From Candidatus Sulfopaludibacter sp. SbA3 (GTDB taxonomy: Bacteria; Acidobacteriota; Terriglobia; Bryobacterales; Bryobacteraceae), in contig CAMDED010000021.1 in NCBI GenBank assembly GCA_945893365.1, positions 1 through 64,000 of the forward strand: a DNA stretch of 64,000 nt, written 5' to 3'. The notes under the pieces were generated by a model, which was not told where the DNA came from, searched no databases, and saw only the letters and a program-made list of their open reading frames with translations. Shown here one piece after another: positions 1 through 64,000 of the stretch. How positions within the stretch are numbered: position 1 is the stretch's first letter; the number at the start of each line of letters is the position of its first letter. The position numbers and the translations under genes are program-made.

Positions 1-121
1 GGGCGGTGTCCCACCTCCCGTTGGTCGGCCCCGGAGATTGTACGGCGTATGGGCAGTTTTTGGTCATTCTCAACTCAAGAAAGGAGGCCCCGCGGCTGTT
101 CGCTCCCTTCCTCCTTCAGGC

Positions 122-622
122 TCATTCTTCGATTGGAATATACTGCGCCACCTCCGCGCGCCCGAGCGCCCGAGCGCGAGAAGAGCGGTCAAGGGCGTTT
201 GACCTTGCATGCTGCCCCATCATTGACGTCCTTCTCCAATCGACCGGAGGCGGGAGGATTCGCCATCGGGAGTAAGACCACACCTTTAAATTAGACCGTC
301 TCCGGCGGCGAGCCAGAGCCGCCTGGCGGGAAGGGTCGCTCAACCGCGCAGCAAGAACTGGTGGTACGTCGTTGCCGGTTGCCGCCTGGGTCGGCTCCGC
401 ATTTACCGTGTAGCCGAACGCGGGATCGGTAATGTCGAATCCGTGCTGTAAGACGCGCCCGATTCCGCGCGGAACGGGCTTGAGAAGAGTGCGCTCAACC
501 TGTAAGTCATTACCGGTAATAGGGTCGCTGGTGGGCTGCTCGGGGGACCTTACGGAGTCGGGGGTCGGCCGGCCGGGGACCTCCGAAACGGTGGGACGCG
601 ACGGTCTTGGGTTCATTTGCAC
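122..622 (-). CDS. Possible small proline-rich hypothetical protein
   Basis: This is a weakly supported reading frame of 166 codons, divergent from the DUF1501 gene at 685. Its GTG start (622), and an in-frame ATG two codons later, lie just downstream of a good GGAGG ribosome-binding site. The first ~115 residues are rich in Pro, Thr and Arg, low in Lys, and end in a run of five Arg. The C-terminal ~50 residues look like out-of-frame noise. I recognise no domain, signal peptide or membrane segment. It may be a real small basic protein with a different end, or chance. Nothing else convincing is seen in the first 684 bases. Confidence 0.25.
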   Translation of the reverse strand: MQMNPRPSRPTVSEVPGRPTPDSVRSPEQPTSDPITGNDLQVERTLLKPVPRGIGRVLQHGFDITDPAFGYTVNAEPTQAATGNDVPPVLAARLSDPSRQAALARRRRRSNLKVWSYSRWRILPPPVDWRRTSMMGQHARSNALDRSSRARALGRAEVAQYIPIEE

Positions 623-684
623 TCCCGCCTCCGATCCGTTAGAATCGTTTCAGCCTCTCTCTATAGATAAGGAGCATTACGCCC

Positions 685-2067
685 ATGATCCGACTGGACG
701 CCGACAAACCGGTTGAGTTCTGCGACGGCTTGCGCCGGCGCGATTTTCTGCACGCCGGGTCTATCCCCCTCCTGGGTCTGGGGCTGCCGCAGTTTTTCGG
801 CATGAAGGCGCTTGCCGCCAAACAGGAGATCTCGCCCAAAGAGACCAACTGCATCATGCTCTTCCTGGTAGGCGGTCCTTCCCAACTCGATACCTGGGAC
901 ATGAAGCCGAACGCGCCGGCCGAGATTCGCGGACCGTACAAGCCGATCAAGACGAACGTCGCGGGAATCGAGATCTCCGAGAATTTCCCGCGCATGGCGA
1001 AGCACGCCGACAAGTTCGCGCTGATCCGCAGCGTGTACCACACCGCCGCGGCCGTCCACGACACCGGCCATCAAATGATGCAGACCGGGCGCCTCTTCCA
1101 GGGCGGCATCGAGCATCCGCACATGGGCTGCGTGCTCGGCAAAGTTCGCGGACCGAAGGGCGACGTTCCGCCGCACGTGCTCCTGCCGCGGCCGATCGGA
1201 AATACGGGCGGCAACATGCCCCATGGACAAAACGCCGGCTTCCTCGGCAAGCAGTTCGATCCGTTCGTTCTGAACGCCGATCCGTCCGATCCGAACTTCA
1301 GGGTTCCGGACATGCTGCCGCCGGATTACCTCTCCGCGCTGCGCGTCGACCGCCGCAAGAACTGGCGCGAGATGGTGGACAAGACGGTGAGCAAGTTTGA
1401 AACTTCCGCCGACGCCCGGCTGCTCGATTCGACTTTCCATCAGGCCTACACGCTGATGTCCTCGCAGAAGGCGCGCGAGGCCTTTGAACTTTCGCGGGAG
1501 CCGGAAAAGGTTCGCGAAAAATACGGGCTCAACCGGTTTGGGCAAAGCTGCCTGCTTGCCCGCCGCTTGATCGAAGCCGGCGTGCGGTTCGTCACCGTCA
1601 ACATGTTCGAAACCGTTTTCGACGAGATCACGTGGGACATTCACGGATCGAAGCCCTTCAGCCCGATCAGTTGCTACCGCGACTTGGTCGGTCCGATGTT
1701 CGATATGGCCTACAGCTCGCTGCTCGAAGACTTGCAGGATCGCAGGCTGCTGGGCGACACGATGGTGGTTGCGACCGGCGAGTTCGGCCGCACTCCCAAG
1801 ATCAACCCGGCTGGCGGACGCGACCACTGGCCGCAGTGCTGGACCATGTCGATGGCCGGCGGCGGGATCAAGGGTGGCCAGGTCGTCGGTTCCTCCGACG
1901 AAATTGGAGCCCTTCCGAAGGACCGCCCCGTCACGCCCGCGCAGGTGGCGGCCACCGTGTATCATGGCCTCGGACTGCCGATGAGTTTCGAACTCCCCGG
2001 CGCACAGGGGCGTCCGATTCCGCTGGTCGATTCGGGCGTCGAGCCGGTTCACGAACTGTTTAGTTAA
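685..2067 (+). CDS. DUF1501 domain-containing exported protein
   Basis: A 460-residue protein of the DUF1501 family (alkaline-phosphatase/sulfatase-like fold), widespread in Planctomycetes and Acidobacteria and usually encoded next to DUF1549/DUF1553 genes. The N-terminus carries a twin-arginine motif (RRRDFL, about residues 18-23) and a hydrophobic stretch, so Tat export is expected. Family motifs include LFLVGGPSQLDTWDMKP (about 58-74), a His/Asp-rich centre and GEFGRTPKIN followed by GGRDHWPQCW near residue 385, likely metal- or phosphate-site residues. The ATG at 685 has AAGGAG 10 bases upstream. It heads a tight co-directional cassette (12 bp to the next gene). The substrate is unknown. 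Paralogues are often annotated as sulfatases, but I see no CxPSR sulfatase signature. Confidence 0.9.
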   Translation: MIRLDADKPVEFCDGLRRRDFLHAGSIPLLGLGLPQFFGMKALAAKQEISPKETNCIMLFLVGGPSQLDTWDMKPNAPAEIRGPYKPIKTNVAGIEISENFPRMAKHADKFALIRSVYHTAAAVHDTGHQMMQTGRLFQGGIEHPHMGCVLGKVRGPKGDVPPHVLLPRPIGNTGGNMPHGQNAGFLGKQFDPFVLNADPSDPNFRVPDMLPPDYLSALRVDRRKNWREMVDKTVSKFETSADARLLDSTFHQAYTLMSSQKAREAFELSREPEKVREKYGLNRFGQSCLLARRLIEAGVRFVTVNMFETVFDEITWDIHGSKPFSPISCYRDLVGPMFDMAYSSLLEDLQDRRLLGDTMVVATGEFGRTPKINPAGGRDHWPQCWTMSMAGGGIKGGQVVGSSDEIGALPKDRPVTPAQVAATVYHGLGLPMSFELPGAQGRPIPLVDSGVEPVHELFS

Positions 2068-2079
2068 AGGCCGAATTCC

Positions 2080-4530
2080 ATGAAGCCGATTCTGTTGTCA
2101 TTCGCCCTCGCGGGCGCACTTTGCGGTATAGCGTTCGCCGCGCCGAGCCTTGCTATTCTTCCGCCGCAGGTGGAACTGACGGGCCCTGAAGCGCGCCATC
2201 AACTGCTCGCGGAAGCGTCTGTCGGCAGCCATCAGGAAGATTGGACGCGCAATGCGAAATGGTCGTCGTCGAATCCGAAAGTGGCGAGCGTCGACGCCGC
2301 CGGTCTCGTGCTGCCCGTCGCCGACGGGCAGGTGACGATCACCGCATCGGCAAACGGCGCGTCGGCATCCGCCACCGTCCGCGTGAAGGGGGCGCAATCG
2401 CCGTTTACGTGGAGTTTCCGCAATCACGTGATTCCAGTCATGACCAAAGCCGGCTGCAATCAGGGTGCATGCCACGGAGCGCTGGCCGGCAAGAACGGTT
2501 TCAAGCTCACCTTGCGCGGATACGATCCGGAAGTGGACTTCGATACGCTCACGCGCCAGGCGAACGGGCGTCGTGTTTCGCTCGCCGAGCCGTCGAACAG
2601 CCTGATGCTTCTCAAGCCGACGGGCGCCGCGCCGCACGCCGGAGGGAAACGCTTCGATACGGATTCCCTGGAATATCGCGTGCTCGCCGAATGGATCGCC
2701 GCGGGAACGCCCGCGCCCACTGAGAAGGACACGCAGATCACCGGACTTGAAGTGTATCCCGCAAGCGCAACGCTCGCGCCGGGGGGCGAACAGCAATTGG
2801 TTGTGCGCGCGAAATACTCCGACGGGCAGGTGCAGGACGTCACGCGCTGGGTTAAGTTCGCGACAAGCGATGAAGGCGTGGCGGGCGTGGACGATCTGGG
2901 CCACGTCAAGATGAACGGCAGCGGTGAAGCGGCGATCACGCTCTACTATTCGAGCCGCGTCCTCTATTCGCGTTTGAGCGTGCCCTTCGCGGGCGCCGTT
3001 CCGCCGGAGGCGTATTCGAAGTTCGAGCGGCATGGCTTCATCGACGATCTTGCGCTCGCGAAATGGAAAACGCTGAACGTGGCGCCCTCCGCCCGTTCCA
3101 CCGACGCCGTGTTCATCCGCCGCGCGTTTCTCGATGCCGCGGGAATTCTGCCGACGGCGGAAGAAGTGGAAGCGTTCCTCGCGGACAAGAGCCCCGACAA
3201 ACGGGCGAAGGTTGTCGATGGCCTTCTTGAACGCGACGAGTACGTGGACTACTGGAGTTACAAGTGGTCCGATCTGATGCTGGTTTCGAGCCGGCGTCTG
3301 CGCCCGAACGCGATGTGGTCCTTTTATAACTGGATTCGCGATGGCGTGAAACAGAACAAACCCTGGGACAAGTTCGCGCGGGAGATATTCACCGCCTCTG
3401 GAAATTCGAAGCAGATGGGCGCGCTCAACTACTTCGTGCTTCATAAGGACCCGATCGCCCTGAGTGAGAACGCGACGCTGGCGTTTCTCGGTCAGCGCAT
3501 CACTTGCGCCCGCTGCCACAATCATCCGCTCGAGAAGTGGACGCAGAAGCAGTATTACCAGATGGCGAATCTGTTTTCGCGCATCGGGATCAAGAACGGA
3601 ACCGACGCCGGCGACTCGATCGTCTTCGCAAAGGCAACGGGCGACGTCAACCATCCTCGCCTGCTGAGACCGCTTGCGCCGACGCCCCTCGACGGCATTC
3701 CCATGGATCTCGATTCGACAGCCGACCGCCGAGCGCACTTTGCGAAATGGCTCACCAGCCCCGACAACGCCTACTTCTCCCGGGCGCTCGTCAACCGCGT
3801 ATGGGCAAACTTCATGGGCCGCGGTCTGGTCGACCCGGTGGACGACGTGCGGGCGACGAATCCCGCGTCGAACGAGGATCTTTTTGCCGCTCTCGCCAAG
3901 GATTTCTCGTCGAACGGTTTCGACATCAAGCGGCTCATCCGCAACATCATGAATTCCGGCGCCTATCAGCTGGCGTCGGAAGCGAACGCGACGAACCAAA
4001 ACGACAACAAGTATTACTCGAAGTACATTGTGAAGCGGCTTCCGGCGGAAGTGCTGCTCGACACTATGTCGCAGGTGACGGGCGTGCCCACGCGGTTCCC
4101 CGGCTATCCGGCGGGCACCCGCGCGATTCAGTTGCCGGACACGCAGGTGAAGTCGGAATTTCTGGCGTCGTTCGGAAGGCCGAATCGCGTGATTTGCGAC
4201 GCGGCCGAACGATCGAGCGAGCCGAGCATTACACAGGCGCTGCACGTGATCAACGGCGATACGCTGAACAGGAAACTGAGCGCTCCGGATGGCTACGCGG
4301 CGCTGGCGTTGAAGCTCGGATTGTCGGATTCGCGGATGCTCGATCACCTGTTCCTCTCGGCGTATAGCCGCTATCCGAGCGACGCGGAGAAGGCGCCGAT
4401 GCTCGATGAGTTGAAGAACAGCCGGAGCACGACCGGATCGGCCGAAGCTCAGCGGGACACGCGGCGGCAGGCTCTCGAGGACATGATGTGGGCGCTGCTC
4501 ACGAGCAAGGAATTTCTGTTCAACTACTGA
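2080..4530 (+). CDS. DUF1549/DUF1553 protein with Ig-like domains and haem-type motif
   Basis: An 816-residue exported protein. After a signal peptide (about 1-20, ending AFA-APS) comes a BIG2-type Ig-like domain (about 30-105, with the WSSSNPKVASVD pattern). Next is a cysteine motif CNQGACHG (about 126) that resembles the Planctomycete cytochrome-like PSC1 region. A second BIG2 domain follows (about 220-300), then DUF1549 (about 310-510, ending in CARCHNHPLEKW) and DUF1553 (about 540-800). This domain order is the standard partner of DUF1501 proteins, and it lies directly downstream of one here. The stop overlaps the next ATG (TGATG), implying translational coupling. The biochemical role of the family is not established; involvement in extracellular polymer degradation or electron transfer is an inference. 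Confidence 0.9.
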   Translation: MKPILLSFALAGALCGIAFAAPSLAILPPQVELTGPEARHQLLAEASVGSHQEDWTRNAKWSSSNPKVASVDAAGLVLPVADGQVTITASANGASASATVRVKGAQSPFTWSFRNHVIPVMTKAGCNQGACHGALAGKNGFKLTLRGYDPEVDFDTLTRQANGRRVSLAEPSNSLMLLKPTGAAPHAGGKRFDTDSLEYRVLAEWIAAGTPAPTEKDTQITGLEVYPASATLAPGGEQQLVVRAKYSDGQVQDVTRWVKFATSDEGVAGVDDLGHVKMNGSGEAAITLYYSSRVLYSRLSVPFAGAVPPEAYSKFERHGFIDDLALAKWKTLNVAPSARSTDAVFIRRAFLDAAGILPTAEEVEAFLADKSPDKRAKVVDGLLERDEYVDYWSYKWSDLMLVSSRRLRPNAMWSFYNWIRDGVKQNKPWDKFAREIFTASGNSKQMGALNYFVLHKDPIALSENATLAFLGQRITCARCHNHPLEKWTQKQYYQMANLFSRIGIKNGTDAGDSIVFAKATGDVNHPRLLRPLAPTPLDGIPMDLDSTADRRAHFAKWLTSPDNAYFSRALVNRVWANFMGRGLVDPVDDVRATNPASNEDLFAALAKDFSSNGFDIKRLIRNIMNSGAYQLASEANATNQNDNKYYSKYIVKRLPAEVLLDTMSQVTGVPTRFPGYPAGTRAIQLPDTQVKSEFLASFGRPNRVICDAAERSSEPSITQALHVINGDTLNRKLSAPDGYAALALKLGLSDSRMLDHLFLSAYSRYPSDAEKAPMLDELKNSRSTTGSAEAQRDTRRQALEDMMWALLTSKEFLFNY

Positions 4531-5789
4531 TGCGCGTAACGGTTCTCATACTCGCGGGGGCATTTCTTGGCGTTTCCGCGCTCAAGGCCCAGGAGTTCAA
4601 GGACGTCGCGCCGATTCTCGCCTCGAATTGCCTCGGCTGCCACGCCGGAAAGGCCCGGATGGGCGGTCTCGATCTGGAAACCTTCGAAGGCATGCAAAAG
4701 GGCGGCGGCCACGGCGAAGCGTTCGTTCCAGGGAAGAGCGGCGAGAGCCGGCTGTATCTGATGCTGGTTGGAAAGACCGCGCCCGCCATGCCTCTGAGCG
4801 GCAAACCGCTCGCGGCGGGCGAGATTGAAATCATCAGGAAGTGGATCGACGCGGGCGCGAAGCCGCCCAAGGCGGGCGAGGGGAAAATCGTGCGCGCCGC
4901 GATTCCGGACATCAAACCGCGCTTTCCCGTGAAGTCGCAAATCGGCGCGGTGGCGTGGCATCCCGATGGCAGACGGCTCGCGCTCGGCAGGTATAAAGAG
5001 GTTGTGCTCGCGGACGCGGCGGGTAAGACGGTGGCGACGCTGCCCGGCCACGCCGAAGCGGTTCGCGCCTTGGCGTTTTCGCCGGACGGGAAGTGGCTGG
5101 CCGCGGCCGGAGGTCTGCCGGGCCGGAGCGGAGAAGTCAAGATCTGGGATGTGGAGAAGCGCACCGAGGCGCGCACGATCGACGGCCACTCGGATTGCAT
5201 CTATGCCGTCGCCTTCGCGCCGGACGGCAAGACCCTGGCGACGTCGAGTTACGACAAGCTGATTAAGCTCTGGGACTCGACGACGGGCAAAGAGATTCGC
5301 ACGCTGAAGGATCACATCGACGCCGTCTACGCGTTGGCTTTCACGCCGGATGGCAAGCGCCTTCTTTCGGCGGCCGCGGATCGCACGGTAAAGGTCTGGG
5401 ACACCGCGACCGGTGAGCGTCTGTTCACCATGTCCGAGGCTCTCGACGGATTGAACACGCTGGCGCTCGATCCCACGGGCACGAAGGTGGCCGCCGCCGG
5501 GCTCGACAAGTCGATTCGCATCTGGTCGCTCGGCGAGAAGAGCGGGACCATGGTTCAGTCGCTGATCGCGCACGAAGACGCGATCCTGAAACTGGCATGG
5601 TCGCCGGACGGGAAGTTTTTGGTTTCGACGGCCGCGGACAGAACCCTGAAAATTTTCAAAGCGGACGATCTGACGGAAGTGAAAGTGTTCGCAAGACAGC
5701 CGGATTGGGTGCTGTCGCTCGCCTATGCGCCGGATGGAAAAAGTTTCGCGGCGGGACGATACGACGGTTCGCTCGCAATATTGAATTAA
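4530..5789 (+). CDS. Exported cytochrome c-like / WD40-repeat protein
   Basis: A 419-residue protein starting at the ATG that overlaps the preceding stop codon. A longer in-frame start at 4488 lies inside the upstream gene and is less likely. Residues 1-21 form a signal peptide ending ALKAQ. Residues 22-110 form a planctomycete-type cytochrome c domain with CLGCH (a CxxCH haem site) and a later Met-rich AMPLSG segment. From about residue 125 there are about seven WD40 blades, recognisable as repeated LAFSPDGKWLA ... VKIWD patterns, enough for one propeller. Cytochrome-WD40 fusions of this kind accompany DUF1501/DUF1549 genes. It is probably a periplasmic redox or scaffold partner of that cassette. 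Confidence 0.88.
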   Translation: MRVTVLILAGAFLGVSALKAQEFKDVAPILASNCLGCHAGKARMGGLDLETFEGMQKGGGHGEAFVPGKSGESRLYLMLVGKTAPAMPLSGKPLAAGEIEIIRKWIDAGAKPPKAGEGKIVRAAIPDIKPRFPVKSQIGAVAWHPDGRRLALGRYKEVVLADAAGKTVATLPGHAEAVRALAFSPDGKWLAAAGGLPGRSGEVKIWDVEKRTEARTIDGHSDCIYAVAFAPDGKTLATSSYDKLIKLWDSTTGKEIRTLKDHIDAVYALAFTPDGKRLLSAAADRTVKVWDTATGERLFTMSEALDGLNTLALDPTGTKVAAAGLDKSIRIWSLGEKSGTMVQSLIAHEDAILKLAWSPDGKFLVSTAADRTLKIFKADDLTEVKVFARQPDWVLSLAYAPDGKSFAAGRYDGSLAILN

Positions 5790-5809
5790 GCGCTTCAAAG
5801 GGGCAAAAC

Positions 5810-8230
5810 ATGAAATACGCCGGGCTCTCTCTCCTGATGGTTGGCGCGCTGCTCGGGCAGCTGCAGCCCATCGATTCGCCGACGGGAAATCGGACCACGC
5901 CGCCCACCATCAACGCGGTTTCGCCGCTGGGCGTTTCGCGCGGCGCGACAGTCGAAATGACCGTTGAAGGCTTCAACCTCGCGGGCACGGGCGCCATCTA
6001 TTTCAGCGAGCCTGGAATCAAGGCGAAAATCCTGCGCGTGAAGGAACTGCCCGACCTGCCGGATATCCGGCTCGGCAGCAACGGCACGCTCTCGACGGTC
6101 GATCTCGGCCCGCTGCCCCCGCGGAACCAGGTGACGGTCGAGCTTGACATCAGTCCGGAAGCCGAGATCGGGACCGTTTCGATGCGTCTGCAAACGCCGC
6201 TCGGCACGAGTCCCGAAGCGCGTTTCGCGATTGAGCCCTATTACGGCGAAAGTCCGGACAAGGAACCGAACGATACGGCTGAGAACGCCTTCGAATCGTA
6301 TCTGCCGTCGATCCTGGTCGGCACGATCTCGCAGCCGGGCGACGTGGATTACTACAAGATTTCCGTGAAGGCGGGCGAGCAGCTGGTGTTCGAGAACGGC
6401 GCCGCGATGCTCGGCTCCGCGCTCCTGCCCGTGATCTCGATCGTCGACGAAGCCCTGAGTCCGGTTCGCGAGTTCGGCGCCGATGGGAATACGGATACCG
6501 TCGCCTACGGTCATCGTTTCGAAAAAGGCGGCGCCTATTATGTGCGTGTGTCCGACTATCAGCAGAGCGGTGGCCGCAATCACATCTACCGCATCAAGAC
6601 TGGGAAATTTCCCATCGCTCTGGCCGCGTTTCCGTTAGGCGTGCCTCGCGGAAAGACTTCGGAAGTAGCGCTGAAGGGCTACAATCTCGACGCGGGCAAA
6701 CTTCAGGTGAAGGGTGATCCGTCCCCGGAAGATGAGCGCGCCCAGATTATCCGGCCGGACACGAAATCGGGACATGCCTTCAATCGCGTGAAGCTTGCGT
6801 TGGGCGACGACCCTGAAGTTCTGTCCAATGGCAAAAACGCTTCCGTCGAGGCGGCGCAGCCGGTTGCGCTTCCCGCGATCGTCAACGGACGCATGGTCGC
6901 GGCTGAAAACAATTTTCGCTTCAAGGCGCGGAAAGGCGAGAAGCTCGTGTTCGCCGTAAGCGCGGCGCGCCTCGGTTCGCCGCTCGACTCCGTTATCGAA
7001 GTGCTCGACGCGAAGGGCGCGCCCATCGAGCGCGCCACCGTCAGGTGCCTCATCGAGACCAATACGGTTCTGCGGGACCATGATTCCGTCCAGCCTGGCA
7101 TCCGCCTTCAATCGCCGTCGGGATACGCCGTGGGCGACTATGCGATGGCGGGCAGCGAGATCCTGCAGGTGGAAGCTCTGCCTCGGACGCCGGACGACGA
7201 TTTCCGGTTCGTGGCGTTCGGCGGACAGCGGATCGCGCAGTTCGACACGTCGAGCGAAGCTCACGCCCAGGACCAGGCCGTCTACAAGGTTCAGATTCAT
7301 CCCCCTGGCGCAAAATTCGCGTCGAACGGCTTACCGCTTGTGCGTCTGACGTATCGCAACGACGACGGCGGCCCCGGCTACGGGCGCGATTCGCGGCTCC
7401 GCTTCACGGCTCCGGCCGACGGCGAGTATGTGCTGCGAATTCGCGACACGCGCGGCCTAAGCGGAGAGGATTTCGCCTACCGGCTCTCCATGCGGCCGGC
7501 GCTTGCGGACTTCCAGCTCGCCGTGGCTCCGAAGAATCCGAACGTCCCGGCGGGCGGGCGCATTCCCATCACCGTGACCGCTCAGCGCATGGACGATTTC
7601 GATGGCCCGATCGACGTCTCCATTCTCGATTTGCCCGCCGGCCTTGAAGCTACCAAGGGTGTGATCGGCGAAGGCCAAGTGAGCACCACGCTGCTGTTGA
7701 GCGCTCGCGATAACGCGTCGCTGCCGCGCGCGGCGGAGTTCAAGGTGGAGGGCCGCGCTCTCTACGGCGACCGCGTGATGGTACACAGGGCGAATCCGGA
7801 GGACCGGTTGAAGCTCATCTCGCTGATGCCGAAATCCGATATCCAGATGCGCGCCGAGACCAAAGAAGTGGTGCTCGAAGCGGGTGGTACGGCCGAGGTG
7901 CACGTCAGCATCAAGCGCAATAACGAGTTCGGCGGCCGCGTCCCGGTCGAAGTCCGCAACCTGCCCCCGGGCGTTCGCGTACTCGATGTGGGTCTGAATG
8001 GCGTCCTCATCAACGAGACTGAGGACCGGCGCAGTTTTGTGCTCGAAGCCCTGCCTTCGGCCAAGCCGATTGACCAGCCGATCGTGGTTTCTGGTAACAT
8101 CGAAACTCGCGCCGCGGGTCAGCAGTCTTCGTTTGCGGGAGAGTCGATCGGCTTGAAGGTGAAACCGAAAAACGAAGTTCGCGCTTCATCCGCCGGTGCG
8201 GGCGTTGAACTGCCGTCCGCGAAGAAATAG
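5810..8230 (+). CDS. PPC (pre-peptidase C-terminal) domain exported protein
   Basis: An 806-residue secreted protein. I chose the ATG at 5810 because a signal peptide (MKYAGLSLLMVGALLGQLQ) begins there. An in-frame extension to 5597 lies within the upstream WD40 gene. Ig/IPT-like segments at about 30-130 (INAVSPLGVSRGATVEMTV) precede a PPC domain (EPNDTAENAFES, GTISQPGDVDYYKI). A second IPT-like and PPC pair follows (about 270-580, ending in DFAYRLSMRP). The C-terminal third consists of beta-sandwich repeats with NLPPGVRV-type motifs. There is no protease catalytic motif. It sits 20 bp after the WD40 gene and 3 bp before the cupin gene, so it is probably in the same operon. Confidence 0.85.
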   Translation: MKYAGLSLLMVGALLGQLQPIDSPTGNRTTPPTINAVSPLGVSRGATVEMTVEGFNLAGTGAIYFSEPGIKAKILRVKELPDLPDIRLGSNGTLSTVDLGPLPPRNQVTVELDISPEAEIGTVSMRLQTPLGTSPEARFAIEPYYGESPDKEPNDTAENAFESYLPSILVGTISQPGDVDYYKISVKAGEQLVFENGAAMLGSALLPVISIVDEALSPVREFGADGNTDTVAYGHRFEKGGAYYVRVSDYQQSGGRNHIYRIKTGKFPIALAAFPLGVPRGKTSEVALKGYNLDAGKLQVKGDPSPEDERAQIIRPDTKSGHAFNRVKLALGDDPEVLSNGKNASVEAAQPVALPAIVNGRMVAAENNFRFKARKGEKLVFAVSAARLGSPLDSVIEVLDAKGAPIERATVRCLIETNTVLRDHDSVQPGIRLQSPSGYAVGDYAMAGSEILQVEALPRTPDDDFRFVAFGGQRIAQFDTSSEAHAQDQAVYKVQIHPPGAKFASNGLPLVRLTYRNDDGGPGYGRDSRLRFTAPADGEYVLRIRDTRGLSGEDFAYRLSMRPALADFQLAVAPKNPNVPAGGRIPITVTAQRMDDFDGPIDVSILDLPAGLEATKGVIGEGQVSTTLLLSARDNASLPRAAEFKVEGRALYGDRVMVHRANPEDRLKLISLMPKSDIQMRAETKEVVLEAGGTAEVHVSIKRNNEFGGRVPVEVRNLPPGVRVLDVGLNGVLINETEDRRSFVLEALPSAKPIDQPIVVSGNIETRAAGQQSSFAGESIGLKVKPKNEVRASSAGAGVELPSAKK

Positions 8231-8233
8231 CTC

Positions 8234-9445
8234 ATGTCGAACACATCCCGGTTGCAACAGGCTCTCGCCGCGGGCGAGGGCATCGTGAGGCTTGCGCCCT
8301 GCTGGGTGCCGCGTTCCTTCCTCATGCCCGGAGGGCGTCTGAAGCTCGATCCGCGGGACCTATACGCCTGCGGCGCGCATCGGGGCGGCATCGACGAGCG
8401 GTGGTTCTCTTCCACCACGAACGCCGCGAACGGCCCCGGCACTCCCGACGATGAAGGACTGAGCTATATCGACGTCGGCGGCGCGCGGGTCCTGTTGCGC
8501 GAGGCCGTCGAGACGATGGGCGATCGGTTTCTCGGCGCCGATGTCATGCGCGAACAGGGCGGATGGAACGTGCTCTGCAAGTTTTTCGACAACCTCGGGC
8601 CGATTCCGCATCACATGCATCAGAGTGAAGCGGACGCGAAGCGCGTCGGACAGCGGGGCAAGCCCGAGGCGTACTATTTCCCGCCGCAGTACAACTTCAA
8701 GGACAACAATTTTCCCTATACCTTCATGGGCCTTGAGCCTGGGACCACGAAGGACGACATCCGCCGCTGTCTGGAGCGCTGGAATCAGGGCGACAACGGC
8801 ATTCTGTATCATTCGAAGGCGTACAAGCTGAAGCCGGGAACGGGATGGCAGATCGATGCCGGGATTCTGCACGCTCCCGGATCGCTCGTCACCTACGAGC
8901 CGCAGGTGAATTCCGACGTGTTCGGCATGTTCCAGTCGATGGTCGAGGGACGCGCGGTGCCGTGGGACCTGCTGGTTAAGGACGTTCCGGTCGAGTATCA
9001 TCACGATCTCGACTACATCATCGGCATGCTCGATTGGGAAGCGAACATCGATCCCGAGTTCGCCTCGCACCGGCTGTTCCACCCTACGCCCGCTGGCGAC
9101 ACGGCCGCGATGGCCGATGCCGGCTACGCCGAACAGTGGGTAACCTATTCCACTGGATACTATTCAGCGAAGGAACTGACGGTTTACCCGGGGCGCTCGG
9201 CAACCATTCGCGACGCGGCCGCCTATGGCGTGATTACCGTTCAAGGATGGGGCTCGGTTGGGAAACTCGAAGCGGAAACGCCCACGCTCATCCGGTACGG
9301 GCAGATGACCAAGGACGAGTTTTTCGTCACCGCGCCGGCGGCGCAGGCCGGAGTCGTCGTCACGAATCGCAGCGACAAAGAGAATCTGGTACTGCTGAAA
9401 CATTTCGGTCCGGGAAATCCCGACGCAAAGAGGTTCATCGCATGA
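8234..9445 (+). CDS. Mannose-6-phosphate-isomerase-like cupin protein
   Basis: A 403-residue cytosolic protein without signal peptide. The central region has the metal-site pattern PIPHHMHQSE (about residues 131-140) and, later, IDAGILHAPGSLVTYEP, as in class I phosphomannose-isomerase/cupin enzymes. A C-terminal beta-rich region (about 310-395) looks like a second cupin barrel. A sugar or sugar-phosphate isomerase role is inferred from this and from the next gene, a TIM-barrel epimerase whose ATG overlaps this stop (ATGA). I cannot tell the substrate; it is shorter and more diverged than classical ManA, so manA is not assigned. Confidence 0.7.
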   Translation: MSNTSRLQQALAAGEGIVRLAPCWVPRSFLMPGGRLKLDPRDLYACGAHRGGIDERWFSSTTNAANGPGTPDDEGLSYIDVGGARVLLREAVETMGDRFLGADVMREQGGWNVLCKFFDNLGPIPHHMHQSEADAKRVGQRGKPEAYYFPPQYNFKDNNFPYTFMGLEPGTTKDDIRRCLERWNQGDNGILYHSKAYKLKPGTGWQIDAGILHAPGSLVTYEPQVNSDVFGMFQSMVEGRAVPWDLLVKDVPVEYHHDLDYIIGMLDWEANIDPEFASHRLFHPTPAGDTAAMADAGYAEQWVTYSTGYYSAKELTVYPGRSATIRDAAAYGVITVQGWGSVGKLEAETPTLIRYGQMTKDEFFVTAPAAQAGVVVTNRSDKENLVLLKHFGPGNPDAKRFIA

Positions 9446-10281
9446 AGTTCGGCGTAAACACGTTCATTTGGACGGCGAATTTCGACCGGTCCAACCTCCC
9501 GCTCCTTCCACAAATCAAAGCCAACGGCTTCGACGGCGTCGAGGTGCCGCTGTTCGACCCCGCGGCTTTTGCGGCCACCGACATCCGGCGTGGGCTCGAA
9601 GAGAACGCGCTCGAATGCACCATCTGCTCGGTCCTCACGGGCGGATTGAACATGATTTCGGACGACGCAGCGGTGCGGGCGCGAACGCGCGAGCATATGA
9701 AAGCGGCGGTGAAGTCGGCTGCGGAGGTGGGCGCGAAGATCATCGCCGGTCCGCTCTATTCGCCGGTGGGCTTTCTGCCGGGGCGCCGCCGCAACGCGGA
9801 TGAATGGAGATGGGCGGTGGACTGTTACCAGGCGATCGGCCCGGTGTTGAAAGAGTACGGCGTCACCGTGGCCATCGAGCCGCTGAACCGCTTCGAGACG
9901 TACTTCCTGAACACCGCGGCGGACGCGGTGGCGCTCTGCGACGAGATCGGCGATCCGAACGTTGGAATTCTGTTCGACACCTTCCACGCGAACATCGAAG
10001 AGAAGGATATCGCGGCGGGGTACCGGACGGTTGCTAAGCATCTGAAGCACGTCCACACCTGCGAGAACGATCGTGGCATTCCCGGCAGCGGGCACGTGGA
10101 ATGGCCGGCGGTGTTTCAGGCGCTGCGGGACATCAAGTACGATGGCTGGCTTACGATTGAAAGCTTCGGCTTCGCGCTGGGCGAGTTGTCGGCGGCGGCG
10201 TCCATCTGGCGCGACATCGCGCCGACGCCCGAATCGATCGCGTTTGAGGGCGTGAAGTTCCTCAAACGGAACATGAGCTGA
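9442..10281 (+). CDS. Sugar phosphate isomerase/epimerase (TIM barrel)
   Basis: A 279-residue TIM-barrel protein of the xylose-isomerase-like superfamily, closest in feel to D-tagatose/D-psicose 3-epimerases. It starts with MKFGVNTFIWT and has VAIEPLNRFETYFLNT (catalytic Glu with the RFE pattern, about 146-161). Further along are GILFDTFHANIEE (Asp and His metal ligands, about 174-186), HVHTCENDRGIPGSGHVEW and the terminal catalytic Glu region WLTIESFG (about 233-240). All four metal-ligand positions of the family appear present. The ATG overlaps the stop of the cupin gene, so the two enzymes are probably co-translated and act on the same sugar. It is probably the last gene of the cassette. 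Confidence 0.85.
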   Translation: MKFGVNTFIWTANFDRSNLPLLPQIKANGFDGVEVPLFDPAAFAATDIRRGLEENALECTICSVLTGGLNMISDDAAVRARTREHMKAAVKSAAEVGAKIIAGPLYSPVGFLPGRRRNADEWRWAVDCYQAIGPVLKEYGVTVAIEPLNRFETYFLNTAADAVALCDEIGDPNVGILFDTFHANIEEKDIAAGYRTVAKHLKHVHTCENDRGIPGSGHVEWPAVFQALRDIKYDGWLTIESFGFALGELSAAASIWRDIAPTPESIAFEGVKFLKRNMS

Positions 10282-10337
10282 GCGCCGCCGGCCCGCGATT
10301 CGGCTGGCTTGGCTCCTTCACATGCGCACACCCCGGA

Positions 10338-10367
10338 TTGGACGCAACTCGCACTTCTTAGGATAAT
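10338..10367 (+). promoter_or_regulatory. Candidate sigma70-type promoter for the YgiT/DUF4258 locus
   Basis: TTGGAC (10338-10343) and GATAAT (10362-10367) are separated by 18 bases and precede the DUF4258 reading frame by about 20 bases. No operator could be recognised. The match is by eye only. Confidence 0.4.
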
Positions 10368-10387
10368 GGTTACGTGCCGGGCCGCGA

Positions 10388-10696
10388 ATGATCGAAGAGA
10401 TTCGCCGGAAGATTCAGCGCCGGGAGTACGAGTATTCGCTGCACGCAGCAGATTAGAGTGTTCTCCGGCATATCGCCCGGAGGGAGGTAGAGGATGCTCT
10501 TGGGAACGGTACCGTCATCGAGGATTATCCGAGTGACAAATACGGCCCAAGTTGTTTGGTCTTAGGTTACACGAAATCCGGGAGACCGCTACACATTCAG
10601 TGCACTCATCCGGTTCGGGCTCGAATCAAGATCATCACGGTTTATGAGCCTGATCCTGAGGAATGGGTTGAGTTCAAGAAAAGGAGCCTGCAATGA
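10388..10696 (+). pseudogene. DUF4258 toxin-like gene with in-frame stop
   Basis: From the ATG at 10388 the frame encodes a DUF4258-type protein of about 102 residues. It is interrupted by a TAG at codon 23 (10454-10456), directly after YSLHAAD. After the stop the same frame continues without further lesions: SVLRHIARREVEDALG, IEDYPSDKYGPSCLVLGY, HIQCTHPV, IKIITVYEPDPEEW. These are the characteristic conserved blocks of the family, so a single CAG-to-TAG change would explain the break. The last codons overlap the ATG of the YgiT-type zinc-finger gene (CAATGA), the usual toxin-antitoxin arrangement. The toxin is presumably inactive unless the stop is suppressed or is a sequencing error. Confidence 0.75.
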
Positions 10697-10920
10697 GTTG
10701 TGACGTTTGTTTCGCCGGTGAGCGTCGCCCCCAACTGATCCGATACAGTTTGTCGATGGCAGACCGTTTGGTTTTGGTTGACCACGTACCGGCTGAGGTC
10801 TGCGACCGCTGTGGCGAGGTGACCCTGAGTCCCGAGGTTGTCGAGCGCTTGCAACAAACCGTTTGGCAGCAGGAGCCTCCGGCCAGATTTATCGAAACGC
10901 CGGTCTACGAGTTCGCATAG
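10693..10920 (+). CDS. YgiT-type zinc-finger protein (antitoxin partner of DUF4258)
   Basis: A 75-residue protein with two CxxC pairs, CDVC (residues 3-6) and CDRC (37-40), the zinc-binding pattern of the YgiT/MqsA N-terminal domain. Between them lies a short beta segment, and the LSPEVVERLQQ helix follows. The C-terminal helix-turn-helix of full MqsA is absent, as is typical of the short form paired with DUF4258 proteins. It overlaps the upstream broken toxin gene by four bases. Conservation of an intact antitoxin beside a dead toxin is common in decaying toxin-antitoxin loci. The role as antitoxin/repressor is inferred from family and context. Confidence 0.8.
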   Translation: MSCDVCFAGERRPQLIRYSLSMADRLVLVDHVPAEVCDRCGEVTLSPEVVERLQQTVWQQEPPARFIETPVYEFA

Positions 10921-10999
10921 GCTCGCTGAGACTATGGTTCCCCTCGCTCAACGCTATTCGAACTCTTGTCTTCGATCCGCATACTACCAATGGGCGCCG

Positions 11000-11540
11000 A
11001 TGGACCTCACAGAGGCCAAGCGGCACGTCGACCGCGAGCGCCGGACCCTCTACCTGGATGGACCCAACGACATCGACTGGATATTTCGGAACGACATCAC
11101 ACAACGACGAGAGGAAGCGATGTATCTCGATTACGTCGCATACCGAGATCATTTCCACGACGAACACGTATGGTATTCGCCCAACCCACGGCTTTTGCGG
11201 GGATGCGTGCCGGCGGTAAGCCCAACGTGGTCCGTGTCGCGCAGGCGCTCCACCGCATTGGACTGACCTCACCGAAGGCACTCAGACTGATTGCGGAGAT
11301 TTGGCGCGACATTCCACAACCCGACACCTTCACCTGGGAGCAATCACGCGAAACAGACATCCGAACAATCGACCTGCTTGAGAAGGGGAAACTGCTTCTG
11401 CCCGCCCCCGACAGCGCCTACAACACGGTAGCGAACGAATGGCGCGCCCTCTCTACTCCCTCGATCTCACACCCAACAAGGTCAACCCGGCAGACCTTAG
11501 AGAAGCCCAACAACGCTGGGCGCCAACCGGCACGTATTAG
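11000..11540 (+). pseudogene. Unrecognised gene broken by two frameshifts
   Basis: Protein-like sequence passes through all three forward frames. Frame 1 runs from the ATG at 11000 (MDLTEAKRHVDRERRTLYL ... WYSPNPR) to about 11190. A second frame carries AGGKPNVVRVAQALHRIGL ... LLEKGKLLLPAPDSAYNTV to about 11440. The third frame then gives LYSLDLTPNKVNPADLREAQ and ends at the TAG at 11538. Joined, they would make a soluble, charged protein of about 180 residues. I recognise no family. The smooth hand-over of plausible protein between frames is the evidence for frameshifts, not homology. The intervening 10921-10999 shows nothing else. Confidence 0.45.
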
Positions 11541-11563
11541 CTGCGCCAAGCCGAGCGCGACGG

Positions 11564-11947
11564 CTAACCGCGCGATGCCCGTTCCCGCCTCTCCCCGACC
11601 CAGTAGGTAATAAGGTGCGCGATCCCGATTCCAAGTGGAATCAGACCGGCGACCTGCATCCCTTGAGGAATATCCTTTGTGACTTCGCTCGGAGGGAAGA
11701 CCAATAAAGTGCTCAACAGCCCGATGGTTCCAATCCCCACGGCCACCCACGAACACCCCAGCAGGAGCAGCACGCGCTGCACGTTCCAGGTAGAGCGCTG
11801 GACCTCCTGTATCAGCGGCGGAAGCTCGATTCCCTTCTCGATTGCCGCCATCCTCTCTCTGTGGACCATATTCCGCCGGTCATGCTTCAGCCACTGCAGA
11901 AAAGCGATGAACCCCACCAGTGATACTCCGATAATTGCGTCTCCCAT
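11564..11947 (-). CDS. Small membrane protein, copy A of a tandem duplicate (DUF6249-like)
   Basis: A 127-residue protein with an N-terminal hydrophobic segment (about 4-18). Next come a basic linker with HRERMAAIEKGIELPPL (about 28-44) and two further membrane segments (about 58-80 and 93-112), ending GERRERASRG. The ERMAAIEKG-type linker between membrane helices resembles the DUF6249 family; I am not certain of the assignment. The start is clear: AAAGGAG lies 6-12 bases upstream and TATAAA 23 bases upstream. It is about 85% identical to copy B at 12124. Both point away from the ECF sigma factor gene, so regulation by that factor is plausible but unproven. Confidence 0.75.
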   Translation of the reverse strand: MGDAIIGVSLVGFIAFLQWLKHDRRNMVHRERMAAIEKGIELPPLIQEVQRSTWNVQRVLLLLGCSWVAVGIGTIGLLSTLLVFPPSEVTKDIPQGMQVAGLIPLGIGIAHLITYWVGERRERASRG

Positions 11948-12123
11948 ACGATATTTCTCCTTTCGCCCGTTTATACTCGCAGCCCCCGCTTGCGGTTGAC
12001 TGATTTCGAAAATAATTCGTGCAACTCTTTCGCGGGCCCGGCCGCCCCCCACCGGGCCCAGCGGGGGCTTGCCGCGTCATTCAGATGAAGCGGTTTCGCC
12101 CCCATTTTTCGCACCGGAAGCAG

Positions 12124-12507
12124 CTAACCGCGCGATGCTTGTTCCCGCCGCTCCCCGGCCCGGTACGTAACAAGGTACGCGATCCCGAGTCCCAAAGGAA
12201 TCAGACCGGCGGCCTGCATCCCCTGGGGAATGTCCTTCGTGACCTCGCTCGGAGGGAAGCTCAACAATACGCTTAGCAGCACGACGGTTCCAATCCCCAC
12301 GGCTATCCACGACCACCCGAACAGCAGCAACAGGCGCTGTATGTTCCAGGTAGAGCGTTGGACTTCCTGTATCAGCGGCGGAAGCTCGACTCCCTTTTCG
12401 ATTGCCGCCATCCTTTCCCTGTGCATCATGTTCCGCCGGTCATGCTTCAGCCACTGCAGAAAAGCGATGAAGCCGACCAGTGAAACTCCGATAATCGCGT
12501 CGCCCAT
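12124..12507 (-). CDS. Small membrane protein, copy B of a tandem duplicate (DUF6249-like)
   Basis: A 127-residue protein, same length and layout as copy A: short N-terminal hydrophobic segment, HRERMAAIEKGVELPPL linker and two C-terminal membrane helices. Most differences from copy A are conservative (for example I/V and L/V changes in the helices; W for C in one). The ribosome-binding site AAAGGAGAAA and a TATAAA box are identical in position to copy A. It is divergent from the sigma-factor gene at 12620, sharing a 112-bp intergenic region. Its likely role is at the inner membrane. No enzymatic motif is visible. Confidence 0.75.
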   Translation of the reverse strand: MGDAIIGVSLVGFIAFLQWLKHDRRNMMHRERMAAIEKGVELPPLIQEVQRSTWNIQRLLLLFGWSWIAVGIGTVVLLSVLLSFPPSEVTKDIPQGMQAAGLIPLGLGIAYLVTYRAGERREQASRG

Positions 12508-12619
12508 ATTGTGTTTCTCCTTTCGCCCGTTTATACTCGCAGCCGGGCCTCGCGGTTGAGCGCGATTTCAAAAATAATTCGTGCAACCGCGGAAGCCTCC
12601 CAGTAGTACAAAGAGGGCA
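12508..12619. promoter_or_regulatory. Shared divergent control region with conserved element
   Basis: This intergenic region carries, on the minus strand, a TATAAA box (12530-12535) and the ribosome-binding site of copy B. Further up is the element AAAATAATTCGTGCAAC (12571-12587), which is also preserved in the duplicated leader of copy A (ending at 12025). On the plus strand, AAAGAGGG serves the sigma factor start. Preservation of the element in both copies suggests a binding site, possibly for the adjacent ECF sigma factor; that is inference. Confidence 0.4.
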
Positions 12620-13138
12620 ATGGATCACGACGACATCCTGGAGTTGCTCTCAAAAGGCAACCGGGAAGCAGCCTTCGAGATGCTCCTTTACCGGTATCAG
12701 AATAAGACGTTCCGGCTGGTCTTTTCCATTATTGGTAACGCTGCCCATGCCGAGGAGGTCACCCAGGATACCTTCGTCAAGATCTGGCAAGCTCTTCCCG
12801 GTTATGACGGCCGCGCTTCGCTCGCGACGTGGCTCTACACGATTGCGAAGAACACCAGTCTCACTCACGTCAGGTCCGAGCGTTACCGTCGGACTTCGCC
12901 GATCGAGGACGGGCCCGAGCCCCACGGAAAGGCCGATCGCACGGTCACGCGCCTGGAGATAGATCAGATGGTCGCGAGGCTACCCCAGGAGCAACGGGAA
13001 GTCGTGGAATTATTTTATTTGCAGGACCGGGCGGTCGAAGACGTGGCCGCCATGCTCGACCTGCCGGAAGGCACCGTCAAGAGCCACCTGTTTCGCGCGC
13101 GGAAGGCATTAGGTGCGATGATGGAGAGGAAGCCATGA
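12620..13138 (+). CDS. ECF-type RNA polymerase sigma factor
   Basis: A 172-residue sigma70-family protein of the extracytoplasmic function type. Sigma region 2 spans about 18-90 (FEMLLYRYQNKTFRLVFSI, then VTQDTFVKIWQALPGY). Region 4 spans about 115-168 (LPQEQREVVELFYLQ, VEDVAAMLDLPEGTVKSHL), a helix-turn-helix that contacts the -35 element. The ATG at 12620 is preferred for its AGAGGG ribosome-binding site. A GTG at 12581 would extend it but lies within the conserved upstream element. The gene overlaps the following anti-sigma gene by four bases (ATGA), the standard sigma/anti-sigma arrangement. Confidence 0.92.
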   Translation: MDHDDILELLSKGNREAAFEMLLYRYQNKTFRLVFSIIGNAAHAEEVTQDTFVKIWQALPGYDGRASLATWLYTIAKNTSLTHVRSERYRRTSPIEDGPEPHGKADRTVTRLEIDQMVARLPQEQREVVELFYLQDRAVEDVAAMLDLPEGTVKSHLFRARKALGAMMERKP

Positions 13139-13545
13139 GCGAAGTTACCTGCCGCACGGCACACGAGTGGATTCTCGAAAAACTGGATTCGACGCTGGCC
13201 CCGCGGCAGTGCGAGGCTCTCGAATCGCATCTCGCGGGGTGCGCTGAGTGCCGCCGCTTCGAGGAACTGCAACTTCAGTTGGATGGGGCGCTGGCCAGCC
13301 GCCATTCACCCGCGCTAACTCACGCGTTTCGAGCGAACTTGAAACGGCGTATCAAGGCCGAAGAACGGCGCGCGCTTTGGGATGCGATCCCGGATCTATT
13401 TCACGTTGGCGCGGGCCTCGCGATAATCGGAATCTGCGCATGGTTCCTGCCGCTCCCCGCGAGTACGGTCGCCGCCGCCGGAGCCGTAACCTACCTCTCG
13501 CAGGCGCTGCTGCGGCTCTGTTTCGAAGAACTGGAAGACATTTAG
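13135..13545 (+). CDS. Zinc-finger anti-sigma factor, membrane anchored
   Basis: A 136-residue protein with an N-terminal zf-HC2 (ZAS-like) domain: C at about residue 5 and HLAGCAECRRF (HxxxCxxC, about 31-41) give the zinc ligands. A C-terminal hydrophobic region follows (about 92-127), probably one or two membrane helices. It overlaps the ECF sigma gene by ATGA and should bind and hold that factor at the membrane until a signal releases it. The signal cannot be read from the sequence. The last residues (LCFEELEDI) are acidic. Confidence 0.85.
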   Translation: MSEVTCRTAHEWILEKLDSTLAPRQCEALESHLAGCAECRRFEELQLQLDGALASRHSPALTHAFRANLKRRIKAEERRALWDAIPDLFHVGAGLAIIGICAWFLPLPASTVAAAGAVTYLSQALLRLCFEELEDI

Positions 13546-14697
<1,152 letters not shown>

Positions 14698-14758
14698 CTG
14701 CGCGCGGCCCGCGCGACCCGAGCCTTGACAGTTGTCGATGATCTAGGTCTCGACACTT

Positions 14759-15088
14759 ATGCTAAAACCATCCGATCTTCTACAAGGAACACTTGATCTT
14801 TTGATTCTGAAGAGCATCGCCAGAACACCGCTTCACGGATGGGGGCGTTGCCAAGAGGATCCAACTGCTGTCGGGCGAAGTGCTATCCGTGCAGGAGGGC
14901 TCGTTGTACCCGGCCCTGCATCGCCTGAAACACCAGGGTTGGATCGAGGCGGATGGCGCGAATCGGACCTTGGTCGCGATGCCAAGTTCTATTCCCTGAC
15001 TCGCGCCGGCCGCAAGCGGCTTTCGCGCGAACTCGAAAGCTGGGAGCGTCTGTCTTCCGCCGTGCGGTTGTTGCTCGAAAGAGCGTAA
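14759..15088 (+). pseudogene. PadR-family regulator with two compensating frameshifts
   Basis: The N-terminus MLKPSDLLQGTLDLLILKSI and the C-terminus (KFYSLTRAGRKRLSRELES ... LERA) are typical of the small PadR repressors that precede ADOP permeases in Acidobacteria. Between them the protein is nonsense. An extra G in the run at 14841-14845 shifts the frame, and a missing T near 14954 shifts it back. The intervening +1 frame reads the expected VAKRIQLLSGEVLSVQEGSL and LYPALHRLKHQGWIEAD. The winged-helix recognition core is therefore destroyed although the frame stays open for 109 codons. It lies 12 bases upstream of the decayed permease. Confidence 0.85.
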
Positions 15089-15100
15089 CGAGGCGTCTTC

Positions 15101-15872
15101 ATGCGATTCTGGCGAATCATCAAAATGCGTCCGCGCTCGCTGTTCCGCCGCTCGGCCGCGGACCCTGGCGCACGGCGGGAATGGAGCTGCATCCCGATAT
15201 GCCGACGCGGGAAAAGCTGGAGGCTGGCTATCCGCCCGCCGGAGCGCGTCACGCCGCCATGCGCGAGATCGGCAATCTCGGCCTGCTCGATGAGCAGTCG
15301 CGCGACGCGCGGGGCGTGCGCTACTTGCACGATCTCGCCGACGATCCGGGCTTCGCCGTCCGTCTGCTGCGCAAGTCGCCGGTGTTCACGGTGGTCTCGT
15401 TGTTATCCCTCGGCCGCCTAGTCGAAAGATCCTATCCGGACATGCTCCCAGTGCGCGATCCGGAGCAGATCGTTCGAATCGTGCGCTCGTCCCCTTCGTC
15501 CCCCGAATCCAGTTCCTTCACCTATCCGCAATATCGGGAATTGGCTGCCGCCGATACGCCGCTTGGAGGGCTCGTCTGCACGAGCGGCGGCCGGGTCTCC
15601 CTCGTGGCGGATGGCGGCGCGGCCGAGTCGATCTCCGTTCAGCTCGCATCGGGCAACTACTATCAGTCGCTCGAAGTCCAGCCTATAATGGGCCGGCGAT
15701 CTACTACGGATCGCGCGCCGTGAACGATGTGCTGTACGAGGTTCGCCCGATGGATCCCGCGGCGCTGCTGTGGGCCTGCGGGATACTGGCGGGAGCCGCT
15801 TCACTGGCGGCGTGGCTGCCGGCTCGCCGCGCTGCGTCGGTAGAACCCTCCGTGGCGATACGGGCCGACTGA
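15101..15872 (+). pseudogene. Decayed ADOP/MacB-type FtsX permease gene
   Basis: Remnant of an about 800-residue acidobacterial duplicated orphan permease. It begins with MRFWRIIKMRPRSLFRRS in one frame. After a scrambled stretch near 15170 it continues in another frame with TREKLEAGYPP, MREIGNLGLL and LRKSPVFTVVSLLSL. The first membrane helix is then lost, and the MacB periplasmic start survives (LPVRDPEQIVRIVRSS, ASGNYYQSLEVQP). At about 15700-15720 a large internal deletion joins it to the last ~50 codons of the second FtsX domain (frame at 15720: LPARRAASVEPSVAIRAD, stop 15870-15872). The padR gene before it is also broken, so the whole module is dead. Confidence 0.85.
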
Positions 15873-15924
15873 GAGCGAACTTGACATTCATACTCCGTTT
15901 TTATTATGACTGTCACTCGCTCTC

Positions 15925-17553
15925 ATGTGGCAACAAAACTATACACCCATCGCCGATAGCCTTGTCGCGTCCTCTCTGGTGGCGGCAATCCCTATCTTTG
16001 TGCTTCTCTATCTTCTCGGCGTCGCCCGCAAACCTGCGTGGATGGCGGCCCTTTGCGGACTCGTCGCGGCCGCTGTCGTTGCAGTCGCCGCGTACGGAAT
16101 GCCGATCGGCAAGCTGCTCGCATCGGTTGTGTACGGCGCGGCGTTTGGCCTGTTCCCCATCGGGTGGGTCGTCTTCGCCGCGATCCTGCTTTACAGGTTG
16201 ACGGTCGAGACTGGAAAATTTGAAGTCGTGAAGGATTCGGTCGGCAGCCTGACCGACGACCGCCGCCTGCAAGCGCTGCTGATCGCGTTCGCTTTTGGCG
16301 CGTTTATCGAAGGCGCGGCCGGATTCGGCACGCCGGTTGCCGTGGCGGCAGCCATGCTGACGGGGTTGGGCTTCTCGCCGTTCTATGCCGCCTCCATCTG
16401 CATGCTCGCGAATACCGCGCCCGTAGCCTTCGGTTCGATCGGCACGCCGGTTCTTACGCTGGCCGGAATCACGCAGCTTCCGCTCGCCCAATTGAGCGCC
16501 GCGGTGGGGCGAATCTGCGCGCCGGTGTCTCTGATCGTGCCCGCGTACCTGATCATGGTGATGGGCGGATGGAAAGCGCTCAAGGGTGTGTTGCCCGCGG
16601 CCATCCTCTGCGGCGTCTCGTTCGCCGGCACGCAGTTCTTCGTATCGAACTACATCGGGCCGCAGTTGACCGACATCCTCAGCTCGCTCGCCTCCATCGG
16701 TACGCTGGTCGTACTCTTCCGGTTCTGGAAGCCGAAAGACACGTTCCAACTCGCCGGCCATGGACCCACCCCGGTACACGACCGCCACCACACCGGGGGC
16801 GAGTTGCTTCTCGCCTGGACGCCGTACCTCCTCCTCGTCGTGCTGGTTCTGTTGTGGAGCTATCCGGCCTTTCAGGCGCAACTCAACACCGTGAGTATCA
16901 AGTTCCCCTGGCCCGGCCTGCACAACCAGATCGCCCGCATGCCGCCCGTGACGAAGGCCGTTGCGCCCTACGGCGCCGAGTTCACTTTCAACTGGCTGTC
17001 CGCCACAGGCACAGTCTGTCTGATCGCCACTATTCTGTCCGCATTGGTGCTCAGGATGAAGCTGTCGGCCTTTGGCCGCGTCTTCGCGAATACGTCGAAG
17101 CAGTTGGCGATTCCGGAATTCACCATTGCCACGGTCATGGCGCTCGCCTATCTGATGAACTATTCGGGCGCGACATCGACGCTGGGCCTGGCGTTCGCGG
17201 CAACGGGCGTCACCTTCCCATTCTTCAGCTCCCTGCTCGGATGGCTGGGCGTCTTTCTGACGGGCAGCGATACGTCGGCCAATGCGCTGTTCGGAAATCT
17301 CCAGGTGGTCACGGCGGGAAAGCTCGGCCTCAATCCGATTCTGATGGCGGCGTCGAATTCGTCGGGCGGCGTGATGGGCAAGATGATCAGCCTGTCGAGC
17401 ATCGCGGTGGCGGCCGCTGCGACCGGGATGACGGCTTCGGATTCGGCGAAGTTGTTCCGGTCCAACATGAAACACAGCATCATTCTGGCCTCGGTGCTCG
17501 GCTTGATTACCGTGTTCTATGCCTATGTGATGCCGGGCTGGGCCCCGCAATAG
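15925..17553 (+). CDS. lctP: L-lactate permease (LctP family)
   Basis: A 542-residue inner-membrane transporter with about 12-14 hydrophobic helices, of the LctP/LldP family that imports lactate (and glycolate) with protons. Family signatures include MWQQNYTPIADSL at the N-terminus, FGAFIEGAAGFGTPVAVAAA (about 130-149), APVAFGSIGTPVLTLAGIT (about 167-185), LTGSDTSANALFGNLQV (about 445-461) and SSGGVMGKMIS. Length matches the family. It stands alone, with no lactate dehydrogenase genes beside it. The 296 bases downstream (to 17849) contain no recognisable gene. Confidence 0.95.
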   Translation: MWQQNYTPIADSLVASSLVAAIPIFVLLYLLGVARKPAWMAALCGLVAAAVVAVAAYGMPIGKLLASVVYGAAFGLFPIGWVVFAAILLYRLTVETGKFEVVKDSVGSLTDDRRLQALLIAFAFGAFIEGAAGFGTPVAVAAAMLTGLGFSPFYAASICMLANTAPVAFGSIGTPVLTLAGITQLPLAQLSAAVGRICAPVSLIVPAYLIMVMGGWKALKGVLPAAILCGVSFAGTQFFVSNYIGPQLTDILSSLASIGTLVVLFRFWKPKDTFQLAGHGPTPVHDRHHTGGELLLAWTPYLLLVVLVLLWSYPAFQAQLNTVSIKFPWPGLHNQIARMPPVTKAVAPYGAEFTFNWLSATGTVCLIATILSALVLRMKLSAFGRVFANTSKQLAIPEFTIATVMALAYLMNYSGATSTLGLAFAATGVTFPFFSSLLGWLGVFLTGSDTSANALFGNLQVVTAGKLGLNPILMAASNSSGGVMGKMISLSSIAVAAAATGMTASDSAKLFRSNMKHSIILASVLGLITVFYAYVMPGWAPQ

Positions 17554-17849
17554 AAGGGCTGCGGAACATGGTCTGGACCCCGGGGGAACGGCGCCCAAGG
17601 AGCGAATCCCGAGAATAAAACAGCTAGAGCGCGATCACCGCCGGCTGAATCCGGTAAACCGGTGTGCGGCACGGAAGCGCCGTCCGGAACACGCTTGGCC
17701 GCTTGCAGCGGGAACCGCCGCGGCAGCGCTAACGCCCCGGAAGGGCCGCGCCGAAAAGAGTACGCCGGTCCGGCCGGAGGCCGAAAGTGGTGTGTTCCCT
17801 GCATCCGGCATCTGCCCGGGACTCTCGTTCTCATCGGGAAATCCCGGCC

Positions 17850-18659
17850 CTAAATGGTCTTCGCGCGCTTGCCGCGGCCGCCGCGCGCCATCAGTCCGGA
17901 GAATTCCTCCGGCGTGAGCGGGCGATGCTTCCCGATCGTCAAATCCCCGATCCGGATTCCTCCGATCGAGGTCCGGACCAGCTTCAGCACCTTGCCGTCA
18001 ACCGCTTCGATCATCCGGCGCACCTGCCGGTTGCGGCCTTCGGTAATGGTGACTTCGATGTGCGAGTATTTCTCCGAGTCGCGTAATCGGGTAACGATCG
18101 CCGGACGCGTCGGGCCATCGCTGAGCGTCACGCCCGTGCGCAGCTTCTCCAATTGCCCGTCGCTCAGAATCGTCGAGCATTTCAACTGATACGTCTTGGG
18201 GACCTTGAATTCCGGATTCGTCAGACGCTCGCCGAACTGCGCGTCGTTCGTCATCAGAATCAGGCCGCTCGAATCGAGGTCGAGCCGGCCCACCGGGAAC
18301 ACCCAATGATCGAAATCTTTCAATAAGTCGTAGACGGTCGGGCGTCCCTCGGGGTCTTTGTGAGTGGTCAAGTATCCCGTGGGCTTGTAGAGCAGCAGGT
18401 AGTGACGCTTGCCTTCCCGCACGGGCCTTCCGTCGAGGGTGACGCGGTCCCGCTCCAGGTCGACCCAGAAATCCGGTCTCTCCACCCGGTTCCCATTCAC
18501 GGCCACGCGCCCTTGCGCGATCCACTCGCACGCCTCCGTCCGCGACCCAAGCCCCGCCTTGGAGAGGATGCGTTCCAGGGTCTTCAAAGGACGCTCGCCC
18601 TCATTGGAGCGTTTCTCGCGGGCCTGAACCGGCGCGCGGAAGTTTGCAGATCGTTTCAT
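17850..18659 (-). CDS. rluB: RsuA/RluB-family pseudouridine synthase
   Basis: A 269-residue rRNA pseudouridine synthase. An N-terminal basic tail is followed by an S4 RNA-binding domain (about 27-85: LERILSKAGLGSRTEACEW, GRVAVNGN). The catalytic domain carries GRLDLDSSGLIL with the catalytic Asp (about 122-133), and ends with EGRNRQVRRMIEAV and LVRTSIGGI. The motifs fit the RsuA/RluB/E/F group that modifies 16S or 23S rRNA; rluB (23S) is the best guess. The C-terminus is basic (GRGKRAKTI). It is divergent from hutI with a 47-bp AT-rich gap. Confidence 0.9.
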   Translation of the reverse strand: MKRSANFRAPVQAREKRSNEGERPLKTLERILSKAGLGSRTEACEWIAQGRVAVNGNRVERPDFWVDLERDRVTLDGRPVREGKRHYLLLYKPTGYLTTHKDPEGRPTVYDLLKDFDHWVFPVGRLDLDSSGLILMTNDAQFGERLTNPEFKVPKTYQLKCSTILSDGQLEKLRTGVTLSDGPTRPAIVTRLRDSEKYSHIEVTITEGRNRQVRRMIEAVDGKVLKLVRTSIGGIRIGDLTIGKHRPLTPEEFSGLMARGGRGKRAKTI

Positions 18660-18706
18660 TAATCTAAAATGCGGGCCTTAATGTTACATTATAGGTTCAG
18701 TGCTGC

Positions 18707-19936
18707 ATGAGGGAGGCGATATTGATTCGTGGCGCCCGGCAACTGTTAACGTTGCGGGGGCCGAGCGGTCCCCGCCGGGGGATCGCCTTGAGGGATGTCG
18801 GGCTGGTTCAGGACGGCGCAGTCCTCATCCGCGATGGAATGATCGTGGACGTCGGTCCGGCGCGCCGCATCGAGAATCTCGCCGAAGCGCGGAGCGCCGT
18901 TGAGATCGACGCGACCGGCAGAGTCGTGATGCCCGGCTTCGTCGACTGCCACACCCATCTGTTGAGCGCTCCTCCGCCGCACGCCGATCCCGCCGATTCC
19001 GTGGATCGTGGCCCTGCCGCGCTCGATGCCTGCCGCCGTTTGGTGCGCACTTCGCCGGCGAGCACGCTCAAGTTCCGCGGGCGCGAAATGCTGCGGCAAT
19101 TTGCGCGGCACGGCACCACGACGGTCGAAGCGAAGTCGGGCTACGGCCAGGACGAGGCGAGTGAAATCAAGATGCTCCGCGTGCTGGGCGCACTTCATCA
19201 CGACCCGCTCGATGTGGCGGCAACCTATCTCGGAATGCTTGCCGTTCCGCCCGAGTATAGCGGGCGGACGGGCGACTATCTGACGGAGGTATGCTCGGTG
19301 GTGCTGCCCCGTGTAGCGAAGCATCGCCTTTCGCAATTCGCCGGCATTTCGTGGGAAAACGAAACCTTCACGCGGGAACAGGCAGTCCGCTATTTCACCG
19401 CCGCTCGCGGGCTTGGCCTTGGCCTTCGAGTAACGGGGTTCCCTCGCGCGGCCGTCGAGTTCGGAGCGGTGACTTCGGACCAGACCGGACCCGCCGACGC
19501 GGAGGACGTCGCTCTGCTTGCGCACTCGTCCACCATTTCGTGCCTGCTGCCCGGTTCCGCTTTCCATGGCGGAACGGACCGCTATCCCTCGGCCCGGGCT
19601 TTGATCGACGAAGGCGCGGCCGTCGCTCTTGCAACCGATTTCAACCCCCACTCAAGCCCCACCTGCAACATGCAGATGATGATCTCGCTTGCCTGCCTGC
19701 GCATGAAAATGACTCCCGCCGAAGCCATTTCCGCCGCGACCATCAATGGCGCTCACGTCATTCGCCGCACCGACGCGGTTGGATCGATCGAGTACGGCAA
19801 GCAGGCCGATCTGCTGATCCTCCAGGTATCCGACTATCGCGAGATTCCCCACCACTTCGGCCAGAATCTGGTGCGGCTTACCATGAAGAGGGGCGTCATC
19901 CTCCATGACGCGGAGGCGAGTTGCCCCCGGCCATAG
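18707..19936 (+). CDS. hutI: Imidazolonepropionase
   Basis: A 409-residue amidohydrolase of histidine degradation that opens 4-imidazolone-5-propionate to N-formimino-glutamate. The metal site motif is GFVDCHTHL (about 77-85). Further family blocks are GTTTVEAKSGYGQDEASEIKM (about 137-157), the His of the central barrel replaced here by a more diverged segment, ATDFNPHSSPTCNMQ (about 305-319) and SAATINGAHVIRR. Length is normal. It overlaps the next gene, ftcD, by 16 bases, and the two catalyse consecutive steps. No hutH or hutU is in this window. Confidence 0.93.
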   Translation: MREAILIRGARQLLTLRGPSGPRRGIALRDVGLVQDGAVLIRDGMIVDVGPARRIENLAEARSAVEIDATGRVVMPGFVDCHTHLLSAPPPHADPADSVDRGPAALDACRRLVRTSPASTLKFRGREMLRQFARHGTTTVEAKSGYGQDEASEIKMLRVLGALHHDPLDVAATYLGMLAVPPEYSGRTGDYLTEVCSVVLPRVAKHRLSQFAGISWENETFTREQAVRYFTAARGLGLGLRVTGFPRAAVEFGAVTSDQTGPADAEDVALLAHSSTISCLLPGSAFHGGTDRYPSARALIDEGAAVALATDFNPHSSPTCNMQMMISLACLRMKMTPAEAISAATINGAHVIRRTDAVGSIEYGKQADLLILQVSDYREIPHHFGQNLVRLTMKRGVILHDAEASCPRP

Positions 19937-20886
19937 TCGAATGCGTACCGAATTTTTCCGAGGGCCGTGACGCGCGCACCGTGGACGCGCTGGCCGCCGC
20001 CGTCGCTTCCGTTACGGGCGTGGCCCTCCTCGACCGGACCATGGACCCGGACCATCACCGCTGCGTGCTCACCTTCGCGGGCGCGCCGTCGGACGTGCGG
20101 GAAGCCGCGCTGCGAGCCGTGGAACGGGCCATCGCTCTCATCGACCTGACCCGGCATCGCGGCGTGCATCCTCGCATCGGAGCGGCCGACGTCGTGCCGT
20201 TCGTGCCCGTTCGTGGAGTGACGCTCGACGAATGCGCCCGGCTCGCGGAAACGTTCGGTCATGCGCTTTGGGACCGCTTCCGTCTTCCCGTGTATCTTTA
20301 CGAGGCGTCGGCGCGGAGGCCTGAGCGCGTGCGGCTCGAAAACATCCGCCGTGGAGGTTTTGAAGGGCTGCGCGCCGCGTTGACAGGTGCGGTGGCGGGC
20401 GCAGTGGAGCGTAATGCCGCGGGCGACGCGGACCGGCGTCCCGATATCGGCGGCCCCGAGCTTCACCCCACCGCCGGGGCAACCGTTACCGGCGCCCGAA
20501 AGTTCCTAATCGCCTACAATCTCAATCTCACTACGTCCGATCTCGCCATCGCGAAGCGGGTAGCCCGCGCCGTTCGTGCATCGTCCGGAGGGCTGCCCTG
20601 CGTGAAGGCGATGGGCGTGCCGCTCGCCTCCCGCGGTCTCGCCCAGGTCAGCATGAATCTGACCGATTTTGAAACGACGCCCGTCGGGCGGGTGTTCGAA
20701 GCGGTGAAGCGGGAAACCGGCCGGTTGGGATCTGAAATCGCGGGCGGCGAACTCATCGGGCTTATTCCGCGGGCGGCGCTCGACGAAAACGCGGAGTGGT
20801 TCCGGACGCTCGAAAACTTCCGTCCGGACTGCGTGCTTGAAACGCGCCTCGACCGCGTGCTTACTCCACGCGGAACGGCTGCCTGA
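19921..20886 (+). CDS. ftcD: Glutamate formimidoyltransferase
   Basis: A 321-residue enzyme that transfers the formimino group of N-formimino-glutamate to tetrahydrofolate. Signature blocks are IVECVPNFSEGRD (about 5-17), MDPDHHRCVLTFAG, HRGVHPRIGAADVVPFVPV (about 78-96), GARKFLIAYNLNL and the C-terminal LIGLIPRAAL. It lacks the cyclodeaminase domain of the mammalian bifunctional protein, as do bacterial single-domain forms. The TTG start at 19921 lies within the end of hutI, giving a coupled pair. Its 3' end overlaps the convergent gene at 20861 by 26 bases. Confidence 0.92.
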   Translation: MPPAIVECVPNFSEGRDARTVDALAAAVASVTGVALLDRTMDPDHHRCVLTFAGAPSDVREAALRAVERAIALIDLTRHRGVHPRIGAADVVPFVPVRGVTLDECARLAETFGHALWDRFRLPVYLYEASARRPERVRLENIRRGGFEGLRAALTGAVAGAVERNAAGDADRRPDIGGPELHPTAGATVTGARKFLIAYNLNLTTSDLAIAKRVARAVRASSGGLPCVKAMGVPLASRGLAQVSMNLTDFETTPVGRVFEAVKRETGRLGSEIAGGELIGLIPRAALDENAEWFRTLENFRPDCVLETRLDRVLTPRGTAA

Positions 20887-21703
20887 CTTCCGTCTTTTGC
20901 CCGCCCGCGTTGTCCCGCACCGCGATCGCCAACCCGTATTCCCCAAGGCTCGCGTCTTTGCTAAGGCTCAGACTGAATTCGGCCGGCACAAATCGCTGGG
21001 GATAGAACGGCGCGCGCTGTTCGGGCGTGGCCTCCGGCTGCGTGTACAGAACGTTTCCCGCCGGGCCTGCGACCGAGACTTGAAAGTCCACGTCGAACTT
21101 GTTCCCTTCACCGATCTTGTATCCCGTGATGTCGAACCGGGCCCAGACGGCGTCGCCCGGCCGGTATGCCGCAATGGTCAGCGGCGCGCGATCCTCTTCG
21201 CTCCGGAAGAACGTGAAGTTGCGCAGCGCCAGCGTGGCGCTCTCCTCGACCGTACGGCCGCGAACGGGGAACGCGACATCCTTGACGTCGGTCTTGCCGC
21301 TCGTCTCCTCCGTGACGGAAAACGTGAACTTGTACAGTCCGCTTGGGCCAAGCGGAGGCAGTTCGGCGGTCGTCCTGACCTTCGGCATCCAATCCTTGTC
21401 CTCGGGAGCGACATCCGTATCGATTATGCCGGAGACAGCGGGCACAATCGGCACGCCACGAGGATCGAGCGCGTTCACCTGGTACTTCAACTTGACCTTG
21501 TTCTGGGGAGACGGTTTTACGCCCGCGACCTGGAACGCGAGGAAGACCGTTTCGCCTGGCCGGAACTCATAACCCGCTTCGGGCTTCGCGCCGTCTTCGG
21601 TTTGCGACACGGCCGCATTCGCAATCCCGAACGGCAAGGGTGCGCCTGGCGCGAGACTGCAAAGCGCAGCGGAGAACGCTAGGGCCGGCAAGAGCGTGCT
21701 CAC
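20861..21703 (-). CDS. Exported protein of unknown function, beta-rich
   Basis: A 280-residue protein with a signal peptide (MSTLLPALAFSAALCSLAPGA). The rest is predicted from composition to be beta-rich, with two similar halves: FRPGETVFLAFQVAG (about 49-63) and YRPGDAVWARFDITGY (about 181-196), each followed by a K.K.QVN/DFQVS strand. This suggests two tandem Ig-like sandwich domains. I recognise no enzyme motif. It is 15 bases downstream of a lipoprotein gene on the same strand, so they are probably co-expressed. The two-domain pattern is seen in the sequence; the fold is inferred. Confidence 0.65.
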   Translation of the reverse strand: MSTLLPALAFSAALCSLAPGAPLPFGIANAAVSQTEDGAKPEAGYEFRPGETVFLAFQVAGVKPSPQNKVKLKYQVNALDPRGVPIVPAVSGIIDTDVAPEDKDWMPKVRTTAELPPLGPSGLYKFTFSVTEETSGKTDVKDVAFPVRGRTVEESATLALRNFTFFRSEEDRAPLTIAAYRPGDAVWARFDITGYKIGEGNKFDVDFQVSVAGPAGNVLYTQPEATPEQRAPFYPQRFVPAEFSLSLSKDASLGEYGLAIAVRDNAGGQKTEVRQPFRVE

Positions 21704-21718
21704 AGTACCTTCTCCCGC

Positions 21719-22246
21719 TCACTTAGGCTGAGGCAGCGCGTCCGGCATCTTGATCAAGTCCTGCTTCTGGATGTCGCTGCCGAATCTCAGCGGCAAGTCG
21801 ATCAGAGCCCGAATTCCGGTGTCGCTTTCCACTTGGAGTTTGTAATGCCTGGGCGGGACATCGAATAGAATGAAACCATCCACAGCTTCCGCCGGGTTGA
21901 CCTTGCGCGACCCGCCCAGCCAGTTCGGGACGCCCGAGCCGTCGCCAAGCTCCGTGAACAGCTTGCCGTCGTCGTCCACCATAGTTAGCGGCGGAATCAG
22001 GAATTCCGCGGCGCCGCCGTTCGAAACGGAGACGCGAACCTGAAAGAAGCGTTCGGCCGGCACGCGCGCGATGAGGCCGTCGCCTATCTGAGGAAGCCAC
22101 TGAGCCTCGAACACGTTGAACGTAACGAAACCTACCTGCGCTTTCTCACCCTGCGCATAGGTCTTGACTTCCGTGGACCTGATGCAGCTTGACGCGAACA
22201 TGGCGAATCCCAGCGAGAGGACCGCGGCGGAACGATTACCAAGCAT
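21719..22246 (-). CDS. Putative lipoprotein of unknown function
   Basis: About 175 residues. The ATG at 22246 (or a TTG at 22252) begins a lipoprotein signal: hydrophobic AAVLSLGFAMFASSC with a lipobox ASSC at about residue 22. The mature part is beta-rich (VGFVTFNVFEAQW, FFQVRVSVSNGGAAEFLIPP, YKLQVESDTG), resembling an Ig-like or DUF4352-like sandwich. No catalytic residues are recognised. It is transcribed with the exported protein downstream. Its start region lies in a 13-bp tandem repeat, so initiation may be affected by repeat number. No clear ribosome-binding site is seen. Confidence 0.6.
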   Translation of the reverse strand: MLGNRSAAVLSLGFAMFASSCIRSTEVKTYAQGEKAQVGFVTFNVFEAQWLPQIGDGLIARVPAERFFQVRVSVSNGGAAEFLIPPLTMVDDDGKLFTELGDGSGVPNWLGGSRKVNPAEAVDGFILFDVPPRHYKLQVESDTGIRALIDLPLRFGSDIQKQDLIKMPDALPQPK

Positions 22247-22266
22247 ACACAATAAGCATACACAAT
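22241..22266. repeat. Two perfect 13-bp tandem copies at a gene start
   Basis: AAGCATACACAAT occurs twice in a row (22241-22253, 22254-22266). On the minus strand each copy carries TTGTGTATG, so the start codons of the lipoprotein gene are duplicated upstream. Confidence 0.9.
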
Positions 22267-22342
22267 ATGTTGCATTTCCGCGTCATTACTGGGAAGCTGC
22301 GAAAAGGGAACGCGCGAACCCCGGCCGGAGTCTAACATCGTT

Positions 22343-24382
22343 ATGGAACGCAACGCTATGGAACGCAACCTCACGCCGCTGTTTCTCGTGGCCGTTAATT
22401 CGCTTTCTCAGGCGATGGCGGCCGAACTGCCTGTGAAGGAAGTCGTGCTCTACAAGCACGGCGTCGGTTATTTCCAGCGCGAAGGAAGGCTGGGTCCGGG
22501 TGAATCGGCCAGGCTCAACTTCAAGGCGTCTGAAATGAACGACGTCCTGAAGTCGCTCACGATCGAAGAGAAAGGCGGCGGGAAGATATCCGGCCTGCGC
22601 TACGATTCGAGCGAACCGATCGAGCAGAAACTCGCGGAATATCCCATCTCGATCGGCGCAAAGCAGCCGCTCGCGGAAGTACTCGACCAATGGAAGGGCG
22701 CGCGCATCGAATTGAAGTTCGGCGCCGAGACGGTTTCGGGTTTGATTGTGGGCGCGCGGCTGGTGGCGGCCGAAGAGAAACGCCCCGAGCGCGAGCAGAT
22801 CACGGTGCTGCTCGACTCGGGCGATCTGCGGACCTTCGATCTTTCCGCCGCGACGGGTCTGCGGTTTCCGGACGTCAAGCTGCAAACCATATTGAAAGAT
22901 TACCTGGCGGCGCTCGTGCAATCGCGTTCCACCGACAAGCGCAGCGTCTACATCGATTCGACCGACGCGCGGAATCGGGAGATAAAAGCCGGTTACCTGA
23001 TTCCGACTCCTGTTTGGAAGTCGAGTTACCGGCTGATTTTCGACTCCGGTCCGGAGCCGACAATTGAAGGCTGGGCGATTGTCGACAACACCACCGGCGA
23101 GGATTGGACCAACGTCAATCTGGCGCTTGTTTCCGGACGGCCGATTTCCTTTATCAGCAACTTGTACGAGCCGAAGTACGTCGCCCGGCAGACCGCGGAG
23201 TTGGCGGAGGACCGTGCCGCCGCGCCTGTCGTCCATCAGGGCGGCGTGATCGGCGGCATTGTCGGGGGCGCGCCGGGGGCCGCGGCCGATGCTTTTGGCC
23301 CGGCCAATAAACGCATGGCGATGGCTCCCCCGCCGCCTCCTCAGCGAGAGTCGATGATGTTTTCCCCCAATGCGGGGCTGCTGATGGCCGAAAGCTCCAT
23401 TGCGGCTACTGCGGCCGGCCGCGAGATCGGCGAGCTCTTCGAGTACCGCATCGGAAGGCCGGTCACGGTCCGCAAGAGCGAATCCGCGATGCTTCCGTTC
23501 CTGCAGCAGAAAACCACCGGCCGCAAGCTGCTTATCTACTCGAACCCTCAGTCCGTGCACCCAACCAACGCCGTCGAAGTCTCAAACTCAACGGGCAAGA
23601 TCCTCGACGGCGGACCGGTCACCGTGTTCGACGCGGGCGCATATGCGGGCGAAGCGCTCATGGAAACGCTGAAGGCCGGCGACAAGCGGCTCATCAGCTA
23701 CGGCGTCGATCTCGGCACGCGCGTCAGCACGATGTTCGACTCGAAGGCGGCGGTCGTGCGCGAGCTGAAATATCAACGCGGCATCCTGACTGTTTGGAAC
23801 GGATCGGTCGAGACCAGGAATTACACCGTGCGAAACGTGGATCAAAAGGCAAAGACGCTGATCATCGAGCATCCCGCGCGCCAGCAGTACACGCTACGCG
23901 ACAGTAAGCCGACTGAAACCACGGCGTCGGCCTACCGCTTCGAGATCAAGCTCGCGGCCGGCGCCACGGAGAAGTTCCCCGTGACCGAAGAGCACGTCTA
24001 CGCGACTATGGTCTCCGTCAACAGCCTGACACCCGACATCGTGCTGTCCTACGCGCAGAATAAAACTCTAAGCGCGCAGGCAAGGAGCGGCTTGGAACGC
24101 ATCGCGGAGCAGAAGCGCAAGATTGCGGCGGCCGCGGCGGAAATGGAACAGAGCAATTCCGAATCGGGCACGCTCGCCCGCGATCAGGAACGCGCGCGCC
24201 AGAATATCGCCAGTCTCTCCGCCGTTGCCGGGCAGCAGGAGCAAGTGCAAATTTACGCCAAACAACTGGCGGCGCAGGAGGCGCGCATCGTCGCTCTTCG
24301 CGACCGCGCCGTTGAAGCGCAGCGAAGGAAAGCGGCTCTCGAAGCGGAGATGAACGCCATGCTGGAGAAGCTCGAGTTTTGA
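22343..24382 (+). CDS. DUF4139 domain-containing exported protein
   Basis: A 679-residue protein. Two candidate ATGs (22343 and 22358) precede a signal peptide (LTPLFLVAVNSLSQAMAAE). The N-terminal third has a beta-rich VVLYKHGVGYFQREG segment. A DUF4139 core (about 215-500) contains GYLIPTPVWKSSYRLIF, EGWAIVDNTTGEDWTNVNL and LVSGRPISFISNLYEP, as in mucoidy-inhibitor-A-like proteins. A Gly/Pro-rich low-complexity loop lies at about 300-335. The C-terminus (about 580-679) is a long Glu/Gln/Ala-rich coiled coil. It probably acts at the cell envelope, but its function is unknown. The stop overlaps the TTG start of homoserine dehydrogenase (TTGA). Confidence 0.8.
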   Translation: MERNAMERNLTPLFLVAVNSLSQAMAAELPVKEVVLYKHGVGYFQREGRLGPGESARLNFKASEMNDVLKSLTIEEKGGGKISGLRYDSSEPIEQKLAEYPISIGAKQPLAEVLDQWKGARIELKFGAETVSGLIVGARLVAAEEKRPEREQITVLLDSGDLRTFDLSAATGLRFPDVKLQTILKDYLAALVQSRSTDKRSVYIDSTDARNREIKAGYLIPTPVWKSSYRLIFDSGPEPTIEGWAIVDNTTGEDWTNVNLALVSGRPISFISNLYEPKYVARQTAELAEDRAAAPVVHQGGVIGGIVGGAPGAAADAFGPANKRMAMAPPPPPQRESMMFSPNAGLLMAESSIAATAAGREIGELFEYRIGRPVTVRKSESAMLPFLQQKTTGRKLLIYSNPQSVHPTNAVEVSNSTGKILDGGPVTVFDAGAYAGEALMETLKAGDKRLISYGVDLGTRVSTMFDSKAAVVRELKYQRGILTVWNGSVETRNYTVRNVDQKAKTLIIEHPARQQYTLRDSKPTETTASAYRFEIKLAAGATEKFPVTEEHVYATMVSVNSLTPDIVLSYAQNKTLSAQARSGLERIAEQKRKIAAAAAEMEQSNSESGTLARDQERARQNIASLSAVAGQQEQVQIYAKQLAAQEARIVALRDRAVEAQRRKAALEAEMNAMLEKLEF

Positions 24383-25329
24383 CGCTCGCGCTGCTGGGTT
24401 ATGGAAACGTAGGCCGCGCCTTTGCGCGTCTTGCGAAACGGCAGCGGCGCTTGCACAGCTTTCCGATCACCGGTATTCAGACGCGCCACATCGGGGCCGT
24501 CAGAGAGAAAGGCCTGCCGCTCGAACCCATCTTCGGGCCGCCGTTCGCTTCGGTCGAAGAATTTCTCGACCGCACCCGGCCGCAGGTTCTTGTCGAGCTG
24601 ACTCCGCTCAACCCCGTGACGGGCGAGCCCGCTATTTCGCATATCCGCGCCGCCTTCGCGCGAGGATTGCACGTCGTCACCGCGAACAAGGGGCCGATCG
24701 CGCACGCCTATTCCGATCTCCGCGAGGAGGCCGCACGCCGCGGGGTCGAGTTCCGCTTCGAATCGACCGTCATGGACGGCGCTCCCGTCTTCAACCTGTT
24801 CCGGCACAACTTTCCGGGCATCAAGGTGCTGGGCTTCACCGGCGTGCTGAACTCGACATCGAAGGTCGTGATCGAGGCGATGGAGCTCGGAGGGAGTTTC
24901 GAGGACGGCCTGGCGGAAGCGCGCCGCCTGGGCATCGCGGAAGCGGACGCGAGTTTCGACACCGAGGGCTGGGACTCGGCGGCCAAAACGGCGGCGCTGG
25001 CAACTGTTTTAATGAATGCGCGCGTCACACCGCAGACGATCCCGACAAAAGGCATCACCCGCCTTACGCCGGAGCGTGTCCGCGAACTCGCGGCGCAAGG
25101 AAAGACGGTGCGAATCGTGAGCCGCGCGCGCGGCAGTTCGCTCCGCGTGCGCGCCGAAGTGCTGGACAAGACGGACATTCTGGCGTCCGTGAAAGGCACG
25201 TCCAACCTGATCCTGTTCGATACGGATCTGATGGGCCGCACGGGCACGGTTTCAATCGATCCCACGGTCGATCAGACGGCCTACGGCGTTTGGTCCGACC
25301 TCATGGACATCGTTCGCTTGCGCGGCTAA
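24379..25329 (+). CDS. hom: Homoserine dehydrogenase
   Basis: A 316-residue NAD(P)-dependent dehydrogenase that reduces aspartate semialdehyde to homoserine on the threonine/methionine branch. The N-terminal Rossmann motif is LALLGYGNVGRAFARLA (about 2-18). The central NAKGPIAH-like segment (TANKGPIAHAYSDL, about 94-107), GVLNSTSKVVIEAME and SFDTEGWDSAAKTAALA complete the family pattern. It lacks the C-terminal ACT regulatory domain, as short-form enzymes do, so allosteric threonine control is not expected. The start is a TTG overlapping the upstream stop. Convergent with the Zn-dehydrogenase gene (4-base overlap). Confidence 0.9.
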   Translation: MTLALLGYGNVGRAFARLAKRQRRLHSFPITGIQTRHIGAVREKGLPLEPIFGPPFASVEEFLDRTRPQVLVELTPLNPVTGEPAISHIRAAFARGLHVVTANKGPIAHAYSDLREEAARRGVEFRFESTVMDGAPVFNLFRHNFPGIKVLGFTGVLNSTSKVVIEAMELGGSFEDGLAEARRLGIAEADASFDTEGWDSAAKTAALATVLMNARVTPQTIPTKGITRLTPERVRELAAQGKTVRIVSRARGSSLRVRAEVLDKTDILASVKGTSNLILFDTDLMGRTGTVSIDPTVDQTAYGVWSDLMDIVRLRG

Positions 25330-26360
25330 CTCAGAGTAACGACCAGTTTCCCCACGCCGTCTTCGTAGCGCTCCACCAGATCGAAAGCTTTCTGAATATC
25401 TTCGATCGGCCTCTCGTGCGTGATCAGTGGAGCGAAGCGCGCCGTGTGTTCGTCGAGCAGCTCAAGCGCCAGTTCCGATTCGTGGTTCGAGCGCCGCACG
25501 TTGTAGAGCGCCAGTTCTTTTCGCCGCAGCGGATGGAAGTCGATAGGCACCTGGACTTCGGCGGGGATCCCGGTAAAGACGACGCGGCCGCCATGGCGCG
25601 CGACGCCGATCGACTGGTTGATGCTGCCGCCCTTCGCGGCGCAGTCGATGACGAGGTCCGCGCCGCGATTGCCCGAGTCCTTCCAGATGGCGCGAACGGG
25701 ATCGCCATCGTATGGATCGAGCGCGGCGTCCGCTCCCAGGCGCAGGGCCATTTCGCGGCGATGCGCCACCGGCTCGACGGCCCAGACGCGCTTCGCTCCC
25801 GTCAGTTTCAGCGCCGCCACCGTCAGCAGTCCGATCGGTCCCGCCCCGAATACGACCGCCGTTTCACCGGTTGCGGGCGCGGCCCATTGCATGGAATGCA
25901 GAACTACGGCCATGGGCTCAATCATCGTCGCGTATTTCAGATCCATCGCTGGCGGAAGCGGTGTGAGATTCGCCGCCGGGAGATTTACATAGTCGCGGAA
26001 AAAACCGGGATCCGAGGGCATGCTCAGGAAGCGGAGATTCGCGCACAGGTTATGGCGGCCGGAATGGCAGAACTCGCAGTGGTAACAATAGATGGCCGGT
26101 TCAAACGCCGCGCGCGCTCCGGCGTCCCAGCCCGTGACGCCCGGTCCCGATTTCACGACCAGGCCAGCCGGTTCGTGTCCGAGAACCATGGGGTAAACGC
26201 ACGGCGTGTCGCCGACCGCGCCTTCCGAAAAGGAGTGCATGTCGGAACCGCAGATTCCGACGGCGGTGACGCGAACCTGAACCTCGCCCGGCGCAGGGTC
26301 GGGAATTTCACGTTCGGCGACGCGAAGAGTTCTTTGGGCGATCAACTCGCCGACGCGCAT
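25326..26360 (-). CDS. Zinc-dependent medium-chain alcohol dehydrogenase
   Basis: A 344-residue MDR-family dehydrogenase related to sorbitol/threonine dehydrogenases. The catalytic zinc site has CGSDMH (about 37-42) and GHEPAG (about 61-66). The structural zinc motif is CYHCEFCHSGRHNLC (about 92-106), and the Rossmann motif is VFGAGPIGLL (about 170-179). I chose the ATG at 26360, two bases after the stop of the dehydratase gene, over the long upstream extension of this frame, which runs antiphase through that gene. Together with threonine dehydratase it may act in threonine/serine breakdown, but the substrate is not certain. Confidence 0.88.
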   Translation of the reverse strand: MRVGELIAQRTLRVAEREIPDPAPGEVQVRVTAVGICGSDMHSFSEGAVGDTPCVYPMVLGHEPAGLVVKSGPGVTGWDAGARAAFEPAIYCYHCEFCHSGRHNLCANLRFLSMPSDPGFFRDYVNLPAANLTPLPPAMDLKYATMIEPMAVVLHSMQWAAPATGETAVVFGAGPIGLLTVAALKLTGAKRVWAVEPVAHRREMALRLGADAALDPYDGDPVRAIWKDSGNRGADLVIDCAAKGGSINQSIGVARHGGRVVFTGIPAEVQVPIDFHPLRRKELALYNVRRSNHESELALELLDEHTARFAPLITHERPIEDIQKAFDLVERYEDGVGKLVVTLS

Positions 26361-26362
26361 TT

Positions 26363-27337
26363 TCACAGGTACTCCGCAAGGGCTTCGAGATCGACGTTGC
26401 CGCCCGAGATCACGACCCCCACACTCCCGATGCCCGCGGGCAATTTCCGAAACAGTACCGCCGCCGCGGCAGCCGCGCCGCTCGGCTCGACGAGGATCTT
26501 CAGCCGTGCCAGCAGGTACTTCATCGCAGCCTTGATTTCGTCCTCCGACACCAGAATGATGTCCTCCACCAGGCGCTGCACGATCGAAAACGTCAGTTCG
26601 CCGGGGTGCGGGGAGCGGAGACCGTCGGCAATCGTGTCCTGCGAAGGAATCGTGACGATCCGGCCGGCGCGGAAAGAAAGGTAGGTGTCGTTCGCAAGCT
26701 CGGGTTCCGCGCCGAAGACGCGAATTTTCGGGTTCACGCCCTTGGCCGCGGTCGCGCAGCCGGAGAGCAATCCGCCTCCGCCGACGGGCGCGATGAGCGC
26801 GTCGAGGTCCGGCGTCTCTTCGAGCAACTCGAGCGCGGTAGTGCCCTGGCCGGCGATGATCAGAGGGTGGTCGAACGGCGGGACCATGGTAGCGCCCGAT
26901 TCGCGCAGCAGGCGGTCGGCAATCTCTTCTCGATTTTCGGTTGCGCGGTTGTAGGTCACGACGGCCGCGCCCATTCCGCGGGTTGCTTCGAGCTTTGAGC
27001 GGGGCGCGTCGGCCGGCATAACGATAGTGGCCTTGGTTCCCACGAAGCGGGCGGCAAGCGCCGTGCCTTGCGCGTGGTTGCCGGAGGAAAAGGCGATGAC
27101 GCCGCGCGCAAGATCGGCTTTGGGGATCGAAAAAACCAGGTTCGACGCGCCCCGCACCTTGAAGGCGCCGCCGCGCTGGAAGTTCTCGCACTTGAAGGCG
27201 GCGCGAACTCCGGCTTCGGCGTCGAAGCCGGCCGAGGTCATGACCGGAGTGCGGCGGGCGATCGGAGCGATTCTCCGGGCGGCTTCCCGGACCAAGGCCA
27301 GAGTGACTTCCGGTATTTGTTCGTGGTATGCTAACAC
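26363..27337 (-). CDS. PLP-dependent threonine/serine dehydratase
   Basis: A 324-residue fold-type II PLP enzyme that deaminates threonine to 2-oxobutyrate or serine to pyruvate. The PLP lysine lies in GGAFKVRGASN (about 56-66), the substrate loop is FSSGNHAQGTALAA (about 82-95), and the glycine-rich phosphate loop is APVGGGGLLSG (about 180-190). There is no C-terminal ACT domain, so it resembles catabolic TdcB or serine racemase rather than the biosynthetic IlvA. It is first in a two-gene operon with the Zn-dehydrogenase (2-bp spacing) and divergent from rpsT. Confidence 0.88.
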   Translation of the reverse strand: MLAYHEQIPEVTLALVREAARRIAPIARRTPVMTSAGFDAEAGVRAAFKCENFQRGGAFKVRGASNLVFSIPKADLARGVIAFSSGNHAQGTALAARFVGTKATIVMPADAPRSKLEATRGMGAAVVTYNRATENREEIADRLLRESGATMVPPFDHPLIIAGQGTTALELLEETPDLDALIAPVGGGGLLSGCATAAKGVNPKIRVFGAEPELANDTYLSFRAGRIVTIPSQDTIADGLRSPHPGELTFSIVQRLVEDIILVSEDEIKAAMKYLLARLKILVEPSGAAAAAAVLFRKLPAGIGSVGVVISGGNVDLEALAEYL

Positions 27338-27365
27338 TTTGATTTCCTTAGAAGGATTAGTATAG

Positions 27366-27644
27366 ATGGCAAATCACTTATCCGCGATCAAGCGGGTCAG
27401 AACCGACGAGAAACGAACTGAATTCAACCAGCGGAACAAGGCGCGGCTGCGGCACCAGATCCGCGCGATGCGCCGTCTCCTTATCGCGAAGGACGCCGCT
27501 GCCGCGTCCGCCGCGCTTCCCCTGACTTTTTCCATCATCGACCGTTCCACCAAGATCGGCATGATCAAGAAGAACACCGCCGCCCGGTACAAGTCCCGTT
27601 TGCACAAGCGGGTCAAAGCTCTCGCGCCGTCAGCTTCAAAATAA
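27366..27644 (+). CDS. rpsT: 30S ribosomal protein S20
   Basis: A 92-residue basic helical protein that binds the 5' domain of 16S rRNA. The start [20 protein letters not shown] is typical and the [17 protein letters not shown] block (about 61-77) is the family signature. AGAAGGA lies just upstream of the ATG. Its 3' end overlaps the convergent holA gene by 32 bases. Confidence 0.96.
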
Positions 27645-28686
27645 ACCGTTCCATCACGATGCGGTCGTCGGGGCGTGTTCCCCGCATGTCCCGGTCCGCC
27701 TCGAAGATGAATTGCATCCCTTTCCGCAGTTGTTCATTCGAGAATTTCCCCACCGTTTGATAGACCTGTTCGGCGCGCGACCCCCACATCGGGACGCCCT
27801 GCCGTGAGAAGTGTCCCTGCACCTGCTGCGAATTTCGCAGACCGGCCTCCTTCGCCACCATCGCCAGGCGAAACTGCGTGGAGAGAAAAGCCAGCGCGAG
27901 CGGAAGATACTCGCCGTCCCGCGTGAGCGCGTCGAGAATCTGCAGGGCGCGGCTGCGGTCTTTTCTTCCGAGCGCGGCGACGAGCGCGAAAATCGTGGAC
28001 GTGCGGGCGTCGGGAACGAGCGCGGCGATGTCGTCGGAGGTCAACTCACGTTTGCCAAGGGAGTAGACGGATAGCTTCTCGATCTCGACGGCGATGCGCG
28101 CCATGTCGCCGCCTAGAGCCTCGATCATCAGCTCGAAGGCTTCGCGTCCGACGCGGAGGCCAGCGGCCTTGGCCAGACGCTGGGCTTCCGGACGCGCCTC
28201 GTCGATCGAGACGCGCTTCAGGTCCACCACGTCTTTAACCGGCTGGTAGAATTTCCTGACCCGCTCGATCTTCTGCTTATCCTCGCCTTCAAATTCGAAG
28301 CGGGCGGCTTCGAACACGATCACGACGCCCGGCGACGGATCCTTAAGATAGCGGGCGAGCGCGGCCGCGCCCTCGTTCGACGATTCCCCGGATTCTTCGG
28401 CGTCCTTTACACGGCCCCTGGGCAGGGCGGCTTCGGCGTTGTGCGCGAGGATGACGCGATTCGCGGCGAACAAAGAGAGCGCGCGGGCGTCGTCGATCAC
28501 TTCGACGAGCGAGGTTTCCGCCAGATCGTGCCGCGCGAGGCCGCTGTCCATCTCCTCCGGAGCGAGCATGGCGCCGACTACCGCTTGGCGGCAGCGATCG
28601 CGCCCATAGGATTCGGGGCCGATCAGCAACACCGCCGGAGCGATCTCCTTGCGTTTCGCGCGAATGAGGAATTGATCGGGAGTCAT
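27613..28686 (-). CDS. holA: DNA polymerase III subunit delta
   Basis: A 357-residue clamp-loader subunit that opens the sliding clamp. The ATG at 28686 ([13 protein letters not shown]) is preferred to an upstream start because it follows the lptE stop by four bases. Family blocks are [16 protein letters not shown] (about 20-35), the Walker-like but degenerate N-terminal domain, the central [19 protein letters not shown] and [18 protein letters not shown] (about 188-205), and the C-terminal collar domain ([16 protein letters not shown]). The gene order lptE-holA on one strand is widely conserved, which supports both assignments. Confidence 0.93.
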
Positions 28687-28690
28687 CGCC

Positions 28691-29266
28691 TCAAAACGTC
28701 TCGAGTACCGCGCTGACAAGCGTGCGGGCGACGTCACGGCTCAGGCGTTCGAGCGCGGTGGAGCTTTCATCGAAATACGCGCGCTGATCGACGCTGATCT
28801 CGTAGCGCTCGCGCACCTCCATGCCCGCTCTGGCGAAAAGCGTCTTGCCCGTTGCGCGCTCGGTGAGCGTCACGTTGAGGTTGACGATGGTCTGGACGCC
28901 GGCGGCGCGGCCGGTGGCGGGATCGAATATCGTCGGATAGGTCTGGATGGTGTTGACGGAACCGGTGAGCACGGCATCGGCGGCGTTGGGGTCGGCCACG
29001 ACGTTGTAGCGGGTGCGGGAGATGAACTCACGAGTCAACGAGCCGGACAGGCGGTCGGAAAGGCGGTAGCTGGTCGTGTTGTTTCCGAACGCCGTAATGG
29101 CGATGGTCTTGACGGATTTCGGAAGAATGTTCGAGTGGCCGGAGACGTGATAGCCGCATCCGGAGAGCGCCGCGAGAAGGGAGGCGGTGAGCGGAAGAGC
29201 CAGGGTCCGGGAGCTTCCGACGCGGCCCCCGGCAGGCCGGGAGGCACGTCCCACCTGGGCTGTCAT
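28691..29266 (-). CDS. lptE: LPS-assembly lipoprotein LptE
   Basis: A 191-residue outer-membrane lipoprotein that plugs the LptD translocon for lipopolysaccharide. The lipobox LSGC (about 35-38) is followed by GYHVSGHSNILPKSVKTIAI, the family start. ITAFGNNTTSYRLSDRLSGS and the paired strands VLTGSVNTI and VNLNVTLTER fit the alpha/beta LptE fold. The location directly upstream of holA is the common order. It supports a Gram-negative, LPS-bearing organism. The stop of the upstream ASADH-like gene overlaps this start by four bases. Confidence 0.88.
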   Translation of the reverse strand: MTAQVGRASRPAGGRVGSSRTLALPLTASLLAALSGCGYHVSGHSNILPKSVKTIAITAFGNNTTSYRLSDRLSGSLTREFISRTRYNVVADPNAADAVLTGSVNTIQTYPTIFDPATGRAAGVQTIVNLNVTLTERATGKTLFARAGMEVRERYEISVDQRAYFDESSTALERLSRDVARTLVSAVLETF

Positions 29267-30285
29267 TCCGCGGCTCCGATCAACTGTCCGGCAACGGCGA
29301 CGGCGTTTTCGGCCGCGAGACGGACGTTATCGGCGGCGATCCAGAACCAGCAGGCGTTCGGGTCCCGCCGGTCGAGAGAGATGCCGCCCACGGAGATGCC
29401 GCTCTCCCCGGCCACCGCGACGATATTGGGCGGTTCAAGCGAGCTGCCGCGCACGTCGATGCGGCCGGAAGCGAGGGCTTTTTCCAGTTCCACGAGGTTC
29501 GGCGGCGTTTCAAATTGCGCCCATAAGGAAAAGGAGTATCCATGAAACACCGGCGCTTGAACCACGTGCAGGGAAGGCAAGGGCACGCTTCCCTGCCACG
29601 AGAGCAGCGTCGCAAGGTGGTTGTCGATAACCGCTTCGGTGGCGCCGAGCGATTCCGGAGCCTCCTCTCCGTATTCTTTCAGCAGATTGAAGCTGAGCTG
29701 CGCGTCGAAAACGGCTTTAGGAAGACTCTTAAATACGAGCAGATTCGTGGTCTGCGCCTGCAACTCTTCGAGACCGGGAAACCCTCGCTCGCTGGCGGGA
29801 GCAAGAGCCTGAACCACGATGCGGACGATCGGACGGTATGCCGCCAACTGCTTCAGGAAAAGCGCGAGCGCGATGGCGGCGGGATGGGCGATGGTGTGAA
29901 TGGCGCCCTTCGGGAGAACGGCCGGAAGGGGGCCCGGTTCGAGAAACGGCGCGCGGAGCCGTGCCTCCGGCAGATCCGAGGTGGCAAACGTGAGATCGAT
30001 CGGGATGGTGGATGAGGCGAAGGCCAGCGCCTTAAGCGTGGAGGCTGGGGAGCCGGCGAACAACGTGACGTCCGATTCGGATAGAGCGGCGCTATCGAGC
30101 AGATGAATGACGGCCGGCTCGCCCGACTTCCCGGTAAGCGTGCCGGCTTCGGCGTCTTCGGCGGCGATCAGGCGGAGCCGCGCGGGAAATTCCGGAGCGG
30201 CGAGCAGATCCATGACCTCGCGGCCCAGCAGGGTGCCGCTTCCGACCAGACCAACGGTGGGAGTTCGGGCTCGAGGCTTAACCAA
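29263..30285 (-). CDS. Aspartate-semialdehyde-dehydrogenase-like protein, catalytic Cys missing
   Basis: A 340-residue homologue of aspartate-semialdehyde dehydrogenase of the USG-1 type. The Rossmann motif VGLVGSGTLLGREVMDLL (about 11-28) and a C-terminal dimerisation domain with VQAPVFHGYSFSLWAQFE (about 242-259) are present. The position of the family's catalytic NCS motif reads TIAHPAAIALALFLKQ (about 131-146), so the cysteine nucleophile is replaced by alanine. It probably does not make aspartate semialdehyde. It sits in a dense operon between pssA (8-base overlap) and lptE. A structural, binding or different catalytic role is possible. Confidence 0.75.
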   Translation of the reverse strand: MVKPRARTPTVGLVGSGTLLGREVMDLLAAPEFPARLRLIAAEDAEAGTLTGKSGEPAVIHLLDSAALSESDVTLFAGSPASTLKALAFASSTIPIDLTFATSDLPEARLRAPFLEPGPLPAVLPKGAIHTIAHPAAIALALFLKQLAAYRPIVRIVVQALAPASERGFPGLEELQAQTTNLLVFKSLPKAVFDAQLSFNLLKEYGEEAPESLGATEAVIDNHLATLLSWQGSVPLPSLHVVQAPVFHGYSFSLWAQFETPPNLVELEKALASGRIDVRGSSLEPPNIVAVAGESGISVGGISLDRRDPNACWFWIAADNVRLAAENAVAVAGQLIGAAE

Positions 30286-31174
30286 CGCCGTGCTCCGCTT
30301 GAGGCGGTTGCGGACTCGGCCGAAGATGGCGCTTGAGGATTCCGCCGATGCGCGTCACGATGCCGCTGCCGACGTAGACGGCGGTGATTGCGAGCAGCAC
30401 GGGCTGCGAGTAGTTCCAGACGAGATAAATGAAAGCGCCGATCAGGATGACGGAAAGGGGCGAGCGGGGACGCAGCAGGTTGAACCCCTTGAAGCTGTGG
30501 TAACGCCAGGTGCTGACCATAAGAAAGGACAGCAAGCCGAGCAGCGCGAGCCAGGCGATGGAGAGAGGCCAGAATGAGAGAGGGACCGAACCGGCGGCGT
30601 AGATCACGGAAGCGACCATGCCGGCGGCGGCGGGAATAGGGAGGCCGACGAAGTACTTGCGGTCCGGGCGGCCTGGATTCTTGGGAACGGGATTCTTCTG
30701 GACGTTGAAGCGGGCGAGGCGGGCCGCGCCACAGAGAAGAAAGAGAAACGCCATGAAATAGCCGGCCCGGAGAATTTGTTCGCGAAGACCGGCGCTTCCG
30801 GCGGCGATAAACTGAATGCCCCACGCGAAGGCGAGCGCGGCGGGGGCGATGCCGAAGCTGATGATGTCGGCGAGCGAATCAAGCTCGCGCCCGAACTCGC
30901 TGACCGTGTTGGTCATGCGGGCGATGCGGCCGTCGAGTCCATCGAGAAAGACGGCGATGCCGATGGTCTGAGCGGCGATCTCAAAATGGTGCGAAGCGCC
31001 AGCGCCGCCCGATGCCTGAAGCATCGCGCCCTGGAACGTTTTCAGTACGGCGACGTAACCGAGGAAAATATTGCCCGCGGTGAATAGCGACGGAATCACG
31101 TACGCCGCGCGCCGGGGACGGCGGTCCGGAGAATTCGGATCGATCAGCCGCTGATTAAAAGTTAGCTTCGCCAT
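30278..31174 (-). CDS. pssA: CDP-diacylglycerol--serine O-phosphatidyltransferase
   Basis: A 298-residue integral membrane enzyme that makes phosphatidylserine from CDP-diacylglycerol and serine. The CDP-alcohol phosphatidyltransferase signature spans about 78-107: DGLDGRIAR ... FGRELDSLAD, giving the D-G-x-x-A-R and G-x3-D-x3-D pattern. There are about eight hydrophobic helices. The C-terminus (about 275-298) is basic and Pro-rich. It overlaps psd by 20 bases, and the two products act in sequence to make phosphatidylethanolamine. Confidence 0.93.
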   Translation of the reverse strand: MAKLTFNQRLIDPNSPDRRPRRAAYVIPSLFTAGNIFLGYVAVLKTFQGAMLQASGGAGASHHFEIAAQTIGIAVFLDGLDGRIARMTNTVSEFGRELDSLADIISFGIAPAALAFAWGIQFIAAGSAGLREQILRAGYFMAFLFLLCGAARLARFNVQKNPVPKNPGRPDRKYFVGLPIPAAAGMVASVIYAAGSVPLSFWPLSIAWLALLGLLSFLMVSTWRYHSFKGFNLLRPRSPLSVILIGAFIYLVWNYSQPVLLAITAVYVGSGIVTRIGGILKRHLRPSPQPPQAEHGVG

Positions 31175-31805
31175 GTTGTGCTTCCGTCGCCTCTTTCGCC
31201 GCGGCTAAGGCTCCCCGGCGCGCGATCACGCTCGATCCAGCCGAGACGCGCATCCCGGGCGTCACCACGATATCCCATTCCGGTCCCAAGGCGACGTCCA
31301 CGCGGGAGCCGAACTTGATCAAGCCGATGCGCTCCCCCATGGCGACCTTGTCGCCCGGCTTCTTGAAACAGACGATCCTCCGCGCGATCAGACCGGCGAT
31401 CTGGCTGAAAACGACGCGGGAGCCGTTCCCTTCGACGGTCAAAGTGTTTTGTTCGTTTTGTGAAGAGGCTTCGTCCTTGCTGGCAACCAGGAATGCGCCC
31501 TTACGGTAGTTTACGGCGGTCACCGAGCCGGCGATGGGGGTACGGTTTACGTGGACATCGAAGACATTGAGGAAGATACCGATGCGGGTTCCGCCCTTCT
31601 CCGGTTTGACCACAACAACCTTCCCGTCAGCCGGTGAAACCGCCACGGGACCGCTGGGGATTTCCCGCTCGGGGTCGCGAAAAAACCAAAGACAGAAGGC
31701 CCCGAGGACGTAGAGAGGCGAAGCGAACCAATGATTCGTAAACCAGCCGACCAGTCCGCCGCCCGCGGCGAGCCCGAGCGCGTAGTAAATGCCGTCCGCA
31801 ACCAT
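31155..31805 (-). CDS. psd: Phosphatidylserine decarboxylase proenzyme
   Basis: A 216-residue pyruvoyl enzyme of the short (PSD-A/archaeal-like) type that converts phosphatidylserine to phosphatidylethanolamine. It has an N-terminal membrane segment (about 8-45) and VVVVKPEKGGTRIGIFLNVF with HVNRTPIAGSV (about 75-110). The autocleavage site is near the C-terminus (RVSAGSSVIAR, about 188-198, Gly-Ser bond). The protein is cut there to give the alpha chain with an N-terminal pyruvoyl group. First gene of the psd-pssA-(ASADH-like)-lptE-holA operon. Upstream lies a gene-free kilobase with strong hairpins. Confidence 0.93.
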   Translation of the reverse strand: MVADGIYYALGLAAGGGLVGWFTNHWFASPLYVLGAFCLWFFRDPEREIPSGPVAVSPADGKVVVVKPEKGGTRIGIFLNVFDVHVNRTPIAGSVTAVNYRKGAFLVASKDEASSQNEQNTLTVEGNGSRVVFSQIAGLIARRIVCFKKPGDKVAMGERIGLIKFGSRVDVALGPEWDIVVTPGMRVSAGSSVIARRGALAAAKEATEAQHGEANF

Positions 31806-32013
31806 GAGAGATGAAAGGAGGTCTTCGTTTCATTCTCGCACGACGCAGGGTCACGCTTGCGAGAGCGAGGGCAACGCACGCAAGCTGCGCCGAAAATAGC
31901 GTGGGCAATTGGAGGAGGTAACTCGGGAGACGGGAACAGGCTTGTCGGAAGGGAGGGCGCACTTCACCCACGCGACCGGCCATGCTGTTTCGGTGATGAG
32001 AGTACCCGTCAGC

Positions 32014-32041
32014 CGTTGGGCGGCCCGAAGGCCGCCCAACG
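32014..32041 (-). other. Perfect 12-bp hairpin with UUCG tetraloop on the minus strand
   Basis: CGTTGGGCGGCC pairs perfectly with 32030-32041 across a four-base loop. On the minus strand the loop is TTCG closed by C-G, the very stable cUUCGg tetraloop. It lies about 210 bases upstream of psd on the same strand. There is no T-run after it, so a simple intrinsic terminator is unlikely. It may be part of a leader RNA or a dispersed repeat. Confidence 0.6.
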
Positions 32042-32215
32042 AGGTGCGGGGAGAATCGAACCGCTTTAGAGTACTGGCAGAATCGAGGGGTGGTTCGCGC
32101 AATGGGAACATAATCCCGAAACCAGCTATGGGGTCCAAGTCTCCGCTTTTTCAGAAAACGCGTTTTCCTTTCCTATCGGGACTTCCTCGAGCTTTTGACT
32201 TCGGGATCGCCCTAA

Positions 32216-32235
32216 GTCTCCGGAAAACCGGAGAC
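32216..32235. other. Perfect 8-bp inverted repeat
   Basis: GTCTCCGG and CCGGAGAC flank an AAAA loop. No T-run follows on either strand, so I do not call it a terminator. Confidence 0.5.
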
Positions 32236-32305
32236 GCGGAAAGCACCTAACACGATGTTTTACCCGGCCGGGGTTTAGGCATCGGTGACGGACACGGCTG
32301 ATGAG

Positions 32306-32368
32306 GCCGCACAAGCCGTTCCGTGAGGAACTGCTTCTTGATTGTAGTCTACAACACGGTTGTGCGGC
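32306..32368. promoter_or_regulatory. Stem (9 bp) enclosing a 13-bp palindrome
   Basis: GCCGCACAA (32306-32314) pairs with TTGTGCGGC (32360-32368). The bases next to it extend the pairing after one bulge. Inside the loop is the palindrome TTGTAGTCTACAA (32342-32354), which resembles operators of BlaI/MecI/CopY-type repressors (TGTAG and CTACA half-sites). Either a folded RNA or a repressor site is possible. Confidence 0.35.
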
Positions 32369-32794
32369 TGCAATCGCGAATTCCCTGTAAGAGACTGAAA
32401 AGCGAGGGGAAAAAAGTTTTTGAAAGTTTGTCACCGCAAGAAGCTGTTTTGGCGGGGTGTGGATAAGTGGCTTGGAATCAACAAATGTTCTCGTCAGGGT
32501 GAGAGGCCCCCGTTAGGGGCCGGGCGCGGAAGGGACGAAGACGCGGCGCAGTCTGGACGCCTGTTTCGTATCGCGTGCGCGCGACCTCAGGCAAGGTTTG
32601 CAAGTAGGTTGCAATAAGGAAGGTACGGCAACTGGAGCGGCCACGGGTGAAGCTCGCAAGCTTGCGCAAAGGATCCACGCGGCAGGTCCGGCAAAGTGCC
32701 GCTGCCTCCGAACGAATCGGAGCGACGACTGGATTGGGGCCGGAATGTCCCGCGTACCTCAGTGATATCATAGGGATCGAAAGTGAGGCACCCG

Positions 32795-33754
32795 ATGAAC
32801 AGACGAACTTTTCTCCAACTCACATCCGCGGCGGTCAGCGCACAATTGAAAGCGCTGGCCGATACGCCGATTCCCTCGGCCACGCTTGGGAAGAGCGGCT
32901 TGCGTGTAACCCGGTTCACACTGGGCGGTTTTCACATGCGCGTCCGCGGCGAAGAGAACGGCATCAAGATCATTCATCGCGCCATCGATCTGGGCGTAAA
33001 CATGTTCGATAGCGCCGCCAAGTATCACGAAGGCGAAAGCGACGCGACCTACGGCAAGGCCCTCGCGGGCGGCCTGCGCCAGAAGATCCTGCTGATGTCG
33101 AAAGCACAGGTTCGCGACCGCGATGGCGCAATGAAGCAACTGGAATTGACGTTGAAGAGGATGAATACGGACTACCTCGATTTGTGGTGCTGCCATGAGG
33201 TAAGCACGCACAAAGAGGTTGACCGGATCTTCGGACCGGGCGGCTCGCTCGAAGCGTTTGTGAAGGCGAAGAAGGAGGGCAAGGCGCGGCACATCGGGTT
33301 CACGGGCCACCATGACCCGACAGTGCACCAACGCCTGCTAGACGGGTATGACGGCTGGGAGACGGTGCAGCATCCGGTGAATTTGGTGGATCCCCATTAT
33401 CTGAGCTTCATCCATTCGGTGCTGCCGAACATCCGCAAGAAGGGACTGGGCCTGCTCGCGATGAAGAGCAACGCCATCGGGAACATTACGAAGAACCAGA
33501 TTGCGAGTATTCCGGAGTGTCTGCGCTTTACGTGGAGCCACGACATCGACACTCTGGTTTCGGGAGTGGAGACCGTGGAGCAGCTCGAACAGAATGTGCT
33601 CTCCGCGAAGACGTTTCAGCCGATGTCGAAGAAGGAGCGGGAAACGCTCCTGGCGCGCACGAAGGGCGGTCCGACGGGATCGAAGGTCGAGACGTATAAG
33701 GTAAAGGAAGCGGGCGCCATGCACCGCGTCCACAGCGACGGCGAAACGGCGTAA
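32795..33754 (+). CDS. Aldo/keto reductase with Tat signal
   Basis: A 319-residue NADPH-dependent oxidoreductase of the aldo/keto reductase TIM-barrel family. I chose the ATG at 32795 (MNRRTFLQLTSAAVSA), which gives a twin-arginine export signal and has GAGG upstream; a GTG lies four codons earlier. The catalytic region reads GVNMFDSAAKYHEGESD with Asp and Tyr of the tetrad (about 65-81), LLMSKAQ supplies the Lys, and LDLWCCHEVS supplies the His (about 128-137). It is followed by a hairpin with a T-rich tail. Export to the periplasm is inferred from the RR motif. Confidence 0.85.
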   Translation: MNRRTFLQLTSAAVSAQLKALADTPIPSATLGKSGLRVTRFTLGGFHMRVRGEENGIKIIHRAIDLGVNMFDSAAKYHEGESDATYGKALAGGLRQKILLMSKAQVRDRDGAMKQLELTLKRMNTDYLDLWCCHEVSTHKEVDRIFGPGGSLEAFVKAKKEGKARHIGFTGHHDPTVHQRLLDGYDGWETVQHPVNLVDPHYLSFIHSVLPNIRKKGLGLLAMKSNAIGNITKNQIASIPECLRFTWSHDIDTLVSGVETVEQLEQNVLSAKTFQPMSKKERETLLARTKGGPTGSKVETYKVKEAGAMHRVHSDGETA

Positions 33755-33813
33755 GGCGCCCGGCGCAACGCACGGCGCAACGCCGGTTCGATTCGGCAAG
33801 TGAGTTGCATCTG

Positions 33814-33840
33814 GAGGGTCTCCGTTCGACCCTCGCTTTT
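33814..33840 (+). terminator. Candidate intrinsic terminator after the aldo/keto reductase gene
   Basis: GAGGGTC and GACCCTC form a 7-bp stem around a 7-base loop (33814-33834), followed by GCTTTT. It lies 60 bases after the stop and before the TonB receptor gene. The T-run is short. Confidence 0.4.
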
Positions 33841-33931
33841 CCCCGTTCACCGTCCGCTTTTGACAATCAGTTGCAAATAGATTCCGTGGAATGCCGTTTT
33901 GCCGTAATCTGTCTTTTCGGGAGAAACCTCG

Positions 33932-36367
33932 GTGAAGATCAGGGCACGGGCAAAGAAGGCAGACGAAACGGCGATCCAGAAGGGCCCAAGCTATTGGATT
34001 GTCATGGGCACGCTGGCGGTATGCACGGCGTTTGGCGGCAAGACGGCGATCCCCGTTTACGCCCAGGAATCGTCGAAGGGCGGACCGGGCGCGCCCTATT
34101 CGCAAGGCGAGGTCAAGGCGCTACCGGTTCGCCGATTCGACATTCCAGCCGCGGATCTCGACGCCGCGCTGACCGCCTTCAGGAATGCAACGGGCTTGCA
34201 AGTGATCGTGAAGGTTGAGGCGATTCGCAGCCTCCGCTCACCCGGTGTATCCGGAATGTACACGGCGGATCAGGCGTTGGAACGGCTGCTCGCCGGGACG
34301 GGAGCCGCCTATCGCCGCACCGATGCGGGAACCGTGACGATCGATCTCGCGCCGGTTTCAACGCTGGTTGAGGTGACCGGTCAAATCGCGCCTTTGTCGT
34401 CCGCCAAGTACACTCAGCCGATCCTTAACACGCCGCAGACGATCATGGTGATTCCGAAGGCCGTGATCGAGGAGCAGGGCGCAACCACGCTTCGCGATGT
34501 GCTGCGGAACGTTCCGGGCCTGACGGTCGCGGCAGGCGAAGGCGGCGCCCCGGCGGGCGACAATCTGACGCTGCGCGGTTTCAGCGCCCGTAACGACCTC
34601 TTTGTGGACGGCGTTCGCGATCTGGGTCCCCAGTCCCGGGATCCTTTCAACATGGAGCAGGTGGAAGTGACAAAGGGTCCAACCTCGGCGATTGCCGGGC
34701 GCGGCTCGACGGGCGGCACCATCAACATGGTGAGCAAAACGCCCGGTCTTAGTCCGGTCTACGGGTTGACGCTCAATTTCGGCTCCGACCAGACCCGGCG
34801 CGCGGCGGGCGACTTCAACGCTCCGCTCAGGAGACTGGGCCTGGGCGAGCACACGGCTTTCCGGATGAACCTTCTCGGGCACGACTCGAATGTGGCCGGG
34901 CGCGACGTGGTGCAGAATCAGCGTTGGGGCGCCGCGCCAACCCTGTCGTTCGGCGTCGGCACGCCCACGCGACTGACCCTCGGCTACTACAAGCTCAAGC
35001 AGGACAACATTTCCGACTACGGAATTCCCTGGGTGCCCGTCACGAATAATGCGCTCGCAGCCTACCGCGATCAACCCGCGCCAGTGCCGCGCAACACCTT
35101 CTACGGCTTCAAGGATCGCGACTTCGAAAGATTGAACTCGGATACGGCGACCGTGCGTTTCCAGCACAGTTTCAGCGATTCTACGGAACTGAGCAGCCAG
35201 TTGCGTTACGGCCGGTCGGTGCGAGACTCTCTCGCCACGCCACCACGGTTCGCCGGCAACGATTCGACTAACATTACACGGGAATTGAGGTCATGGGTTG
35301 CGACGGACAAGATCGTGGACAGCCAGACCGATCTTAGGACGAGGTTCTCGACGGGCGGCATCGAGCACGCGCTTGTGACGGGCACGAATCTGACGCGCGA
35401 AAACAACATCCGCAAGAACCGCACCGCCACTAACAGCCTGACTACACTGCTGAATCCCAATCCGGACGACGTGTATACCGGGGCGATTACACTGAGTCCG
35501 CTGGTGGGCGACATCACCGGAAAAACGCAGGCGGTTTACGCATTCGATACCGTCAAGTTAGGGCGGCACTGGGAGGCCACGGGCGGCCTCCGCTGGGAGC
35601 GCTTCGACGTGGAGGGGATCAGCACCACTCCGGCGCGGGTAGCCCGCGTCGATACGATGAAGAGTCTGCGGGCCGGACTGATTTACAAGCCCGTCGAAAG
35701 CGGAAGCGTGTACGCGTCCTACGGAACGTCGCTCAATCCGTCTCTTGAGGGATTGTCGTACGGGACCGCCAACACGGCAATCGAGCCGGAGAAGACCTAC
35801 ACCTTCGAAGTGGGAAGTAAGTGGGACGTGTCGCGAGAGAGGCTGATGCTGAGCGGGGCGATTTTTCGCGTGGAAAAAGACAACGCCCGCACGCCCGGCA
35901 TTCTGCCCGACGACCCGCCTCAGGTGCTCAACGGCACGCAGCGCGCAAAGGGCTTCGAGCTGGCCGCAACCGGCGGGATCACGCACGCCTGGAAAGTCTT
36001 TGGGGCCTACACTTACATCGACGGAAAGATCGTAAAGTCGAATTTGCTAACCGAGGTGGGAAAATATTTCCAGAATACGCCCAAGAGCTCGTTCAGCGTC
36101 TGGACTACCTACGCGCTGAAAAAGCTAAGTCTGGGCGTGGGACCGCGGTTTACGGGTAAGCGCTACGGTAACAATATCAACACGCGATCGGTGGGAAGTT
36201 ACTGGACGCTCGACGCGCTGGCGTCTTATCCCGTCACCACTAACCTAAGTCTTCGCTTCAACGTTTACAACATGAATAACGAGTTCTACTTCGACCGGCT
36301 GGGGGGCGGACACCTGATACCGGGCGCGTCCCGCACGGTGGCGGTTAGCGCGAGCTTCCGGTTTTAG
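33932..36367 (+). CDS. TonB-dependent siderophore receptor with STN domain
   Basis: An 811-residue outer-membrane receptor. After a signal region (about 20-45) comes a secretin/TonB N-terminal (STN) domain (about 66-120: FDIPAADLDAALTAFRNATG). The plug follows (about 150-270: LNTPQTIMVIPKAVIEEQGA, TLRGFSARNDLFVDG, VEVTKGPTSAIAG), then a 22-strand-type barrel that ends in Phe (SASFRF). The STN domain implies FecA-like signalling to an anti-sigma/ECF pair, though none is adjacent. The start is a GTG with GGAG nine bases upstream. PiuC-type hydroxylase and PepSY genes follow closely, marking an iron-uptake operon. Confidence 0.92.
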   Translation: MKIRARAKKADETAIQKGPSYWIVMGTLAVCTAFGGKTAIPVYAQESSKGGPGAPYSQGEVKALPVRRFDIPAADLDAALTAFRNATGLQVIVKVEAIRSLRSPGVSGMYTADQALERLLAGTGAAYRRTDAGTVTIDLAPVSTLVEVTGQIAPLSSAKYTQPILNTPQTIMVIPKAVIEEQGATTLRDVLRNVPGLTVAAGEGGAPAGDNLTLRGFSARNDLFVDGVRDLGPQSRDPFNMEQVEVTKGPTSAIAGRGSTGGTINMVSKTPGLSPVYGLTLNFGSDQTRRAAGDFNAPLRRLGLGEHTAFRMNLLGHDSNVAGRDVVQNQRWGAAPTLSFGVGTPTRLTLGYYKLKQDNISDYGIPWVPVTNNALAAYRDQPAPVPRNTFYGFKDRDFERLNSDTATVRFQHSFSDSTELSSQLRYGRSVRDSLATPPRFAGNDSTNITRELRSWVATDKIVDSQTDLRTRFSTGGIEHALVTGTNLTRENNIRKNRTATNSLTTLLNPNPDDVYTGAITLSPLVGDITGKTQAVYAFDTVKLGRHWEATGGLRWERFDVEGISTTPARVARVDTMKSLRAGLIYKPVESGSVYASYGTSLNPSLEGLSYGTANTAIEPEKTYTFEVGSKWDVSRERLMLSGAIFRVEKDNARTPGILPDDPPQVLNGTQRAKGFELAATGGITHAWKVFGAYTYIDGKIVKSNLLTEVGKYFQNTPKSSFSVWTTYALKKLSLGVGPRFTGKRYGNNINTRSVGSYWTLDALASYPVTTNLSLRFNVYNMNNEFYFDRLGGGHLIPGASRTVAVSASFRF

Positions 36368-36379
36368 CCGGAGGCAACG

Positions 36380-37060
36380 ATGCTGCTGCAGATTCCGGAT
36401 GTATTGACTGAAGAGCAGGTGGCGCAGTGCCGGCGGACGCTCGAAGGCGCGGACTGGGTCGACGGGCGAGTTACCGCCGGTTACCAATCGGCGCAGGTCA
36501 AGAATAACAGGCAATTACCCGAAGATCATCCAGCCTCGCGGCAGCTTGGCGATTTGATTCTCGCGGCCCTTCAGGAAAGCACGTTGTTCATGGGCGCGGC
36601 GCTCCCGCTGAAGGTATTTCCGCCTCTGTTCAACCGCTACGAAGGCGGCGAATCGTTCGGCTCGCACGTGGATAACGCCATCCGGCAGGTGACCGGCACG
36701 CCGCATCGCGTCCGTACGGATCTCTCGGCCACGCTCTTCCTGTCCGCGCCGGCCGAATACGACGGGGGCGAGCTGCTGGTCGAAGACACCTACGGCGTTC
36801 ACAACGTCAAGCTGCCCGCCGGCCACATGGTCCTCTACCCTTCGACCAGCCTGCACCACGTGCGCCCGGTCACGCGCGGCGCGCGCATCGCGTCCTTCTT
36901 CTGGATACAAAGCATGGTGCGGGACGACGGCGAACGCACGCTTCTGTTCGATCTCGACATGGCGATCCAGCGGCTAGGCGGAGGGACCCAGGAAGATTCT
37001 CCCGCGCTGCAACTTACAGGCGTGTACCACAACCTGCTTCGACGTTGGGCCGACGTTTGA
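36380..37060 (+). CDS. piuC: PKHD-type Fe(II)/2-oxoglutarate hydroxylase
   Basis: A 226-residue dioxygenase of the PiuC/YbiX family, commonly encoded beside TonB siderophore receptors. The iron-binding facial triad is visible as H96-x-D98 in FGSHVDNAI and a His at 159/160 in [10 protein letters not shown]. The 2-oxoglutarate-binding Arg is near 169 ([10 protein letters not shown]). Other family blocks are [11 protein letters not shown] (about 41-51) and [13 protein letters not shown]. It lies 12 bases downstream of the receptor gene. Its substrate is unknown; a role in siderophore or iron metabolism is inferred from context. Confidence 0.9.
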
Positions 37061-37084
37061 ACTCTGAATTTTCAACCTGCGCCT

Positions 37085-38290
37085 ATGACTCTCCGAAAAT
37101 TCTTCTTCTGGCTTCACCTCGGCGCCGGTTCCATTGCCGGCGCGATCATTCTGACCATGTCGGTGACTGGAGTGCTGCTCATGTATGAGAAGCAGATCAT
37201 TGCATGGGCGGACCGCGGCGGATATCGCGCCGCGCCGCCACCGGGCGTGACACACCTGCCTGTCGAAACCCTGCTCGCAAAGATCCGTGAGTCTCAGCCG
37301 GAGATCCCGACGGTATTCACGCTGCGCGCCGATCCCGCCGAGCCGGCCGAGGCGAGTTTCGGACGTGAGAAAACGGTCTTTATCAATCCGTACTCCGGCG
37401 CGGTGCTCGGCGAAGGGTCGAACAAGGTTCGGGGATTTTTTCAGCAGGTGACGGGGATACATCGCTGGCTCGGCGCGAATGGCGAAGGCCGTGCACCGGC
37501 CCGGGCGATCACCGGCGCGTGCAATCTTGCTTTCCTCTTTCTGGTTGCCAGTGGGATTTATATGTGGTGGCCGAAGAAATGGTCGTGGCGCAATCTGCGG
37601 CCGGTAGTGCTGTTTCAGGGCGGAATTAAGGGAAAGGCGCGCGATTGGAACTGGCACAACGTCATCGGTATCTGGACGGCGGTACCTTTGTTCTTCGTCG
37701 TTCTCACCGCGACGGTGATGTCGTATCCGTGGGCGAACAGGCTGGTCTATACCCTGACCGGCAGCGAAGTGCCCGCGCAGGGCGGCGGACCGGGGAGGGG
37801 GCCGGGCGGACCGGGTGGACCGGGTGGACCGGCCCGTGAAGGTGGACGCCGGGGAGGCGCGCGCGGCGGCGAAGGCCCGACGTTCGACGGCATCGACAAG
37901 CTTTGGTCGCGCGCGGAGCAATTGTCCCCAGGTTGGCAAAGTATCGGCATGCGCGTGCCGGCTTCGCCCGGAGCGCCGGTTGTCTTTGCCATCGACCTCG
38001 GAAACGGCGGCCGTCCCGACCTGCGCTCGCAACTCTCGCTCGATCGGAGGACGGGCGAGACTGTGCAGGCGGAGACGTTCTCGAGTTATAGCCTCGGAAG
38101 GAAGCTGCGTTTGTGGATGCGGTGGGTGCATACGGGAGAGGCGGGAGGGTGGATCGGCCAGACCGTTGCAGGCGTAGCGTCGGGTGGCGGCGCGGTGCTT
38201 GTGTGGACGGGAATCGCCCTGGCTTTGCGGCGCTTCCGCGGATGGCTGACGCGGCGGCGTTCGAGCGCGCGTGTTCTGGTGGCGCAATAA
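37085..38290 (+). CDS. PepSY-associated membrane protein (iron-uptake type)
   Basis: A 401-residue inner-membrane protein of the PepSY-TM/PiuB family, thought to act as a ferric-siderophore reductase. Membrane segments lie at about 14-36, 140-163 (ACNLAFLFLVASGIYMWW), 188-212 (WTAVPLFFVVLTATVMSYPW) and 358-382. Conserved His residues in FFWLHLGAG, GIHRW and WHNVIG are candidate haem ligands. A PepSY domain spans about 55-125. An unusual Gly/Pro/Arg-rich tract (about 228-262) is inserted in the periplasmic region after the third helix. Third gene of the receptor-hydroxylase operon (24-bp gap). Confidence 0.82.
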   Translation: MTLRKFFFWLHLGAGSIAGAIILTMSVTGVLLMYEKQIIAWADRGGYRAAPPPGVTHLPVETLLAKIRESQPEIPTVFTLRADPAEPAEASFGREKTVFINPYSGAVLGEGSNKVRGFFQQVTGIHRWLGANGEGRAPARAITGACNLAFLFLVASGIYMWWPKKWSWRNLRPVVLFQGGIKGKARDWNWHNVIGIWTAVPLFFVVLTATVMSYPWANRLVYTLTGSEVPAQGGGPGRGPGGPGGPGGPAREGGRRGGARGGEGPTFDGIDKLWSRAEQLSPGWQSIGMRVPASPGAPVVFAIDLGNGGRPDLRSQLSLDRRTGETVQAETFSSYSLGRKLRLWMRWVHTGEAGGWIGQTVAGVASGGGAVLVWTGIALALRRFRGWLTRRRSSARVLVAQ

Positions 38291-38336
38291 GCTTCGCCCC
38301 ACCGGCCGGATCGGGTGATAGACTGACGGCCAGTGA

Positions 38337-39314
38337 ATGGCGTTCAGACAGATTGAGATACCGACCCTCGGCCGGCGGTTAAGCGGCGTGATGGCCCATC
38401 CGTCGTCGGCGGCCGACGCGGACACGCACAAACTTGCGCTTGACGAATACCGGCGGCTTGGCGGCAACTGCATTCACTTGCACGGCGAGGGCGGTGAGCG
38501 CCACACACGGCGGGCGGCCGGCCAATGGCTTCGTAGCCACGACCGCCGTCCGGAGTTCTTTCTGTGCACGCAGATCTGCCACGAAGGATGGGACGACACC
38601 GCCCAACGCCCGCTTGATCGATTCACACCCGAGGCGGTCGGCGAGGATGTCGATAGCGATCTGGAATTGCTCGGGACGGAGTACCTCGATCTGGTGTATC
38701 TCGACGACCGGCCTCAAGCGCCGCTCGAACCCGTGATCGAGGCTATAGGCCGTGAAATCAGACGCGGGCGGGTCCGCGCCTTTGGGTTCAGGAATTGGAC
38801 GGCGGAACGTATCAAAGCAGCCCACGCGCACATTTCCCGCGAAGGACTTCCGGGCGCCGCCGCAATCGTCACGACCGAGCTGGCCTTGGCTTCCTCGACA
38901 GGACCCCTTTGGCCTGAATATGTTCCGTTCGACGCGGAGCATGAACAGGTCGTTTGCGCTTTACGTCTGGCCGTTTTCGCGCACGCAGACGACGTCAACC
39001 TCGGTCAGTGTCTCTACGAGGACGGGGACGCAATATCGCGCATGAGGCCGCATTGGATCGAGCGATGGAAGCATTCGGCGAATCCGGATTTGGTACAGCG
39101 TGTTCGGCGTTTTGCGGCCTCGCGGGGACTCACGCCTCGCGAAGTGAACGTCGCCTGGCTGCTGAACCAGGCTTTTCCCGCCGTCGCGGTGGTCAACCTG
39201 CCATCTTTGCCGACCGCGCGCCGGATCGAGTATGAACGAGCTTCGCAGTTGCCGCTCGAAGAAGCTGATTTACGCTGGCTGAAGGTCGGCCTAACCACTG
39301 CCGCAAACGGCTAG
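38337..39314 (+). CDS. Aldo/keto reductase homologue lacking the catalytic tetrad
   Basis: A 325-residue TIM-barrel protein with clear aldo/keto reductase layout: GTEYLDLVYLDDRP, FGFRNWTAERIKAAHAH and a C-terminal RGLTPREVNVAWLLNQAFP block. At each tetrad position the catalytic residue is changed. The usual FDTA..Y region reads CIHLHGEGG (Asp lost, Tyr lost), the TK strand reads CTQICHEG (Lys to Gln), and the LH strand reads VYLDD (His to Asp). It probably does not reduce carbonyls by the normal mechanism. It lies 46 bases after the PepSY gene on the same strand and may belong to the iron operon. Confidence 0.78.
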   Translation: MAFRQIEIPTLGRRLSGVMAHPSSAADADTHKLALDEYRRLGGNCIHLHGEGGERHTRRAAGQWLRSHDRRPEFFLCTQICHEGWDDTAQRPLDRFTPEAVGEDVDSDLELLGTEYLDLVYLDDRPQAPLEPVIEAIGREIRRGRVRAFGFRNWTAERIKAAHAHISREGLPGAAAIVTTELALASSTGPLWPEYVPFDAEHEQVVCALRLAVFAHADDVNLGQCLYEDGDAISRMRPHWIERWKHSANPDLVQRVRRFAASRGLTPREVNVAWLLNQAFPAVAVVNLPSLPTARRIEYERASQLPLEEADLRWLKVGLTTAANG

Positions 39315-39445
39315 TGTAGTGCTTCGTATCGTTTGATCCGCGTGGCCATTTCCCGGCGGGGCGAGAGAACGTTGAGCAAGGCTCCACTCTTTGTAGCGAC
39401 GCATTGAAGTCCTATGAAGGTCTGGGCGGCGAGTTCACGCACTAG

Positions 39446-39461
39446 CAGGATGATGAAAAAC
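39446..39461 (+). repeat. Left terminal inverted repeat of the IS
   Basis: CAGGATGATGAAAAAC, preceded by CTAG (39442-39445). It is the exact reverse complement of 40743-40758. Confidence 0.9.
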
Positions 39462-39515
39462 TCGATGGAGATGTTACCTTCCAAAACGTAGTAGCGTCTT
39501 TATGTCGTAGACGCC

Positions 39516-40610
39516 ATGCGAGGATTCGACCACCAACAAAGCGCGATGTTTAGCTACTTGTCCCCGGAAGAGCGGGTGCCCGCGGATCACCCTCTGCGGC
39601 AGATCCGGCGAATGGTGGATGAGGCCCTTGGAGGGCTGACGAAGAAGTTCGACGAGATTTACGCGGCGGCCGGGCGCCCGTCGATCGCGCCGGAGAAGTT
39701 GCTGCGAGCTTTGTTGTTGCAGACTCTGTTTACGGTGCGCAGTGAGCGGGTGTTGATGGAGATGCTGGAGTATAGCCTGCTATTCCGCTGGTTCGTCGGT
39801 TTGAACATGGATGAGGCGGTGTGGGTGCCGACGGTGTTCAGTAAGAATCGGGACCGGCTGTTGGAAGGCGAAATCGCGGAGAAGTTCTTCCAGGGCGTTC
39901 TGGAGCAAGCGCGAAGCCAGGAATTGCTGTCAGAGGAGCACTTCAGCGTGGATGGGACGCTGATCGAGGCGTGGGCGAGCCAGAAGAGCTTTCAGCGGAA
40001 AGAGGGGAGTGCAGAGAAGGACTCGGAAGATCCAGGGAATCCGACGGTGAACTTCCGCGGGGAGAAGCGGAGTAACCAGACGCACGAATCGAGGACGGAT
40101 CCGGATGCGCGGCTGGCGCGCAAGAGCGGAGGGCAGGAGGCGAAGTTGGCCTACTGCGGCAATGTGCTGATCGAGAACCGGAATGGGCTGGTGGTGGACA
40201 CGGAACTGCTGCAGTGTAATGGGACCGCGGAACGAGATGCGGCGATGTTGATGGCTGAGCGGTTGGAGGGCGATCAGCGAGTGACGATGGGGGCGGACAA
40301 GGGATACGACACGAAGGATTTCGTGAAAGAGATGGGGCAGATGAAGGTGACGCCGCACGTGGAGAATGAGAAGCGCACGGGTGGCAGCGCGATTGACGGG
40401 CGAACGACGCGGCACGCAGGCTACAAGATCAGCCAGCAGAAGAGGAAGCGAATCGAGGAAGTGTTCGGGTGGCTGAAGACGGTGGCGGCGCTACGAAAGA
40501 CGCGCCACCGGGGTGTGCTCAAAGTTGGGTGGGTCTTCGCCTTTGCGGCCGCCGCCTACAACCTTGTGCGAATGAGGAATCTCCTGAACCCGGTGAATCA
40601 AGCCGTGTAA
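39516..40610 (+). CDS. IS5-family-type DDE transposase
   Basis: A 364-residue transposase. An N-terminal DUF772-type helical domain (MFSYLSPEERVPADHPLRQI, then RPSIAPEKLLRALLLQTLF, about 10-85) is followed by a DDE catalytic domain. The first Asp is in HFSVDGTLIEAW (about 141-152), the second in VTMGADKGYDTKDF (about 252-265) and the Glu in KRKRIEEVFGWLK (about 309-321). EKRSNQTHESRTDPDARLARK is a characteristic linker. The gene is full length and intact within its inverted repeats. Subgroup assignment (IS5 versus IS1182-like) cannot be settled by eye. Confidence 0.92.
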   Translation: MRGFDHQQSAMFSYLSPEERVPADHPLRQIRRMVDEALGGLTKKFDEIYAAAGRPSIAPEKLLRALLLQTLFTVRSERVLMEMLEYSLLFRWFVGLNMDEAVWVPTVFSKNRDRLLEGEIAEKFFQGVLEQARSQELLSEEHFSVDGTLIEAWASQKSFQRKEGSAEKDSEDPGNPTVNFRGEKRSNQTHESRTDPDARLARKSGGQEAKLAYCGNVLIENRNGLVVDTELLQCNGTAERDAAMLMAERLEGDQRVTMGADKGYDTKDFVKEMGQMKVTPHVENEKRTGGSAIDGRTTRHAGYKISQQKRKRIEEVFGWLKTVAALRKTRHRGVLKVGWVFAFAAAAYNLVRMRNLLNPVNQAV

Positions 40611-40624
40611 GTAGAGGGAGAAGT

Positions 40625-40659
40625 GTGCCCGAATGCCTGCAAACAGGGCATTCGGGCAC
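40625..40659 (+). terminator. Strong hairpin after the transposase gene, inside the IS
   Basis: GTGCCCGAATGCC pairs perfectly over 13 bp with 40647-40659 around a 9-base loop. It begins 15 bases after the transposase stop. There is no T-run, so it may act as a Rho-independent-like or mRNA-protecting structure. Confidence 0.45.
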
Positions 40660-40742
40660 TCATTGAAGGGCAAAAGCAGCAGAAACCCCAAAACGCTGCA
40701 GGAAAAAGGAACCGAGGAAAGAGAAACTGTTCTCGGAATCCC

Positions 40743-40758
40743 GTTTTTCATCATCCTG
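40743..40758 (-). repeat. Right terminal inverted repeat of the IS
   Basis: GTTTTTCATCATCCTG, followed by CTAG (40759-40762). Exact reverse complement of the left repeat. Confidence 0.9.
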
Positions 40759-40841
40759 CTAGGCGCCCTCTCCCAAATCGCGGGCCGTAGGTTAACATGG
40801 AATCAGCTCATGACGGCGTTCCCTGGCGGAGGAGAACAGCA

Positions 40842-41014
40842 ATGCCCGGTCGCGTAGAGGCCGAAAGCCCAGAAGCTGAGCGCTTCGTCTCTGCGCTCCG
40901 CAGTGTTCACTCAGTGCAAAAGCAGAACTCCAGGCCGAGCTGACCAAGGCGGCCAAGAGCCCTAAGCGCACCCGGAAAAAGACTTTCCAAAAGAGTACAC
41001 TGTCTAAGAGTTAA
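40842..41014 (+). pseudogene. Small basic protein gene with a frameshift
   Basis: A good GGAGGAG precedes the ATG at 40842. The frame gives MPGRVEAESPEAERFVSALR and then runs out at a TGA (40941-40943). In another frame from about 40917 the sequence continues as a plausible end: KAELQAELTKAAKSPKRT ... FQKSTLSKS, stopping at 41012-41014. Joined, it would be an acidic-to-basic protein of about 57 residues of the sort often placed before PIN-type toxin genes in Acidobacteria. That family likeness is from memory and uncertain. Confidence 0.4.
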
Positions 41015-41018
41015 CAAC

Positions 41019-41672
41019 GTGCCAAGCTTCTACATTCCTGAAGGCTTCAAACCAGCGCTTGCCCGGATAGCGGTTATGTCGAATGCGGAGGTGGAAGAAC
41101 TTCACGCGGCGTTGTCCTCCGCCACTCCGACGCTTAGCATAAAGGCTCTCACGGCACATACTCAGACTGCGCTCAAGAAGGACTTCCCAGGTCTGGGCGA
41201 CATTGTCCAGACTTTGGCTAGTATGAACAATGCGCGTGTAGGCGCTGATGTTTCCGCACGGGATTTCGCGCGCGATGTGGCTGACCAGTTTGGATCGCGT
41301 ACCGAGAAACCGCCCGGCGCCGAGACGTTGGAACGGAAGCTCGTATCGCTTCTGGACGCGGAGCCATTAGTAATGTCTGCGAAGGCTTTTGACGTACAGC
41401 ATGAATATGAAAGGCTATTCATCGCAGCTCGTATTGTGACCGACACGCGGACCGTTTTCAATCAGGCTGGAAACGAGGCAGTTGGTACGATGATTATCCA
41501 TAACCTTAACATCAAGTATTCAGAAAACGGCCAGTTCAAGGAAGTCTTTATCGCCATGGACGATAGCGACATAGCGAAGGTGAGGCGCGTGTTGGACAGG
41601 GCAGAAACAAAGTCAGCGACTCTTGAAAAACTCATTGAGAAAAGTGGAGTACGATACTTCGATTCGAAATAG
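41019..41672 (+). CDS. Hypothetical protein, accessory region
   Basis: A 217-residue soluble protein with no signal peptide or membrane segment. It starts at GTG 41019 without a clear ribosome-binding site; ATG 41077 is an alternative. The N-terminal half is helical (MSNAEVEELHAALSSATP). The second half has a beta-rich IIHNLNIKYSENGQFKEVFIAMDDSDI segment (about 158-184) followed by a final helix. I recognise no family. It is 14 bases upstream of the DUF433 gene in the same direction, so it may be part of that toxin-antitoxin operon. Codon use is less GC-biased than in the neighbouring housekeeping genes, consistent with transfer. Confidence 0.6.
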   Translation: MPSFYIPEGFKPALARIAVMSNAEVEELHAALSSATPTLSIKALTAHTQTALKKDFPGLGDIVQTLASMNNARVGADVSARDFARDVADQFGSRTEKPPGAETLERKLVSLLDAEPLVMSAKAFDVQHEYERLFIAARIVTDTRTVFNQAGNEAVGTMIIHNLNIKYSENGQFKEVFIAMDDSDIAKVRRVLDRAETKSATLEKLIEKSGVRYFDSK

Positions 41673-41686
41673 GAGAACTTCGTCGA

Positions 41687-42199
41687 ATGCCATTAGGTTC
41701 TGATACTCAGATTTGGGAAATACCGCCAGAGGGCATGAGCCCATCAAGGAAGGTCTTAGACTCTTCGTACCGGGAAGGCGTCAGTGACAATTGGAAAATG
41801 TCTCGCATCCATGGTGGCCCAGTTGTCAGCTATCGGCCTTGCCTCGACGCTCACTATCTGGCTTGGCGCAAACTCCACTGGCTAGATGCGAGACGGCGGC
41901 AATTGAGCCTTTGGGGTAGTCCGAGCGAAGAGGAAGAACGTGGCTATTCCTTACCGCTAGTCGAGGTGTTTCATCGCGCCGCTGCTGAGGCGCCATCAAT
42001 CTCAGTTGATCAAAACACAATGGCTGGTGCTCCATGTGTCGCCGGTACACGAATCCCGGTGTATGGCATCCTTGACGCGATTGAGGACCATGGCACATTT
42101 GAAGGTGTCATTAGATCCTATCCAAGGCTCACGCTTCAGCAGATTAAGGACGCGGTTCTATTCGCGAAACTGGTGGTGGAGTGCCCCGTTGGCGAATAA
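41687..42199 (+). CDS. DUF433 antitoxin-like protein with N-terminal extension
   Basis: A 170-residue protein. Its C-terminal ~70 residues are a DUF433 domain: SISVDQNTMAGAPCVAGTRI, PVYGILDAIEDHGTFEGVI, YPRLTLQQIKDAVLFAKLV. This is a helix-turn-helix-like VapB-type antitoxin domain. The first ~95 residues (with WEIPPEGMSPSRK and YLAWRKLHWLDARRRQL) form an unrecognised extension. AGGAG lies 11 bases before the ATG. The last codons overlap the TTG start of a DUF5615 PIN-like gene by 11 bases, the standard antitoxin-before-toxin arrangement. Confidence 0.8.
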   Translation: MPLGSDTQIWEIPPEGMSPSRKVLDSSYREGVSDNWKMSRIHGGPVVSYRPCLDAHYLAWRKLHWLDARRRQLSLWGSPSEEEERGYSLPLVEVFHRAAAEAPSISVDQNTMAGAPCVAGTRIPVYGILDAIEDHGTFEGVIRSYPRLTLQQIKDAVLFAKLVVECPVGE

Positions 42200-42668
42200 T
42201 CTGAGGCTTCTGCTGGATGAGTGCCTTAGACACGAATTGGCCGATGAAATTAAGAAGTGGTCCGCGGTCAATGTAGTTTGGGTCAATGACACAGTAACCC
42301 TTCCATCAACTGCAGACGATGCGCTGATGAACGAGGCACGATCGCAGAACCGCATTCTTGTAACGGAAGAGACCCGCTTGGATGAGACTAAGTTCAAAAT
42401 ATGCACGCATCCCGGCATAATAAGTTTTCGAGCAAAGAAACGCCATTCAGCGACTAAAGCAGAGATTTTCCGATCGTTCATGCTCTCGGGCCATCGGAGC
42501 CGCGCCAAGAAAGCGGTGACGGTTCTAAGAGTAGATGACGTGACTTTCAAGGAAATGGACTATACCGGCGACGTTGAAGACTGGTCATGCCGATGGGATC
42601 AGATCTCGAAGACTCCAAAACCCATCGATTCCAATTACTGCCCGTGGCGACCCAACAGAGCGAATTGA
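42189..42668 (+). CDS. DUF5615 PIN-like toxin
   Basis: A 159-residue PIN-like protein starting at a TTG within the end of the DUF433 gene. The N-terminal LRLLLDECLRHELADEI carries the first acidic residues (D, E at about 9-10). DDALMNEARSQNRILVTEETRLDE (written here as two blocks, DDALMNEARSQNRIL and VTEETRLDE, about 40-64) holds the next acidic cluster, and a FRAKKRH basic segment follows. DUF5615 proteins are predicted RNases paired with DUF433 antitoxins. The C-terminal ~50 residues extend beyond the usual domain. Probably a functional VapBC-like module; the target is unknown. Confidence 0.78.
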   Translation: MANNLRLLLDECLRHELADEIKKWSAVNVVWVNDTVTLPSTADDALMNEARSQNRILVTEETRLDETKFKICTHPGIISFRAKKRHSATKAEIFRSFMLSGHRSRAKKAVTVLRVDDVTFKEMDYTGDVEDWSCRWDQISKTPKPIDSNYCPWRPNRAN

Positions 42669-42806
42669 GCCCAGCAGTGGTGAGTCAAGTGATTTCTTGC
42701 CCTTATTTGGTATCAGGAACTCATAGGGGAGCCGGAGAAAGGTCTCGATCAGAGACGCCTTTCTCAAGTCGATCAGACAACTACTGTCGCTAACGACGAT
42801 CCGCAT
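42585..42806 (-). pseudogene. Truncated PIN-domain toxin remnant
   Basis: The frame begins with a clear PIN start, MRIVVSDSSCLIDLRKASLI ... FLRLPYEFLIPN, with acidic residues at 7 and 13. The similarity ends after residue 34 (about 42704). The rest (KGKKSLDSPLLGS onward) is antisense to the DUF5615 gene and is not PIN-like. A full PIN domain needs about 130 residues with further acidic residues, so this copy cannot be catalytic. Its ATG overlaps the stop of the XRE-ImmA/IrrE gene by 17 bases, showing that the two formed an operon before truncation. Confidence 0.7.
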
Positions 42807-43887
42807 CGGCGCTCTGAGGGCCTTTCAGGCCGGCTTCGACCTCGGAGGCGGGCAGCCGCAAGAGCTCCGCGGCTTTGCTTAGGGAAATCAAGCCTTCGGC
42901 GAGTGCACGATAACAGAGGCGTTCGAAACGCAACGGACGCTCGCGTTGCCCGCGTTCCTTCCCAGGCTCAAGCTCCATCGGCTCCTCGGTGCGCCAACCG
43001 CGCGCAATCGACTGGAAGGCGTAAATCAGAACCGGCTGGCTAATGACGTCAAGCTGCCGCAGGCGCATGAGCAGCGCCGCGCCGCTTACGCGATAGAGGC
43101 GCTTGAGATCGATCAATTCCTTATGTCCAAGCGCATTGCGGTGCTTGCCGGCTTCGCGCAGAAGATGTTCACTGGGCATCAGGAAAGCGCCGGCGAACAG
43201 AGTGGCAGCCTTCTCTTCGTCTTTATCACTGAGACCGTCCGCGTCGATCAACCGATGCGCCAACTCGTGAGCGAGCGTCAGGCGGCGACGCTCAAGTGAA
43301 AACTGGACGTTAGCGACAATCACGGGCAGGTCCAGCCGCCCCTCGCCGCGCCCCACAAGACAGGTAAGACCGGAAACCCGCCGCGGCAAGGGAACGGTTA
43401 GAACCTTGAGGCCTCGCTCTTCGAGAAGTTCGGTCATGTTGGGAATTGGATCGAGTCCGAGTTCCCATTCCTCGCGCACGTCATGAGCGAGTTTCTCGGC
43501 ATCAGTGACTTCGCGAAGCTGACGGGGGCGGAAGACCGGGCACTTCCACGTAGCGCTGTCAAGATCGAGGATAAGCTCAATTTGGAGGTAGCGCTCGATC
43601 CATTCCAGAACCTCCGTTTCAACCTGGGCGCGGTCCCGCGCCGTAGTATTCGCCTTGGTCCTGAATTCTACACTCGAAAGCTCAATCCCCTGGGTATCGA
43701 GCAGGTAGCTCAGAGACACGCCAAGGGCCTTCGAGAGCGCAAAGAGGACTCCGGAGCTAGGAATGTCCTCGCCGCGCTCGTATTTTCCGATGGCTTGGGC
43801 CGTCACCTTCCCGTTCATGGCTGCCGACAGATCCCGGAGGGAAAAACCAGCTTTTCGCCGGGCGAGCTTGACTCGATCCGCAATCAT
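42790..43887 (-). CDS. XRE-family regulator with ImmA/IrrE metallopeptidase domain
   Basis: A 365-residue protein. The N-terminal helix-turn-helix (about 5-62: RVKLARRKAGFSLRDLSAAM, then VSLSYLL) binds DNA. The C-terminal ImmA/IrrE domain has the zinc site H207-E-L-A-H211 in TLAHELAHRL, and the third ligand region DEEKAATLFAGAFLMP (about 223-238). Proteins of this type cleave or neutralise repressors in phage, ICE and toxin-antitoxin control. It is followed in operon by a truncated PIN toxin, so it was probably the antitoxin/regulator of that module. The start region has the palindrome ACAATTGT nearby (about 43905-43912), a possible operator. Confidence 0.85.
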   Translation of the reverse strand: MIADRVKLARRKAGFSLRDLSAAMNGKVTAQAIGKYERGEDIPSSGVLFALSKALGVSLSYLLDTQGIELSSVEFRTKANTTARDRAQVETEVLEWIERYLQIELILDLDSATWKCPVFRPRQLREVTDAEKLAHDVREEWELGLDPIPNMTELLEERGLKVLTVPLPRRVSGLTCLVGRGEGRLDLPVIVANVQFSLERRRLTLAHELAHRLIDADGLSDKDEEKAATLFAGAFLMPSEHLLREAGKHRNALGHKELIDLKRLYRVSGAALLMRLRQLDVISQPVLIYAFQSIARGWRTEEPMELEPGKERGQRERPLRFERLCYRALAEGLISLSKAAELLRLPASEVEAGLKGPQSADADRR

Positions 43888-44015
43888 GAGTTGTGGCCTA
43901 GTTTACAATTGTGCAAATCCAATATGTAGTATAAACTGATAGGCGGAGACGATCAAGCCGGTTCCGGCTAGCGCCGGGAGGAGTCAATCCACCCGGTGGA
44001 AGTGCCGCTCGCGTT

Positions 44016-45473
44016 CTAAGCGTTATACGTTCCCGAGGACACGCGCCCGCCGCGTCCGGTCCAGTTGGTGTGGAAGAACTCGCCGCGAGGTTTGTCGATA
44101 CGCTCGTAGGTGTGCGCGCCGAAGAAGTCGCGCTGCGCTTGCAACAGATTCGCCGGGAGACGCGCTGTGCGATACCCGTCGAAGAATGCGAGCGCCGTCG
44201 AGAACGCCGGCGTGGGCACGCCGTACTCGATCGCCTGGATGATCGCGCGCCGCCACGAAGCCTGGTAATCGTTCAGCGTCGAGTTGAAGAAACTGTCCAG
44301 CAGCAGATTGGTGAGCTTCGGATTCTTGTCGTAGGCTTCCTTGATCTTGCCGAGAAACCGGCTGCGGATGATGCAGCCGCCGCGCCACATCAGGGCGATG
44401 CCGCCGAAATTCAGATTCCAGCCCTCTTCCTTCGCGGCTTCGCGCAAGAGCATATAGCCCTGCGCGTACGAAATCATCTTCGAACAATATAACGCCCGCC
44501 GCACGTCTTCAATGAAGCCCTTGCGGTCCGGGGCCGCGGCTGGCTTCGGCCCGGTCAGAATCTTCGAGGCGGCCACGCGCTCGTCCTTCATCGCGGAGAG
44601 ACAGCGCGCAAACACCGCCTCGCCGATCAGCGTAACCGGCGTGCCCGTTTCGAGAGCGCTGATGCCCGTCCATTTTCCGGTACCCTTCTGGCCGGCGGTA
44701 TCGAGGATCTTTTCGACCACGGGCGTTCCGTCGTCGTCCTTCTTCGCGAAGATCTGCTCGGTGATGTCGATCAGGTAGCTGTCCAGCTCGCCCTTGTTCC
44801 AATCGGCGAAGACTTCGTGCAGTTCGTCCGCGTTCAGCCCCAGTCCGTCCTTCAGCAACTGGTAGGCCTCGCAAATGAGCTGCATGTCGCCGTACTCGAT
44901 GCCGTTGTGGACCATCTTCACGTAGTGGCCGGCGCCGTTCTCGCCGACCCAGTCGCAGCAGGGCGTTCCGTCGTCGACCTTCGCGGCGATCGATTGGAAG
45001 ATCTCCTTTACGTGGGGCCACGCCGCGACGCTGCCGCCGGGCATGATCGAGGGTCCGAAGCGCGCGCCCTCTTCGCCGCCTGAAACGCCCGTTCCGATGA
45101 ACAGAAGTCCTTTCTCCGCGAGCGCCTTCGTGCGGCGGTTCGTATCGGGATAATGCGAGTTCCCGCCGTCGATGAGGATGTCGCCGGCTTCAAGATGCGG
45201 CGCGATGCTGTCGATCATCCGATCGACCGTATCGCCAGCCTTGACCATGAGCATAATGCGGCGCGGCTTCTTCAGGACTTCGACGAGCTCCGGAATCGAG
45301 TGCACGCCGACCACCTCGGTTCCCTTGGCCTCGTTGCCGATGAAGTCGTCTACCTTCGAGATAGTCCGGTTAAAGACGGCAACCCGATAACCGTGATCGT
45401 TCATATTCAGAACCAGATTCTGGCCCATAACGGCGAGGCCGATCAGGCCGATGTCGCAACTTTCTTTTTGCAT
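44016..45473 (-). CDS. gnd: 6-phosphogluconate dehydrogenase, decarboxylating
   Basis: A 485-residue enzyme of the oxidative pentose-phosphate pathway that makes ribulose 5-phosphate, CO2 and NADPH. The Rossmann motif is IGLAVMGQNLVLNM (about 10-23). The NADP-binding NRT follows at about 34-36, and LIDGGNSHYPDTNRR, GTGVSGGEEGARFGPSIMPGG and the active site KMVHNGIEYGDMQLI (about 186-200) are all present. The C-terminal tail ends TGRGGRVSSGTYNA. It starts at ATG 45473; an upstream extension is less likely. This housekeeping gene sits between two accessory blocks. Confidence 0.96.
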   Translation of the reverse strand: MQKESCDIGLIGLAVMGQNLVLNMNDHGYRVAVFNRTISKVDDFIGNEAKGTEVVGVHSIPELVEVLKKPRRIMLMVKAGDTVDRMIDSIAPHLEAGDILIDGGNSHYPDTNRRTKALAEKGLLFIGTGVSGGEEGARFGPSIMPGGSVAAWPHVKEIFQSIAAKVDDGTPCCDWVGENGAGHYVKMVHNGIEYGDMQLICEAYQLLKDGLGLNADELHEVFADWNKGELDSYLIDITEQIFAKKDDDGTPVVEKILDTAGQKGTGKWTGISALETGTPVTLIGEAVFARCLSAMKDERVAASKILTGPKPAAAPDRKGFIEDVRRALYCSKMISYAQGYMLLREAAKEEGWNLNFGGIALMWRGGCIIRSRFLGKIKEAYDKNPKLTNLLLDSFFNSTLNDYQASWRRAIIQAIEYGVPTPAFSTALAFFDGYRTARLPANLLQAQRDFFGAHTYERIDKPRGEFFHTNWTGRGGRVSSGTYNA

Positions 45474-45626
45474 AACGTACCATTCTACAGGTTGGAGCAT
45501 GAGTGACAAATTCGCCGTGATAAACTGAGTTCACTGCCAACCCGCGCGAAAGCGGCCGGCGCCTGTAACCCCGCCGAGGCCCTGACGGTCATCGAGAGTT
45601 TTCTCGAAACTGCGAAACAACCTGCA

Positions 45627-47042
45627 TTGCTTGAGCCGGGCGAAGAGATTCTGGCGCTTGAAAAGGGCCACTACGCGCTCGATCTGCGCGCGTCGCGGCT
45701 AACGATTCAAGCCTGGGACCGGCATCGCAATTTCGTCAGGCGCATCGTCGATATCCATAGCCGGCAGCGGGGAAAACTGGAGCTCGTGGTGGAGCGCTTC
45801 GCGAGAAAGCTCGGCCGCGTGACTCTGGTGGATCTGGCGCGTCCGGCGGCGGAGGGCTGGGAACGGAAAGGAGCGAGGCTGGTCTTTCGCGAACAACTGC
45901 GCGAGATGCTGTCCCGTCTCGATCCAGACTGGACTATCGCCGAGCTGAGCTCGGAGGCGGATCTCGAGCACTCGCTCTCACCGGTCTATCCGAGGGCCTT
46001 GCTGAAGAAGGGCTCCGCCGGGCGCGCGGTCATCGCGGCGGGACCCGATACGGCCGAGCCATCGGGCATTCTGAGCTTCGGTCTGGTCTGGCTCGACTAC
46101 CTGCGGAAGCGCGAGCCTCGATTGACGATCGACGGGATCTCGCTCTTTCTACCCAAGGGGCAGGAGGGTGAGACGGCCCTGCGTCTTCGTTTTCTCGACC
46201 CGCGCGCGGCGCGCTACGACCTCTTCACGTACGGCGAAAATGGTCTGGTGGAACCGGCGGATCCCATGGATCACGGCAATCTGAAGACGCGCCTCGACGT
46301 TTTTTGCAGCCCGGAGCCCCGCGCCGAACACTGGGTTGAACGCCTGTGCGAGGGGTCGGAGGCAGAGACCGTGGTGAATCCCGATGGGTCGGTTAGCGCA
46401 CGCTTGCGGGGGATCGAGTTCGCGCGTTCGGCGGGCCCGGAAGTGCTCTTCGGCCTCAAGAAGCGCGCTCTGTTGCATGAAGGGACGCTGGCCGAAGCAA
46501 GACGGCTCTGTACGGCGCTGGCGGAGGCGCGAAGAGAGGGTTCCCGCAATCGCGGGCATCCTTTATACCGGAGCCAACCGGAGCGTTGGCTTGAGTCGAG
46601 GGTGCGGGCGCAAATAGGGGAGCTGGACGCCACTCTGCTCGCTTCACCTGTCTATGGGCAGGTGCCGGCCGTGGCAGGTACCGAACGCAGCGTGATCGAC
46701 CTTCTGGCGGCGGACAGGCGAGGGCGCCTGACGGTCGTGGAGCTTAAGGCATCCGCCGATCTCCACCTGCCGCTGCAAGCGCTCGACTACTGGATTCGCG
46801 TGCAATGGCACGTGGAACGCGGCGAATTCAGCGGGCGCGGCTACTTCCCGGGCTTGGCTCTTGTGCGGGAGGCGCCCCGGCTGCTGCTGGTCTCGCCGGC
46901 GCTCGAGTTTCATCCAACCACGGAGACGATTCTGCGATATTTCTCAGCGCGCATCCCGGTGGAGCGCATCGGCGTCGCCGGGGGCTGGCGGCGCGACTTG
47001 AGGGTGATGTTCCGCTCGATTGGAGCGGCGACGCCGGATTGA
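45627..47042 (+). CDS. Hypothetical protein with C-terminal PD-(D/E)XK nuclease-like domain
   Basis: At least 471 residues. The frame is protein-like well upstream of the first ordinary start (TTG 45627): from 45525 it reads LSSLPTRAKAAGACNPAEAL, so a CTG start at 45525 or an unseen start is possible. The N-terminal ~280 residues are unrecognised. The C-terminal ~130 residues resemble a NucS/DUF91-like endonuclease fold: ERSVIDLLAADRRGRLTVV followed by ELKAS gives the D ... E-x-K catalytic pattern (about 352-378 in this numbering), then LQALDYWIRVQWH. A role in DNA processing is inferred. A small coiled-coil gene follows. Confidence 0.65.
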   Translation: MLEPGEEILALEKGHYALDLRASRLTIQAWDRHRNFVRRIVDIHSRQRGKLELVVERFARKLGRVTLVDLARPAAEGWERKGARLVFREQLREMLSRLDPDWTIAELSSEADLEHSLSPVYPRALLKKGSAGRAVIAAGPDTAEPSGILSFGLVWLDYLRKREPRLTIDGISLFLPKGQEGETALRLRFLDPRAARYDLFTYGENGLVEPADPMDHGNLKTRLDVFCSPEPRAEHWVERLCEGSEAETVVNPDGSVSARLRGIEFARSAGPEVLFGLKKRALLHEGTLAEARRLCTALAEARREGSRNRGHPLYRSQPERWLESRVRAQIGELDATLLASPVYGQVPAVAGTERSVIDLLAADRRGRLTVVELKASADLHLPLQALDYWIRVQWHVERGEFSGRGYFPGLALVREAPRLLLVSPALEFHPTTETILRYFSARIPVERIGVAGGWRRDLRVMFRSIGAATPD

Positions 47043-47077
47043 GACATCTGGTAAGCTTTAAAGTGCGGGAGTCCATC

Positions 47078-47335
47078 ATGGCCAGAGGTTGGGAAAGCAA
47101 GGATATCGAGTCGCAGATTGAGGCGCTCGAAGACAGGAAAGCCCAAGCGGCGGCGACTTCGGCGAACACGGCTGCGCGTCAGCTGAACACGCAGCGGGAT
47201 AGCCTGATGTTGTCGCGGACTAGAATCCTGTCCGACCTTGCGGCGGCGCGCAATCCGCGCTACCAATTGATGCTCGAACAGGCATTGGCTCATCTGGACG
47301 AAAAGCTGAAGGAGTTCGGTTCCGCGACCGCATGA
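47078..47335 (+). CDS. Small coiled-coil protein of unknown function
   Basis: An 85-residue charged helical protein (MARGWESKDIESQIEALEDR ... LDEKLKEFGSATA), probably one long coiled coil or helical hairpin. The ATG has GGGAG upstream; a TTG at 47039 would extend it into the end of the previous gene. It is 35 bases after the PD-(D/E)XK-like gene and overlaps the next start by four bases (ATGA), so it belongs to a three-gene operon. No family recognised. Confidence 0.65.
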   Translation: MARGWESKDIESQIEALEDRKAQAAATSANTAARQLNTQRDSLMLSRTRILSDLAAARNPRYQLMLEQALAHLDEKLKEFGSATA

Positions 47336-48258
47336 AAGCGTGGTTCACGATAGCGTCCGGCGTGGCGTGGCTGCTTTCCGCGCAAGAGCCCGGCGTACCT
47401 GTCGCGACGCCGGAGCCGCCAAAACCGGTTGTTCTTCAAAACGCGGGCAAGCCGATGCTCGTCCCCTACGCCTGCCCGGAAGAGGACATGCAGTGGGCGG
47501 GCATGGCATGTACCGAGGAAGATCCCTGCCCTGTCTTTCTGGAACTGGCCGCGGTGGAAACCGCCGGGAACCGGATGTTCGCGGCCGGCAATATTCACGG
47601 ATCCTCGACCACACTGTATTCGGTTCTGCTTGCGAGCGAGGACGCCGGGAAAACATGGACGGAGTCGAATGCGCGCCTGCGGGGCTCCGGATTCGACCAT
47701 ATTCAGTTCGCCGATTTCGAAACGGGCTGGATCAGCGGCCACCTGCTGCATCCGCTGACGCGCGATCCGTTTTTGCTGATCACTTCAGACGGCGGAAGAA
47801 CGTGGAGGCAGCAGCCCGTGTTTTCAGAGAGCCGCGCCGGAATGATGGAGCAGTTCTGGTTCGACTCGAAGAAGAACGGGACGATGCTCATCGAGTCCGG
47901 CGAATCCGGCAAACACGAATTGTACGAATCTATGAACGGAGGCGAGAGTTGGATGCTGCGCGAGGTAAGCGACCGCCCGATACGGACGAAAAAACCGCTG
48001 CGGCCCGCGAACGAGGACTTGCGCATTCGCGCCCACGCGGCGAGTAAATCCTACCGCATCGAAAGGAAACAGGGGGAGCGCTGGAACGTCGTGGCGAGTT
48101 TCCTGGTTCCGATTGCGCAGTGCCGCCCAGCGCCCCGGCAAGAGCCTCCACCTCCGCCCGAGGAATTAGCGGCCCCCGAGAAGCCCGTCCCCGCCGATAT
48201 TCAAGGCCCTCCGCCTCTACCAGCACGCCCGTCGAAGCCGCCGTCCCTAAAGAAGTGA
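47332..48258 (+). CDS. Exported BNR/Asp-box-type repeat protein
   Basis: A 308-residue protein with a signal peptide (MKAWFTIASGVAWLLSAQ). Three Asp-box-like motifs, SEDAGKTW (about 101-108), TSDGGRTW (about 148-155) and SMNGGESW (about 199-206), suggest a partial beta-propeller like those of sialidases or YCF48-type proteins. Four cysteines early in the mature part (CPEEDMQWAGMAC, EDPC) could form disulfides. The C-terminal ~50 residues are Pro-rich and end PSKPPSLKK. It overlaps the coiled-coil gene by four bases. No catalytic residue is evident. Confidence 0.65.
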   Translation: MKAWFTIASGVAWLLSAQEPGVPVATPEPPKPVVLQNAGKPMLVPYACPEEDMQWAGMACTEEDPCPVFLELAAVETAGNRMFAAGNIHGSSTTLYSVLLASEDAGKTWTESNARLRGSGFDHIQFADFETGWISGHLLHPLTRDPFLLITSDGGRTWRQQPVFSESRAGMMEQFWFDSKKNGTMLIESGESGKHELYESMNGGESWMLREVSDRPIRTKKPLRPANEDLRIRAHAASKSYRIERKQGERWNVVASFLVPIAQCRPAPRQEPPPPPEELAAPEKPVPADIQGPPPLPARPSKPPSLKK

Positions 48259-48429
48259 AGAAATTAGGACAGGGGGGAATGGCGTAACGGTTTCGTCCGA
48301 GTTGGCGTGCGCGCACAATGTCGCCGTGCGGCGTAAACTCCCGCCACCGGCGTGGCGCTGCTTGCGATGGTTGCGAGATTGGTACGTATCGGCGGGGCGT
48401 CTTGAGTAATTGCCCCTTGCCGGAGTGCC

Positions 48430-48591
48430 ACCACGAAACGCCCGGTCGATGGCTTCCCGACGATCGACGAGCACGCCGCGCACGGTGGGAAATTCGTTGA
48501 GCACCGCGGCGATCATCAATCCGCCACCGCCGAGGGTTTCGCGGCGATAGGCCACTAGCGTAGCCGGCGCGACTATACTCGATTGAGTCAT
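48430..48591 (-). pseudogene. Possible remnant of an O-methyltransferase gene
   Basis: On the minus strand the segment reads GGGGLMIAAVLNEFPTVRGV, then LVDRREAIDRA, which matches the SAM-binding region of plant-type/acetylserotonin O-methyltransferases (G-G-G-x ... P ... G-x-x-x-D). Upstream and downstream the similarity stops. Only about 40 codons remain, so it is a fragment if real. It fills part of the 331-bp gap before the TIR gene. The rest of the gap (48259-48429) shows nothing. Confidence 0.35.
48574..48579 (+). promoter_or_regulatory. Candidate -10 box of the TIR-STAND gene
   Basis: TATACT lies only 10 bases before the ATG at 48590, and no ribosome-binding site is visible. This is what a leaderless transcript would look like. 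No -35 hexamer is recognisable at the usual spacing. Confidence 0.3.
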
Positions 48592-51127
48592 GCATATCTT
48601 TCTGAGCTACGGTCACGACGAGCATGCGCCACTCGCCGGACGCATCAAGCAAGATCTCGAAAGAAAGGAGCACAAAGTCTGGTTCGACGTGGAACGACTG
48701 CGAGCGGGGATAGCTTGGGATGAGTACATCGAGGAAGGTCTGCGCAAGAGCGATTGCGTGATCTTGCTGATGACGCCTCACTCCGTGCGTCGGCCCGGAG
48801 GCTTTTGTCTAAATGAGATTGCTCGAGCGCTTTCCCTCGGGCTGAGAGTCATTCCTGTGATGGCGGTAAAGTGCGAACCGCCGATCACGGTTTGCCGCCT
48901 CCAGTATCTCGACATGACCAACTGCGGACCTGCCGATCAAAACGGCGGCCGCTATGAGGTTAAGCTTCAGCAGCTGCTAGAAGCCCTCAAAATACCAAGT
49001 CTCGATTTGGACGGCGGCCAGGCCCGCCTCATGAGGTACTTATCGCCCCTTTCGTTCGAGGCTGAAATCAAGAAGCACTTGCCCAGGTTCTACGGTCGCA
49101 GGCAGATTGTGGAGCGTGTGGATGAGTGGCTACGGGGGACGGAGCGCATTCTTTGGCTAACGGGAGATGCCGGCACCGGCAAGACCTCTCTGGTCTGCTG
49201 GCTCGCGCACATTCATCCGAGCGTTGCCGCCATCCATCTGTGCATCTACGGCGACAAGAGGAAGTCGGATCCGCGCGCGTGCGTGCGATCGATTGCCTAC
49301 CAGCTTGCGACTCAGCTTCCCGGCTACTGGGAAACGCTGTCGGCTCAACACCTGGAGAATCCCGAGGTCCATTCCGACGCGGAAGCGTCCTTCGACGGCT
49401 TGATCTCCCAGCCGCTTACGGCGTGCCCGCATCCAGGCAGGCAAGTTGTGGTTCTGATCGATGCCCTTGACGAGAGCAGCCAAGGCGGGCGAAGCGATTT
49501 GGCGGCCTTGCTTGCAAAAGGATTTGAGAACACTCCTCCGTGGCTTCGACTTGTTATCACAAGCCGAGATGTTCCCGAGGTCTCGAACCGGCTTCAAGGC
49601 ACAGACGCGCGCCCTCTTTCCTGGTGGGCGCCAGAGAACCAGAAGGACATTCGAGGCTATGTATCTCGCGAATTGGAACGGCTCGCGCATTCATCGCGAG
49701 AACGGCCTGCCGCTGTCGACGCCATATCGGCGAAGAGCGAGGGGATTTTTCTGTACGCGCATTGGGTGTGTAAGGAGGTGGAACGGGGTAAACTCTCTCT
49801 GGCGAAGCCGGAAGAGTTCCCGGTCGGATTGGGACAAGTTTATTTCAGGGAGTTTGACCGTATTTTCGGTGAGAATCAGGCTGAATACCATAGGCACTTC
49901 GGTCCGGCCATTGCAATCCTCTGTGCATCGGTCGAGCCGCTGGCACTGGACTTCTTGGCAGCCGAGTTCAGCTGGAACGATCTTCAACGCGATACGTTGA
50001 GGCGCCGGCTGGCTCCGCTGTTTCCCATCTTGGAAGGGGTGATTCGGCCTTTTCACCGGTCTCTGACCGAATGGCTCTCAACAACTGCCGCGGGCGCCTT
50101 CAAGGTTGACGTTGCAGAGGGGCATAGGCAACTGGCCCAGATTGCCTGGCGGAAGTACCGGGCGGGCAGCCTGAGCGAGAGCTCATACTTGATGGCCCAT
50201 GGAGCCAAGCACATGGCCAGGGCTGGAATGGCGAAGGAGTTTGAAGTATTCCTGAGCGACCCAAAAGTGATCGACGCTAAGTGCAAAGTCGATATGTTCG
50301 ACTTTGCGGCGGATATGGCTGCAGGCCAAGAGTGTGGCCTGTCGCTTGAATCAGTGGCGTCGCGATGCGTAGAAACTCTGGCGGCCACCGGCGCGGATGA
50401 AACTTTCCGGCAACGCTTGCGCGCGGCGCTGAGTCAGGCATTCGGGCCATATTCCAGTTGGCCCGAACCTGTCCGAAACTGTCTTGAACGAAGTGGACTT
50501 TTGCGCGTTCAATTGTTTGCGGCCGAAGTCATGGACGCCAGCGGCCTGCACGCGGAATCCGCTAGATATCTGTTGGAGAAACGCAAGCAGGCGGACATAC
50601 ACTACGCTGCCTTGTGCGTGAGGGAGGCGTCCGTTTGGCATCATTTGGAACAGGTCGAGAAGAGCCTTAACATGCTGCTCGACCTGGTATCCCAGAAGGA
50701 CGCGCTTGACCGGTACGAGGACGAGTACTGGTGGGCGCAGTATCACATCGGGATCAGTTACCGGTTGCTCAAAAACTATCGCGATGCGTCGGCGGCCCTC
50801 AGAAAGGTGATTGATGGAACGGCCGGCCGCGCTCTTAGAGTCGCCAGCCGCCACCAGATGGGCGTTATCGAGTTGGAAAGGGGCGACGTGGACCAAGCCG
50901 AAGAGATATTCCGTGAATGTCTCGAGGAGCGTACTGCCGATCCTTGGGATCATCGCAGAGCGTTCGAATACCGCAGGCTGGGGCAGGTGTATGCCTTGCG
51001 GAAGAACTTCTTGGAAGCGACGAAGGCGTTCAGCGAAGCAAAGGCTATATCGGCGCGCTGTGGACAGTGGCGTTACGTCCGGGAGGTAGAGGCTGACATC
51101 GCCGAATTTCTGGGTGATACTCAATAG
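48590..51127 (+). CDS. TIR-NACHT-TPR (STAND) immune-type protein
   Basis: An 845-residue multidomain protein. Residues 1-135 are a TIR domain: IFLSYGHDEHAPLAGRIKQD, KVWFDVERLRAG, SDCVILLMTP, with the conserved Glu at 76 in FCLNEIARAL, the catalytic residue of NAD-cleaving TIRs. Residues 165-560 form a NACHT/STAND NTPase: Walker A GDAGTGKTS (192-200), Walker B VVVLIDALDE (286-295), and LRLVITSRDVPEV (sensor-like, about 317-329). The C-terminus (about 560-845) is helical with at least three TPR repeats (YHIGISYRLLKNYRDASAAL, MGVIELERGDVDQAEEIF, LGQVYALRKNFLEATKAFSE), the likely sensor. This architecture is typical of anti-phage STAND proteins: target binding, oligomerisation, NAD depletion. A NUDIX gene follows after six bases. 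Confidence 0.9.
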   Translation: MHIFLSYGHDEHAPLAGRIKQDLERKEHKVWFDVERLRAGIAWDEYIEEGLRKSDCVILLMTPHSVRRPGGFCLNEIARALSLGLRVIPVMAVKCEPPITVCRLQYLDMTNCGPADQNGGRYEVKLQQLLEALKIPSLDLDGGQARLMRYLSPLSFEAEIKKHLPRFYGRRQIVERVDEWLRGTERILWLTGDAGTGKTSLVCWLAHIHPSVAAIHLCIYGDKRKSDPRACVRSIAYQLATQLPGYWETLSAQHLENPEVHSDAEASFDGLISQPLTACPHPGRQVVVLIDALDESSQGGRSDLAALLAKGFENTPPWLRLVITSRDVPEVSNRLQGTDARPLSWWAPENQKDIRGYVSRELERLAHSSRERPAAVDAISAKSEGIFLYAHWVCKEVERGKLSLAKPEEFPVGLGQVYFREFDRIFGENQAEYHRHFGPAIAILCASVEPLALDFLAAEFSWNDLQRDTLRRRLAPLFPILEGVIRPFHRSLTEWLSTTAAGAFKVDVAEGHRQLAQIAWRKYRAGSLSESSYLMAHGAKHMARAGMAKEFEVFLSDPKVIDAKCKVDMFDFAADMAAGQECGLSLESVASRCVETLAATGADETFRQRLRAALSQAFGPYSSWPEPVRNCLERSGLLRVQLFAAEVMDASGLHAESARYLLEKRKQADIHYAALCVREASVWHHLEQVEKSLNMLLDLVSQKDALDRYEDEYWWAQYHIGISYRLLKNYRDASAALRKVIDGTAGRALRVASRHQMGVIELERGDVDQAEEIFRECLEERTADPWDHRRAFEYRRLGQVYALRKNFLEATKAFSEAKAISARCGQWRYVREVEADIAEFLGDTQ

Positions 51128-51133
51128 TAGGGC

Positions 51134-51841
51134 ATGCTTCCGGACACGATACTCGTCGGCGACCTGCAGGTGAATCCGGAACTCCGTGATTCACACGCCT
51201 ATCTCGACGTGATCGATGAGCGATCCGCCCGTCCAACCGGCATGGCGGTGCGGTGGGATGTCGCTCACTCGATCGGACACTGGCATGCTTCTGTCGTTGT
51301 CCTGGCTGTGGATGCCGAAGGCAAAGTGGCACTCCAACAACGCGGGGAAAAGGACTCGCATGGCAAGTGGGACGTCTCGGTCGCGGGTCACCAGGATGCC
51401 GGCGAAACCGACGTCACCGCCGGCGTGCGAGAAGCTGAAGAGGAACTGGGACTCAAGATCAACCCCGCACGGTTGATCCGCCTCGGCTCGCCCTATCGAT
51501 TTCGGAAGATCGGGAATCCTTCTATCCAGTTCGACCATCACGAAAGCCCAACTTCCTACCTGTATCGCACCGCCAAACAAAATCGTGAACGGGTCAGCGT
51601 TTTTGTCGTGGTCTTGTCTGCCTGCGAGACAGCGTGTATCCGCACGGGTCCTAGCCTAGCGTCCCTGGCCGTGAAATGGGTCAGCGTCGCCGAAGCCACC
51701 GCGGACGCGATCCACGACGCTGCGCGCCATGCAAGCTCCTTCCGCCAGTTATTCGCCCACCCGGAAGTTGCGGCTGAACTTCAGAAGTGCGTCGCGGGCG
51801 CTATCGAAGCATCGTATGGCCCGAATATCCGAACGCCCTGA
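51134..51841 (+). CDS. NUDIX hydrolase, IPP-isomerase-like
   Basis: A 235-residue protein with an intact NUDIX box at about residues 91-113: G-HQDAG-E-TDVTAGV-REAEEELGL matches G-x5-E-x7-R-E-U-x-E-E-x-G-U, giving the metal-binding glutamates. The surrounding fold (DVIDERSARPTGMAVRWD, HWHASVVVLAV, LQQRGEKDSHGKWDVSVAGH) resembles isopentenyl-diphosphate-isomerase-type NUDIX proteins. The C-terminal ~70 residues are helical. It is six bases downstream of the TIR-STAND gene in the same direction, so they are very probably co-transcribed. A nucleotide-diphosphate substrate such as ADP-ribose is a reasonable inference, not shown by the sequence. Confidence 0.88.
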   Translation: MLPDTILVGDLQVNPELRDSHAYLDVIDERSARPTGMAVRWDVAHSIGHWHASVVVLAVDAEGKVALQQRGEKDSHGKWDVSVAGHQDAGETDVTAGVREAEEELGLKINPARLIRLGSPYRFRKIGNPSIQFDHHESPTSYLYRTAKQNRERVSVFVVVLSACETACIRTGPSLASLAVKWVSVAEATADAIHDAARHASSFRQLFAHPEVAAELQKCVAGAIEASYGPNIRTP

Positions 51842-52015
51842 TTGGCGACTGTTTTCCATGGTCAACTTTGGCGCCCGGTAAGGTGGGTGCTGAGACTCAT
51901 GAAAAACCGAAAGGCGGCAATGGAGGCTTGGCCCGATCTTCGCTTTTGTGACTCTCGTGTTTTGTGGGCTTTGGGTGGTTTTTCGATCCTGACTGGTTTG
52001 CCGCCGCGGCCCCGT

Positions 52016-52786
52016 CTATGTGTTCCTGGTTCCGATGAGGATGAGACTCTGCCCGGCGGGGAAATTCAATCCTTTCGAAATGAGCGCCGCTTCCATCGCC
52101 AGCGGAAGGTAGAGCAACTGGTTGAGCCACTTGGGAACCATTGAAGTCCCGCTGGCTGGGGGCCGCCGCATAAGCGGCTCCCAGATCCGGAAACGGGCCA
52201 GCGCCACCGGCAAGAGAAACGAATTGGCATACGTGCACCTCTGAACGGAGAATCCGCTCGCTTGCGCGGCGCGGATGAGCCGGGCCCGCGTGAAGCGTTG
52301 CCGCTCGTGAGTGAATACGGAGTGCCGGCTGTGCAGTACGTCCAATGCGGAAACGCGGATCACCAGGAGTCCGCCTGGCTTGACGACTCGCGCGAATTCC
52401 CGAAGAGCGTGGACTTCTTCCCCGCGCGGGAAGTGCACCAAAACATCGAGGGACAGCACCGCGTCGAAGGCTTCGGCGCGAAAGGGGCATCTGGCGATGT
52501 CGCCCTGCACCGGCGAGATGCGGGCGGTTCGCGCGGTTCGCGACACACCTTCCCAGGCCAGATCCGTGGGGAACATGCGCCATCCGTAGCGTTGTTGTAG
52601 GGCCAAGGCCATGTGCCCGGTGCCCGATCCGGCCTCCATCACGCGCGATATCGCATGGCCGGCAGCGAGTGGATCAAGCAACTTGAACAGGACTCGCTCC
52701 ATCCCGCGGAACCACCACAGCTCCCGCTCGGCTCGCGCGAGCGTGGCGAATTCGGCGGGATTCATCGCCGCCCCGGCAGGATTCAT
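52016..52786 (-). CDS. SAM-dependent class I methyltransferase
   Basis: A 256-residue methyltransferase. The SAM motif I is VMEAGSGTGHMALALQ (about 49-64). The acidic residue after strand 2 is in MFPTDLAWEG, GDIARCPFRAEAFDAVLSLDV gives motifs II-III (about 95-115), and VVKPGGLLVIRV is the post-motif strand. A C-terminal ~75-residue region has hydrophobic stretches. The start ATG at 52786 overlaps the epimerase stop (ATGA); an internal MNPAEF start is possible. It is the last gene of a glycosyltransferase-epimerase-methyltransferase operon. The acceptor is probably a sugar or polyprenyl-linked intermediate. The 174 bases before it (51842-52015) are empty. Confidence 0.85.
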   Translation of the reverse strand: MNPAGAAMNPAEFATLARAERELWWFRGMERVLFKLLDPLAAGHAISRVMEAGSGTGHMALALQQRYGWRMFPTDLAWEGVSRTARTARISPVQGDIARCPFRAEAFDAVLSLDVLVHFPRGEEVHALREFARVVKPGGLLVIRVSALDVLHSRHSVFTHERQRFTRARLIRAAQASGFSVQRCTYANSFLLPVALARFRIWEPLMRRPPASGTSMVPKWLNQLLYLPLAMEAALISKGLNFPAGQSLILIGTRNT

Positions 52787-53841
52787 CGGGCGATGGCCTG
52801 GTAAGCCAAACGGGTAGCCGCGGGAGGCTCCGGTTGTTTCGCGAGTCCGAGGTAATGGCCGCCGTGCTTCCGATAATAGGACAGGGTATCTCGAAGGCCG
52901 TCTTCAAATTCGACCTGGGGAATCGAACCCAATTCACGTTCGATCCGCGCCGGATCGGAGAAATAGCTGCCGATGTCCATTCGAAGAAGGTGGTCGGGAA
53001 AAGGCAGCTCGTGAATCGGACTCTGTTCACCTGCGCGGGCGCTCAGGCGGGCGGCCGTCGCGGCGATCTCGCGAAGCGTGATGGGATGTGGGCCGCCGAT
53101 ATTGAACACGCGGGACTTTAGGTCCGGCGCCGAACCCGCGCTGAGGAAGGCGCCGACTACGTCGTCCACGTGCACCGGGTCGCGTAATTGCGTTCCAGCT
53201 CCGTACACCACGATCGGCTCGCGATTCAGCGCGCGGCAAATGTACACGCCGAGAAATCCCTGCTGGGGAAGGTGTAGAGCCATCCGCGGTCCGTAGACGT
53301 TGCTCAAACGGAGAACGCGGCAATCGAGATCGCCGCGCCGGGCCAGCAGCAGATGGTATTGCGTGGCCGCGCACTTGTGAACACCGTTGAAATCGATCGG
53401 TTGGACGCGGTGGTTCTCATCCACGGGCAGGTACTCCGGTTTGCCGTAAACCTGGCGCGTGCTCGCGTACAGGATACGCGCTCCCGCGCAGTGGACGCGG
53501 CAAGCCAGAAGGAATCGCAGTTGCGTCACGGTGTTGAGATAAAGATCGCGCTCCGGATCCTCCATGCTTCGGGAATGGCTGATCTCGCCGGCAAGGTTGA
53601 AAACGACATCAGCCTCCTTCAAGGGCGCCGTGAACTTCTCCACATCCCCGACGCAGGCCTCAATTACGTCGACATCGGACGCGACCGGCGCAATGTTGAA
53701 GAGATTCGCGCCGCAGCCGGGCACGCGCGAGTCCACAATCGTTACCTTCGCGCCGTTCCGTACCAGCCGGATCGCCAGATTACTGCCGATGAATCCAAGG
53801 CCACCGGTGACGAGGACCCGCTTGCCGTGGTAGTTATTCAT
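52783..53841 (-). CDS. NAD-dependent epimerase/dehydratase (extended SDR)
   Basis: A 352-residue nucleotide-sugar epimerase/dehydratase. The Rossmann motif is RVLVTGGLGFIGSNLAIRLV (about 8-27). VVFNLAGEISHSRSMEDPE, LYASTRQVYG with the catalytic Ser/Thr, SNVYGPRM and GAGTQLRDPVHVDDVV are all characteristic. The usual Y-x-x-x-K reads N-G-V-H-K in PIDFNGVHKCAATQYH, a variation that occurs in a subgroup of sugar epimerases. I chose the ATG at 53841 (MNNYHGKRVLV), which overlaps the end of the glycosyltransferase gene by 8 bases. The product is likely a precursor for the surface sugar made by this cluster. Confidence 0.88.
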   Translation of the reverse strand: MNNYHGKRVLVTGGLGFIGSNLAIRLVRNGAKVTIVDSRVPGCGANLFNIAPVASDVDVIEACVGDVEKFTAPLKEADVVFNLAGEISHSRSMEDPERDLYLNTVTQLRFLLACRVHCAGARILYASTRQVYGKPEYLPVDENHRVQPIDFNGVHKCAATQYHLLLARRGDLDCRVLRLSNVYGPRMALHLPQQGFLGVYICRALNREPIVVYGAGTQLRDPVHVDDVVGAFLSAGSAPDLKSRVFNIGGPHPITLREIAATAARLSARAGEQSPIHELPFPDHLLRMDIGSYFSDPARIERELGSIPQVEFEDGLRDTLSYYRKHGGHYLGLAKQPEPPAATRLAYQAIAR

Positions 53842-55936
53842 ACGCCACGTCGTTGCAGAAATCGAACGCATTGGGGTGGTTTCGCGCCCTTGGCCCCGTT
53901 ATGAGAACAGATTCGGTCAGACGCAATTTGAGAGCGTACTCGGCGACAACGGGGGCGTAGGGAAAACACTTGGAGTAAATGGGTCCCGGGGACCGGCGCG
54001 CCGCGCGCACGAGTGCTTCGGTCGGATCGGCCCGGCGGGCGTACTGGCGGTGTTTCACCGTCCAAACGTACCCCGACTGGTGCAAGATGACGACGGCAAT
54101 GGCCAGCGAAAACATCCATCTCCGGTTGTGAACGGCGGACCACTCCCGAAACGTGAGCGTGGCTGCCGCGACGATGAGAGCGATGCCGACGCTGGCGAAA
54201 TACGTGTGGCGGCTGGGGACGCTCGTCATGTAGGTCAGGAAACTGTACGGCATCAGCGTGATGAGTATCCAGGCCGCGGAGATCCAAAGCAGCCCGCGCC
54301 ATTGCCGGGCCTTCAATACGGCGAGCACGGTCAACGATACAAGGCCCCAGATCCACAACATCCCTCCGATGCTCCGGGCGATCACCGCCCCAAACGAGGC
54401 GCCAAGGGAGAAGGTGCCATCGTTAAAATGGAGGTGCGTTCCGCGAGCGGCAAACGCCAGCGCGAAGTAGGCGCCGGCTCCCAATACAAACGGCGCCAGG
54501 CCCCACAATCGGGTGAGGGTCCGCTCCTTCCGGCACAAGACGGCCAGCGCGAATAGCGGTACCAGGGCGACGGCGGATTCCTTCGACAACAAGGCCATCA
54601 GGTAAAAGAACAAAGCTCCTGTGTAGGCGGTAATCCTGTGGGTCCGCGACTGGAGCCAATGCACCCAGCACAGGAAACTGGCGATCGAGAACAGGAACAC
54701 CAGCAGCTCCGGCACCGCGGCGTACCAGACAACCGCTTCGCTATGGCGCTGGCTGACCGCGAAGAAGCAGGCGGCCACAGCCGATAGTCTCCAGCCGATG
54801 GGACGCCAAAGCCCCAGGGCAAATACCAGAAACGAATTCACGATGTGGAGCAGCAGACTCGACAGGTTGAAGGTAAATGGATGGAGCCCAAACGCGCGTT
54901 CGGTCCAGTAGGTGAGGACGATCGACGTGGCGCGGCACCGATAGAGCACATCCTCAAGGAGAGCCGGCCAGCCGGAGATGGGGCCGTAGTCGCGGCCCAA
55001 CTGGATCTGGATGTAATCGTCCGAAATAAACGGTAGCCGTACCGTCCGTCCGTAGGTGAGAAAGGAGAGAACGGTCACGCTCAGCAATATGAAGGTGGCG
55101 GTGCGGAGCGAAAAGGAGAATCCATCGCGCACGGCAGGCTGCGCATCGGGTGGACGGGTAGCAGTGCCGGTCAACGCCGGTATCGCCACCAGCCGGAAGA
55201 AAAGAGCGCAAAGCTGCAGAAACGTATTGGCCAGCGACTGCACGCGGAAGAACTGGGACCGGCCATAGGCTCGCGGATAATGATGGACCGGCAGTTCCAC
55301 AACTCCGGCTCCGCTAAGCTCGAGGCTACGCACCATCTCGACGCAGATCGTGCCGCCGGTGGACTTGAGGCCGGAGGGGTCCAGCACGCTCTTGCGAATG
55401 AGGCGGAAATCGCAGTCGATGTCGCGCAGCCGGATTCGAAAAAGACCGCGCGCAAACCAGTTATAGAGGCAACCGAGGACGACGCGATGCCACGGGTCGT
55501 TCCGATGGATCTTGTACCCGTTGACGAGGCCCGTTTTCGGCGTGACCTCCGCGAGGAGCAGCTCCAGTTCCGCGGGGTCGTACTGGCCGTCTCCGTCCGT
55601 ATAGAAGATGAAGTCTTTCGTGGCGGCCGCGAGCCCGCTTCGCAAAGCGGCTCCATACCCCTGGTTGCGATCATGCGTGACGACCCGCAGCCAGGGACTG
55701 TACGTCTGGAGGAGCTGTTCCAGAACGTCAGCGGTATTGTCCGTGCTGCCGTCGTTGACGACGATGATCTCGTAATCGTCAGCCACGCGCCGCAGCGTGG
55801 CCACGGTTCTCTCCAGCAACGATGGCAAAGAAAGCGCGTCGTTGAAGGCAGGGAAAAACACGCTCAGCCCGTGGGCGAAGCGAACCGCGGCAGTATTTTG
55901 CGGAGCTGGAGGCCAGTCCCGTCGTTCAATGATCAT
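53834..55936 (-). CDS. GT2 glycosyltransferase fused to a polytopic membrane domain
   Basis: A 700-residue fusion. Residues 20-250 are a DPM1/GT-A glycosyltransferase domain: LSVFFPAFNDALSLPSLL, YEIIVVNDGSTDNTADVL, the DGDGQYDPAELELLL metal site (about 114-128), and RLRDIDCDFRLIRK. Residues 270-620 contain about 10-12 hydrophobic helices with PFISDDYIQIQ at the first loop, an Asp-Asp like that of GT39/ArnT-type or YfhO-type GT-C enzymes. The C-terminal ~60 residues are soluble. It probably transfers a sugar to undecaprenyl phosphate and uses it at the periplasmic face in one polypeptide; this is inference. First gene of the minus-strand operon. Confidence 0.85.
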   Translation of the reverse strand: MIIERRDWPPAPQNTAAVRFAHGLSVFFPAFNDALSLPSLLERTVATLRRVADDYEIIVVNDGSTDNTADVLEQLLQTYSPWLRVVTHDRNQGYGAALRSGLAAATKDFIFYTDGDGQYDPAELELLLAEVTPKTGLVNGYKIHRNDPWHRVVLGCLYNWFARGLFRIRLRDIDCDFRLIRKSVLDPSGLKSTGGTICVEMVRSLELSGAGVVELPVHHYPRAYGRSQFFRVQSLANTFLQLCALFFRLVAIPALTGTATRPPDAQPAVRDGFSFSLRTATFILLSVTVLSFLTYGRTVRLPFISDDYIQIQLGRDYGPISGWPALLEDVLYRCRATSIVLTYWTERAFGLHPFTFNLSSLLLHIVNSFLVFALGLWRPIGWRLSAVAACFFAVSQRHSEAVVWYAAVPELLVFLFSIASFLCWVHWLQSRTHRITAYTGALFFYLMALLSKESAVALVPLFALAVLCRKERTLTRLWGLAPFVLGAGAYFALAFAARGTHLHFNDGTFSLGASFGAVIARSIGGMLWIWGLVSLTVLAVLKARQWRGLLWISAAWILITLMPYSFLTYMTSVPSRHTYFASVGIALIVAAATLTFREWSAVHNRRWMFSLAIAVVILHQSGYVWTVKHRQYARRADPTEALVRAARRSPGPIYSKCFPYAPVVAEYALKLRLTESVLITGPRARNHPNAFDFCNDVAYE

Positions 55937-56182
55937 CTATCACCCGTCCCGTCGTTACCACCAGGCGAGAACTATTTATCGGAGTTTGCGCCTAACGGGC
56001 ACCCCTTGTCAAGTGGGGCCGCGGAGAACGGTACCTAGTACTCCTACTCGCAAATAGCGTGACATAAGGCGGCGTGCCGAACGGCCTGGCGACACGTGAC
56101 TGAGCCTCCGACTCCGCTCACCTCAAGGCCGCGTCCGCCAGGGGCTCGGGTCGGAGGTGTAGAATAAACCGGTTGTCTCCCT

Positions 56183-57289
56183 ATGATTCTGGCAAACGAC
56201 TTTCGCCGGCAGTGGGCAGAGATCCGGGAAGATGCGATGCGGGCGGTCGAGCAGGTTGGCGCGCGTGGCTGGTTCGTCCTGGGGCAGGCGCTCCACGAGT
56301 TTGAGCAGGCGCTGGCAGCCTTCTGGGGACTGGAATATGCCGCCGGCGTCGCAAGCGGCCTTGACGCCATCGAGATCTCGCTGCGTGTCCTCGGCTGTTC
56401 CCCGGGCGACCGCGTCCTGACCACGCCGGTATCGGCTTTCGCCACCACACTGGCGATCGTCAAGACAGGTGCGATTCCCGTGTTCGTGGATACCGATGAG
56501 CGCGGCCTACTCGATCTCGGGCGCTGTTGCGAGTTCTTGCGGCGGAGACCCGATGTCCGCTACTTCGTGCCGGTGCACCTTTACGGGCATGCGCTGCCCG
56601 TACCTGAGTTGCGCCGGATGCGGGAAGAATTCGGCCTAAAGGTCGTGGAGGATTGCGCCCAATCGATCGGAGCGAGTTTTCACGGCGAAGCGCCGGGCTC
56701 GGCCGGCCAACTCGCGGCAACCAGTTTCTATCCAACCAAGAACCTGGGCGCGATGGGCGACGGGGGGGCGATTCTAACGCGCGATCCAGCCCTCGACGCG
56801 CTGGCGCGGGCGTTGCGGGACTACGGTCAGACGGCGAAGTACCGCCACGAGTACCTGGGATACAACAGCCGTCTGGATGAGGTGCAGGCGGCTTTCCTCC
56901 GTCACGCGTGCCTCCCGCGCCTGGAACAATGGACCCGGCGCCGCCGCGCGATCTCGAGCGCCTACAGGGAGGGGATCGGCCATCGCGAAGTGCGCGTTCC
57001 CGGTGCGCACAGCGGCTCGAACTCCTGCTGGCACTTGTTCCCGGTTTTTGTTTCTCCCGAGCGGCGGAACGACTTTCTCGAACACCTGAAGGCGTCGGGA
57101 GTCGAGGCGGGCATTCACTATCCGGCCGCGATTCCGGATCAGGCGGCGCTCTCGACGGTTCCCTTCGAACTCGCCGATGATTGCGCGATCGCGCGCCGTC
57201 TTTGCCGGAGCGAAGTGAGTCTCCCGATTCACCCATACCTTACAGATGCGGAAGCCCGCAGCGTGATAGAAGCGGTTAACGCCTGGTAG
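56183..57289 (+). CDS. DegT/DnrJ/EryC1/StrS-family aminotransferase
   Basis: A 368-residue PLP enzyme that aminates a keto-sugar nucleotide. Family motifs are WFVLGQALHEFEQALAAFW (about 30-48), VASGLDAIEISLRVL, GDRVLTTPVSAFATTLAI (about 75-92), the Asp-Gln pair in VVEDCAQSIGA, and the PLP lysine in SFYPTKNLGAMGDGGAI (about 181-197), then YNSRLDEVQAAFL. Length is normal. It is divergent from the glycosyltransferase operon across a 246-bp gap with no gene; a TAGAAT box lies 18 bases before the start. It probably supplies an amino sugar for the adjacent glycosylation locus. Confidence 0.92.
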   Translation: MILANDFRRQWAEIREDAMRAVEQVGARGWFVLGQALHEFEQALAAFWGLEYAAGVASGLDAIEISLRVLGCSPGDRVLTTPVSAFATTLAIVKTGAIPVFVDTDERGLLDLGRCCEFLRRRPDVRYFVPVHLYGHALPVPELRRMREEFGLKVVEDCAQSIGASFHGEAPGSAGQLAATSFYPTKNLGAMGDGGAILTRDPALDALARALRDYGQTAKYRHEYLGYNSRLDEVQAAFLRHACLPRLEQWTRRRRAISSAYREGIGHREVRVPGAHSGSNSCWHLFPVFVSPERRNDFLEHLKASGVEAGIHYPAAIPDQAALSTVPFELADDCAIARRLCRSEVSLPIHPYLTDAEARSVIEAVNAW

Positions 57290-57516
57290 CTCGCGGGACG
57301 GCCGAAATCTAAACACGCGCCTTGCGACTTCCCGCCTCCCGGTGTTGTCTTACTCCCCGAGGAATCGATTGATGATGCGACCGCATTCGGTGTGGTTACC
57401 GGCGCAACGTGCGAATTGCCGCCGGAATCCGCCGTCCCGTTGGATCTGAGTAAACCCTCGGACTCATCTCAGCGACGACGCGCTGACCGCGGAAGACCGA
57501 GCGATTCGCTAGGCCG

Positions 57517-57867
57517 ATGCTCGCAGCGGGCCCACGCGCCCCTGGGGAATATGTGGGTATCGCAGGCCAATGCATGGCTAAGCTGTTCGACGTAGTGGCG
57601 AAGAGCCATGGTGTTACGTTCGAACGGGTTCGCCAAGCGCTCAGGCATCGCCGGAGGAGTCTGGATTCGGCAGTCATCCTTGCCTTCGTGCTGCTCTTCA
57701 GCTTTGTCGCGAGCGTCGCGGCCCGGCGAATCTGCCGCTCCTACCCACTTGATGACGGTTGGGCGGCGGCAGGGGCAATGACGGTCTTCGTTTCTATCGC
57801 CGGCTCTTGCTACTACCGGGCTCGCGGTCGCGTCACAGACAAGGGCACAGGGCGAGCTTGCGGATGA
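57517..57867 (+). CDS. Possible truncated membrane protein
   Basis: A 116-codon frame. Residues 24-50 are basic and helical (VVAKSHGVTFERVRQALRHR). Two hydrophobic segments follow (AVILAFVLLFSFVASVA, about 53-69; AAAGAMTVFVSIAGSCYY, about 82-99), so it could be a small inner-membrane protein. There is no good ribosome-binding site, and the last residues run into the DegT-like fragment in the same frame direction. I think it is the internal part of a larger, decayed membrane protein. Confidence that it is expressed is low. Confidence 0.3.
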   Translation: MLAAGPRAPGEYVGIAGQCMAKLFDVVAKSHGVTFERVRQALRHRRRSLDSAVILAFVLLFSFVASVAARRICRSYPLDDGWAAAGAMTVFVSIAGSCYYRARGRVTDKGTGRACG

Positions 57868-57896
57868 TTGCGCCATCGCGCGCCGCTTTTGCCGCT
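57855..57896 (+). repeat. Fragment similar to the 3' end of the DegT gene
   Basis: The segment encodes ELADDCAIARRFCR and matches 57169-57210 of the DegT gene (ELADDCAIARRLCR) at about 36 of 42 bases, mostly with silent differences. The remaining DegT sequence is absent. Confidence 0.6.
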
Positions 57897-57950
57897 TCAA
57901 TCACGCGGCCGGCTTCCGCACCGGTAAGGTTGCGCGTGGCGACTCTGCCG

Positions 57951-58438
57951 TCAAAGCGGCTGGAACAGGATCGGCTGAAGCTGCTGGGGCAAGCGTTCCA
58001 GCTCGCTTGCATTGTCCTGAAGCAGTTCATGCCCCCAAGTCGTCGCAGTTCCTTCGAGGCAGTCCTCCGCCAATGCCAAACCGATCTTCTCGTAAGCGCC
58101 GAGTTTGACCCTGAGAGCTTCCGGTTCGGTCCAGACACCGAGAACAAAAACTCTGTCTTTCAAGTTGTCGGGAATGACGCTCTTCGCTTGCTCCAGCCTG
58201 TCGTGCTTACCATCGAAATCGATCAGCAGAACCATGGTTCACTTGGATACGTAGCCATGGCGCTGGCGTGATCCGACTCGAAACATTCCAGGACTTTTTT
58301 CCAACCGCCGGCCGCCGGGAGCACTTGGATCTGCTGATACGAGAGTGCCGGATGAAGGGTAAAGCCGGTGGTCCATTCATCGTTTGCACGGTCTTCTGGA
58401 AGCACCATGACGTGGGGCCTATACCTGTTGACGCTCAT
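57951..58438 (-). pseudogene. Toprim-like partner of the AAA ATPase, split by a frameshift
   Basis: Two overlapping frames appear to be halves of one protein of about 165 residues. The first (58438-58223) gives MSVNRYRPHVMVLPEDRAND with an acidic VLPED (Glu 15), then IQVLPAAGGWKKVLECFESD, and ends at a TGA. The second starts at ATG 58235 with MVLLIDFDGKHDRLEQAKSV, VFVLGVWTEPEAL and DNASELERLPQQLQPILF. The E ... DFD pattern is that of Toprim nucleases of OLD/RloB/DUF4276-like effectors. Its ATG overlaps the ATPase stop (ATGA). A stop directly before ATG 58235 means the halves could also be translated separately. Confidence 0.6.
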
Positions 58439-59550
58439 GGTTCGATGTCGCCGCGAATCAGGGTGCCGACAAGGTCCCCGTTGACCTGCAAATCCTTGAG
58501 CGGGCGAACGATCGTGGGTTCGAGATGGCTCTTCCGGTGTAGAACAAGCGTATTCTCGTCGGAAAAGCGGCGAATGGCCTCCGGGTTATGCGAAGTCGCA
58601 ATGAACTGGCCACCAGATTGAAAGGCTCTGCGAAGCGCCAATACAAAATGCCCAACCTCGGGCGGGGCAAGATAATTGTCGGGTTCATCCCAAAAGCAAA
58701 ACACGGGCCCATAGTGGACGTTTGCGGCAAGCACCAATGCGCATATCATGAAACACTTCTCGCCGTCGGACAGATCCTCGAAAGGAATGCTGACACTTCC
58801 CTGGTCGGTAGAGAACTGGACCGCAAGACTTCGAGAATCTTTGCCAATCACGGGATTCCTGATGTCTTTCAGGTCGGGCATCACCTGCTTGAGATACCCG
58901 TCGATCTGGGCGTAGGCGGCCGGCGCGTAAGCCAGCAGACCCGAAAACCACGCCCCAAAGTCGGTGACCTGAAGATTCGGTTCCAGCGTCTCCCGGTTGG
59001 AGTCTCCGGCAATCAAGACGGGCATCGGCCGAAGGATGAGCATGCGAGCGAGCCAATGCTTGAAGACGAACAAAGGATCCTTGGCCGACTGTTCCTGAAC
59101 AATCGGTAGAGCCATCATGTGCCAGTCGATACGAAACTTCGCCTCCTTTTCCTGTTCCTGGCCCGCTCTTGCAAGATACACTTGCGCCCCATTTCGAGTG
59201 TAGACGGGCTTGCCGTCCACCGCGAGCTTCTCTTCGAGCACGCGCAGTTCCTTGAACCCCGCCGGAAACTCGAAAGCGATAACATACTCGTAGATCCCGG
59301 CTTCCAGCTCGACCTCGATCTCAAATCGCACGGGGACGTCCGTGCGGCCGCGAGCGAGGTCCTTCGGTTTCAATAGATCGTCTACCCGGTTCGTTCCGCG
59401 CGCGATCTTCTGCAGAATTTCCAGCGCAAGCCCAACCGTTGTCTTGCCGGACCCGTTCTTTCCAATGAGCAGGACGGACGACTGGCCCAAGACGGGCAGC
59501 TCAAAGTTTTCCAGACAACGAAAGTTATGAACGTAAAGGCGACGTATCAC
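58435..59550 (-). CDS. AAA15 (OLD/RecF-like) ATPase, defence type
   Basis: A 371-residue ABC-like ATPase. Walker A is GKNGSGKTT (30-38) after FRCLENFELP. The ABC signature is LSDGEK (260-265), Walker B is VFCFWDEPDN (283-292) and the H-loop is ATSHNPE (318-324). The middle (about 60-240) is a helical insertion rather than a long SMC-like coiled coil. It starts at GTG 59550. Such AAA15 ATPases pair with Toprim nucleases in Gabija-, PARIS- and RloAB-like systems. Here a Toprim-like gene overlaps the 3' end by four bases but is frameshifted. No DNA-binding domain is seen. Confidence 0.85.
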   Translation of the reverse strand: MIRRLYVHNFRCLENFELPVLGQSSVLLIGKNGSGKTTVGLALEILQKIARGTNRVDDLLKPKDLARGRTDVPVRFEIEVELEAGIYEYVIAFEFPAGFKELRVLEEKLAVDGKPVYTRNGAQVYLARAGQEQEKEAKFRIDWHMMALPIVQEQSAKDPLFVFKHWLARMLILRPMPVLIAGDSNRETLEPNLQVTDFGAWFSGLLAYAPAAYAQIDGYLKQVMPDLKDIRNPVIGKDSRSLAVQFSTDQGSVSIPFEDLSDGEKCFMICALVLAANVHYGPVFCFWDEPDNYLAPPEVGHFVLALRRAFQSGGQFIATSHNPEAIRRFSDENTLVLHRKSHLEPTIVRPLKDLQVNGDLVGTLIRGDIEP

Positions 59551-59740
59551 AACGGCAATGATACCGCGGTGCAGCGTGGCGCCGCGGCCCGATGGCGAGG
59601 CACAATCGATCCCGATGCACGCCGCTTCGTTGCGAGCCGCCTCTCGGATCGCCCGCCCTGCGGCTTAAGCCCGGACCGCCGCCGAATTTACACATGTTCT
59701 GTAACCCATCCACCCTGCCGCGCACCTATTTATTTAAATA

Positions 59741-60856
59741 ATGTCCCTCAATCGTTCCGTAATTGGGATTCTTTTGTTCACAGGCATCGCTTCGGCGCAA
59801 GTGGTGGTCGTCCGTCACGCGCCCGAGATCTCCATGCCCGCGCGCACCGTCGACGGTAACAGTCCCGGAGTCTGGCAGGACGGAAGGCTGACCGTTTACA
59901 CATCCACGGGCACGCCCTCAAGCATGAATGGCGCGAGCATCTTCAACCTCTCGGTGGGTGCGCCTCCCATTGTGGATTCGCGCGCGCACTTCCCCATGTG
60001 GATTGAGTCGGTGTGGCGGGACGACGACGCCGGGCTGACGTACGGTTGGTATCACCACGAGGTCCCGGTTTGCGGAAAGCTCAACGCGCCTGAGATTGGA
60101 GCGCTGGTTTCCTCCGACGGTGGCCGAACATTTGAGGATCTGGGGATCGTGCTTTCGTCGGGAGATGCTGTGAATTGCGGTGCGCAAAACGGATTTTTTG
60201 CCGGAGGCCACGGTGATTTTTCGGTGATTCTCGACCGGGAGCGGGAGTATTTTTATTTTCTGTTCACGAACTATGGAGGGCCGGGGCAAAATCAAGGCAT
60301 AGCCATGGCGCGAATGGCTTTCGCCGACCGCGCCAACCCGCGGGGCACTGTCCGGAAACTGCATCAGGGAGAGTGGGATCAACCCGGCGTAGGCGGCGCG
60401 GTAACGCCGATTTTTCGTGCGCAGGTACCCTGGGAGCGGTCGAATGCGGACTCGTTCTGGGGCCCCGCGATCCATTGGAATACGGCCATCGACCGCTACG
60501 TAGTCCTGCTGAACCGCGCTTGCTGCAAGACGAACTGGCCGCAGGAGGGAATCTACATCACCTTTGGTACCGACCTGAGCGATCCTTCAACCTGGGTGAC
60601 GCCGGCGAAGATCCTGGATGATTCGCAGATCGGATTCGCCCCAGGATATTATCCTCAGGTTTTTGGAGTCGATGAAGGCGACACCGACACAATCGCCGGT
60701 CAGTCTCCGCGGCTATTCATTAAAGGCGTGTCCAAGTGGGAGTTGTTTTTCGAACAGAAAGTGATTCCCGATCCGGACTCGGAACCTGATCCCGACCTGG
60801 AAACGGATCCGGGCGATGGTGAGCCCTCCGACCGCCCGTGGTTGGATCTGCCATAG
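59741..60856 (+). CDS. Exported beta-propeller-like protein with acidic tail
   Basis: A 371-residue secreted protein with a signal peptide (MSLNRSVIGILLFTGIASAQ). The mature part has repeated blade-like strands with DG/DD turns (VWQDGRLTVYTST, PMWIESVWRDDDAGLTYGWY, SSDGGRTFEDLG). FSVILDREREYFYFLFTNYGG and WGPAIHWNTAIDRYVVLLNR resemble five-bladed GH43/DUF4185-like propellers. No catalytic triad could be assigned. The C-terminal ~25 residues are a Pro/Asp/Glu repeat (PDPDSEPDPDLETDPGDGE). The upstream gap (59551-59740) contains an AT-rich TATTTATTTAAATAAT just before the ATG, a likely promoter or start region. Confidence 0.6.
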   Translation: MSLNRSVIGILLFTGIASAQVVVVRHAPEISMPARTVDGNSPGVWQDGRLTVYTSTGTPSSMNGASIFNLSVGAPPIVDSRAHFPMWIESVWRDDDAGLTYGWYHHEVPVCGKLNAPEIGALVSSDGGRTFEDLGIVLSSGDAVNCGAQNGFFAGGHGDFSVILDREREYFYFLFTNYGGPGQNQGIAMARMAFADRANPRGTVRKLHQGEWDQPGVGGAVTPIFRAQVPWERSNADSFWGPAIHWNTAIDRYVVLLNRACCKTNWPQEGIYITFGTDLSDPSTWVTPAKILDDSQIGFAPGYYPQVFGVDEGDTDTIAGQSPRLFIKGVSKWELFFEQKVIPDPDSEPDPDLETDPGDGEPSDRPWLDLP

Positions 60857-60893
60857 GAGCCGGGGCGAGACGGCCTCCCGATGCGATTGTTCC

Positions 60894-62558
60894 TTAGCGC
60901 GCGGCGGATGCCGGCCGCACGGCCGCCTGCACCGCGAGTCCCGTCAGAATTACGACCACGCAGCCGATCACGTTGTACCAAAGGAATGAAATGCTGGTGA
61001 ATTTGAAGGCCGCGAAGATAGCCGCTTCGCCCGCAATCATCCCCACAAAAGCCCCCGTTCCCTTCACGCGCGGAACGAAGAACGCCAGCGTGAACACGCC
61101 CAGAAGCGAGCCGTAAAACAAAGACCCCAGCATGTTCACGGCTTCGATCAACGACCCCAGATTCTTGCCGTACTGCGCGAAGAACACCGCGTACAGACCC
61201 CAGAACGCCGTCGCCGCCCGCGATGCCAGCAGATAGTGCCTGTCCTCCGCGCCCGGTTTCACATGACGCTTGTAGATGTCGATCACGCTGACGGTTGCCA
61301 ACGAATTCACCTCGGCGGCAATGGTCGACATCGCCGCGGCGAAGATTACCGCAATGATTAGTCCCACCAGTCCCGCGGGCAGGTAGCGCGTCACAAATGA
61401 GAGAAAGATGTAGTTCGTGTCGTTGAAATCTTTCTCGCCGCTCGCGGCGCCGGCCTGCTTCCTCGCGCCGTCGAGATCGCTCTGCGCCCCGCGATAGCGT
61501 TCGAGATTCGCCGCCCGCGCGCCGGCGTCGCTCGATTGATGCGCCGCAACCAGACCCTTGGCCGCAGCCTTGCGCTCCTCGAACGCGCGGTCGAACCGGG
61601 CGTGAATCTCCGGCGAATTCACTTTCTCGAGCACGGCTTTTTGAAACAGCAGCGGCGGTTTTTCGAAGGTGTAAAACACGAACACCATCGCGCCCACAAA
61701 CAGGATGAAAAACTGCATCGGGATCTTCGCGATCGCGTTGAAGAGCAGGCTTAACTTGCTCTGGGCAATGGATTTTCCCGTCAGATAGCGCTGCACCTGC
61801 GACTGATCGCATCCGAAATAGGAAAGAAACAGAAAGGTCCCGCCCAACAGGCCGCTCCACACGGTGTAACGATTGTTCAGATCGAAGGTGAAATCGACTG
61901 TGTTCAGCTTCCCCATCGCGCCCGCGAGATAGACGGCGTCCGTCAGCCCGACGTCCGGCGGCAACTGCGCGATGATCATGGCAAGCGCGATAAACAGGCC
62001 CGCGAAAATGACCATCATCTGCTGCACGTCGGTCCAGGCGATGGCTTGCACGCCGCCGACCACCGTATAGCAGATGACCACAACGCCCATGAGGAGCGTC
62101 GTGATCCGGTCCGGCCAGCCGAAGATTACGGCCAGCACAATGGCGGGCGCATAGAGGGCAAGGCCGACGGAAAAACCGCGCTGCAGCAGGAACACCACGC
62201 TCGCGATCGCCCTCGTCTTCGCGTCGAAGCGCTTCTCCAGGTATTCGTATGCCGTGTATACGCCGGCGTTGTGGAAGCGCGGCACGACCGTGGCTGAAAT
62301 GACCACCATCGCGATCGGCAATCCGAAATAGAACTGGACGAAGCGCATTCCGTCCACGTAAGACTGGCCGGTGGTCGAAATAAACGTGATCGCGCTTGCC
62401 TGCGTCGCCATTATGGAGAGCGCCATTGCATACCAGGGCATGGTTTTGCCGGCGAGCAGATAGCGGTTGACGGTGTTCGCGCCGCGGCTGCGATAGAGGC
62501 CGTAGCCGATAATCGAGCAGAGAGTGGCCGCGAGCACCAGCCAGTCGAGCAGCTTCAC
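60894..62558 (-). CDS. Sodium:solute symporter (SSS family)
   Basis: A 554-residue inner-membrane transporter with about 13-14 helices. Family features include YLLAGKTMPWYAMALSIMAT (about 32-51), ITFISTTGQSYVDGM, the VGGVQAIAWTDVQQ signature (about 165-178) and LSYFGCDQSQVQRYLTGKS (about 244-262). A soluble Ala/Glu-rich loop lies at about 320-375 (AFEERKAAAKGLVAAHQSSD), longer than usual. The GTG start overlaps the stop of the upstream deacetylase-family gene (GTGA), so they are co-translated. The substrate (sugar, sialic acid or other) is not predictable from the sequence. Confidence 0.9.
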   Translation of the reverse strand: MKLLDWLVLAATLCSIIGYGLYRSRGANTVNRYLLAGKTMPWYAMALSIMATQASAITFISTTGQSYVDGMRFVQFYFGLPIAMVVISATVVPRFHNAGVYTAYEYLEKRFDAKTRAIASVVFLLQRGFSVGLALYAPAIVLAVIFGWPDRITTLLMGVVVICYTVVGGVQAIAWTDVQQMMVIFAGLFIALAMIIAQLPPDVGLTDAVYLAGAMGKLNTVDFTFDLNNRYTVWSGLLGGTFLFLSYFGCDQSQVQRYLTGKSIAQSKLSLLFNAIAKIPMQFFILFVGAMVFVFYTFEKPPLLFQKAVLEKVNSPEIHARFDRAFEERKAAAKGLVAAHQSSDAGARAANLERYRGAQSDLDGARKQAGAASGEKDFNDTNYIFLSFVTRYLPAGLVGLIIAVIFAAAMSTIAAEVNSLATVSVIDIYKRHVKPGAEDRHYLLASRAATAFWGLYAVFFAQYGKNLGSLIEAVNMLGSLFYGSLLGVFTLAFFVPRVKGTGAFVGMIAGEAAIFAAFKFTSISFLWYNVIGCVVVILTGLAVQAAVRPASAAR

Positions 62559-64000
62559 TGCCTGGCGCTCAAGAGGTTCGCGAAGATGCGGTAGGCGCCC
62601 GGCGCCCCGGCCGGCAGCTCTCGGAACCACACGTACGACGTATAGATGTAGACGCCCTTCCCGTGGCGTGTGTAGAGCAGACCGCCGGAAAGGGGTTTCT
62701 CGCCGGGATCGTTTGTCTCGAGGATCGCTTCATAGCGGCTGTCCCACTCGGAGGGGAAGTAGAGACCGCGCTCCTGCACCCAGCCCTCGAAGTCGCGCGC
62801 CGTAATGACGTTCGGTGTGTTCAGCAGCGGATGCTTCGGTATCGGGAATCGTACGGGCGCCTCTTCGACGGTGACGCGTTCACGCCCAACCTTCAGAGGC
62901 CACGGCCCCACGCGGTCGAGCGCCCCGGTGCTGCGCCCGAACGGTCCACCCTCCGCCACGTTGTACTGCACGATCATGGTTCCGCCGGCGGCAACGTAGT
63001 CGAGAAGACGCTGATGATTCGCGCGCAAGTCGGGACGGGTGTTGTAGCCGCGCACGCCCACGACGATCGCATCGAACGCGTCCAGCCTGCCGCTTGCCAG
63101 GTACTCGGCGTCGAGGAGCGTTACGCTCGATCCGATCTGCCGCAAGGCGTTGGGAACCTCGTCGCCCGCCCCCATCGCGTAGCCAACCTGCTTCGCGAGA
63201 TTCTTCACCTCCGCGCGCACGAATTTGATCTCAGCCGGCGGCAGCAGCGTTTGCGGCGGAATGTGCGGATAGGCGATGACCTTCAGGCCGGTCGAAACGT
63301 TCTTCCCGCCGGTCGAGGCAACGGCGCGGGCGCGAATTACGGAGTCGCCCATTGGCGGCGTCACGGTGAACGACGCCACCTGCCGCTCCAATGCCTTGGT
63401 CAGTTGAAACTTCCACGCATCCGGTTCCGCCTTCCATCCGGCGGGCAATTCAATGCGCACCTCGCCGCTCGCGCCGGCCGCGTTGGCGATCACCTGCAAA
63501 TCGACTGTTCTCGCCTGCGAGCTTGGGAAAATTACCGCGGCCGCCGGCACGTTGACGGATACCGGGGGCACGACGTCCACGGGCCGGGTGAGTTCACCTT
63601 CAACCGGGTCGACGTAGCGGTAGTTCACTATCCGCGCGATCTCAATCGCGGTCCCGCCGTTGTGGAGCGTAAAGCGCCCAGCCTCACCCGGCTTGAGCGA
63701 AACCGTCTGCGTCTTCTGCTGGTTATAGGCGAGAGGACCGCCGTTCCACTGCCACGGCAGGCGCGAGCGGTTGATGGCCGTGAGGGTCACTTTGACGGGA
63801 TCTCCTTCGATGACGCGGTAGCGGTCGGCGGCGGCGTCAAGCCAGAGGCCCGAGCAGAGCGCAATGGCCTCATCGAGCTCAACCAATTTGACGGCGCCCC
63901 AGGGGTCGCGAATCTCTTCGATGAGCGGCCGCGCTTTGAGGAGCAGCGGCGCCGTTTTTTCCGGATGGCTCATGTCGAAGGTCCGTGCGGCTTCGTCCAG
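62555..64000 (-). CDS. PIG-L deacetylase-family protein, C-terminal part (partial)
   Basis: The frame is open to the right edge of the window (LDEAARTFDMSHPEKTAPLL), so the N-terminus, with any PIG-L catalytic motif, lies outside. The visible ~480 residues have an Ig-like/NEW3 beta domain (about 60-180, VTLTAINRSRLPWQWNGGPL; then VRIELPAGWKAEPDAWKF). A glutamine-amidotransferase-like domain follows (KQVGYAMGAGDEVPNALRQ, FDAIVVGVRGYNTRPDL, YVAAGGTMIVQYN) and ends HGKGVYIYTSYVWFRELPAG. This layout is typical of large secreted PIG-L proteins of Acidobacteria and Bacteroidetes. It may release an amide-linked acetyl group from a sugar taken up by the downstream symporter (inference). Confidence 0.78.
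   Translation of the reverse strand: MDEAARTFDMSHPEKTAPLLLKARPLIEEIRDPWGAVKLVELDEAIALCSGLWLDAAADRYRVIEGDPVKVTLTAINRSRLPWQWNGGPLAYNQQKTQTVSLKPGEAGRFTLHNGGTAIEIARIVNYRYVDPVEGELTRPVDVVPPVSVNVPAAAVIFPSSQARTVDLQVIANAAGASGEVRIELPAGWKAEPDAWKFQLTKALERQVASFTVTPPMGDSVIRARAVASTGGKNVSTGLKVIAYPHIPPQTLLPPAEIKFVRAEVKNLAKQVGYAMGAGDEVPNALRQIGSSVTLLDAEYLASGRLDAFDAIVVGVRGYNTRPDLRANHQRLLDYVAAGGTMIVQYNVAEGGPFGRSTGALDRVGPWPLKVGRERVTVEEAPVRFPIPKHPLLNTPNVITARDFEGWVQERGLYFPSEWDSRYEAILETNDPGEKPLSGGLLYTRHGKGVYIYTSYVWFRELPAGAPGAYRIFANLLSARQ

What the first reader, a model, noticed from the sequence alone, without database searches (positions are those of the whole stretch)
48590..51841. Two-gene TIR-NACHT-TPR plus NUDIX operon: candidate undescribed immune system
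Seen: an intact TIR domain with catalytic-type Glu76, a complete NACHT (Walker A 192-200, Walker B 286-295), C-terminal TPRs, and six bases later an intact NUDIX hydrolase. Known: TIR-STAND proteins act in anti-phage immunity by cleaving NAD to ADP-ribose-type products, and in plants NUDIX enzymes damp TIR signalling. Inference: the NUDIX protein could be an off-switch that hydrolyses the TIR product, an effector that extends nucleotide depletion, or a guard against leaky toxicity. I do not know this exact pair as a described system. The flanks (gene debris, IS, toxin-antitoxin loci) are typical of a defence island.
Basis: partly seen in the sequence, partly recalled or inferred. Interest (0 to 1): 0.85.

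Follow-up and report, generated by a model that had tools for sequence, protein, structure and literature searches.

The report
TIR immune receptor coupled to NUDIX
An acidobacterium carries an immune-receptor-like gene that should cut the coenzyme NAD, followed directly by a nucleotide-cleaving NUDIX enzyme, and a distant relative has both fused into one protein, so the two probably work as one unit; what they do together is untested.

Summary
48590-51127 encodes an 845-aa TIR-STAND(NACHT-like)-TPR protein whose Glu76 aligns with the conserved Glu of the SARM1 TIR; 51134-51841 encodes a NUDIX protein with a canonical box. Both genes share one reading frame, separated by TAG TAG GGC. The decisive new fact: a distant acidobacterial MAG carries TIR-STAND-TPR-NUDIX as one 1105-aa ORF. 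The two NUDIX form their own clade (100/99) with hydrolase, not isomerase, motifs. TPR tail and NUDIX keep company on two different TIR-STAND heads: head trees reject window+fusion (AU p 0.0005), while of four TIR-STAND homologues only the fusion clearly shares the tail. The unit is rare: 2 of 396 phylum genomes, one confirmed locus in one pattern scan of genome contigs. I read it as a two-enzyme NLR-like immune receptor in which NUDIX cleaves the TIR product, to set a threshold or to make NAD loss irreversible. Coupling is well supported; substrate, role and antiphage function are inferred. Ten literature searches showed no such bacterial pair. New variant of a known kind.

The parts
48590..51127 (+). 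TIR-STAND(NPHP3_N/NACHT-like)-TPR gene, 845 aa
   Evidence: ORF; Pfam; homologues
48596..48922 (+). TIR domain, residues 3-111
   Evidence: TIR_2 4.1e-21; SARM1 TIR alignment
48815..48817 (+). codon of Glu76, putative catalytic Glu of the TIR
   Evidence: invariant in the window and 4 homologues, aligns with SARM1 Glu
49115..49567 (+). STAND NTPase core, residues 176-326
   Evidence: NPHP3_N 5.1e-24; NACHT 26.0 bits, cut-off 26.7
49163..49186 (+). Walker A GDAGTGKT, residues 192-199
   Evidence: read from sequence; G195, G197, K198 invariant in 5 sequences
49445..49474 (+). Walker B, residues 286-295
   Evidence: read from sequence; D291, L293, D294, E295 invariant in 5 sequences
50210..51124 (+). 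C-terminal TPR tail, residues 541-845; clearly matched only by the fusion protein among the TIR-STAND homologues
   Evidence: 33% over 312 aa; fusion 372, shuffles at most 57; L023 marginal, 70 against at most 62
51125..51133 (+). tandem in-frame stops TAG TAG, then GGC, before the NUDIX ATG
51134..51841 (+). NUDIX hydrolase gene, 235 aa
   Evidence: ORF; NUDIX 2.5e-13
51386..51454 (+). canonical NUDIX box GX5EX7REUXEEXGU, residues 85-107
51455..51586 (+). long loop, residues 108-151, whose FRKxGxPxIxxDHHxxPxSxxYRTxKxNRE stretch is shared with the fusion; 44 residues in both, 15-27 in 21 of the other 23 rows, 49 and 53 in two

Best explanation
The two genes form one immune-type unit. The STAND-TPR part senses a trigger (inferred: a phage product) and oligomerises with ATP; this activates the TIR domain, which cleaves NAD+ to nicotinamide and ADP-ribose or a cyclic variant. 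The NUDIX enzyme, held to the receptor (as a partner chain here, as the same chain in the fusion), cleaves the pyrophosphate of that product to AMP and a ribose phosphate. Its likely role is either to raise the firing threshold by clearing leaked product, or to make the NAD loss irreversible, so that the product cannot be rebuilt into NAD+ by phage pathways such as NARP1. Shown here: domains and motifs, gene order, shared frame, the natural fusion, the shared company of TPR tail and NUDIX. Inferred: NADase activity, trigger, NUDIX substrate and role, physical contact in the window version, antiphage function.
For: Natural fusion TIR-STAND-TPR-NUDIX in one ORF of 1105 aa. Same-frame adjacency with 6 nt between the first stop and the ATG. 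In 396 phylum genomes the two best NUDIX matches are the window and the fusion (8e-56; the next is 3e-16), the same two loci that share the tail among the receptor homologues found. NUDIX is the best conserved part of the pair (45% over 200 aa, against TIR 27%, STAND 28%, TPR tail 33%), with the hydrolase box intact in both, which argues for catalysis. Both genes have GC3 0.661, below 13 other window genes (0.672-0.811), as for one joint acquisition. TIR Glu conserved. Precedents: an active NUDT9H domain fused to the ADPR-gated channel of the sea anemone degrades ADPR, its agonist (PMC5671594, abstract); Arabidopsis NUDT7 suppresses cell death by the TIR protein RBA1 (PMC9153377, passage); NARP1 rebuilds NAD+ from ADPR and nicotinamide (PMC12774641, passages).
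Against: Only two instances. NUDIX goes with the TPR tail rather than with the TIR: 3 of 4 other TIR-STAND homologues lack it, and the heads of window and fusion are not sisters. Sequence gives no substrate: matches to E. coli ADP-sugar pyrophosphatases NudF and NudE are insignificant (E 0.37 and 0.15), the nearest E. coli protein being Idi (3e-7). In the NUDT7 passage the substrate is 2',3'-cAMP/cGMP, not ADPR. The NUDIX structure model is unusable (pLDDT 39). Cyclic TIR products may resist a NUDIX: a preprint says no protein was known to hydrolyse 2'/3'cADPR before a phage glycosidase (PMC13232231, abstract and opening).
Confidence: 0.42

Rival explanations
1. NUDIX is part of the sensor: the TPR-NUDIX tail recognises a nucleotide or a phage NUDIX-like process (an integrated decoy or ligand-binding domain), and binding or turnover there triggers the TIR head.
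For: TPR tail and NUDIX stay together while the TIR-STAND heads differ. NUDIX sits at the sensing end. Human TRPM2 uses a NUDIX domain that lost its activity as an ADPR sensor (PMC5671594 abstract). NUDIX proteins are common in larger phages (PMC9503650 passages).
Against: Catalytic box intact in both copies and NUDIX more conserved than the rest; sensor parts usually diverge fastest (general knowledge). In the window it is a separate chain.
Confidence: 0.2
2. NUDIX is a second effector with its own substrate (NTPs, dinucleotide polyphosphates, RNA caps, NAD itself), switched on by the same receptor to deepen nucleotide depletion.
For: Physical coupling as above. A homologous TPR stretch in another acidobacterium (L055, helix-turn-helix plus TPR) is followed by a gene with an HD_4 domain: the tail may be a controller of nucleotide hydrolases.
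Against: One instance, 198 bp apart, homology over about 120 residues of TPR only. No toxicity data.
Confidence: 0.2
3. The window NUDIX gene is a decayed or neutral remnant of a fusion gene split by stop codons, with no present role.
For: Same frame and tandem stops would fit a split fusion.
Against: The ORF has a start right after the stops, an intact box and coding-like GC3 0.661; 45% identity to the fusion over 200 aa.
Confidence: 0.08
4. Coincidental neighbour: a housekeeping NUDIX beside an unrelated immune-type gene.
For: NUDIX genes are common; its core is up to 48% identical over 63-83 residues to other NUDIX proteins of acidobacteria.
Against: Fusion in a distant genome, own clade 100/99, long loop shared with the fusion; no NUDIX match at E 1e-10 in 200 other relatives searched.
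Confidence: 0.04

Closest known systems
Bacterial TIR NADases of defence (Thoeris ThsB/ThcB and others)
   Same: TIR fold with catalytic-type Glu; PADLOC ThsB 2.1e-4 and NCBIfam ThcB4 26.7 bits to the TIR part
   Different: far below the ThcB4 cut-off of 220; a NUDIX and not a ThsA-type effector next door; STAND and TPR parts
Avs (AVAST) and bNACHT antiphage STAND proteins
   Same: tripartite effector-STAND-sensor plan (PMC12169576 and PMC10907252, passages)
   Different: no PADLOC Avs model among the matches at E 1e-3; NACHT model under its cut-off; NTPase of NPHP3_N type; NUDIX coupled
Plant TIR proteins and NUDT7
   Same: TIR enzyme whose cell-death output (RBA1) a NUDIX hydrolase suppresses (PMC9153377, passage)
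   Different: there the NUDIX is a separate gene and cleaves 2',3'-cAMP/cGMP in the passage seen; RBA1 is a TIR-only protein (recalled)
TRPM2 with C-terminal NUDT9H
   Same: NUDIX domain in the same chain as an ADPR-responsive module, as sensor in man or as degrader in sea anemone (PMC5671594 abstract)
   Different: ion channel, no TIR, eukaryotic

Membership tests
TIR NADase | TIR fold with Glu at the SARM1 position | tested here: met
TIR NADase | NAD+ cleavage | not testable with these tools
   needs assay
STAND NTPase | intact Walker A and B | tested here: met
bNACHT | NACHT model above its cut-off | tested here: not met
   26.0 against 26.7 bits; NPHP3_N passes
Avs (AVAST) | match to a PADLOC Avs profile | tested here: not met
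   none among the 6 families at E 1e-3 (PADLOC-DB of 2023)
Avs (AVAST) | activation by phage proteins through the repeat sensor | not testable with these tools
   needs phage assay
Thoeris | ThsB/ThcB-type TIR at model cut-off and adjacent cADPR-dependent effector (definition recalled) | tested here: not met
   ThcB4 26.7 bits, cut-off 220; neighbour is a NUDIX
NUDIX pyrophosphohydrolase | canonical box GX5EX7REUXEEXGU | tested here: met
   definition in PMC5389931 (passages)
IPP isomerase (NUDIX clan) | isomerase box (RRX2YEXGU) and SVCGH Cys (role of the Cys recalled) | tested here: not met
   window SVAGH and REAEEELGL, fusion SVSGH and RETYEEVGL, E. coli Idi SVCGH and RRCRYELGV. NCBIfam isomerase model is the best match but at 35.1 bits against cut-off 127; Idi is the nearest E. 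coli protein compared (E 3e-7)
ADP-ribose pyrophosphatase subfamily | significant similarity to a characterised member | tested here: inconclusive
   NudF E 0.37, NudE E 0.15; one PDB MutT/nudix entry (1sjy) at 6e-4 by profile; substrate cannot be read at such distance

The most novel reading that the evidence does not exclude
A modular two-enzyme NAD-destroying receptor: a TPR-NUDIX tail is joined to different TIR-STAND heads so that one complex cuts NAD+ twice (TIR at the glycosidic bond, NUDIX at the pyrophosphate), turning it into nicotinamide, AMP and ribose phosphate. The product cannot be recycled by phage NAD+ rebuilding pathways such as NARP1: an immune counter to an anti-immune pathway, or, with the same parts, a receptor that carries its own signal terminator.
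Probability: 0.22. Interest if true: 0.85.

Novelty: new variant of a known kind. Interest (0 to 1): 0.6.

Why it matters
In plants and animals NUDIX enzymes tune TIR or ADP-ribose signals, but in my searches I saw no bacterial immune-type receptor with one built in. A fused and a split natural version give a ready genetic test of whether the product of a TIR is removed at its source, and of whether hosts fight phage NAD+ rebuilding by destroying ADP-ribose.

Tried and rejected
Own NUDIX promoter: chance-level match only. IPP isomerase: rejected on motifs and cut-off, although it is the nearest named family by sequence. Reading through TAG: thought unlikely because two stops stand in tandem; 5 of 13 other window ORFs end in TAG, but these were called with the standard code, so that is no independent test of recoding. 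Structure: NUDIX pLDDT 39 and receptor pLDDT 53, too poor for fold searches, so none was run.

Wider occurrence (sets overlap, and differ in query and cut-off; the window's own genome is counted where it was in the set): receptor 2 of 201 relatives, 5 of 396 phylum genomes; NUDIX 1 of 201, 13 of 396 at the loose 1e-7, of which 11 match only part of the protein around the NUDIX core; NUDIX profile 1 of 38, G464 itself; tail+NUDIX profile 0 of 6, 1 of 257, the window, 6 of 148, all NUDIX core only, 0 of 13, 1 of 118, TPR only; TPR profile 1 of 162, the same locus. Apart from the window and G464 none of these matches is the unit. Other phyla were not reached by the genome search. The genome-contig scan used only two peptide patterns (1 confirmed of 40 stretches), so divergent copies could be missed. 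Viral contigs: five scans, no confirmed relative. Plasmids: only weak or partial matches or none. Phages: none for the NUDIX.

A long loop alone is not unique: L014 and L015 have even longer ones (49 and 53), with other sequence. In the NUDIX tree L044 was left out as a copy of L011; several branches there are long, and the tree warns of it. The ORF fragment at 48247-48591 (GC3 0.643) was not counted among the 13 genes.

Literature: ten searches showed, in the listings and passages I saw, no TIR-STAND-NUDIX system in bacteria; long result lists were only seen in part. PMC7159879 (passages) names Nudix and TIR among effector domains of other conflict systems. One earlier survey of nucleotide-centred conflict systems that I recall was looked up under the id I remembered and is not held, so a mention in print cannot be excluded.
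Full report
What is there. The window is part of contig 21 of a 7.88 Mb assembly in 299 contigs; G464, called of the same phylum, carries the contig that a public record names Acidobacteria, so the window is acidobacterial by inference. 48590-51127 encodes 845 aa with TIR, a STAND NTPase of NPHP3_N type and C-terminal TPRs; 51134-51841 encodes a 235-aa NUDIX protein. Walker key residues and Glu76 are invariant in the window and four homologues, and Glu76 aligns with the Glu of the SARM1 TIR (that this Glu is the catalytic one is recalled). The NUDIX box is canonical. The two ORFs are in the same frame: CAA TAG TAG GGC ATG, and a profile search reports them as one frame with two TAG inside. Both have GC3 0.661, lower than 13 other window genes (0.672-0.811).

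The natural fusion. Searching 396 phylum genomes gave receptor matches in 5 and NUDIX matches (E 1e-7) in 13, the window's own included. In G464 both matches lie in one open frame: an ORF of 1105 aa with TIR, NPHP3_N, TPR and NUDIX. A scan of genome contigs found the same protein in JAFGIY010000248.1, a MAG titled Acidobacteria bacterium isolate Zod_Metabat.240 (identity of the protein). Its neighbours do not look like defence genes (read from the sequences). Identity window to fusion: TIR 27% over 113, STAND 28% over 398, TPR tail 33% over 312, NUDIX 45% over 200.

Where the NUDIX belongs. A tree of 24 rows puts window and fusion NUDIX together (100/99); 5 E. coli proteins and 17 other rows lie outside. 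Both have 44 residues between the box and the next conserved Glu; of the other 23 aligned rows 21 have 15-27 and two (L014, L015) have 49 and 53. The two share FRKxGxPxIxxDHHxxPxSxxYRTxKxNRE there. By sequence the nearest named family is the IPP isomerases (E. coli Idi E 3e-7), but it is not one: Idi has SVCGH and RRCRYELGV where these have SVAGH/SVSGH and REAEEELGL/RETYEEVGL (box types in PMC5389931, passages). Its substrate cannot be told: NudC, NudE, NudF and YfcD match at E 0.012 to 1.3.

Heads and tails. Besides the window, four loci have TIR-STAND heads: the fusion, L023 (same genome as the fusion), L024 and L025; two more (L026, L027) match by the STAND only. Their C-termini differ: L023 other TPRs, L024 WD40, L025 nothing recognised. 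The window's tail matches the fusion (score 372 against at most 57 in 100 shuffles), L023 marginally (70 against at most 62), the other two not. No NUDIX match lay in the fetched stretches of L023, L024 or L025 (for L024 only 1.7 kb follow the gene). The heads tell another story: window groups with L023 and L025, apart from the fusion (99/99 TIR; 95/94 for window+L023 in the STAND; 100/99 joined), and holding window+fusion together is rejected (AU p 0.007, 0.011 and 0.0005). With five rows and a long fusion branch this is suggestive, not final; either the tail was moved between heads, or relatives replaced it. Either way tail and NUDIX kept company in the two cases known.

A further lead. The tail's TPRs also match L055 (34% over 119 aa), a helix-turn-helix plus TPR protein followed 198 bp later by a gene with an HD_4 domain; the HRRAFEYRRLG stretch is largely kept. 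If this holds elsewhere, the tail may be a controller of nucleotide hydrolases. It is one case, and the same genome was the only one of 162 in its class to match.

How it probably works. By the plan of STAND immune proteins (PMC12169576, PMC10907252, passages), the tail senses, the NTPase assembles and the N-terminal domain acts. TIR enzymes yield ADPR or cyclic forms; NUDIX enzymes cut pyrophosphates, in one effector that of ADPR (PMC9963460, passages). Coupling the two suggests work on one product. The anemone TRPM2 has an active NUDIX that lowers its own agonist, the human one an inactive NUDIX that senses it (PMC5671594, abstract), so removal and sensing are both real options. Phages rebuild NAD+ from ADPR (NARP1, PMC12774641, passages), and a preprint reports a phage enzyme whose cleavage of cyclic signals enables restoration of NAD+ (PMC13232231, abstract and opening); a host NUDIX that destroys ADPR would block such rebuilding. 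That last idea is mine and untested.

Limits. Two instances; no activity data; poor models; genome sampling within one phylum; collection scans by exact patterns. Antiphage function is inferred from domains. Verdict: a real, coupled unit, a new variant of TIR-STAND immune-type receptors, rare where I could look, with a testable enzymatic question.

Noticed in passing
L055:1072-1998 and L055:2197-3477: Helix-turn-helix plus TPR protein whose TPRs resemble the window receptor's tail, followed by a gene with an HD_4 domain (RelA/SpoT-like hydrolase, recalled).
   Followed up: partly
window 51125-51133: Two tandem TAG stops in frame between receptor and NUDIX, as if a fusion had been split.
   Followed up: partly
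   Followed up: partly
window 41687-42668: DUF433 and DUF5615 gene pair, a toxin-antitoxin-like arrangement (recalled), 6-7 kb upstream.
   Followed up: no
window 58435-59550 (-): AAA_21/AAA_15 ATPase (AbiEii-type by the Pfam description) with GC3 0.677, also lower than most neighbours.
   Followed up: no
window 45627-47042: 471-aa protein without Pfam match and with weak PADLOC PDC-S11 matches (1.9e-5) over a short stretch that looks like a nuclease motif (reading only).
   Followed up: no
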